Source: Verrucomicrobiota bacterium (lineage in GTDB: Bacteria; Verrucomicrobiota; Verrucomicrobiia; Verrucomicrobiales; Akkermansiaceae). Taken from it: a stretch of DNA of 39,514 nt. The notes under the pieces were generated by a model that did no database searches, was not told the origin of the DNA, and saw only the letters and a program-made list of their open reading frames with translations. The stretch spans positions 1 to 39,514 of the forward strand of contig WBXD01000006.1 of assembly GCA_008932935.1 (NCBI GenBank), in the 5' to 3' direction. The position numbers and the translations under genes are program-made. Positions 1 to 39,514 of this stretch are shown here, one piece after another (the stretch's first letter is position 1; the number at the start of each line of letters is the position of its first letter).

Positions 1-327
1 CAGAACAGTATATTCTGCGACGGGTGGTTATTGATCGCGACGGGTCGCCTTACGTTGCGAATACTGGAGTATGCGAGGGCAAAGTGTGTGGTTCCGATGC
101 CCTTTACAAGTCAAAAATTGCAGATGGCATGCGGGTTCATCCGGGATTTCAGCGTCACGCGTTTGGGAGAGCAGCGGAGGCTCGAGGCAGGCTGGCCGAC
201 CGTTTTTCTCAATATCAGAGGACTTGTCGGGACCAGTCCGTTGCGGAGTGGGGTTGCGTGCGTTACAGCGTGGTGTAGGGGGAAAGTCTAGGGCGGGCTG
301 GAAATTGGAGTCCGCCCAACCGTGGGA

Positions 328-1743
328 TCAGGAGTCGAGAGGGCTGCGGACGCTGAGGCCGGGTTTGTTAAGGACGTGGGTGTAGATCTGGGTGGTGGTG
401 ACGTGGGCGTGACCTAACAACTCCTGGACGGTGCGCAGGTCGTAGTGGTCTTCAAGCAACCGTGTGGCGAAGCAGTGACGTAGGGTGTGCGGGGTGGCGG
501 GCTTGGTGATGCCGGCGGCAATGACAGCGTCGTGCATAGGGCGCTGGATGACGTGCTCGCCTTGGTGATGGCGGCGGACGATTTTGGTGCGAGGATCAGT
601 GGAGAGATCGGCAGCGGGGAAGAGCCAGAACCAAGGCCATTGTTTGCCGGCGTTGGGGTATTTGGCGTCCAAGCCGAAGGGCATGAAGACGCCGGGAAGG
701 TTTTGGGCGCGGTCCTTATCGAAGAGTTGGCGGGCGTCAGCGAGTTGATGGCGGAGTGGGTCAGCCAGCGAGTCCGGGAGCATGGTGACACGGTCCTTGC
801 CGCCCTTGCCAAAGCGGATGTGGATGGAGCGGCAGGCGAAGTCGAGGTCTTTGACGCGAAGCGAAAGCATCTCGTTGAGGCGCATGCCGGAGCCGTAAAG
901 AAGCCGGGCCATGAGGAGCGGGAGGGATTCGAGGTGCTCAAAGACGCGGAGGGTTTCGTCTTTAGTGAGGACGAGGGGGAGGCGTTGCTGGTATTTTGCG
1001 CGGACGAATGGGTCGAGCTCGCCGACTGGGATGTGCAAGACGTGGCGGTAGAAAAAGACGATGGCGTTGAGAGCTTGGTTTTGGGTTGGCGGGGCCACAT
1101 TGCGTTCCATGGCGAGGAAGGAGAGGAACGGGGTGATGGCTGCGGGCACGAATTCGGAGAGGGAGCGGTTTTGGTGGAAATCGCAGAACCGGTTGACCCA
1201 GCCGAGGTAGGTGTTTTCGGTGCGCAGAGAATAGCCGCGCATGCGGATGGCAGCTCGTGTGGACTCGATGAAACGGGCGACTTCGGCGGTGTTCTCCGGC
1301 AACGGGTGGATCGGGTCGGATGGCAAGAGAGTCGGCACAGTCCCGGCGGCGTGCGGAGCGGGGGTGTTGAGTTGCCCTGTAGAGGACGGGTCGTGGCGAC
1401 GATGATCGGCTTCCAGGTTACGGGATTGATTGGCAAGGCCCCGCCAGTCATAGGCAGCGGCCCATGGAAGGTTGAGGATCTCACGGGCAAGAATACGCAC
1501 GGCAGACACCGCCTGCCGATACTGCCAGTTGTAAATGAGGGGGGTACGGCCGAGATCGGCGAAAAACCCGGTGGTCGCTGCGGCACTTCGATCGCCACCA
1601 GCTTTGATCCAGTCCTCGGTCCAGCGGACGTAATAGCCACGGACGGCAGGTTTGATGGACCGCGCGGCAAGGAGCTGGAGGAACAGCAGGCGAGGCGGGG
1701 AGGGAGGCTGACCATCCGACGGGGGGACTGATGGCGAGTTCAT
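328..1743 (-). CDS. Integron-integrase-like (IntI/XerC-type) tyrosine recombinase
   Basis: 471 aa ORF; SAM-like N-terminal region ([24 protein letters not shown]), catalytic R ([11 protein letters not shown]), [29 protein letters not shown], plus IntI-type extra segment [17 protein letters not shown] and C-terminal VRSPLD. Confidence 0.9.
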
Positions 1744-1808
1744 GCGAACACACTAGGTGTGCATCGGAACAACACAAGGGGGAAGCTGGCTTTTTCTAGT
1801 GATAGTAA

Positions 1809-1883
1809 GCACGGGCTGAAGAATGCGCGGCAGGATGCCGCACACAGCGGGCGGGACGCCGGCGCTCCCCAAGGAATTGCCAG
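1809..1883. repeat. REP-type double hairpin (type B), copy next to integrase remnant
   Basis: gcacgggctgaagaatgcgcggcaggatgccgcacacagcgggcgggacgccggcgctcccc...attgccag; near-identical copy at 2482-2556. Confidence 0.8.
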
Positions 1884-1908
1884 TCCTCAAGAAGGGCTGG
1901 AGCGGAAA

Positions 1909-2244
1909 ATGTCGCGGTCCGGGGAGCGGTGGGAATGGTTCTGGATATTTCCGGCTGACCAATTGTCAAAGGATCCAGAGTCAGGGGTGACTCGGCGGCA
2001 TCATTTGCTTCCCGATGGGTATGGAGAAGCGGTGCGGCGGGCGGCGGAGGCGGCAGGAATCGCCAAGAGGGTGACGACTCACGCGCTGCGGCATTCGTTT
2101 GCAACCCATTTGCTGGAGGGCGGCACCGATCTGCGGACCATCCAGGAGTTGCTAGGTCATGAAGACGTGCGCACCACGGAGATTTACACGCATGTGGCAA
2201 CCGGGGTGAACGGTTGCGGGGCGCGCAGTCCGCTTGATGGGTAG
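1909..2244 (+). pseudogene. C-terminal remnant of a second IntI-like integrase
   Basis: [29 protein letters not shown]...[40 protein letters not shown]...RSPLDG; N-terminal and central catalytic regions absent; REP-type repeat lies immediately upstream. Confidence 0.8.
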
Positions 2245-2360
2245 GGACGGCGGCCACCATGGGCTGGTGTGACGTGTTCGAGGGTAAATTCCTCGGTGCC
2301 AAAGACCTTTTTGGTAGGAAGACAGAAGACACAAGACGCGGGATGCGAGACGCAAGATGG

Positions 2361-2496
2361 GATGCTAACATTGACTGGGCACGGGCTGAAGAGGAGGCCC
2401 GGGCGGGGTCTAAGGCCCGGGCAGCGGCACGACCCGGTGCTTGTTGCCCTTGCCATCGTGGACGATGCTAACATTGACTGGGCACGGGCTGAAGAG
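2361..2496. repeat. 33-bp direct repeat pair (2361-2393 and 2464-2496)
   Basis: gatgctaacattgactgggcacgggctgaagag occurs twice exactly, offset 103 bp. Confidence 0.85.
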
Positions 2497-2556
2497 TGTG
2501 CGGCAGGATGCCGCACACAGCCGGCGGGACGCCGGCGCTCCCCATGGGATTGCCAG
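2482..2556. repeat. REP-type double hairpin (type B), second direct copy
   Basis: gcacgggctgaagagtgtgcggcaggatgccgcacacagccggcgggacgccggcgctcccc...attgccag; same orientation as 1809-1883. Confidence 0.8.
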
Positions 2557-2592
2557 GCGGTGATGGAGTCGGCGCCGCGATGGCAGGCATAT

Positions 2593-3156
2593 TCAGAGCA
2601 TCTGCAACACCCGCGGCAGCGCCTCACACCAAGCGCGAGCGATGGCGGCCTGAATCACCGCGTCCTCATCATCGCTGCGGATGAAAGCACGGGCCTCGCG
2701 CAGGGAGCGTGCGGCGCGGCTGATGGCGCGCAATTCCTCACCCAGCGTGAGCAAACCAAACGCGGTGGCCAGCGCCGTGGCCGCGATGAAAATGGCGATG
2801 GCACCGGCCACCGGGATTTTTGCCAGAATCAAGGCAAACACCGCCACCATCGCACTGAACGGCGGCACCGCCAGTCCGAAGCGGCGGGTCGACTCGCGGG
2901 CGGCGGCACGTTTCGGGTCGTCGCGCTGCCACTGGGCGAGAGCGGCGAGCCGCAGCCGGTAGCCCAACTCGCCGGCCGGGGCGTCCTGGCTGGCGGGCAT
3001 CAGCGGACCATCGCCGAGGGCGTGGTCCCAGCGGGCTTGGTCGCAGCGGCAGGGCCGGCCGCCCAAGGCCGTGAGCACGCGGGTGCCAAACCACCAGCGC
3101 AGCAGCAAGGCCGCGCCAATCGGCAGGATCGAAAATATCATCAGTAAGCGCCACAT
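2593..3156 (-). CDS. Hypothetical membrane protein
   Basis: 187 aa ORF with hydrophobic N-terminal segment and a central hydrophobic pair (FSAMVAVFALILAKIPVAGAIAIFIAATALATAFGLL). Confidence 0.5.
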   Translation of the reverse strand: MWRLLMIFSILPIGAALLLRWWFGTRVLTALGGRPCRCDQARWDHALGDGPLMPASQDAPAGELGYRLRLAALAQWQRDDPKRAAARESTRRFGLAVPPFSAMVAVFALILAKIPVAGAIAIFIAATALATAFGLLTLGEELRAISRAARSLREARAFIRSDDEDAVIQAAIARAWCEALPRVLQML

Positions 3157-3226
3157 GGGGGGAGTATAAGTTATAGGTTAGAAGTTATTGGGAAAGACAG
3201 AAGACAGAAGACAGAAGACTGGAAAA

Positions 3227-3350
<124 letters not shown>

Positions 3351-3445
3351 TTTTCCAAGAAATGCCATGCGCGGCCCGAGGGCTCTGATCTTGTCTTTGA
3401 GCGCAGCGGTCTTGGGTCTTGGAGCGCAGCGGTCTTGCGTCTTCT

Positions 3446-6025
3446 TCATGACTTTGGTTTTACCCATGTTTTTGGATCGTCGGGCCAGGGGTGGCGCGGG
3501 TAGCGGCCGGCGACTTGCTTTTTCATCTGGGCATAACCGCTTTGCCAGAAACCGCCGAGGTCCTTGGTCATCTGCCAGGGTTTTTGGCCGGGCGTTAGAA
3601 TGTGCACCAGCAAGGGAACCCGGCCATTGGCGATGCACGGCGTGCTCCAAATGCCAAACAAATGCGAGATGCGGATAGAGATGAATGGATCAGCAGCATC
3701 GGCATAGGTGATTTTAGCGGTTTGGCCGTTGGGCAGAGTGATGCGCTCGGGGCAATAGGCGTCCAGCGCCGCACGCTGGGCCGCGCTGAGCCATTCGTGC
3801 AGCACCCGCCAGACGTTGGCCTCCTTGATTTCCTTGTAGCTAACAGATCCGTGGCAGATCTGGGCGATCGCGGCGCAGCGGTCGTCATCCGACCACCCAG
3901 GCATGCCGAGTTCGGGCATCCAGCGGCCCAATGACGCCAGGCGCGCGGTCCATTGCTCGACCGAGTGATCCCAGTTTTTGAGGGTGAGTTCGCCGGCGAG
4001 CACGCGGGCGGCGAGCAATTCCGCCGCCTGATCGAGATTGACGTTGTGATCGCTCTCCTTCGCCTCGATGACCAGATCACGGAAGCGTGTTTCCTTGCGC
4101 GCCACCACCCGCTTGCGCGGTTCGTCGTAGGCGGCACCGTTTGTTATAGTTAGATCAGCGGAAAACACCTCGGCGAGCCAGGCGGGGTCGATGCCGGTGG
4201 CGCGGCGCAGATGCACGATGACCTCGCGGGCCTCCACCTCGGTGATTTCCGCGGCGACGAAGGCCGGGGCATTTCTAACACACGAATCATCGTCGAGCTT
4301 GCCGCGACGGTTGCCCACCAAGCGGCAAGCGAGTGAGCTTTGACTCGAACGAATGGCTAGATGATCACTGAAGGCGGCGAGCATCGCTTTGCCGACATTT
4401 TCACGATGCGCGTGAAAGTCGATAGGTTGGCAGCGCCAGCCGAAGCGTTTGGCCAGGGCGAGCAGGCGCTCGAAGCCTTGGGCTATTTCGCGGGCACCGC
4501 GGGAGAGTATACCGCGCGGGGCGCACCACACGGCGTCGAAGGAGACGGCTTGGGCTGCATCAAAGGCGCGCCACTCGCCGGCAAAATCGGATCCGTCATC
4601 CGGATAGATAAACTCCTTGCGGCCACCACTGCCGGGTTTTCCGGTGAAAATTCCTTCGCCCTGCACCGCGGCAGCGATGAAGGCCGTCTCGCTCACGCAG
4701 CCGTACTCGTGGCCGGCAAGCATCAGGCGGGAAAACCGCGGTTCGAGCGGCAGGGCGGCCATCTGGCGGCCTTCGTCGGTGGGCTCGCCCGCTGCGTTGA
4801 GCGCGCCGAGGTCATGGAGCAGGTGTTCGGCGCGGGCCAGTGCGGGTTCGGCGGGAGCATCGAGCCAGCGGAAGCCCCGCAAGTCCCCCACCCCGGACGT
4901 CTTAAGCAGCAGCGCCGCCTCTGATAGATCGACGCGGTGGATTTCCGGTGCCTCAAACTCGGCACGGCGCGCGTGTTCGGATTGGCTCCACAAGCGGAAA
5001 CAACGGCCGGGAGCGGTGCGCCCGGCACGCCCGGCGCGTTGCTCGGCGGCGGCCCGCGAGATTTTTTTGATAAGCAGCGTATTGATGCCACGGCGCGGCT
5101 CGAAGGCGGCGATGCGAGCCATCCCGGAATCGATCACGGTGCGCACGCCATCGATGGTGATGGAGGTTTCCGCCACGTTGGTGGCGACGATGATCTTCGG
5201 CCGCGGACCGGGCGTGATCGCCGCCTCCTGGGCGGCCGGCGGCAAGGTGCTGTACAACGGATAGATATCCCACCCGCGAGCCGCGGAATTGTTTTCCAAC
5301 AATTCGATGGTCCGCCGGATCTCATGAGTACCAGGCAGAAACATCAAGATGTCGCCAGCATCGGTTAGACTCATTGCCTCGCGACAAACCCCGGCCATGC
5401 GCTCCCAGATAGGCAACTCCCGCGGCGGACCGCCGCGGCGGTCGTTAGTTGCTGGATACTCGGGGCGGTAAAGAACATCCACCGGATAGACCCGGCCGCC
5501 GGCTTCCAGCGCGTGCACCGGAGCGAGAAACTCGGCCAGCCCGGCGGTTTCCAGGGTGGCCGACATCACCACCACCCGCAGTTCGGGTCGCGGGCCGTCC
5601 TGAAGGTTGAGGCAACGGGCCAGCGCCATATCCACTGCCAGCCGCCGCTCGTGAAACTCATCGAAGATGACCGCGCCCACCCCGTGCAATTGCGCATCGT
5701 CCTGCAACCAGCGCTGGAATACCCCGTCAGTTAGATAGATGATGCGCGTGTCGTCGCGGTAACGACTGTCGAAGCGCACCGCGTAGCCGACGTCATGACC
5801 GAGCGGCGAGCCGCGTTGTTTGGCAACCCAGCCGGCCAGCAAGCGTGCGGCCATGCGCCGCGGCTCGATGACCAGAATGCGACCCTTCAGCCCCGCGTCG
5901 AGCAGCATGCCGGGGACCGAGGTGCTTTTGCCGGAGCCGGTGGGTGCTTTGAGCAAGACCCGTGAGCGAACGTCGCTGCGCACGACGGCACGCAGGGCAT
6001 CGGCGATTTCAAATACGGGAAGCAT
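3446..6025 (-). CDS. hrpB: ATP-dependent RNA helicase HrpB (DEAH/HrpA-B family)
   Basis: KAPTGSGKSTSVPGMLLD, DEFHERRLAVDMALA, VVMSATLE, VATNVAETSITIDGV, QRAGRAGRTAPGRCFRLW; start chosen at MLPVFEIADALRA (ORF track begins upstream at 6262). Confidence 0.9.
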   Translation of the reverse strand: MLPVFEIADALRAVVRSDVRSRVLLKAPTGSGKSTSVPGMLLDAGLKGRILVIEPRRMAARLLAGWVAKQRGSPLGHDVGYAVRFDSRYRDDTRIIYLTDGVFQRWLQDDAQLHGVGAVIFDEFHERRLAVDMALARCLNLQDGPRPELRVVVMSATLETAGLAEFLAPVHALEAGGRVYPVDVLYRPEYPATNDRRGGPPRELPIWERMAGVCREAMSLTDAGDILMFLPGTHEIRRTIELLENNSAARGWDIYPLYSTLPPAAQEAAITPGPRPKIIVATNVAETSITIDGVRTVIDSGMARIAAFEPRRGINTLLIKKISRAAAEQRAGRAGRTAPGRCFRLWSQSEHARRAEFEAPEIHRVDLSEAALLLKTSGVGDLRGFRWLDAPAEPALARAEHLLHDLGALNAAGEPTDEGRQMAALPLEPRFSRLMLAGHEYGCVSETAFIAAAVQGEGIFTGKPGSGGRKEFIYPDDGSDFAGEWRAFDAAQAVSFDAVWCAPRGILSRGAREIAQGFERLLALAKRFGWRCQPIDFHAHRENVGKAMLAAFSDHLAIRSSQSSLACRLVGNRRGKLDDDSCVRNAPAFVAAEITEVEAREVIVHLRRATGIDPAWLAEVFSADLTITNGAAYDEPRKRVVARKETRFRDLVIEAKESDHNVNLDQAAELLAARVLAGELTLKNWDHSVEQWTARLASLGRWMPELGMPGWSDDDRCAAIAQICHGSVSYKEIKEANVWRVLHEWLSAAQRAALDAYCPERITLPNGQTAKITYADAADPFISIRISHLFGIWSTPCIANGRVPLLVHILTPGQKPWQMTKDLGGFWQSGYAQMKKQVAGRYPRHPWPDDPKTWVKPKS

Positions 6026-6282
6026 GGGGTGGCATCGGTGAGCGGGTCGACGCCGCAAGCTCGCGGCGCTGAACGACTGATGGCAGAAGCACAGTATATT
6101 TGACAGGAAAATTGGGGTGGCGGCACAGGATGGACTGGCGATGCGCAGGGGCAGCTGATGCCGGCACTCGCTGCAGAAAGTCGGCGTGGATATTGCCCTG
6201 TGCTGACCGACTGCCAGGATGCGGCGAGAGAAATTATGGCGAAGGGTTGACGCCAACGGCACGATGGTGGCAGTTTTCGTGC

Positions 6283-6870
6283 ATGCACGCCGACGCCGAC
6301 CCCGCCGCCCCCGCCGAAATTCCCGACGATGCCACCGAACTGGACCTTCGCCCCAACGGCGAAACCGCGGTGGTCGAGGGACCGGACCCGTGGGAGGAAC
6401 TCGAACAGGAGGCTGCCAAATGGCGTGAAATGGCCCTGCGCACTGCCGCGGAGATGGAAAACCTGCGCAAACGCACGACCCGCGACCGCGAAGACGCCAT
6501 CCGCTACGCCAACCAGCGCCTGCTCGAGGAACTCTTGCCGGTCATCGACAACTTTGAAATGGGCATGCAAGCGGCGGCGCAGGATCCGCAGTCGATGATT
6601 TTCATCGGCATGGAAATGGTGCGCCGCCAGCTCAACGAGTTTCTCAGTTCGCAGGGCGTCGAGGACATCCCCAGCAGCGGCACTTTCGACCCGAACTTGC
6701 ACGACGCCGTGGCCGAGGAAATCTGCAGCGCCGGCGAGGAAGGCCGCGTCCTGCGGGTGACCCGCCGCGGGTTCCGCTTGCGCGATCGCTTGTTGCGTCC
6801 GGCCAGCGTAGTGGTCTCCAAACTGCCCGCCGCCACCCCGCCACCCCTAACCGAAGGAGCTGAAGCCTGA
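6283..6870 (+). CDS. grpE: GrpE nucleotide exchange factor
   Basis: AAEMENLRKRTTRDREDAIRYANQRLLEELLPVIDNFEMGM...GTFDPNLHDAV...RVTRRGFRLRDRLLRPASVVVSK; directly upstream of dnaJ. Confidence 0.9.
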   Translation: MHADADPAAPAEIPDDATELDLRPNGETAVVEGPDPWEELEQEAAKWREMALRTAAEMENLRKRTTRDREDAIRYANQRLLEELLPVIDNFEMGMQAAAQDPQSMIFIGMEMVRRQLNEFLSSQGVEDIPSSGTFDPNLHDAVAEEICSAGEEGRVLRVTRRGFRLRDRLLRPASVVVSKLPAATPPPLTEGAEA

Positions 6871-6873
6871 GTC

Positions 6874-8028
6874 ATGTCTGCCAAACGCGATTACTACGAA
6901 ATTCTGGGCGTTGCCCGCAATGCCGCCCCGGAGGAGATCAAGAAAGCCTACCGCAAGCTCGCGGTGAAATTTCACCCGGACAAAAACCCCGGCGATCACA
7001 CCGCCGAGGACAAGTTCAAGGAACTCGGCGAAGCCTACGAAGCCCTCAGCTCTCCCGACAAACGCGCCGCCTATGACCGCTATGGCCACGCGGCTTTCTC
7101 CGGCGGTGGCGGCGGCGGCGGTGGTGGCGGCGGTGGCGGTGGCTTCCACGATCCGATGGACATGTTCTCGCAGGTGTTCGGCAGCGCGTTCGGCGGCGGC
7201 TTCGAGGAATTCTTCGGCGGCGGCAGCCGCAAACAACAACGCTCTGGCAAACAACGCGGCAGCGACCTGCGCTACGACCTCGAAATCTCCCTCGAGGAGG
7301 CCGCCAGCGGCGTCGAAAAAGAACTCGAAATCGAGCGCAATGTCCCCTGCGATGCTTGCGCCAGCAAGGGATCGAAAGGCAGCGGCGGCGTCAAAACCTG
7401 CCAATCCTGCGGCGGCCGCGGCGTTGTCACCCGCCAAGCCGGTATTTTCCTCCAGCAAACCACCTGTCCCGAGTGCCGCGGTGCCGGCGAGACGGTGGCC
7501 GACCCCTGCCCGGTATGCCGCGGCGATGGCCGCGTCCAGCGTCCCAGCCGCATCAAGCTGCGGATACCCGCCGGGGTGGATACGGGTACGCGGCTGCGTT
7601 CCTCTGGCCACGGTGATGCGGGAGTGCGCGGCGGTGAAGCCGGCGACCTCTACGTGTTTCTGCACGTGCGCGATCACGATGTGTTCGAGCGCGATGGTGC
7701 CGACCTGTTCTGCGACGTGCCGCTGCCCTTCAGCGTCGCCGCGCTGGGTGGCGAGTTGAAGGTACCATGCCTCGATGGGCGCTCATCTATCAAAATCCCG
7801 GCTGGCACCCAGGGCGGGACGGTATTTCGGCTGCGCGAAAAAGGGATATTGGCGTTGTCCACCAAGCGCCGCGGCGACCTGCATGTCCGCGTGCAGGTTG
7901 AAGTGCCCACCCGCCTCAACAGCGAGCAGCAAGACAAGCTCCGTGCCTTTGCCTCCTCCATCGGCGATCACAACTCGCCCATGCAGGAAGGGTTTTTCCA
8001 AAAAGCCAAGCGCTTCTTCGATTTGTAA
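6874..8028 (+). CDS. dnaJ: Chaperone DnaJ
   Basis: J domain [10 protein letters not shown]...HPD...; glycine run; four CxxCxxxG-type motifs ([32 protein letters not shown]). Confidence 0.95.
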
Positions 8029-8265
8029 GGAGACAAGAGGAGATAGCGAATCCAACAAAGGCGAACCATCCAAAAATTTGCGGCCGTATCAATATGGACT
8101 TGGGCAATTGGGCTGTGTTTTCTTGCCGGTCTCGCGTGGTTGGGAATCAGGCAAACGTCAGACCGGATGCCCGATACTGTTGACTTAGCGCTCTTGATTG
8201 TTTGACAGAGGCTCCTGGCAGGATGCGTGTTCTCCGGCTAGACCGACCGTATTGGCCGGCGCGGC

Positions 8266-9354
8266 CTATCCGAGGCAAGAGCAAGCGCCGGAGCTGACGT
8301 TGGCGGCCGCTAGATCGGCGGCAAACTGGTCGGATAGAAGATAGTTCAGTTCCGCCTGGCGGCAGTTGGCGATGGGATCGGCGGGATCGTCAGCCGCCAA
8401 ACCCGGATGACACATCACCAGGGTGGAGTCGCCCGCGCCTGCCAGAAGGTGCCGGAAAAATTGGGCGACGTCGAAGTCGCTGCGGAACGGCCGGAAGCCT
8501 GCAAAGCGCGTGTTGCTGGCAAGGCCGGCGTGTCTTGCGCTGGCGGCGAGGCCGGCGGTCATGGCACGCAGCACCAACACTTTGGGCAGAAAGCCGCAGG
8601 CATGCGGCACGCGCAGCCAGGCTGCGGGATTGCGCCGACGAGTTTCCTCGATGACGATACGCCGGATCTGCGGGAAGGCATGCACATGCTGGTGCCCATC
8701 GACGAAGGCTGGAGGCTGGCCGTAATGAGCTTCGAAAGCTTCCCATTGTTGGACAAAGCGCTGGCGCACCGCGGCGGCGTCCAAGCGGTGGAGCAGCGCG
8801 CGCAGTATCAGAGGCCCCACGGCTTGCGCCGGGGCATGGGCTTTGTCAGTCGCACGACACTTGGCAAGTGTCGTTCCGGTGCCCACGGCTTGCGCCGGAG
8901 CATGGGCTTCGTCAGTCGCACGACACTTGGCAAGTGTCGTTCCGGTGCCCACGGCTTGTGCCGGGGCATGGGCTTCGTCAGTCGCACGACACTTGGCAAG
9001 TGTCGTTCCAGTGCCCACGGCTTGCGCCGGGGCATGGGCTTCGTCAGTCGCACGACACTTGGCAAGTGTCGTTCCGGTGCCCACGGCTTGTGCCGGCACC
9101 TGAGCCTCGCCACACACAAGCGGCGCGGCGGCAAACCCATGGGTGAGATTGAAGTGCAGGCCCGTCTGGTGATGGGTGCCAAGGGCCTTGAGCTGTTGAG
9201 CCATGGCTGGCCAGGCCGGGGATTCCGTTAGGCAGGAGACCGCCTGCAAGCGTCCGGCGGCGACGAGTTGAAGGATACCCTTACTGATAGCCACGGATTG
9301 GCCAAAGTCATCGGCGCAGAGGGTGAGGCGTTTCATCCTAAAAGGGAAGATCAT
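8266..9354 (-). CDS. ChbG/HpnK-like carbohydrate deacetylase carrying in-frame 22-aa repeats
   Basis: MKRLTLCADDFGQS...TGLHFNLTHG...FVDGHQHVHAFPQIR; repeat GTGTTLAKCRATDEAHAPAQAV about 4 times; overlaps the GT2 gene by 4 bp (9351-9354). Confidence 0.8.
   Translation of the reverse strand: MIFPFRMKRLTLCADDFGQSVAISKGILQLVAAGRLQAVSCLTESPAWPAMAQQLKALGTHHQTGLHFNLTHGFAAAPLVCGEAQVPAQAVGTGTTLAKCRATDEAHAPAQAVGTGTTLAKCRATDEAHAPAQAVGTGTTLAKCRATDEAHAPAQAVGTGTTLAKCRATDKAHAPAQAVGPLILRALLHRLDAAAVRQRFVQQWEAFEAHYGQPPAFVDGHQHVHAFPQIRRIVIEETRRRNPAAWLRVPHACGFLPKVLVLRAMTAGLAASARHAGLASNTRFAGFRPFRSDFDVAQFFRHLLAGAGDSTLVMCHPGLAADDPADPIANCRQAELNYLLSDQFAADLAAANVSSGACSCLG
8816..9097. repeat. Tandem 66-bp repeat, 4 full units plus a partial, each with a perfect 21-nt palindrome
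   Basis: palindrome acgacacttggcaagtgtcgt at 8854, 8920, 8986 and 9052 (exact 66-bp period); inside the ChbG/HpnK-like gene, in frame. Confidence 0.95.
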
Positions 9355-10319
9355 GGTTTGGTGAAGCCGTGTTTGGCCGCGACAAGATAGTTAGGCCGGC
9401 GTTTCACCTCGTTGAAGATGCGTGCGAGGTACTCACCTAGGATGCCGATGGAGAGCAACTGGACGCCGCCGAGAAAGGTGACGGCGACCACCAGGGTGGC
9501 CCAACCGGCCAATGGGTTGCCGAAGACAAGGGTGTGCACCAAGATGTAAATGGCGTAGAAAATCGACAACATCGAGATGAGTGATCCCACACCCACCCAC
9601 AGCCGCAGCGGTATGTTGCTGAACGAGGTTAGGCCGGTGGTGGCGAGGTCGAGGAGTTTGAGAAAATTGAATTTGGAGCTGCTGGAGCGGCGTTCCTCAA
9701 TAGTGAAAGCAATTCCGATGCTGCGGAAACCAACCCATGAGTAGAGGCCTTTCATGAAACGGTTGCTCTCCGGCAAGCGGCGCATGGCATGCACGACCTG
9801 GCGATCCAGCAGGCGAAAATCTCCCGCGTCCTCCGGAATGCTGATAGAAGACATGCGGCTCATGATTTGATAGAAAAGCCGACTCAATTGGCGGCGCAGT
9901 CGTCCATCGGTATTGCGTTCGCGGCGCACCGCATAGACCATGTCGTACCCTTGTTGCCAGTGCTGGATGAATTCGTCGATGACCGGAAACGGGTGTTGAA
10001 AATCCGCGTCGATGATGACCACCACCTCGCCGTCGGCTTCCTCCAGGCCGGCGCTGATGGCAGCTTCCTTGCCGAAATTGCGCGACAGGGTGAGCAGGCG
10101 GATCGGGCCGGGCTGGGCGATGACTTGCTGGCTGGTGGCGTCACTACTGCCATCGTCGATGACGAGCACCTCGAAGCGCTCGCTCAGGCCAGCGAGATGC
10201 TGGCAGAGTGCGCGCAGGAATTCCGCGATGCTTTCCGCTTCGTTGTAGGCTGGCACCACGCAGGTGATCCACGGGCGGGTTGTCGCACGCGGGGCGGAAA
10301 CATCAGTAGACTGAGTCAT
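9351..10319 (-). CDS. Family 2 glycosyltransferase (polyisoprenyl-phosphate hexose transferase type, GtrB/ArnC-like)
   Basis: TCVVPAYNEAESIAEFL...VLVIDDGSSDATSQ...LSRNFGKEAAISAGLEEADGEVVVIIDADFQHP plus two C-terminal TM segments. Confidence 0.9.
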   Translation of the reverse strand: MTQSTDVSAPRATTRPWITCVVPAYNEAESIAEFLRALCQHLAGLSERFEVLVIDDGSSDATSQQVIAQPGPIRLLTLSRNFGKEAAISAGLEEADGEVVVIIDADFQHPFPVIDEFIQHWQQGYDMVYAVRRERNTDGRLRRQLSRLFYQIMSRMSSISIPEDAGDFRLLDRQVVHAMRRLPESNRFMKGLYSWVGFRSIGIAFTIEERRSSSSKFNFLKLLDLATTGLTSFSNIPLRLWVGVGSLISMLSIFYAIYILVHTLVFGNPLAGWATLVVAVTFLGGVQLLSIGILGEYLARIFNEVKRRPNYLVAAKHGFTKP

Positions 10320-11812
10320 GGTGAATCAATGGTTAGATTAGGTATGGCATCGCTTTGCACGTAGAGCCCGGATTGCTTGCCCCAGTGGCCTAGCAAGGTG
10401 AAGCTGGCCTGCACGGCGGGGGGCAGCAGTGCGAAGTGTTTTACGTCGATGGCTAGAAACAGCCTGCCGGGTCCTTGCATGCGTTGGCGCAGCACGGCTA
10501 GCGAGTCGGTGGTGGAGGCTTGGCCTTGGGTGTAGAATTCCGCCGAAAACTTCCGCTTTTGGAAATATAGCAAGCAGTCGTTGGGCGCGCGGTGGGCCTG
10601 ATAGCAATAGACCAATTCGCGTTCAGTGGGCGGGGCGAAGGGCGGCGGGGCGAAGGCAAGCAACACACTCAACAGCACCACTGTGGCACTCACGCCCACT
10701 AGCGCCGGGTGCAGCGGGTGCCAGCGCGGCGGTTGCGCCAGGGCGCTGCGCCGCCAATAAATTTCGGTTAGGAGGAGGGCAATAGCTGGCAGTGCTGGCA
10801 GCGGATAGGTGGCGATGATATTGCGCGCCGGGGTAAAAAACACCAGCGGCCACAGCGCCCACAGCAGCAGGTATAGGCCGCAGCCGTTAGACGCCATCGC
10901 CCAACTGCAGAAGTGCCGCCATTGGCGCAGCGGGGCGGCCAACAAGCCGCAGCACCACGGAAAGGTGGCTAACAGTGCGAACAGCCAGATCGTGCCGATG
11001 GGTTTGGAATGGGCGCTGCCGTACTTATCACCGGCCCAAGCCGCCACGGTGAAGCGGCGGATGTGTTCGCCAACGATAAAATAATCGAGGAAGCCTGGTG
11101 TGTGGTTTTCCGCCAGCAAATACCATGGAACGGCCACCAGCAACATCAGCAGAGTGCCGGAAAGCCATGGAATGCGCTGCCAGACGTGCCGCCACTGACA
11201 GGTGAACAGGCAATAGACAAAGATTGGCGGGCCGGCCAGCACCAGCGTCAGCGGCCCCTTGGCCAGCAGGCCGATGCTCAGCCCCACAAAAAACCCGTAG
11301 CCCCACCCACGCGAGGAGGTTTCCAGCGCCATGCGGAACGCCACCATCGTCAGGGTGGTTCCTAACACCAAAAACAGGTCCGTCATCACCGCCGCCGAGC
11401 AGTAATAGAACAACGGACTGGCCATCAACAGCGCGGCGGCGACCCAGCCCATCGCAGTGGATCGGAACTCGTGGTGGGCCGCACGCGCCACCATGGCCAG
11501 CACACCCAAGGCGGCGAGGAAGGTGAAAATGCGTGCGCCGAAGTGGTTAGGGCCGAAGCAGGCGATGCCGGCGGCGGAGGCCCACATGGAGAGTGGCGGT
11601 TTGGCCCAAAATGGCACGCCTGGGGCGAATTGCGGGGTGATCCAATCGCCGGATTGGACCATCACGCGAGACATTTCGGCGTAGCGAGCCTCGGAGGGAT
11701 CCCACATGGGCGCGAACAGCAGCAACAGCAAGCGACACAATACCACCCCCCCTAGCAAGAGCAGCACCCATCGACGTGATTTGTTATCGAGGGTCGGTCC
11801 TAGCGGTTCCAT
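10316..11812 (-). CDS. Family 39-type membrane glycosyltransferase (ArnT-like)
   Basis: MWDPSEARYAEMSRVMVQSGDWITPQFAPGVPFWAKPPLSMW N-terminal motif and many TM segments; start placed at MEPLGP because the upstream ORF start (11866) lies in a dispersed repeat; 4-bp overlap with GT2. Confidence 0.85.
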   Translation of the reverse strand: MEPLGPTLDNKSRRWVLLLLGGVVLCRLLLLLFAPMWDPSEARYAEMSRVMVQSGDWITPQFAPGVPFWAKPPLSMWASAAGIACFGPNHFGARIFTFLAALGVLAMVARAAHHEFRSTAMGWVAAALLMASPLFYYCSAAVMTDLFLVLGTTLTMVAFRMALETSSRGWGYGFFVGLSIGLLAKGPLTLVLAGPPIFVYCLFTCQWRHVWQRIPWLSGTLLMLLVAVPWYLLAENHTPGFLDYFIVGEHIRRFTVAAWAGDKYGSAHSKPIGTIWLFALLATFPWCCGLLAAPLRQWRHFCSWAMASNGCGLYLLLWALWPLVFFTPARNIIATYPLPALPAIALLLTEIYWRRSALAQPPRWHPLHPALVGVSATVVLLSVLLAFAPPPFAPPTERELVYCYQAHRAPNDCLLYFQKRKFSAEFYTQGQASTTDSLAVLRQRMQGPGRLFLAIDVKHFALLPPAVQASFTLLGHWGKQSGLYVQSDAIPNLTIDSP

Positions 11813-11832
11813 AACAGGGAGAAATGGGATGT

Positions 11833-11946
11833 ATTGTGGCGGCGCTCTGTGAGCGCCGATGCGCATGGAATGGCGATTGCCGGAAACGCGGGTTCATTGG
11901 CGGTGCATGAGCTTCGGCGGTCATAGACGCGCCGCTACAATGCGGC
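11833..11946. repeat. Dispersed palindromic element (GCGGCGGTC family)
   Basis: attgtggcggcgctctgtgagcgccgatg...gcgggttcattggcggtgcatgagc...ggcggtcatagacgcgccgctacaatgcgg; long match to 29461-29573; termini inverted. Confidence 0.8.
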
Positions 11947-12074
11947 AGATATTCTTGCGCGACTCCTTTGCGCATGCGGTTGACCAGGCGGCTCACAGAC
12001 GCAGCGTGGCCGATGGCCGACGCTTTGCCAAGCCATTCCGCTGCGGCCATCATTGCCACTAAAACTAGGCGGCC

Positions 12075-12548
12075 TCACCCGAGCCCCAGGTCCAACAAAA
12101 CACTCTGAACCGCACAATAAAAATGCGCGCGCATGCCCGCCGCCAGACGGCTTGGAACCAGCTCGTCCGGATCTATGGCCAAGCCTGAGCCAAAGTGGTG
12201 AATGGCCTCCAGCGCGAGCCGGGCATGGTTCAAGGCGCTGTACCAATGGCGGGCATCCTCACGGCCGATCCACACCTGACCCGGCCCGTCGGCAGCCACC
12301 AGGCGGGCGGCTTCCACAGCGGTGAGAACGGTTTTTAGATCCGCTAGAAAGCCATCGCGGAGGTCGGTGAGAACAAATTCTTCCCAATCTTGAGAGGCGT
12401 CGGCATGGTTCATGTGGCCGCCCACCTGGCTGGCCAGATCGAAGCCGCTGCCCTGGGCGTCGTGGAGAATACCGAGGAGCAATTGCCAATCGGAGCTGAC
12501 CTCGGCCTCGATACAGAGGCCACCTGTGGGCGAGAGCACGAGTTTCAT
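12075..12548 (-). CDS. DUF2017-like protein, translationally coupled to clpS
   Basis: MKLVLSPTGGLCIEAEVSSDWQLLLGIL...ARHWYSALNHARLALEAIHHFG; 4-bp overlap with clpS; family recalled from clpS neighbourhoods. Confidence 0.6.
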   Translation of the reverse strand: MKLVLSPTGGLCIEAEVSSDWQLLLGILHDAQGSGFDLASQVGGHMNHADASQDWEEFVLTDLRDGFLADLKTVLTAVEAARLVAADGPGQVWIGREDARHWYSALNHARLALEAIHHFGSGLAIDPDELVPSRLAAGMRAHFYCAVQSVLLDLGLG

Positions 12549-12826
12549 ACGGCCTTTTCGAGCGAGGTAGTCAACTGGTGGCTCTGGAGTTGTTGGGCGT
12601 AGAACTCGGCTTTTTCGCGCTGGCCGCACCACACGATCGAGCGGCCCTGCTTGTGCACTTGCATCATCAAGCGCACCGCCTCCTGCTCGTTGTAGCCGCA
12701 AATTTTCATCAGCACCCAGGTGACGTAGCCCATCAAGTTGACCGGGTCATCGTGCACGACCACGTTCCACGGCAGGTCGAGGGCGGTATCTTCGCTGGTG
12801 TGGGTGAGTGTTTCAGTGGCAGCCAT
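12545..12826 (-). CDS. clpS: ATP-dependent Clp protease adaptor ClpS
   Basis: LPWNVVVHDDPVNLMGYVTWVLMKICGYNEQEAVRLMMQVHKQGRSIVWCGQREKAEFYAQQLQSHQLTTSLEKA. Confidence 0.95.
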   Translation of the reverse strand: MAATETLTHTSEDTALDLPWNVVVHDDPVNLMGYVTWVLMKICGYNEQEAVRLMMQVHKQGRSIVWCGQREKAEFYAQQLQSHQLTTSLEKAV

Positions 12827-12837
12827 GGCGCGGGGAT

Positions 12838-15426
12838 TCAGATAGGTTGGGTGGCGGCGGTGGCCGGCGCCTCGATCCATTTGCCATGGTCGCGGATCAG
12901 GTCGGTGAGGCGGGCGACGGCGTCGCTTTCCGGGATATTGAATTGGACTGGGGTTTTGCCGACATAGAGGTTGATTTTTCCCGGTGCGCCGCCGACGTAG
13001 CCGAAATCCGCGTCGGCCATTTCACCGGGACCATTGACGATGCAGCCCATTACGGCGATGCGCACGCCCTTGAGGTGGCCGGTGGCGGCACGAATCTTTT
13101 GGGTCGTGTCTTGCAGGTTGAAAAGCGTGCGGCCGCAACTCGGGCATGCCACATAATCCGTCTTGAAAATACGCGTGCCGGCGGCTTGCAAGATATTATA
13201 GGCCAGCCGCAACGAACTACCGGGAGCTGGCTCGCCCCTAACCAGGATGGCGTCGCCGATACCGTCGCACAACAGCGAGCCGAGGTTGCAGGCGGCGCTG
13301 AGGGTGGCTTGCAACGCCTCCTCAGCAGTGCCCGTGGCAGCGTGGGTTGGCGGGGGCAACAAGGTGTCCTTGAGCAGTATCGGATGGCGCGGGTCGGCGC
13401 TCGCGGCGAGCAAGCGGAAGGCATGGATGACTTCCATTGCAATGCCGTCGGCCACGGTGATGAGTTGGGGCTCGGCGGCGGCATTGATCCGGGCGATGGC
13501 GGTGGCATCGCGGGGATCGAGTTGGCAGACGCCGGATTGTTCGATGGTGGCCTCGGGTTTAAATTCGCCCATGGCGGCAATTTTGTGGGCGATGGCGTTC
13601 CAGCGGTCCTGGGTGGTGAATACGCGCACCGTGCGCTCGCCGCCGAGCTCATGCCCCATCACACTGATGACCGAACTCTTGCGGCGCTGGTAGGTAAAGG
13701 GATCGTAAGTGGCGGTGGCTGCGGCGTCCCGCCGCAGGCCGTGGTCGCGGCGTCTCGCCGCGAGTTCGGGATAAGCACAGCCCATCCACCGCGATCCATC
13801 CAATCCCGCCTTCCAAGGATTATCCAGCACATAGTCCAACTGGTTGCGCAGATCCTCGCCATCGCGGATGAGGTGGTCATAGCTTTCCTTCTGCCAAATC
13901 GTGCCGGCAACACCGAGGCGTTTATCGATTTCGTGTGCGGTGAAGCTTTTCCAAGAATGCAGGATTTCCTCCAATTCATGCCCCGCAGCAGGCTGGAGAA
14001 CCACATGCACATGATTGGGCATCACACACCAGGCTAGCAACGTATAACGGGTGCCGTCAAAATGCCGCAAGGCCCCGGCTACCAGATCCGCAAAATCTTC
14101 ATTGCGCAACAGGCAGGCACCGTGACCGCGGTCCAATTCTGGATCGATCACGGCTGCCTGCAACTGTGCTAGTTGGTTGCGCACGGAAAGCATTTGGTCC
14201 AGCACGCTGCGCGAGCCACCGGCTCGGGCATGGCTATCCAGCAGATCGAGGAGCGCCTGACGCTTCTGGCGGTAATGCTCCAAGACCCCGCTCGGCAAGG
14301 AATCAGCAAGGCGGAAGGTCACGGCGTACGTGCCGCCGGCGAGTTTCCAGTGCGGGAGGTAACTGGCATCGGTTTTTTGAACCTTTTCCCAGTCGATGTG
14401 GATGGAGGCGGCGTCTTCGGTTAGGGAACGGCTTGGGGAAGAGGGGGATTGAGAAGAAATGGCTGAGTCGCCGCGAGACGCGGCGACCACGGCCTGCGGC
14501 GAGACGCCGCAGCCACCTGCGCAGCCACTGCCACAGCTACGCAGCAGGGCCTGGGCGACGGGGATTTCGTGGATTGAGTCTTCGGTGAGCGAGACGCGGA
14601 TGGTGTCGCCGATGCCGTCGGCGAGTAGCGAACCGATGCCGATGGCGCTTTTGATGCGACCGTCTTCGCCATCGCCCGCTTCGGTGACGCCGAGGTGGAT
14701 CGGGTAATTCCAGTCCGGGCCCTCGGCGGTGAGGCGTGCGACGAGCAAGCGGTAGGCCTCGATCATGACCTTCGGGTTGGACGCCTTCATCGAAAACACC
14801 AACTGGTGATAGTCGTCCTCGCGGGCGATGCGGGCAAATTCGAGTGCGCTCTCGACCATGCCCAGCGGAGTGTCGCCGTAGCGGTTCATGATGCGGTCGG
14901 AGAGCGACCCGTGGTTGGTACCGATGCGCATGGCGCGGCCGAGGTCCTTGCAGCGGCGCACCAACGGCGAGAACTCGGCGCGAATGCGGGCGAGTTCCCC
15001 GAGGTATTGGGCGTCGTCGTACTCGCGCACCGCAAATTTTTTCTTATCGGAGTAATTTCCCGGATTGACGCGGACTTTTTCGACCCATTTGGCGGCCTCC
15101 ATGGCGGCATCGGGTTTAAAATGGATATCGGCGACGAGAGGCACCTGGCAACCGGCGGCACGCACATCGCGGGCGATGTGGCGGAGGTTGGCGGCGTAGG
15201 TTTTGGTTTGGGCGGTGATGCGCACAATCTCACAGCCCACCTCGGCAAGACCGAGAATCTCAGCGACGCAGGCCGCAGTGTCGCGGGTGTCGGAGGTGAT
15301 CATGGATTGGACGCGCAGCGGATGGCCGGCACCCATGCCGAGATGACCCACCATCACCTCGCGGCTGGGCCGTCGGGCGTAGCTGAGGAGATCCGGGCAA
15401 TAGGCCAATGGTGAGAGCGGGGTCAT
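12838..15426 (-). CDS. ispG: 4-hydroxy-3-methylbut-2-enyl diphosphate synthase IspG (three-domain type) with an in-frame internal RAYT
   Basis: MVGHLGMGAGHPLRVQSMITSDT...VADIHFKPDAAMEAAKWVEKVRVNPGNY...YVACPSCGRTLFNLQ...GCIVNGPGEMADADFGYVGGAPGKINLYVGK; uninterrupted ORF through the insert at about 13709-14545. Confidence 0.92.
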   Translation of the reverse strand: MTPLSPLAYCPDLLSYARRPSREVMVGHLGMGAGHPLRVQSMITSDTRDTAACVAEILGLAEVGCEIVRITAQTKTYAANLRHIARDVRAAGCQVPLVADIHFKPDAAMEAAKWVEKVRVNPGNYSDKKKFAVREYDDAQYLGELARIRAEFSPLVRRCKDLGRAMRIGTNHGSLSDRIMNRYGDTPLGMVESALEFARIAREDDYHQLVFSMKASNPKVMIEAYRLLVARLTAEGPDWNYPIHLGVTEAGDGEDGRIKSAIGIGSLLADGIGDTIRVSLTEDSIHEIPVAQALLRSCGSGCAGGCGVSPQAVVAASRGDSAISSQSPSSPSRSLTEDAASIHIDWEKVQKTDASYLPHWKLAGGTYAVTFRLADSLPSGVLEHYRQKRQALLDLLDSHARAGGSRSVLDQMLSVRNQLAQLQAAVIDPELDRGHGACLLRNEDFADLVAGALRHFDGTRYTLLAWCVMPNHVHVVLQPAAGHELEEILHSWKSFTAHEIDKRLGVAGTIWQKESYDHLIRDGEDLRNQLDYVLDNPWKAGLDGSRWMGCAYPELAARRRDHGLRRDAAATATYDPFTYQRRKSSVISVMGHELGGERTVRVFTTQDRWNAIAHKIAAMGEFKPEATIEQSGVCQLDPRDATAIARINAAAEPQLITVADGIAMEVIHAFRLLAASADPRHPILLKDTLLPPPTHAATGTAEEALQATLSAACNLGSLLCDGIGDAILVRGEPAPGSSLRLAYNILQAAGTRIFKTDYVACPSCGRTLFNLQDTTQKIRAATGHLKGVRIAVMGCIVNGPGEMADADFGYVGGAPGKINLYVGKTPVQFNIPESDAVARLTDLIRDHGKWIEAPATAATQPI
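13717..13763. repeat. REP type A double hairpin, left end of the ispG RAYT
   Basis: ggctgcggcgtcccgccgcaggccgtggtcgcggcgtctcgccgcga: stems tgcggcg/cgccgca and tcgcggcg/cgccgcga, 3-nt loops. Confidence 0.92.
14467..14514. repeat. REP type A double hairpin, right end of the ispG RAYT (inverted relative to 13717)
   Basis: gtcgccgcgagacgcggcgaccacggcctgcggcgagacgccgcagcc, near-exact reverse complement of the left copy. Confidence 0.92.
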
Positions 15427-15781
15427 CTGCAACGATGCATAACCGAAAAACCGCAGTCCGGCAACGCCAACGGCGCATTCTTTCCCTCGCCACGCCTCAT
15501 GGGTCTCCAAACGTCAGCTCCCGCAACACTCCCCCAACGCTTCCGCTACTCCATACGACCTGGAAATTCGCCAGTCCATTCTAGTTCACTTGAAGCGGGT
15601 CATGTCGCTTGGGCCTTTCGCCCGCTCAGGCAACGAGCAATCAGGACCCAAATCTCTGACCGCTTCATCACTCCGTGCCCACCTCCGCAATGGCCCTGGC
15701 GCAGGGGCTGGATTTTTGTTTGACTTGTACGGGATTCCGGCTTATCCCAAGCTTTCCCCCCGGCTGGCTTCTGGGTGATTC

Positions 15782-15811
15782 TTGATTTTCGCCGCCTAGC
15801 GCGGTAACAAT
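15782..15811 (+). promoter_or_regulatory. Candidate sigma-70-type promoter upstream of mreB
   Basis: TTGATT, 17-nt spacer, TAACAA; about 50 nt before the mreB start; pattern only. Confidence 0.3.
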
Positions 15812-15862
15812 CAGCACCACGCAGGCGCTGCCAGACCTTTCAATCTTTCACAAGCCTTTGCT

Positions 15863-16918
15863 TTGCAACCCTTTTTCATATTAAAGAAGTTTTTTGGAAA
15901 TTTTTTCCCGAATGACATCGGCATCGACCTCGGAACCGCCAATACGCTCATTTACGTCAAAGACCATGGCGTCGTACTGCGCGAACCGTCGGTCGTCGCG
16001 GTCAAGGCTGGTACCAACGAGGTCCTCGCCGTCGGCGACGATGCCAAACGCATGCTCGGCCGCACGCCAGGCAATATCGTCGCCATCCGCCCCCTCAAGG
16101 ACGGGGTGATCGCCGATTTTGAAGTGACCGAGGCGATGCTGCGCCACTTCATTCGCAAGGTGAATAAAAACCGCCGCTCCAACCCCCGGGTGCTCATCGC
16201 CATCCCCTCGGGCATCACCGAGGTGGAACGCCGCGCCGTGCGCGAAAGCGCCGAACAGGCCGGCGCCCGCGAAGTGTACCTCATCGAAGAACCCATGGCC
16301 GCCGCCATTGGCGTGGGCCTGCCGGTGCAGGATGCCTCCGGCAACATGATCGTGGATATCGGCGGCGGCACCACCGAGGTGGCCCTCATTTCCCTCTCCG
16401 GCATCGTCTACGCCCGCAGCGTGCGCACCGCCGGCGATGAATTGGACGAGGCGATCGTTTCCTACATGAAGCGCGCCTACAATCTGATGATCGGCGAGCG
16501 CACCTCCGAAGATATCAAAATCCGCCTCGGCTCCGCCGCCCCACTGCCTAAGGAAATGACCATGGACGTCAAGGGCCGCGACCTGGTCGCCGGCCTGCCC
16601 AAAACCATCACCATCACCTCCCAGGAAATCCGCGAGGCCATGGCCGACCCGCTCAGCACCATCGTTGATGCGGTGCGCACCACTCTGGAACGTTGCCCGC
16701 CCGAACTCGCCGCCGACCTGGTGGACCGCGGCATCGTGCTGGCTGGCGGAGGGGCCCTGCTCAAGGGGCTCGACCGCTTGCTGCGCGAAGAAACCGGGCT
16801 GCCGGTGCACATCGCCGAGGATCCCCTCAGCGCGGTGGCCGAAGGCACCGGCAAGGCGCTTCAGGAACTCGCCCTCTTGAAGCGCGTCACCAACACCGAC
16901 CGCAGGGTCGAGCGCTAG
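15863..16918 (+). CDS. mreB: Rod shape-determining protein MreB
   Basis: [31 protein letters not shown]...[14 protein letters not shown]...[14 protein letters not shown]...[17 protein letters not shown]. Confidence 0.97.
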
Positions 16919-16931
16919 GCAGGTCCCGGCC

Positions 16932-17747
16932 ATGAAGCCGCTCAATCTCATTGCCAGCCTGCTCTTTGTGAGTGGGGCCATCTGGGCACTCACCCGCAGC
17001 GAGCGGTCCGTGCGCGATATCCAGTGCGGCTATTTTTCCGCCATCGCGCCCTTCCTTAAGAGCGGCTCGCGGACCGAAGCCTATGCCCGCAGCTTCCTCG
17101 ATGAGGTCGAGCATTCCAAGGTCCTGGAGGCCGAACTGACCACCATCAACAGTGAAATGGGCCGCCTGCGCATCATCGAGTCGCGCTACCGCGAACTCGA
17201 ACGCGAAAACGCCCAGCTCCGCCATGCCCTGGATTTTAAAAAGGCCACCAGCTTCAATGTCGCCGCCGCACAAGTCGTCCGCCGCCAGCCGACCACCTGG
17301 TGGCAAACCGTCGAAATTGACGTCGGCGACGATCGTGGCATTGGCAGCCAGCTCGCCGTGCTTTCCAACGAAGGCCTAGTGGGCATCATCGACCGCCCGG
17401 CCAAGGACCGCTCATCAGTCATTTTGCTAACTGACGAGGCGTGCCAGGTCTCGGCCAAGGTCGAGGACAGCCCCGAGGTGGGCATTCTCAGCGGGCAGCG
17501 CGGGCAGTTTGAAGGCGCGCCGCTGCTGCGGTTGAAGTTTTTATCAAAGAATGCCGCGCTGCACTCCGGCCAGCGCGTGTTCACCACCGGCCGCGGAGGG
17601 ATCTTCCAGGCCAATATCCTCCTAGGTACCATCGTGTCCGTCGAAAAGGGCGCCGAGGATTCCGAAGCTCTCGTTCGACCAGCGGTGAACTTCGCGGACC
17701 TGGGCACGGTGTTTGTCGTGCTGTCCAAAGAGCCCCCGAAGAAGTGA
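16932..17747 (+). CDS. mreC: Rod shape-determining protein MreC
   Basis: N-terminal TM, coiled coil, VAAAQVVRRQPTTWWQTVEIDVGDDRGI...VLSNEGLVGII; follows mreB, overlaps mreD. Confidence 0.88.
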   Translation: MKPLNLIASLLFVSGAIWALTRSERSVRDIQCGYFSAIAPFLKSGSRTEAYARSFLDEVEHSKVLEAELTTINSEMGRLRIIESRYRELERENAQLRHALDFKKATSFNVAAAQVVRRQPTTWWQTVEIDVGDDRGIGSQLAVLSNEGLVGIIDRPAKDRSSVILLTDEACQVSAKVEDSPEVGILSGQRGQFEGAPLLRLKFLSKNAALHSGQRVFTTGRGGIFQANILLGTIVSVEKGAEDSEALVRPAVNFADLGTVFVVLSKEPPKK

Positions 17748-18328
17748 CCCGCTACACCATCATCACTGTGTTGTTAGTGCTGGCCAGCTTTGTCGTCCAG
17801 CAATTCCTGCCCGCCCTCACCGCACTGCATCATTCGCGCGTGCTGTTAGTGCAACTCGTGTTCCTGTGCGCGGCGGTCACCGTCGGCCAGCCCACCATGC
17901 TGTTGCTGGCGTTTGTATGTGGCTTCCTGTGGGATGCACAGTGCACCCTCGGTGCCCACGGCGGCGACCCGGAAATCTACAGCCAGCCGGTCGAATCGCT
18001 GCGCTTCGGTTATTCGATTCTGCTGTTTGGGGCAATGGGTTTTCTGATGCAAGGCATCCAGCCACTATTCAAGCAGGGCAAGTGGTATTTCTCCGCGCTG
18101 CTCTCCGGCATCGCCATCTTGCTCTATCTCGCCGCCGAATTCCTCCTCATCACCTTCGCTCGCGGCAACTTCATTTTCGCCAAGGCCACCGCCTTGCAAA
18201 TGGCTTATACCTCGCTGCTGACCATGCTGTTCTCCCCACTGGCGTTCTGGATGCTCTTCGGCATCGCCGGCTTGTGCGGCCACTCTATCAATCCAGAGGC
18301 CGCCAGAAAACGCCGGCGCCATTTCTAA
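17744..18328 (+). CDS. mreD: MreD-like membrane protein
   Basis: multi-TM protein of 194 aa between mreC and the PBP2 gene; 4-bp overlap with mreC. Confidence 0.75.
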   Translation: MTRYTIITVLLVLASFVVQQFLPALTALHHSRVLLVQLVFLCAAVTVGQPTMLLLAFVCGFLWDAQCTLGAHGGDPEIYSQPVESLRFGYSILLFGAMGFLMQGIQPLFKQGKWYFSALLSGIAILLYLAAEFLLITFARGNFIFAKATALQMAYTSLLTMLFSPLAFWMLFGIAGLCGHSINPEAARKRRRHF

Positions 18329-18333
18329 CGACC

Positions 18334-20493
18334 ATGGAACCGAGCTACCGCATGCGCCTCTACCTGCTCACAGCACTCGTGCTGACGGGCTTCGGGGTGT
18401 TGCTCACGCGTTTGTATGATTACCAAATCAAACGCCGCGATGAGTTTCTGCAAATGGTCCCCGGCAACAGCACCGTCAGCGTTCGCGAACCGGGCATCCG
18501 CGGCGAAATCACCGACCGCAACGGCATCCTGCTGGCCCGCAACCTGCGCAATTACGAAATTTCCTTTAACCTAGATGAAATCCACAAGGCATACCGGCAG
18601 CAACATGCCGCCGACCCCTCGCTCAAACGCCTCAGCAAAAAGGACGCCATGGAGCGGGCGGATGAGGAAAGGGACATCGTGAAGATCGTCAACAACTGGA
18701 CTATCAAACGCTTCGATCAGCTCGGCCTGACCAAAAACTACAACGCCGGGGCGTTGCGCACCCATTATCTAACGCACCGCGGGCTGGTGCCATTCAGCTA
18801 CCGCACCGATCTGACCTATGATGAGTTTGCCCGCTGTGCCGAGCACAATCTCGAACTGCCAGGCGTCTATCTGAGCACCCGTCCGCTGCGCCAATACCCC
18901 TACGCCGCCCTCGCCAGTCACGTGCTTGGCTACATCAAGCAGTGGGAACCGGCGGATATTCCAGACAGCGCCAAACGCAAGTTCGACCATTACATCGGCG
19001 ACGCCAAGGGCATCGCCGGCATCGAGCAAAGCATGGATGCGATCCTGCGCGGCCCGGAGGGTCAGAAAAAACTCCTCAAGGATGAGAAAGGCCATGTCAT
19101 CCGCATGATCGACTACACCAAACCGGGCATCGGCGCCAAACTCACCCTCGCCATCGACGCCCGCGCTCAACTCCATGTCGAAAACGTCATCCGCCGCGCT
19201 GGCCGCGCCGCCGCCGTCGTCATGGACGTGAATACCGGCGAGGTCATCGCCATGGCCGCCATTCCAGATTACAATCCTAACGATTTCATCCCCTCCATCT
19301 CCAGTGCTCACTGGAAAGGCTATCTGGACAACCAGAAAATGGATCCGTTCTCCAATCGTGCGATCAGGCCCTTCACCCCGGGTTCGACCTTCAAGCCGCC
19401 CACCGCCATTGCCGGTGCCCTCGAAGGCATGGCCAACCGGGTGTTCTCGTGCGATGGCTACATCTTGTTTGGTAACATCAAAATCGGTTGCTGGATTTGG
19501 AATCAGCACCGCGGCAACCACGGCTCGCTCACCTTACCCAAGGCGATCCAGCAATCGTGCAATCCCTATTTTATGAAACTGGCTAACACCATCGGTTGGA
19601 AAGCCATGGTCACCGGCTTCCAGATGGTCGGCCTCGGCCAACCCACCGGCATCGAATTGCCCGACGAAAGCCCCGGCATTCTCCCGGGCTCCCGGGCCTG
19701 GCGCACCGCCAATCCATCCGCCTCGATGACTCCGGCGATCACCGCGATGCTCGCCATCGGCCAGGCCGATGCCATGGCCACGCCGCTGCAACTCTGTGCC
19801 ATGGCTGCCTGCATCGCTAACGGCGGCAAATACTACAAGCCTCGCATCGTCAAATCTGCCACCGCCGCCGACGGCCATAGGGTCATTGAGGACAAGCCCG
19901 AGATGAAGGTCGATCTGATCGCTTCGGGGGTTAAGCCCGCCGATTTCGAACTCCTCCGCCGCGGCATGTGGATGGCCGTCAACGATCCCGGCGGCACCGC
20001 CTCGCGGGTGAAAATCCCCGGCCTCCAACTCGCCGGCAAAACCGGCACCGCCCAAACCATCGACGATGGGAAAAAATCCAACAATTCATGGGTTATTTGT
20101 TTCGGCCCATACGAGAAGCCCAAATACGCGGTGTGCGTGCTGGTGCAAAACGGGGGATCCGGCGGCAAGGTATGCGGGCCGCTGGCCAACCTGATTTTGC
20201 GCGGCCTCTTCGCCCAGGATGATGGCATCAAGCTGCCACTCAAACCGCAGAGCGCAGTGCCCGGCAACACCAACCGCATCGAGGAAATCGTCATTCCCAA
20301 GGATGACCCGCTCGTCAACCCAGGCAGCGAGGAGGCAGAAGGCAGCGGCGAAACCGGCGAGGAAGTCGAAAACCTCGAGGCTCGCACCCCACCCACCAGC
20401 GCCGCACCACTCATTCCCACGCCCGTCATCACTCCCGAAGTTGATGCGGATGGCACCGTCATCCCACGCGCCCAACCCGTCTCCGAACCCTGA
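18334..20493 (+). CDS. mrdA: Penicillin-binding protein 2 (elongasome transpeptidase)
   Basis: single N-terminal TM; GIRGEITDRNGILLARN; SxxK TPGSTFKPPTA; SCN (QQSCNPYF); KTG (LAGKTGTAQ); start at MEPSYRMRLYLL, ORF track starts upstream in another gene. Confidence 0.92.
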   Translation: MEPSYRMRLYLLTALVLTGFGVLLTRLYDYQIKRRDEFLQMVPGNSTVSVREPGIRGEITDRNGILLARNLRNYEISFNLDEIHKAYRQQHAADPSLKRLSKKDAMERADEERDIVKIVNNWTIKRFDQLGLTKNYNAGALRTHYLTHRGLVPFSYRTDLTYDEFARCAEHNLELPGVYLSTRPLRQYPYAALASHVLGYIKQWEPADIPDSAKRKFDHYIGDAKGIAGIEQSMDAILRGPEGQKKLLKDEKGHVIRMIDYTKPGIGAKLTLAIDARAQLHVENVIRRAGRAAAVVMDVNTGEVIAMAAIPDYNPNDFIPSISSAHWKGYLDNQKMDPFSNRAIRPFTPGSTFKPPTAIAGALEGMANRVFSCDGYILFGNIKIGCWIWNQHRGNHGSLTLPKAIQQSCNPYFMKLANTIGWKAMVTGFQMVGLGQPTGIELPDESPGILPGSRAWRTANPSASMTPAITAMLAIGQADAMATPLQLCAMAACIANGGKYYKPRIVKSATAADGHRVIEDKPEMKVDLIASGVKPADFELLRRGMWMAVNDPGGTASRVKIPGLQLAGKTGTAQTIDDGKKSNNSWVICFGPYEKPKYAVCVLVQNGGSGGKVCGPLANLILRGLFAQDDGIKLPLKPQSAVPGNTNRIEEIVIPKDDPLVNPGSEEAEGSGETGEEVENLEARTPPTSAAPLIPTPVITPEVDADGTVIPRAQPVSEP

Positions 20494-20533
20494 AAGACTC
20501 ACCCCAATCAAATAATCTAACATAATAACAACC

Positions 20534-22123
20534 ATGATTCAACGCATCAAACGCCTCCTCGGCATCGGCAAGCCAGATCCCTCACGCGGCAACAGCATTA
20601 TCGTCAACGTCGAAAAACTCGAACGCCGCGTCGCCCTCCTCGAAGATGGCGTCCTGGAAGAATACACCGTCGAACGCGAGGGCGACCAGAACATCGTCGG
20701 CGGCATCTTCAAAGGCCGCGTCAAAAATATCGAACCCGGCCTCAAGGCCATGTTCGTCGATATCGGTCTGGACAAAAATGCCTTCCTGCATTTTTGGGAC
20801 GCCATCCCTGCCGCGCTGGATGCCGGCTTGGAGGAAATTCAACGCGAAACCAATCCCAAGCGGCATCAGAAAAAAGTCACATCCAAGGACATTCCCGATA
20901 TCTATCCGGTGGGATCAGAGATAGTCATCCAAGTGTCCAAGGGCCCAATCGGCACCAAGGGCCCGCGGGTGACCACTAACATTTCCATGGCCGGCCGCTA
21001 TCTGGTACTCATGCCCTTTACCGAACAATTTGGCATTTCGCGCAAAATTGAGGATCCCGCGGAGCGCCAGCGCCTGCGCAAAATCGTCCAGAAACTCTCC
21101 GTCCCCGAGGGCATGGGCATCATCATGCGCACCGTGGCTCAAGGCACCCGTGCCCGCCACTTCGTCAGAGATCTCGCCATGCTGCTCGAACAGTGGGACC
21201 AAATCGAGGAATGCCGCGTCAACTCCCCCACCCCGGCCTGCATCTTCCAAGAACCCGATCTGATAGAACGCACCGCCCGCGATTTTCTAACCGACGAGAT
21301 CGACCAGATCATCTGCGATGACGCCGCCACCACCGAAATCATCCGCGAGATCGCCGGCAAAATTTCCCGTCGTGCCAAACGCCGCGTCCACTATCTGCCA
21401 TCGGCAACCCAACCGATTTTCGAGCGGGTCAACATCCAGAAGCAAATCGACGAGGCATTCTCGCGCCAAGTGTGGCTGCCATGCGGCGGCTACATCGTCA
21501 TCGACGAGACCGAGGCCCTCATCTCCATCGACGTGAACACCGGTCGCAACCGCGGCTCCAAAGATGTGGACCGGATGATTCTCGAAACTAACGTCGAAGC
21601 TGCCCAGGAAGTCGCCCGCCAACTGCGCTTGCGCAACATCGGCGGCTTGGTGGTCATTGACTTCATCGACATGCGCCACCGCAAGGACCAGCAGACGGTG
21701 TACAAAACCATGCGCGACCGTCTCAAAAAGGACAAGGCCAAGACCCAGGCGCTGCAAATCTCGCCGGTGGGTCTGATGGAAATGACCCGTCAGCGGCTCA
21801 ACGAATCGCTGCGCGACTCGATGTACGAGCCGTGCCCGTATTGCCAGGGCCGCGCCCGGGTCAAGACCCCGATGACCATGTCGGTGGAGATTCAGCGCCG
21901 GCTCAACACGGTCATTCAAAAGCATCGCGATACGCTTGGAGATATTGTCATCGTGGTCAACAGCGATGTGCTCAACCGCTTCAAGAGTGAGGACGCCAAA
22001 CTCCTCGTCGAACTCGAACGCTCCCACTCTGGCCGCCTCATCTTCCGCTCCGAACCGTCACGCAACCGCGAACGCTTCGCCATCATCGACGCCCAAACCG
22101 AAAAAATCATCGATCAGGCATGA
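20534..22123 (+). CDS. rng: Ribonuclease G/E family
   Basis: IFKGRVKNIEPGLKAMFVDIGLDKNAFLH...GGYIVIDETEALISIDVNTGRNRGSKD...GGLVVIDFIDMRH...PCPYCQGRARVK. Confidence 0.94.
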   Translation: MIQRIKRLLGIGKPDPSRGNSIIVNVEKLERRVALLEDGVLEEYTVEREGDQNIVGGIFKGRVKNIEPGLKAMFVDIGLDKNAFLHFWDAIPAALDAGLEEIQRETNPKRHQKKVTSKDIPDIYPVGSEIVIQVSKGPIGTKGPRVTTNISMAGRYLVLMPFTEQFGISRKIEDPAERQRLRKIVQKLSVPEGMGIIMRTVAQGTRARHFVRDLAMLLEQWDQIEECRVNSPTPACIFQEPDLIERTARDFLTDEIDQIICDDAATTEIIREIAGKISRRAKRRVHYLPSATQPIFERVNIQKQIDEAFSRQVWLPCGGYIVIDETEALISIDVNTGRNRGSKDVDRMILETNVEAAQEVARQLRLRNIGGLVVIDFIDMRHRKDQQTVYKTMRDRLKKDKAKTQALQISPVGLMEMTRQRLNESLRDSMYEPCPYCQGRARVKTPMTMSVEIQRRLNTVIQKHRDTLGDIVIVVNSDVLNRFKSEDAKLLVELERSHSGRLIFRSEPSRNRERFAIIDAQTEKIIDQA

Positions 22124-22132
22124 GCCGCTCCG

Positions 22133-22165
22133 GCGGGGCCTCTGGCGTCAAGTCCAGAGCCCCGC
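22133..22165 (+). terminator. GC-rich hairpin just after rng, terminator-like but without a T-tract
   Basis: gcggggcctctgg-cgtcaagt-ccagagccccgc, 12-bp stem with one bulge. Confidence 0.4.
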
Positions 22166-22182
22166 GCAGCCATATGTGCAGC

Positions 22183-22260
22183 CTTGTAGCGGCGGTCTGT
22201 GACCGGGCTAGCGAATGTGGATAGCGCATCTCTTGCGCATCCACACTCACACAGCGCGGC
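22183..22260. repeat. Dispersed palindromic element (GCGGCGGTC family) with internal hairpin
   Basis: ccttgtagcggcggtctgtgaccgggc...gtggatagcgcatctcttgcgcatccac; shares the TTGTAGCGGCGGTCTG head with 29463 and 36390. Confidence 0.65.
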
Positions 22261-22282
22261 AGTGAAGCATGTGGCGCGGGGC

Positions 22283-23356
22283 CTACTCGCCAGCTTCGGC
22301 GAGGCGCTCGTCCATTTCGGCTTTTTGCAGGCCAGCGGTGAACTCGGAAAAATCCCCTGCCATCACCCCGGCGAGGTTGTGGGAGGTGAGCGCAATGCGG
22401 TGGTCGGTGACGCGGGACTGTGGAAAATTATAGGTGCGGATTTTCTCTGAGCGGTCGCCGGAACCGATGAGGGAACGACGGTGTGAGGAATAGGCCTCCT
22501 GTTGGGAGCGGAGTTTTTGTTCGTAGAGCTTGGTGCGGAGGATTTGCATGGCAATCTCGCGATTCTTGATCTGCGAGCGACCCTCTTCGCAACGAACGTA
22601 GGTGCCAGTTGGCAAATGAAAGATTTGCACGGCGCTTTCGGTGCGGTTGACGTGTTGGCCGCCGGCGCCGCCGGCGCGGCAGACTTCGATGCGCAGATCT
22701 TCCTGTTTGATATCGATATCCACTTCCTCGGCTTCCGGCAGCACGGCTACGGTGATGGTGGAGGTGTGGACGCGGCCTTGGGTTTCGGTGGAGGGAACGC
22801 GCTGGACGCGGTGGACGCCCGACTCGTATTTGAGGTGGCGGAACACCTCGTCGCCGGTCACTTTGAGAATAACTTCCTTGAAGCCGCCTACTTCCGACGG
22901 GCTGCTTTCGAGGTGTTCGCATTTCCAGCCGCGTAGATCGGCGTAGCGTTGATAGGCACGCATCAACTCGGCGGCAAACAGCGAGGCCTCGTCGCCACCC
23001 GCCCCGGCCCGAATTTCGATTAGGGCATCGCGATCTTCGTTGGGATCGGCGGGCAGCAGGGCATATTGGAGCTGGTCGGCCAAGCGGGTAATATTCGCTT
23101 CGAGTGCGGGAATTTCCTCCGCGGCCATCGCTGCGAAGTCTGCGTCGTCGGCTTTGGCCAGTTCCTGGTTGTCGGCGAGGTGACGTTTGGTGGCCTGCAG
23201 GTTCTCCCAGAGTTCTAGCGTCTGTTGGAGCTTGCGGTGCTCGCGCAACAGGTCGGTGGCACGTTTGGGATCGGCGAACAAGCCAGGATTGCCAACCGCT
23301 TCTTCCAGTTCGGCGAAGCGGTCACGGCGTTTGGCAATGAGCGAGGAATAGTCCAT
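22283..23356 (-). CDS. prfA: Peptide chain release factor 1
   Basis: GVHRVQRVPSTETQGRVHTSTITVAVLP...EVCRAGGAGGQHVNRTESAVQIFHLPTGTYVRCEEGRSQIKN; GGQ motif and RF1-type PxT. Confidence 0.93.
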   Translation of the reverse strand: MDYSSLIAKRRDRFAELEEAVGNPGLFADPKRATDLLREHRKLQQTLELWENLQATKRHLADNQELAKADDADFAAMAAEEIPALEANITRLADQLQYALLPADPNEDRDALIEIRAGAGGDEASLFAAELMRAYQRYADLRGWKCEHLESSPSEVGGFKEVILKVTGDEVFRHLKYESGVHRVQRVPSTETQGRVHTSTITVAVLPEAEEVDIDIKQEDLRIEVCRAGGAGGQHVNRTESAVQIFHLPTGTYVRCEEGRSQIKNREIAMQILRTKLYEQKLRSQQEAYSSHRRSLIGSGDRSEKIRTYNFPQSRVTDHRIALTSHNLAGVMAGDFSEFTAGLQKAEMDERLAEAGE

Positions 23357-23605
23357 GTGGGCGTTTAGCAAATCTCATCGGCAATCTTCCACTTGCCATT
23401 GCAGGCGGCAGCGCGGCGTGCGGTGGATGGCGGTAGTGGCCGACATGCCGGAGATTAGCGGGCACCGGGATGTGATTCAAGTCTTTCGATTGAATGACAG
23501 TTTGCCTGTCCCCATCTCTGCGTCTTTTTCAGGGTCGTGGTTCAATGGTAGTCGGCAATTTGACCTTCGAAGGTGCTGCCCTCATGCCAGCGGACAACCT
23601 CAATG

Positions 23606-26600
23606 TCACATTTTCAGCATTCCGGCTGCCGTCGCCATGATTTCCGCGAGTTGCTCGCGTTGGTGGGCAGCGCCACGGGCTTGGTCGGGCTTGCCGCCGC
23701 CTTTGCCGCCGGCAAGGGCGGCGAGGTCGCGCAGGAGGTCGCCGGCTTTGAGACCAGCTGCTAGGGCGGCGCTGCCGCAATGGGTGGCGAGGTGGAGTTT
23801 GTCGCCGTCATCGACGATGAGCAACGCGGGGCCGGCGAAGTTTTTCTTTTTGAGGCCGTTCTGGAGTTCTTGCAGCAATGAGGCATCCGCCTCGAAGCTG
23901 GCGATAATCGGCTCGCCCTTGGCGATGAGCTCGGCGAGCGCCTCGTCGGCTAGGCTGGCGGCTTGCGAAGCTTGAATTTTCTTGAGGCGTTTTTCGGCCT
24001 CGATGGCGGCATCTCGGGTTTCGCCAAGCGTGCGTTGGCCGTGGGCGAAGATGGCGTTGAGTTGGGAGATATCGGCACGTTCGACCAACATGGCGCTCAT
24101 GATGTGCGGGAACTCATGGACCGTGACCGGTGGCTCGGCGAGGGCAGCGAGCTTTTCGTTAGCGGCATGCAGTTTGGCGGTGGCGGCTTTGAGTTCGTGA
24201 TCCCATTTCTCTACCATCTCGTTGAGGTGGTTCCAGGCTGCCTCGCCGCAGACGGCTTCGATGCGGCGCACGCCGGAGGCGATGGCGCCTTCGCTTTTGA
24301 TTTTGAAAAGCCCGATCTCACTGGTACGGCGGACGTGAGTGCCGCCACAGAGTTCCATCGAGTAACCGTTTAATTTGCTAGGATCGCCGCCCACCTGCAC
24401 CACTCGCACCGTCTCGCCGTACTTGTCGCCGAAGAATTGCATGATATCCGCGCGTCCCTTGATCGATGCATGTGGCACTTCCGTCCATGACACCGGGACG
24501 TCGGCCTGGATCGCCGCATTGACCTGTTCCTCCATCGCGGCAACTTGCTCGGCAGTGACGGCGCCGCTATTGAAGTCGAAGCGCAGACGGTTCTCATCGA
24601 CCGCCGAGCCTTGCTGCGCGGCATCGGGCGACACCACCTCGTGCAAGGCCCAATGCAGCAGGTGGGTGGCGGTGTGGTGGGCCTCGATCGGGCGGCGGCG
24701 GCGGGCGTCGAGCTTGAGGGTGACCGCGTCGCCGAGCTTGACCGCAGCAGAGGAGCTGACGATGTGGGCACGGGCTTTGCCGATTTGTTGGACGCCGGTG
24801 ATGGGCACTTCGACGTCGCCGATCACGAGGGAACCGGTATCGCCGGACTGGCCGCCCATCTCGGCGTAGAAGACCGTCTTGTCGGTGATGATAAACAGCG
24901 CGTCCTCCTGCGGATGAATTTCCAGCACGCTCGCCGCCACCTCATCGCACTCGAAGCCAACAAATTCTGTGACCGCTTCCGAGGAAACATCCAGCGCTCT
25001 AACTATCGTGGATTTTTTCGCGGCACGGGCGCGGTCACGTTGTTGCTCCATGAGCTTTTCGAAACGCGGCATGTCCACCGTGAGGCCGCGTTCGGCGCAC
25101 AGAAGTTCGGTTAGATCGACAGGGAAGCCGAAGGTGTCGTAGAGTTCGAAGGCGAGGTCGCCTGAGAGTTGCTGGGGAGCGCCGGCGGGTTGCTGGGGAG
25201 CGCCGGCGTCCCGCCGGCTGTCATGGGCATCCTGCCCATGACTCTGAGGAAATTGCGCGGCGCTGGAATCCGTGGGGAGCGCGTTTTGGGAAAGCGCGGC
25301 CGCTTTTGAAGGTGCGCCTGCGGCGGGTTTTTCAGAAGATTCCGGCAGGATGCCGGAATCTGCCGGCGGGACGCCGGCGCTCCCCAGCCGCATCTCTGCA
25401 AGGGATGTTTCGCTCCAGCCCCGCGACCAAACAAACGGATAGGGACCGTCCTTGGTGAGATCCGCACGCTGGGCATTGGTGGTGATATAGTCGAATTTCT
25501 CGCCGAAATCAGCATCCGAGCGAATCAAACGATCATGATAGTCGCGTTCCCAGACGGTTCCCGTGGCACCCTCTGCGGTGTTGATTTCCTTGGCGGTGAA
25601 CGATTTGATGGAGTGCATCAGGCCGCCAAGCTCCCAGAAGATTGGGTGGCCCTCGGCATCATACTCCTTGGGCTGGGGCTCGATGAGCAGATGGAAATGG
25701 TCCGGCATGACCACCGCGGCAAAGAGAATGTAGCGGGAGCCGTGGAAATGTTGGATCGCGTCGAGAGTGATTTGGCGGGCATTGGGGGCAAGGATGTGGC
25801 GCTGCCTAGTTGTGACAGTTAGAAGGTACTTGCCCCATGGGCGCTCGAAGTGAGGCAGGCCGTGGGGTTTGGAATAGAGTGCACCTTGGGAGAGGGCGGC
25901 GGTTTTCTCAGAAGATTCCGGCAAGATGCCGGAATCTGCCGGCAGGATGCCGGCGCTCCCCACAGAAACGCTCCCCACAGAAACGCTCCCCACAGAAGCG
26001 TTCCCCACAGAAACGCTCCCCACCGAAGCACTCCCCACAGAAGCGTTCCCCAGCGCCTCCTCGAAGCGCTTGAGCCCGCGGTCGAGCGTTTGGTTGAAGC
26101 TGGCCTCCTCTTGTTCGAGGGTGGAGCGGATGGCGTCCTGGCGAGCTAGCAACTCAGGAAAGACCTCACCCATTTGTGCGACGAGGGTTGCGACCAGAGC
26201 GCCGAAGAACGGCTTGTCGCCGGAGAAGCCGAGTTGGCGGCCGTATCTAACGGCTCGGCGGAGGATGCGCCGCAGCACGTAGTTGCGACCGGTGTTGCCG
26301 GGCAGGATGCCATCGGCGATGGAGAACGAGAGGGTGCGCAGGTGGTCGGCGATGACGCGGAAGGCGATGGCGGTTTTGAGATCTTCGGCGAAGAGGGCGC
26401 GGTCGGCACCAGGTAGCGGATAGGTATCGGTATAAGTCTTGCCGCTGAGGGCCTCGAGTTGGCGGAACAGTGGCTGGAAGACGTCGGTGGAGTAGTTGCT
26501 AGGCTTGACCGAGAAATCAGTGAAGCCCTTGGTGTTCTGGATGATCGAGCAGGCGCGCTCGAAGCCCATGCCGGTGTCGACGTGCTTAGCGGGCAATTCG

Positions 26601-27286
26601 CGGAAGCTGCCATCGGCCTCGGCATTGTACTGGATGAACACGAGGTTCCAAATTTCAATACACAGGTCGGAGTCGTTGTTGACGAGCTTGCCCTGGGAAT
26701 CGCCATCGGGTGTTAGATCGACATGGAGTTCGGAGCAAGGGCCGCAGGGGCCGGTTTCGCCCATCATCCAGAAGTTATCCTTGACGCTGCCGTGGACGAT
26801 GTGGATGGCCGGATCGCAGCCTTTGGCGCGGAACAGGGCGGCCCAGATGTCCCACGACTCTTGGTCGAATTCACCCGGATCGCCGGGCTTGGGACCATAG
26901 ACGGAGGCGTAGAGGCGGTTGGCAGGCAGGCCCCAGCGCTCGACCACCAGCTCCCAAGCCCAGGCGATGGCTTCCTGTTTGAAGTAATTGCCGAACGACC
27001 AATTGCCGAGCATTTCGAAAAACGTATGATGATAGGTGTCGTAGCCGACGTCTTCGAGGTCGTTGTGTTTGCCGCCGGCGCGGATGCATTTCTGGGTGTC
27101 GGTGGCGCGCGGCGGATTGAAGGGGGCTTTTGCGACGCCGAGGAAATACGGTACGAACGGGTTCATGCCGGCATTGGTGAAGAGCAAGCCGGGCGACTGC
27201 GGCAGCAGCGAAGCGGACGGCACAATGGAGTGCTGCTTTTCACGGAAAAAATTCAGGAAACTCTGGCGGATGGCGGCGGCGGTCAT
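23606..27286 (-). CDS. alaS: Alanyl-tRNA synthetase with an in-frame internal RAYT
   Basis: FFREKQHSIVPSASLLP...DTYHHTFFEMLGNWSFGNYFKQEAI...GPCGPCSELH...HHTATHLLHWAL...ELCGGTHVRRTSEIGLFKI; start at MTAAAIRQSFLNFF; uninterrupted through the insert at about 25167-26051. Confidence 0.95.
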   Translation of the reverse strand: MTAAAIRQSFLNFFREKQHSIVPSASLLPQSPGLLFTNAGMNPFVPYFLGVAKAPFNPPRATDTQKCIRAGGKHNDLEDVGYDTYHHTFFEMLGNWSFGNYFKQEAIAWAWELVVERWGLPANRLYASVYGPKPGDPGEFDQESWDIWAALFRAKGCDPAIHIVHGSVKDNFWMMGETGPCGPCSELHVDLTPDGDSQGKLVNNDSDLCIEIWNLVFIQYNAEADGSFRELPAKHVDTGMGFERACSIIQNTKGFTDFSVKPSNYSTDVFQPLFRQLEALSGKTYTDTYPLPGADRALFAEDLKTAIAFRVIADHLRTLSFSIADGILPGNTGRNYVLRRILRRAVRYGRQLGFSGDKPFFGALVATLVAQMGEVFPELLARQDAIRSTLEQEEASFNQTLDRGLKRFEEALGNASVGSASVGSVSVGNASVGSVSVGSVSVGSAGILPADSGILPESSEKTAALSQGALYSKPHGLPHFERPWGKYLLTVTTRQRHILAPNARQITLDAIQHFHGSRYILFAAVVMPDHFHLLIEPQPKEYDAEGHPIFWELGGLMHSIKSFTAKEINTAEGATGTVWERDYHDRLIRSDADFGEKFDYITTNAQRADLTKDGPYPFVWSRGWSETSLAEMRLGSAGVPPADSGILPESSEKPAAGAPSKAAALSQNALPTDSSAAQFPQSHGQDAHDSRRDAGAPQQPAGAPQQLSGDLAFELYDTFGFPVDLTELLCAERGLTVDMPRFEKLMEQQRDRARAAKKSTIVRALDVSSEAVTEFVGFECDEVAASVLEIHPQEDALFIITDKTVFYAEMGGQSGDTGSLVIGDVEVPITGVQQIGKARAHIVSSSAAVKLGDAVTLKLDARRRRPIEAHHTATHLLHWALHEVVSPDAAQQGSAVDENRLRFDFNSGAVTAEQVAAMEEQVNAAIQADVPVSWTEVPHASIKGRADIMQFFGDKYGETVRVVQVGGDPSKLNGYSMELCGGTHVRRTSEIGLFKIKSEGAIASGVRRIEAVCGEAAWNHLNEMVEKWDHELKAATAKLHAANEKLAALAEPPVTVHEFPHIMSAMLVERADISQLNAIFAHGQRTLGETRDAAIEAEKRLKKIQASQAASLADEALAELIAKGEPIIASFEADASLLQELQNGLKKKNFAGPALLIVDDGDKLHLATHCGSAALAAGLKAGDLLRDLAALAGGKGGGKPDQARGAAHQREQLAEIMATAAGMLKM
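25168..25242. repeat. REP type B in plus orientation, with a duplicated 21-bp head
   Basis: gttgctggggagcgccggcg at 25168 and 25189, then ggggagcgccggcgtcccgccggctgtcatgggcatcctgcccatgac (25195-25242). Confidence 0.85.
25331..25385. repeat. REP type B, minus orientation, downstream side of the RAYT
   Basis: reverse complement reads GGGGAGCGCCGGCGTCCCGCCGGCAGATTCCGGCATCCTGCCGGAATCTTCTGAA. Confidence 0.9.
25908..25961. repeat. REP type B, minus orientation, upstream side of the RAYT
   Basis: reverse complement reads GGGGAGCGCCGGCATCCTGCCGGCAGATTCCGGCATCTTGCCGGAATCTTCTGA. Confidence 0.9.
25958..26047. repeat. 15-bp tandem repeat, 6 units, in frame in alaS
   Basis: ccccacagaaacgct units at 25958, 25973, 25988, 26003, 26018 and 26033; encodes (A/V)SVG(S/N) pentapeptides. 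Confidence 0.95.
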
Positions 27287-27466
27287 AGACGCACCTGTCA
27301 AACCATGAAACACGCCCCGTGGCACGCTAAATTTTTCCCCAAAACGGCCGCAAGACTTAATACCGCGGTGATTTCCGCCGCCGCTATGCCACACTGGCGA
27401 AGCCACGAGAGCAAGGTTGAGGCTCCATACTTGACGCCGCCCACTAGAGCGGGCGATAATCAGGTC

Positions 27467-28423
27467 ATGCCCGAGCGATTCACGAACCCTTGGCCAGCTC
27501 ACATGCCCAGCCTCAAGGACGTGCTGCGTTGGAAACTCGGCTTCGGCGACAAAATGGTGCCGGACTTCCCTGCCGCCCATGCAGCTGCACCTTGGCAGGC
27601 CCTCACCAAACAACAACTCCACGAGATGCCGACGCGCGGGTGGCGCGTCAGCTGGCTCGGCCATGCCTCATTCCTGCTTAGTGGCTGTGGCGTGCACCTG
27701 CTGATTGATCCCATTTTTGCGGAATTCTGCGGCCCGCTACGCTTGCTAGACCTGCAGCGCAAGGCTCCCCTGCCCTGTCGCGTGGATGAATTGCCACCCA
27801 TCACGGCGGTCTTGCTCACCCACACGCATTACGACCACTGCGATCTACCGACCCTGCGCGCCTTGGGCAAAGCCACCCCGCTCATCGTGCCCGAAGGCCA
27901 CGCGGAGTGGTTTGCCAATGCTGGTTTTATTCGCGTGCAGCCAGTTGTCTGGTGGCAGTGCATCGATATTGCGCCGGGCGTGTCGGTCACTGCCACTCCG
28001 GCCCAACATTTCACCGCGCGCAGCTTGGCCGACCGCAATCGCGGCCACTGGTGCGGCTGGTGCGTGGCGGGCGGCGGGGTCAAACTCTGGCACTCGGGCG
28101 ACAGCGGGTATTGCCCCGCGTTCCGTGAAATCGGCACCCGCCTCGGGCCGCTGGACTTTGGCATGATCGGCATCGGCGCCTATCAACCGCGCTGGTTCAT
28201 GCGCCCCTTGCACATGGCTCCCGGGGAGGCTGTACTGGCATTTCAGGAGACCGGATGCCGCCACGCCACCGCCATGCACTGGGGCACCTTTCAACTGAGC
28301 GACGAACCGCTGGGCGAGCCGCCGCTGTTGCTCGCCCGCGAGCTGCACGACCGGGGCGTGGCAGCCGGGCAGTTCGACGGCGGCCGCATCGGCCAACAAT
28401 GGAATGTGGTAGCCGCATCCTGA
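27467..28423 (+). CDS. Metallo-beta-lactamase-fold hydrolase (NAPE-PLD/UlaG-like)
   Basis: VSWLGHASFLLSGCGVHLLIDPIF...VLLTHTHYDHCDLPTLRAL...LWHSGDSGYCPAFREIG...ATAMHWGTFQLSDEPLGEPP; start at MPERFTNPWPAHMPS, ORF track starts antisense to alaS. Confidence 0.88.
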   Translation: MPERFTNPWPAHMPSLKDVLRWKLGFGDKMVPDFPAAHAAAPWQALTKQQLHEMPTRGWRVSWLGHASFLLSGCGVHLLIDPIFAEFCGPLRLLDLQRKAPLPCRVDELPPITAVLLTHTHYDHCDLPTLRALGKATPLIVPEGHAEWFANAGFIRVQPVVWWQCIDIAPGVSVTATPAQHFTARSLADRNRGHWCGWCVAGGGVKLWHSGDSGYCPAFREIGTRLGPLDFGMIGIGAYQPRWFMRPLHMAPGEAVLAFQETGCRHATAMHWGTFQLSDEPLGEPPLLLARELHDRGVAAGQFDGGRIGQQWNVVAAS

Positions 28424-28510
28424 ACCACCGCCGATGAGCGACCTCACTGAACAAGCGACTCCAGTGTAAGGCGCAGCCTCCCTAGCGTCATGGCAAACAA
28501 CCCTTGCGCT

Positions 28511-29287
28511 TCAGCGCTGGTGCATGATCTCCGTGTCGGTAAGGCCGGTAATCCGGCGCAAGCCGGCGAGCAGGCGCATGAGGGTGAAAAACAGGAACAC
28601 CAGGATTGGCAGGCCGATGACGGCAAAGCCCCAGCCGGTGATTTTGGCGATGATGCTGTTATAGACCTCCAAAGCATCGACAGCGTGCGGCTCGAAGCCC
28701 CGGAAAAACCACCGCGCCAGCACCACATTCATCATCGCGCTGAGGAAAAACGACGCAGCGAACAACCGCGTGGCCGCCGTCAGCAACTGCGCATAGCCGC
28801 TGTGCACCTCCAATTCGGCGACACGGGCCTCGATTCTCGGGATATCAAAAATGCTGTCGTTGTAGAGGAATACCCGGATGAGCGGCGTGGCCGTGCGCTG
28901 CGAGAACAAAATGCCCACCCCCAGCACCAGCGGAATGAGCGCCTCCTTGACGCCAAACAGCAGGCCCGCTTGGTCTTTCACCGAGCCGTCCTTATTCCAC
29001 AGATAGAGAGTCAGCCCGCCGGTTAGAAGCACCGACAGCAGTCCCAGGCCGGAGAAGAAGTTGGGTTTGCGGTTTTTTACGAAATACCACAGACCATAAC
29101 CGATGGGCAGGACGAGGGCGATAACAATGGCCTTGAGCGGGCCGAGATACCAGAACCTAACCGCCTTGCCGAGTTTCTCCTGCAGCTCCGGATCCTTGCT
29201 GAAGAGGCTCAGTATCATCACCGGCACCAGCACATTGATGAGAATATTGGCGAGCGGGTGTTCGTCTTTGCGTTTGGAGTCGGCCAT
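28511..29287 (-). CDS. Multi-TM membrane protein, possibly VC0807-like family
   Basis: MADSKRKDEHPLANILINVLVPVMIL...AASFFLSAMMNVVLARWFF; family assigned from memory. Confidence 0.6.
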   Translation of the reverse strand: MADSKRKDEHPLANILINVLVPVMILSLFSKDPELQEKLGKAVRFWYLGPLKAIVIALVLPIGYGLWYFVKNRKPNFFSGLGLLSVLLTGGLTLYLWNKDGSVKDQAGLLFGVKEALIPLVLGVGILFSQRTATPLIRVFLYNDSIFDIPRIEARVAELEVHSGYAQLLTAATRLFAASFFLSAMMNVVLARWFFRGFEPHAVDALEVYNSIIAKITGWGFAVIGLPILVFLFFTLMRLLAGLRRITGLTDTEIMHQR

Positions 29288-29460
29288 TGTTGCGTGGATT
29301 GGACAGCGCACGACTAAGCCTTGACGGGGCCGTTGACAAGGCAAAGCAGGTAATAAATCCGTGTTGAGTCCCCCCTCTGGAATGCACGTTAGCCAGATGT
29401 CCGCGCAATTATAACGGCCGCAAGGCATCATGAGATGGTTTGTAGCGGCGGCTGAGATGG

Positions 29461-29573
29461 ATTGTAGCGGTGGTCTGTGACCGCCGATGTGCTTGAGATG
29501 GTGCTTGCTGACAATGCGGGTTCATTGGCGGTTCATGAGCGTTGGCGGTCATAGACGCGCCGCCACTATGCGG
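29461..29573. repeat. Dispersed palindromic element (GCGGCGGTC family)
   Basis: attgtagcggtggtctgtgaccgccgatgt...gcgggttcattggcggttcatgagcgttggcggtcatagacgcgccgccactatgcgg; matches 11833-11946. Confidence 0.85.
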
Positions 29574-29696
29574 GAAAATCGCCCTTGCGAAGGCGCGGTG
29601 GAAGCGCCACTCTGCGTCTGTGACAACCCGCCATCGCCCAACTGGATGCCGCCACGGCGCGAATATATTACGCCCGGTGGCGGGAGCTTCGCAGCA

Positions 29697-30437
29697 ATGA
29701 CCGCCGACCTTGGTGCGCTCGCCTTGGCCATGTTTGCGGCCCTGTGCGTGGGGCTCTCAAAGGCGGGTTTCGGCGGACTATCGATGATTTCGGTGGTGGT
29801 GTTTGCCGAGATTTACGGCGCGCGCCTGTCCACCGGGTTGGCGCTGCCCTTGCTGATTGTGGCGGACCTCACCGTCTATCCGGCGTTTCGGCGCTTCGGG
29901 TCATGGCGACCGGTATGGCCGCTGCTGCTGCCCACCGCGGTGGGTTTGCTGGGCGGGTGGTTCTTGCTAGGTCGGATCGACGACGCGGTAGCGCGGCGGG
30001 TTATCGGAGTGGTGGTGCTGGCGATGGCGGCGGTACAACTCGGGCGGCGCTGGCGACCGCAAGCCTATCAGGAAATGGCGGACTCACGCGGCTTCGGACT
30101 AACCGCCGGGGTGGTGGGCGGATTTGCCACGATGCTGGCCAACGCGGCGGGGCCGATTATCCAATTATTTTTATTATCGCGGCGCTTCGGCAAGATGGAG
30201 ATGGTAGGCGTGGGGGCGCGGTTTTTCCTGCTGGTGAATCTGGCGAAAGTGCCGCTGAGTGCAGGCTTGGCGTTGATTAGCCCGGCCAGCTTGCTGGAAA
30301 ATGCCAAGTTGCTGCCGGCAATGTGGCTGGGCGTGTGGCTCGGCGGCAAGTTGCTGCAGCGGGTGCCGCAACGGCTGTTTGAGTGGTTGGTGGTCATTTT
30401 TGCCGTCCTCGCGGGTCTGCGCCTGACGCTGACGTGA
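29697..30437 (+). CDS. TauE/SafE-family permease
   Basis: ALCVGLSKAGFGGLSMISVVVFAEIYG...LTAGVVGGFATMLANAAGPIIQLFLL; 8-TM-like hydrophobicity; start at MTADLGALALAMF. Confidence 0.85.
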   Translation: MTADLGALALAMFAALCVGLSKAGFGGLSMISVVVFAEIYGARLSTGLALPLLIVADLTVYPAFRRFGSWRPVWPLLLPTAVGLLGGWFLLGRIDDAVARRVIGVVVLAMAAVQLGRRWRPQAYQEMADSRGFGLTAGVVGGFATMLANAAGPIIQLFLLSRRFGKMEMVGVGARFFLLVNLAKVPLSAGLALISPASLLENAKLLPAMWLGVWLGGKLLQRVPQRLFEWLVVIFAVLAGLRLTLT

Positions 30438-30555
30438 TGTGAGGATGCGCCACGCCCAGGGTCGTGAAAAAACAGCTGATACTATCGAGATGCTCCGGTG
30501 CAGTCGTCGACAACACCGCCGAGGCCTCGCTGTTAGGTCACCCCATCTACAAAAC

Positions 30556-32604
30556 TCAAGTGCCGCCCGTGCGCCGGCGTTTGCGGGCCAGCGGCACAGC
30601 CAAGGCAAGCCGGGTGCCGTGGTCTGGCTGGCTGGCGATGGCGAGGGTGGCACCGAGGGCTTCGGCGCGCTGGCGCAAGGCGTGGAGGGTGGCGGGCCGC
30701 GCCATGCGATCCGGGGCGATGCCCACGCCATCGTCGCTAATGGTGAGGCGGAATTCGCCGGCAGCCACCTCGACATGCACGTCCACCAGCGAGGCGCGGG
30801 CATGGCGCATGATGTTGTGCAGCGCCTCGCGGAAAAATAAAAACAGGTGGCGGGTGGCCTCTTCGGGCAATTCCACCTGCCAGGCGGCCTCGTTGGCGGT
30901 GAAATGCCACTTGAGCGACTCGAGCATGATCGAGCTGGTTTCGCGCAAGTGTTCGAGCGTGCCAATCCGGTGATCGCCTTGCGGGCGCAGCAGCCAGACG
31001 ATGTCGCGCACAGCACTGACCGTCTCGGCGGCAATGCGCTGGATACGTTTGAGGTCATCGGAGGGTCCGGCGCGGCCCTCGGCGAGATCGGCGAACATTT
31101 GGATACTGCCGAGGTTGCTGCCGACCTCATCGTGGAGGTCCCCGGCGATGCGTTCGCGCACTTTTAGCAACTCCCGGTTAGCGTGCAAGCGATAGCGAAT
31201 CGGCAATACGATGATCAAAAAACCACCGGCTAAGCCCAGGATCGTCAGGCCGACCAACCCCGCCTGCCGCCACTCGCTTACCAACAATCCAGCCTCGCCG
31301 CGCAACTCGTGGCAGCGGGTTTCCAACTGCAAGCGCCGGTCGAGTTGGATGAGCCACTCGCGGGTGGCCACCAGCCGGCCATCGGGCCCGAAGCCATCTG
31401 TCAAAGCCGCGCTGCTCCAGTAGGTGCCTCCGGTGGCAAACAAGTTGGGCATGCCGTCGGGAGAACTGGCGACTTTCCCCAACGCCAGATTTTTATTACC
31501 AGCCAAAATCTCCACCTCACTCAAGGCGAAAAACGCCGGGTAGCTCTCGAAGTCCTTCCACAACTCGGTGGCCTCCAGTCTAACATAACGACCGCGGCGA
31601 CTGGCAAAGTCGATGCGTACCGGATTGTGGCCGGGATTGGGACTATCGCGCTCGGCTACGACCGCCTCCTTGCCGTTGCCAGCGGAGTCACTTGTATCGC
31701 CGACCGAGATGACCAATTTGCGAGGAAAGCCAAAACCGCTGGGCAAGTCCGAGGTCGGTCGCTTGGCCGGCAGCAAGCGTACTGCGTCCACGTCCAGTGC
31801 CTCGCCGAGGTCCACGGTCAGCGCGGCAGATTGGCGCGAATTGGCGCGGCCTTGGGAGAGCCAGCCGATATTGCGGTGCTCGCCGGCGGGCATTTCCGGC
31901 AAGCCCAGCGGCGTCTGGCCATCGACGAGAAAGGCGTTGTGCCAGTGCCAGGGTGCCGATGGGGCCGCCCCGCCCAAGCTGCAAACCTCGCCGCCCGCCG
32001 CGATGTTGCGCTCACCTTCAAACGCGAACACCTCGGCCCAGGCATGCACGAAATCCCCCTCGCCCTCGGCATCGGCAACCAAGACCTCGGCGGAAATCCT
32101 CAAGCCAGCGGCAGCCAGCGGCGGTGACACCGGATAGACAAACGGATGCCCGTGGCGCAGCGGATGACCGTGAGTATTGCGTTCCCGGGCCACGCAGCGC
32201 AGCACCTCGCCCTTGGCATCGAGCAACTCCACGGTGAACCCATCCGGCATGCCGTACTGGGCATCCAAGCCCTTCACGCCGTAGCGGCGCGCCGGCACCA
32301 GCGCCACCAAATCCACCAGCGCGGTGGTGGGCCAGCGCACTTCCACGGCACAGCGGTCGCCCTGCGCAGGCCGCGACTGGGCGTGAATGCTGGCATAGCC
32401 GCCGGTGCCGCCCTGATCGTCGATGGGGATGCGCGGCAGGTCCACCAACTCAGGCGCGATGCGGGCCAGCTCATGGTCCATTTGCTCCAGCCGGTCGGAA
32501 AACGTCCGCGCCAAGCGCTCCTCCCAGCCGATATCCGCGGCGGCGGCGGAGGTTTTTACCAGCAAGAGCGCCATCCAGAGCGATATTAGAAGTTGGGGGC
32601 GCAT
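30556..32604 (-). CDS. NarL-type (HisKA_3) sensor histidine kinase with a secreted discoidin-like sensor region
   Basis: signal-like N-terminus; TVDLGEALDVDAVRLLPAKR...RYVRLEATELW...FALSEVEIL; TM; RERIAGDLHDEVGSNLGSIQM; FFREALHNIMRHARAS; ISDDGVGI. Confidence 0.85.
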   Translation of the reverse strand: MRPQLLISLWMALLLVKTSAAAADIGWEERLARTFSDRLEQMDHELARIAPELVDLPRIPIDDQGGTGGYASIHAQSRPAQGDRCAVEVRWPTTALVDLVALVPARRYGVKGLDAQYGMPDGFTVELLDAKGEVLRCVARERNTHGHPLRHGHPFVYPVSPPLAAAGLRISAEVLVADAEGEGDFVHAWAEVFAFEGERNIAAGGEVCSLGGAAPSAPWHWHNAFLVDGQTPLGLPEMPAGEHRNIGWLSQGRANSRQSAALTVDLGEALDVDAVRLLPAKRPTSDLPSGFGFPRKLVISVGDTSDSAGNGKEAVVAERDSPNPGHNPVRIDFASRRGRYVRLEATELWKDFESYPAFFALSEVEILAGNKNLALGKVASSPDGMPNLFATGGTYWSSAALTDGFGPDGRLVATREWLIQLDRRLQLETRCHELRGEAGLLVSEWRQAGLVGLTILGLAGGFLIIVLPIRYRLHANRELLKVRERIAGDLHDEVGSNLGSIQMFADLAEGRAGPSDDLKRIQRIAAETVSAVRDIVWLLRPQGDHRIGTLEHLRETSSIMLESLKWHFTANEAAWQVELPEEATRHLFLFFREALHNIMRHARASLVDVHVEVAAGEFRLTISDDGVGIAPDRMARPATLHALRQRAEALGATLAIASQPDHGTRLALAVPLARKRRRTGGT

Positions 32605-32723
32605 AGCTCTCGTGGTTCGATGAGCGCCTGCCTCCCGGCATAAAACGCGTGAAAATGCGGTGGCTGGTGATCGCCGGAATACATCTGGATCACGATACCG
32701 TAAAATCGAGCAAGCTCAGGCAT
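32586..32723 (-). pseudogene. Truncated DUF4160-like protein (not in ORF track)
   Basis: minus strand reads MPELARFYGIVIQMYSGDHQPPHFHAFYAGRQALIEPRELCAPNF*, typical DUF4160 N-terminus, then stop inside the start of the kinase gene. Confidence 0.7.
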
Positions 32724-32997
32724 GTACCGGCAGTTGGCGTAGGGTTGGAAAAACTGCTTCCGGACTCTTCCCGGTCAGTAGCATGTACAGCGCGTCAGGA
32801 CACAGGTCGATTTCCCCTGGCCATTGAGGATGCCCAGCCTCAGCAAGGGTCACTTGCTCAAACACTCCGGGCTGCAACCACGCGGCAAACACTCCACGCC
32901 CAGCATAGCCAGATAAATCCACCTCGCCACAAGCTCCGTCGTCGTACCGGAGGAATAGCCTGTAACCATCCCTAGGAGAAATCTCGCTGAGTTTCAT
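32716..32997 (-). CDS. DUF2442-like protein
   Basis: MKLSEISPRDGYRLFLRYDDGACGEVDLSGYAGRGVFAAWLQPGVFEQVTLAEAGHPQWPGEIDLCPDALYMLLTGK; overlaps the DUF4160 ORF by 8 bp. Confidence 0.8.
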   Translation of the reverse strand: MKLSEISPRDGYRLFLRYDDGACGEVDLSGYAGRGVFAAWLQPGVFEQVTLAEAGHPQWPGEIDLCPDALYMLLTGKSPEAVFPTLRQLPVHA

Positions 32998-33173
32998 CAG
33001 CGGCAGGCTACCTTCGCCTCACCAGCTTGTCGAGGCTCATTTCCCCGCAAGCGGAGACTCAAAACCGCTGCGCTGCAAGACACAAGACCACTGCGCTCGA
33101 ACATAAGAGCAGAGCCGCTGGACAGCGCATGGCACCTCTTATTCCAGTCTCCTGTCTTCTACGACGGAGCGTC

Positions 33174-33941
33174 TCAGCGGCTCGTCACGCGTGCCAGGTA
33201 CTTGGCGGCGGCCTCGCGGGTGGCGTCAGCGACGTTGGCCTCAGGCCGGGCAAACGGCGGGACGAACCACGGAAACGAGCCGAGCAGATCGGTGACCACC
33301 GCCACTTCGCCGTCGCAGGTGCCCTCGCCGCTGCCGATGCCGATGGTGGGCACGGCGATCTGCTGGGTGATGAGGCGAGCGGTGGCGGCGACCACCGATT
33401 CCAACACGATGGCGCAAACCCCAGCGGCCACCAGGGCCTGCGCGCCGGCGAGAAGTTCCGCGGCTTGGTCGGGAGTCTTGCCGGTTTTGCGATAGCCGCC
33501 CTCTTCGACGATGCTTTGCGGCAGCATGCCGAGGTGGCCGACCACCGGGATGCCGGCCCCAGTGATGGCACGGACTTGCTGCGCTTGGCCACTGCCGCCT
33601 TCGAGCTTCACCGCCTCGGCCCCGGCGGCCACCAGGCGCCGCGCGGTGGCCAGCGCCTGCGCCGGCGTGTCATACGTGTGGATCGGCAAATCCCCGAGTA
33701 CCATGGCACGCGGCGCGGCCCGCGCCACCGCCGTAATATGGTGCAACATGTGGTCGAGGGTCACTTGGGTGGTGTCCGGCATGCCGAGCACCACCATGCC
33801 TAACGAATCTCCCACCAGCAACACGTCCACTCCGGCCTCATCGAGCAAGCGCGCGGTGGGGTAATCGTAGGCGGTGAGCGCGGCAATCGGGCGACCGCCT
33901 TTGCGGCGGCGCAGGGCTTCGGCTTTGTCGGTGGCGGTCAC
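33174..33941 (-). CDS. panB: 3-methyl-2-oxobutanoate hydroxymethyltransferase
   Basis: ALTAYDYPTARLLDEAGVDVLLVGDSLGMVVLGMPDTTQVTLDHMLHH...AVKLEGG...GIPVVGHLGMLPQS...QQIAVPTIGIGSG. Confidence 0.95.
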   Translation of the reverse strand: MTATDKAEALRRRKGGRPIAALTAYDYPTARLLDEAGVDVLLVGDSLGMVVLGMPDTTQVTLDHMLHHITAVARAAPRAMVLGDLPIHTYDTPAQALATARRLVAAGAEAVKLEGGSGQAQQVRAITGAGIPVVGHLGMLPQSIVEEGGYRKTGKTPDQAAELLAGAQALVAAGVCAIVLESVVAATARLITQQIAVPTIGIGSGEGTCDGEVAVVTDLLGSFPWFVPPFARPEANVADATREAAAKYLARVTSR

Positions 33942-34032
33942 GGTGGTGCGGCGAGGCTAACGCGGAAAGTCGCCCCCGACCACCCGCAATTTTTGTGGAG
34001 TGACGGATTGTGACGGCTGCCGCTAGCTAGCA

Positions 34033-34068
34033 ATAAAAAACCTCCGCAGAGGCGGAGGTTTTTTTTCG
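34033..34068 (-). terminator. Rho-independent terminator, possibly bidirectional
   Basis: aaaaaacctccgcagaggcggaggtttttttt; downstream of tRNA-Glu on the minus strand. Confidence 0.85.
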
Positions 34069-34075
34069 TTGCACA

Positions 34076-34150
34076 TGGCGACCCGTAAGGGAGTCGAACC
34101 CTTCTTGCCAGGATGAAAACCTGGAGTCCTAACCGATAGACGAACGGGTC
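34076..34150 (-). tRNA. tRNA-Glu(TTC) with encoded CCA
   Basis: GACCCGTTCGTCTATCGGTTAGGACTCCAGGTTTTCATCCTGGCAAGAAGGGTTCGACTCCCTTACGGGTCGCCA; 7-bp acceptor stem, anticodon TTC. Confidence 0.95.
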
Positions 34151-34355
34151 GTTGATCGCAGTGCGGGCGGAAAGAAAGCGGAGGCACGGGAACTTGGCAA
34201 GGGAATTGTGCAAAAATAATTCACCCCGGATCATTCCGGGACGGCTCGCGCTAAATTTAATGAATCACGGCTTGTCAAGCGCGCTGGAATTTTTAGGCTA
34301 GTTGCTGTGTTGCACCCGGCAGCATTGCGCAGAGCTGCGAACTTTCCCCTTATTT

Positions 34356-36341
34356 ATGAATACCCCCCTGCTTACCCAAGCCGCGAACGAGGCCCGTGGT
34401 CTCGCCATTGATGCGATTCATGCCTGTTCCTCCGGCCATCTCGGGCTACCACTGGGCAGTGCGGAGATCGGCGCAGTGCTATTTGGCCAGTCACTGCGCT
34501 TCAATCCGGAGGCACCCAAGTGGCTCAATCGCGACCGCTTCATCCTCTCGGCCGGCCACGGCTCGATGTTTTTGTATGGCTGGCTGCATCTGGCGGGTTA
34601 CGCGGTGTCGCGCGAGGCGCTGAAAAATTTTCGTCAGTGGCATTCGATCACGCCGGGGCATCCGGAGTTTCGCGAGACGCCTGGGGTGGAGGCCACCACC
34701 GGGCCGCTCGGTCAGGGAGTTGCCAATGCGGTGGGTTACGCCCTATCGGGCAAACGCGCCGCAGCGCGTTTCAACACCGCCGCGCACACGATTTTTGACC
34801 ACCACGTGGTCTCTTTGTTAGGCGATGGTTGCCTGCAGGAAGGTGTGGCGCGGGAGGCGATTGCCTTTGCCGGCCACCAGGGACTGGACAATCTGATTTT
34901 GATTTATGATTCCAACGATGTGACGCTTGATGCGATGGCGGCGGTGACCCAGAGTGAAAATGCCGAGCAATTTTTTCATTCGCAAGGGTGGGATGCGGTG
35001 ACGGTGGACGGGCACGATCTGGCGGTGTTGGCGGTAGCGCTGGAAAAGGCCAAAGCCGATGACAACGGCCGGCCCAAAGTGATTATTGCCAAAACCGTGA
35101 TTGCCAAGGGGATTGCCGAAGTGGCGGGCACCGCCAAAGGCCATGGCGAGGGCGGAGCCAAATTCAGTGCCGCCGCGCGTGCCGGCCTCGGCTTGCCAGC
35201 GGATGAATTGTTTTATGTCTCGCCAGCCGTACAGGCGTATTTCGCCGCTCAGCAAGTTGCCCAGCAACAACTTTTCACGGCCTGGCAGGCGACCTTCGAT
35301 GCCTGGAGCGAGGCCAATCCCGAGCTCGCTGCGGAACTCACCGCTGGGGTGGCACAAGCCGTACCGAGCGATTTAAGCGAGCGCATCCCGGCGTTTGCCG
35401 CCGATTACAAGGATGCCACTCGCGCCGCCGCTGGCGTGGTCATCAACGCCGTGGCCAAGGCCATGCCACATCTTCTCACCGGAAGTGCCGACCTTTACGG
35501 CTCCACCAAGAACTATATCTCGGGAGGCGGGGATTTATCACGCGAAAACCCCACCGGCCGCAACCTCTGGTTTGGCATCCGCGAACATGCCATGGGCGGC
35601 ATCTGCAACGGCATTGCCTACGACGGCTTATTCCGCCCCAGCGCTGCCACGTTCCTGGTGTTCGCCGATTACATGCGCGGCTCGATCCGCCTAGCCGCCC
35701 TCGCCGGCCTGCCTGTAACCTATATCTTCACCCATGACTCGGTGGGCGTCGGCGAAGACGGCCCCACTCATCAGCCGGTGGAAACCGTCAGCGGCCTGCG
35801 CGTCATCCCCAACCTCGATGTCATCCGCCCTGCCGATGCCGAAGAAACCGCCGGCGCCTGGGTGGTGGCCATGCATCGCACCAACGGCCCGACCGCCCTG
35901 ATTTTAACCCGCCAGACACTGCCCCTGATGAACGAGCTGCCGGTCGCCACGCGCCGCGACGGGGTGCTGCGCGGCGGCTACATCGCCCGCCAGGAAACCG
36001 CCCCTCTAACCACCATCCTGCTCAGCTGCGGCTCCGAACTGCAACATGCGCTCGCCGCCGCTACCCAACTCGGTGCCGGCGTGCGGGTGGTGTCCGTGCC
36101 CTGCTTCGAACGCTTCGACCGCCAGAGCCCCGAGTATCGAGAAAGCGTGCTGCCACAAGCCTGCTCCAAGCGCGTCGCCATTGAGGCCGGCGTGAGCGGC
36201 TTGTGGTGGAAATACGTCGGCAGCGCAGGCAGGGTGTTAGGCATTGACCGTTTCGGCATCAGCGCCCCAGCCCATCTGGTGATGGAGGCACTGGGCATGA
36301 CCCCGCAGCACGTCATCACGGCGGTGCAGGAGTTAGGCTGA
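34356..36341 (+). CDS. tkt: Transketolase
   Basis: [89 protein letters not shown]; start at [13 protein letters not shown]. Confidence 0.96.
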
Positions 36342-36389
36342 GTGGTTCCGGCGGCGGCGCTCGATGAGCGCCGATGTGAATGAGGCGCC

Positions 36390-36480
36390 TTGTAGCGGCG
36401 GTCTGCGACCGTCGCCAGCGAATGCAGACGTGCCTCCGCTCTCTTCCATTGGCAGCGACGCGCACCCGGCGCCGCTACAA
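36390..36480. repeat. MITE-like palindromic element with TTGTAGCGGCG / CGCCGCTACAA termini
   Basis: ttgtagcggcggtctgcgaccgtcgcc...gcgacgcgcacccggcgccgctacaa. Confidence 0.75.
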
Positions 36481-36644
36481 GCCATCGAACCACTCATCCT
36501 CACCAGCCTCGTCGCGCTCAACCACGAGCGTGCGGCGAAACAACAGCGCGGCCTGATCCGCTAGAGACGTTGAAGTACCAAAGTTTTTTCGTTAGATCAG
36601 GCTTTCCTTCTCTTGCGTCTTGCCGTCTTGGGTCCGAGGCCCCG

Positions 36645-37604
36645 CTAAGGTTCGCGCAACAGCTTGTCTAACGCATCCAGCGTGACGCGGATGGAAATGT
36701 CCAACGAGTCGGCGGAAAGAATACGGCGGTTGTCGGCTGGAGTGTGCCACCACGCCAGATTGCTGAAATCCCCGATGATGTCCACCATCGGGATGCCGGC
36801 CCGCGTCAACGGCGAGTGGTCATCAGTGATGGCACCTGCAGCCACCCCGAAATGCTTGCCCGCACCTTGCTTGCCAGCCGCGCTTAGCACCGCCTCGCGC
36901 AAGAATCCTGGGGTGTCCGAGGGCAACTGGATGGCCAAGTCCTTGTGACCAATCATATCCAACAAAATACCGAATTGCGGTTTTGCCACCTCGCTAGGCC
37001 ACGAGCTGGCGTAATACCGGCTGCCGTAAAGGCCGTCAAACGCGGTGATATCGCCGACCAGCGCCTCCTCACCATCGAAGAGTACCAGCTCCATGAGTTT
37101 GGCCTGCTGAGGCTTCTCCAGCGCCAGCACCCGGGCAATTTCCAACATCGCCCCGCAGGCCGACGCCGCATCATCGGCCCCGACAAACTCCCTGTCTTTG
37201 AACAGCTTCGAGTCCATGTGCGCACACAGCAATCCCTTCACCGGCCGCTGCCACACGTCTGAGCCCCCTCCCCCAAAACGCGCCCGCACGTTTGCAAATT
37301 TAACCGTCCCCTGCGTCGTACTGCGCTCAAACGTCTGGCAGATACTCACCCACCCGGCCGCCTGCATTTCGCCTTGCAAGCGCCCGCGCACCGCCTGCAA
37401 CGCGTCCGAGCCAGGTGGCCGCGGCCCCAGCGCCAGAATCGCCTCAGTCTGGACCAAGGCGGCTTGGCCAAGCCGCGGCGCGTGGCGGATGCTCCACCAG
37501 CAAGCCCCCCCGCCGACTACTGCGGCGGCCCCTATTCCCATCAGTATGATTCTGGTGTGCACGGCCGGAGTTTGCGCAGGTACGCAGCGCCTGCAAAGCA
37601 CCAT
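36645..37604 (-). CDS. M28-family peptidase / glutaminyl-cyclase-like protein
   Basis: LLCAHMDSKLF...FVGADDAASACGAMLEIAR...ELVLFDGEEAL...ITDDHSPLTRAGIPMVDIIGDF...WWHTPADN. Confidence 0.85.
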   Translation of the reverse strand: MVLCRRCVPAQTPAVHTRIILMGIGAAAVVGGGACWWSIRHAPRLGQAALVQTEAILALGPRPPGSDALQAVRGRLQGEMQAAGWVSICQTFERSTTQGTVKFANVRARFGGGGSDVWQRPVKGLLCAHMDSKLFKDREFVGADDAASACGAMLEIARVLALEKPQQAKLMELVLFDGEEALVGDITAFDGLYGSRYYASSWPSEVAKPQFGILLDMIGHKDLAIQLPSDTPGFLREAVLSAAGKQGAGKHFGVAAGAITDDHSPLTRAGIPMVDIIGDFSNLAWWHTPADNRRILSADSLDISIRVTLDALDKLLREP

Positions 37605-37675
37605 CTCGCCAGCCGCTCCTCCGTCTGGAACTCACGAATCCTGAATTTGCGCTTCCCGCAGGCGCATTTTACTCT

Positions 37676-38623
37676 ATGCTCCACGCCATGACCCAGCGGT
37701 TTATTCTTCCCTTGCTGTGCGGCTCCGCCGCCTTGCTCATGCTTGCCTGCAGTCCTTCCACCGATTTGCCGCTCATGACGACCAATAATGCCCAGGCCTC
37801 CGGTGAGGGCGAGGCCCTGTTTCAGCAGGGCAAACAGGCCGAAGCCTCGGGCCATACCCAGCGCGCCATCAAGCGCTACGATCAGGCGGCCTCCGACTTT
37901 CCATTCTCCCCTGCCGCACCGCAGGCCCGCTTCCGCCAGGCCCAACTGCTCGAACAATCCGGCGAAAGCCTCGACGCCTTCGAGGCCTATCAAAAATTTC
38001 TGGTTCGGTACCAAGCCAGCAACCTGTACTCCGCCGCGCTCGCCAGCCAAACAAAAATCGCCAACGCTGCTGCCGACGGCAGCATCAAAAAGAACTTTCT
38101 CGGCCTGCACTCGAGACTCGCCACCGAAAAAATCGTCGAAATGCTCGGCCAAGTCCGCGACAACGCCCCCAAAACGCCCACCGCAGCCCACGCCCAATTT
38201 ACCATCGGCAGGATCTATCAAGATGAACACGACGTCGCCAAATCCATCGCAGCCTACCGCCAACTCGTGCGCGACCAACCCGACAGCAGCCAGGCCCCGG
38301 AAGCGCTCTTCCGAGTCGGCGGCGTACTCACCGCAGATGCCAACCGCGGCAACCGCAACCAAGCCACCCTGGATTTGGCGCGCGAGGCATACAATGATTA
38401 CCTGACGCAGTACCCCGCCCACGAGCGCAACGCCGAAGCCCGCCAACTTCTAGCTAACCTCGGCTCCCGCGAACTCCAAGGCTCCTTCAACATCGCCGAG
38501 TACTACTACAAAATCCACCAGAACGCGTCCGCCAAAGTCTATTATCACGATGTCTTGAAACGCGCTCCAGCCGGCCGCCTCCACGATGCCTCCCGCGCCC
38601 GCCTCAAACAACTCGGCGAGTGA
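37676..38623 (+). CDS. BamD-like TPR lipoprotein
   Basis: lipobox LLMLACSP; repeats such as FQQGKQAEASGHTQRAIKRYDQAASDFPFSPAAPQARFRQAQLLEQSGESLDAFEAYQKFL. Confidence 0.7.
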   Translation: MLHAMTQRFILPLLCGSAALLMLACSPSTDLPLMTTNNAQASGEGEALFQQGKQAEASGHTQRAIKRYDQAASDFPFSPAAPQARFRQAQLLEQSGESLDAFEAYQKFLVRYQASNLYSAALASQTKIANAAADGSIKKNFLGLHSRLATEKIVEMLGQVRDNAPKTPTAAHAQFTIGRIYQDEHDVAKSIAAYRQLVRDQPDSSQAPEALFRVGGVLTADANRGNRNQATLDLAREAYNDYLTQYPAHERNAEARQLLANLGSRELQGSFNIAEYYYKIHQNASAKVYYHDVLKRAPAGRLHDASRARLKQLGE

Positions 38624-38781
38624 TGCCGTGCGCCCCCCGCCGCACCTCGCGCACATGAACCTTTTGACTCACTTGCAGATTTACCGCAAAGCCGCAAAGG
38701 GCACTAGGGCAGCACAGGGATATGGTGTATTGATAGATCGCAGTCATCTTTTGCGAGTGAACCTCTTCAATCTGTGAACCC

Positions 38782-39333
38782 GTGAAATCCATGGTGAAAA
38801 TCGCCACCTCTAGCGTTTCCTTTTTTATCGTTAGGTTAAAGCTGCTGCTGCTGCTGCCGCTGCTTGCCTCCTGCGCCGGCTACCGCCTCGGCAACGCCAA
38901 GCCTACCACCCTGGCCCGCGTCAAGACCATCGCCGTGCCGATGTTCGCCAACGACACCCAGCACCCCAAGGCCGAGGTGCTGGCGACCTCCGCTGTGTCC
39001 AGCGCCGTGAGCCAAGACGGCACCTTTCGCATCACCAACAGTGAACACGCCGACGCCATCCTCTCCGGCCGCATCGAAAATATCGCTTACTCAGCCATCC
39101 GCGGCTCGCGCCTCGACACCGTCCACCCCGACGAACTTAGCAACACCGTCACCCTCACGTGGACTCTAACCGATTCCACAAATCCCCGCCACATCCTCGC
39201 CTCCGGCGCGTCCATCGGCATCAGCCAGCTCTTCGTCGATCCCGATCTCCAATCAGCCCGCAACAACGCGTTGCCAGACGCCCTCGAACGCGCCGCCGAA
39301 GCCCTCGTCTCACGCCTCGCCAACGGGTTCTAA
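38782..39333 (+). CDS. LptE-like LPS-assembly lipoprotein
   Basis: lipobox LLASCAGYRLG; VKTIAVPMFANDTQHPKAEVLATSAVSSAVSQDGTFRITN. Confidence 0.75.
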   Translation: MKSMVKIATSSVSFFIVRLKLLLLLPLLASCAGYRLGNAKPTTLARVKTIAVPMFANDTQHPKAEVLATSAVSSAVSQDGTFRITNSEHADAILSGRIENIAYSAIRGSRLDTVHPDELSNTVTLTWTLTDSTNPRHILASGASIGISQLFVDPDLQSARNNALPDALERAAEALVSRLANGF

Positions 39334-39414
39334 CCCCCGGGACAACTCGGCTTCACTCCATGCCTGACGGCTGGTCGCTTCCGTCCACACGCGCCAGCAA
39401 GCTGGCTTGGCCAG

Positions 39415-39460
39415 GCGGTGGCGAGCCACCGCACTCAAGGAGCGGCGGTTGCCAACCGCC
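39415..39460. repeat. Double-hairpin palindromic repeat at the window edge
   Basis: gcggtggcgagccaccgc followed by ggagc ggcggttgccaaccgcc. Confidence 0.8.
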
Positions 39461-39514
39461 ATGCCCATGGGTAGAGCAAGGGCAGTCGCATGGCGGCTTG
39501 CTCTTTCGCGTCTC

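Follow-up and report, generated by a model that had tools for sequence, protein, structure and literature searches.

RAYTs (TnpA-REP) have been described as free-standing genes that give no evidence of being mobile (PMC8266576) and as single-copy, vertically inherited genes that are unable to copy themselves (PMC8049555). A RAYT gene lying between inverted GTAG-type REPs constitutes a REPtron. Short in-frame REPs within genes were reported in 2013, GTAG cases being most numerous in the verrucomicrobium Opitutus terrae (PMC3733652); these intragenic REPs, like the Rickettsia palindromic elements, are repeats of 20–30 codons without a transposase. The modules considered here have in common with the latter two classes that palindromic repeats are read in frame inside genes, but they include a full RAYT. 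With REPtrons they share an HUH nuclease with one catalytic tyrosine, inverted flanking REPs tagged GTAG or GTGG, further REPs scattered over the genome and TnpA-REP (4ER8) as the best PDB match. Unlike REPtrons, they are in frame in essential enzymes, without a free-standing gene, and appear to be laterally mobile at one site, that in IspG. A free-standing gene with its own start is, however, usual for RAYTs without being a defining activity. Our search of open-access papers turned up no account of RAYTs residing within essential enzymes.

The window, that is, the whole stretch of DNA analysed, is an entire 39.5-kb contig of an Akkermansiaceae genome (2.24 Mb in 178 contigs, 71% complete). 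Its reverse strand contains an ORF of 890 aa stop to stop (12838–15510), likely starting at the ATG at 15426, which is the only ispG (gcpE) match in the genome. The ORF matches TIGR00612 and, in two stretches, PF04551 (1.5e-123), the GcpE homology being split in two by a Y1_Tnp match; it scores below the IspG family cut-off PRK02048. The intervening segment, RAYT A (13765–14397, reverse strand), is an in-frame domain of 211 aa with HUH and Tyr motifs and matches to Y1_Tnp (PF01797) and REP_Tyr_transpos, with the TIM barrel on one side and the A* domain on the other. The only upstream start candidate of RAYT A is a GTG inside the REP.

RAYT A is flanked on both sides by REP A arms of 50 nt each that are 94% complementary: a 5′ doublet (14468–14517, reverse strand), with its GTGG tag outward and read as CGVSPQAVVAASRGD, and its inverted partner on the 3′ side (13714–13763, forward strand). 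For RAYT A and its ispG relatives, the tags (GTGG in the window, GTAG in the relatives) point outward on both sides. The REP A pattern matches twice in the window as against no match in 100 shuffles, and the pair is not due to chance. Genome-wide there are 29 copies, compared with none for the reversed control pattern. The 27 dispersed copies, read by eye, lie mostly in short unrelated ORFs or just 5′ of start codons and thus look mostly extragenic, which speaks against the idea, raised in a sequence-only reading of this DNA, that REP A colonises genes. Since RAYT A is the sole gene of its kind found, the RAYT that serves this REP population would be a domain of IspG, to judge from the assembly, which is incomplete.

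The second RAYT is found in an ORF of 1352 aa stop to stop (23606–27664, reverse strand), the only alaS match in the genome, with matches to PF01411 (tRNA-synt_2c), PF07973 (tRNA_SAD), PF02272 (DHHA1) and TIGR00344; AlaRS homology extends from the ATG at 27286 on. RAYT B (25427–25852, reverse strand) is in frame between the AlaRS halves and matches REP_Tyr_transpos (7e-21) just below the model cut-off; phmmer against the PDB gave no match at E 0.01. On its 5′ side lies a REP B unit (25913–25962), with a 15-nt tandem array next to it towards the host sequence, up to 26057, and on its 3′ side two mutually inverted units (25337–25388 and 25192–25245) span 25192–25388, all on the reverse strand. 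The arms of RAYT B are inverted repeats too; tags were assigned for RAYT A and the ispG relatives. In 13 other genomes, this AlaRS loop likewise holds a relative of RAYT B.

The sequence-only reading had proposed two unrelated RAYTs with distinct REPs, both in frame in core genes within 15 kb. The positions hold, as host homology flanks both RAYTs. The RAYTs do fall into separate clades and have different REPs, but they are distant relatives that share 44% identity across roughly 100 aa (E about 1e-18). Similarly, the suggested transparency of the elements to reading frames applies to the REP A arms, which indeed contain no stop codon in any of the six frames; REP B has a single stop, in unit 25192–25245, where it falls in two of six frames. 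It does not extend to the RAYT bodies, which are open solely in the host frame, with 1–11 stops in each of the other five.

Affiliation with IS200/IS605 elements was also considered. Both belong to the Y1 transposase superfamily, but the present modules have one copy per type, are flanked by REPs and contain no tnpB. This candidate was rejected because RAYT A and RAYT B match only each other, and distantly, with no second near-identical copy. The same genome also has some ten further Y1_Tnp genes that belong to another subtype (L001–L011, on contigs C1, C3, C4, C29, C59, C72, C110 and C113 of G000). Their open frames reach 384 aa and several end at contig ends, as would be expected for a multi-copy element that breaks assemblies.

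Other repeats occur on the contig. The third gene said to carry in-frame palindromic repeats is a YdjC-like ORF (PF04794; 8266–9354, reverse strand) with tandem repeats and no RAYT; four to five 66-nt units lie at about 8816–9145, each with two short palindromes (GCCCA..TGGGC and ACGACACTT..AAGTGTCGT) and read as GTGTTLAKCRATDEAHAPAQAV. Two copies of a REP B-like hairpin (1809–1883 and 2482–2556) stand beside an ORF of the phage-integrase family. An additional GTAG-type repeat (TTGTAGCGGCGGTCTGTGACCGCCG and variants; 11824–11945, 22174–22205, 29430–29573 and 36353–36411) is apparently intergenic, and a RAYT of its own was not recognised on the contig. An 86-nt inverted repeat links 3357–3442 with 33055–33140 (81% complementary, 29.6 kb apart), and one of 42 nt is found at 3220–3357.

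When RAYT A and RAYT B were used as queries against 195 Akkermansiaceae genomes, many of them metagenome-assembled, the best ~60 matches of RAYT A were all located in open frames of about 590–1900 codons, and RAYT B gave the same picture. Among the matches listed, 104 distinct RAYTs lie in frame, distributed over nine host genes: MetH (30), IspG (27), LeuRS (19), AlaRS (14), a TPR protein (4), CarB (4), an adenosine-deaminase-like protein (3), an HsdR-like protein (2) and CinA (1, C-terminal). Hosts were assigned from the surrounding DNA by BLAST to reference hosts, with names beyond IspG and AlaRS read by eye, and in nearly all of the 104 cases host homology flanks the RAYT on both sides. At least 59 of the 195 genomes carry one or more in-frame RAYTs, and at least 13 carry three or four. 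More than 100 further cases in related genomes lend strong support to the view of RAYTs as in-frame passengers of essential enzymes. They are not scattered through genes, as had been envisaged, since about 100 cases reduce to about a dozen fixed sites, mostly with close kin at each: positions agree to within a few residues in all 14 AlaRS cases, and the site is shared by 18 of 19 LeuRS and 28 of 30 MetH cases.

Could the fusions stem from chimeric contigs, or from ispG and alaS copies in decay? The source assembly is fragmented and 71% complete. The same junctions, however, recur in dozens of independent assemblies, including several single-contig genomes (e.g. G048, G082 and G098) and the cultured Luteolibacter pohnpeiensis KCTC 22041, which has a RAYT in IspG; moreover, there are no internal stops, and a second copy of the host gene is absent in nearly all genomes. 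An artefact or pseudogene origin was rejected on these grounds, its probability being next to nil. Since nearly every genome has one match each to ispG and alaS, the fused genes must supply the enzyme. The outcomes that would have spoken against the original proposal, namely a lack of further in-frame RAYTs or random insertion followed by gene decay, were not seen, given the additional cases and the open, single-copy host genes.

Embedded RAYTs are present in other Verrucomicrobiota families as well. In a phylum sample outside the family, 39 of 120 listed matches were in frames of more than 560 codons, a share that is biased upward because the query was built from in-frame RAYTs. The hosts there, identified by eye, include HypF, mevalonate decarboxylase, an NspC-like decarboxylase, radical SAM proteins and methylase-like proteins.

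Random insertion, with only in-frame insertions in tolerant loops persisting and no special lifestyle, would be another way to arrive at such fusions. The IspG site is a naturally variable linker, and survival requires an open frame. Yet the cases are concentrated at about a dozen sites, and in the tree they group by host gene. In the suggested comparison of in-frame with out-of-frame RAYTs, none of 40 free-standing loci proved to lie out of frame or antisense within a reference host gene, the free-standing share being understated because in-frame RAYTs were gathered with in-frame queries. We consider mere chance survival very improbable. Two of the 40 free-standing loci adjoin cinA or alaS. 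In G101, cinA is fused C-terminally to a RAYT, while in G093 a close RAYT is a separate gene following cinA (L080, L168), which may represent capture at an early stage or the loss of a stop codon.

The embedded RAYTs look functional by sequence conservation. The HUH histidines (H-x-H) are present in all 104 in-frame RAYTs, the catalytic tyrosine, scored by alignment column, in 103 and the following asparagine in 100. The closest pairs show dN/dS of 0.03–0.31 (NG86, which saturates at distance). An AF2 model of the RAYT A domain alone has E. coli TnpA-REP (4ER8) as its nearest PDB entry, both in sequence (E 7e-9) and in fold (E 1.3e-7), a search with the whole fusion being dominated by the IspG barrel. 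In the model of the fusion, the IspG barrel, the A* domain and the RAYT mostly have pLDDT of 70–95, the REP-encoded linkers are below 50 and the Fe-S domain is poorly predicted; the RAYT is accordingly predicted to be folded and the linkers disordered. An ATG within 70 codons upstream of the first motif is missing from 62 of the 104 in-frame RAYTs as compared with 5 of the 40 free-standing ones (Fisher p=2e-7), so that translation as part of the enzyme is the simplest reading. The presence of such an ATG in the other 42 makes it possible that some embedded RAYTs are translated separately.

Purifying selection and long residence in the same enzymes might hint that the enzyme acquired the RAYT domain as a helper or regulator, for instance in REP-dependent control, and that the domain is kept for the benefit of the host enzyme. 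This explanation is at odds with the unrelatedness of the hosts, with the replacement of residents at a given site by RAYTs that differ in REP specificity, and with the close relatives that are often empty or scarred; we regard domestication of this kind as unlikely. Loss occurs by in-frame deletion that leaves REP or RAYT scars. At the IspG site, whose length and sequence vary between relatives, the RAYT C-terminus and the 3′ REP remain in L138 and L260, a REP and the RAYT N-terminus in L140 and L258, the 3′ REP and a short stretch of the C-terminus in L261 and the 5′ REP with the RAYT leader in L259, all in frame; in-frame REP remnants alone are found in L257, L143, L157 and L269, and the alleles L154 and L158 are empty. 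Among the sequences described here, only these scars and the YdjC repeats come close to the intragenic-REP class. A second site in IspG is occupied alone in L285, and in a single IspG ORF of 1125 codons (L246:4998-8372) both sites are filled, each by an intact RAYT of a different type.

In a maximum-likelihood tree of 144 RAYTs (quick searches, SH-aLRT support), the host label changes 12 times, as compared with a mean of 88.6 after shuffling; on this phylogeny, RAYTs sharing a host gene are mostly each other's closest relatives. Those of IspG site 2 and of the TPR protein are nested in the MetH clade, which points to host jumps. At the IspG site, RAYT types are scattered over the IspG tree, and the IspG data reject a single origin of the type I carriers (AU p=2.4e-5). 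Rank correlation between RAYT and host identity (Spearman) is 0.10 for IspG, −0.01 for LeuRS, 0.49 for MetH and 0.40 for AlaRS. Where the hosts of a pair are at least 0.90 identical, the RAYTs are less than 0.60 identical in 13 of 19 IspG and 16 of 22 MetH pairs. G170 and G194 provide an example: their IspG proteins are 99% identical, their RAYTs 46%. The flanking DNA of the two genes diverges by less than 1% from −1400 to −200 and by 3–9% in the 300 bp adjoining the insert, as if the donor flank had arrived with the element. Conversely, among G076, G180 and G194, pS of the RAYT (0.04–0.08) is below that of the host gene (0.19–0.28), and in several ispG pairs the stretch of low divergence coincides with the element, the flanks being more divergent on both sides. 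These patterns indicate that RAYTs are exchanged laterally between the alleles of different species at the IspG site. A clear co-conversion tract was looked for in MetH pairs and none was seen; as the RAYTs of MetH and AlaRS also partly follow their hosts, their spread may be mainly vertical.

We think it probable that the RAYT/REP module is an internal part of an essential enzyme, whose reading frame protects it, and that it passes between the alleles of a given site. This would amount to a REPtron resident inside housekeeping genes and translated as a folded domain on flexible REP-encoded linkers. By being translated within the enzyme, the module would borrow its expression and, since a stop or frameshift in the module would kill the enzyme, it would be shielded from decay. 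The RAYT domain could then act in trans on its cognate REPs elsewhere in the genome. RAYT lineages stay with one host gene, move laterally at the IspG site and rarely jump to a new host gene.

The least certain step is how the exchange takes place. It may proceed by homologous recombination through the host flanks, perhaps provoked by nicking of REPs by the RAYT, in which case the module would be a homing-like element without splicing. Inteins and homing endonucleases place an in-frame nuclease in conserved essential genes, at the same site in many species; their lineages are tied to the site, are exchanged laterally and do not follow the host phylogeny. Embedded RAYTs share with them the in-frame nuclease, the essential host, the fixed site, the site-tied lineage and, apparently, the lateral exchange and the departure from host phylogeny. 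They differ from both in residing in a variable linker, in the type of nuclease, which is an HUH ssDNA enzyme rather than LAGLIDADG or HNH, and in the presence of REPs. An intein was rejected, as the IspG and AlaRS fusions gave no Hint domain match in Pfam.

Alternatively, each site may have received one ancient insertion that was afterwards exchanged by normal homologous recombination, with no RAYT activity. The host-specific RAYT clades fit this alternative, the flank tract of G170 and G194 fits any gene conversion, and housekeeping genes recombine readily. It does not sit well with the ispG pairs in which low divergence is confined to the element, nor with active sites whose conservation would be unnecessary for mere hitchhiking; we give it only just less than an even chance. 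A protein-embedded homing element, in which the HUH RAYT would nick REP or target DNA at the host site of other alleles and then be copied in by recombination, is proposed more tentatively, as a serious possibility that we would not bet on.

Whichever way the exchange proceeds, RAYTs that the literature presents as domesticated, vertically inherited and immobile are here held in essential frames and, it seems, exchanged at fixed sites. The empty, full, doubly occupied and scarred alleles, with one case in a cultured bacterium, form a large natural data set on which the persistence, activity and mobility of RAYTs can be tested. For protein science, they illustrate that nuclease domains of ~200 residues are tolerated within aminoacyl-tRNA synthetases, MetH, IspG and CarB. 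For annotation, they are a reminder that RAYT–enzyme fusions drop under some family cut-offs, that for IspG being an example, and the fusions discarded in an earlier RAYT survey may be real. If a homing mechanism is indeed at work, selfish spread together with the essentiality of the host would keep RAYT/REP systems going across the Verrucomicrobiota.
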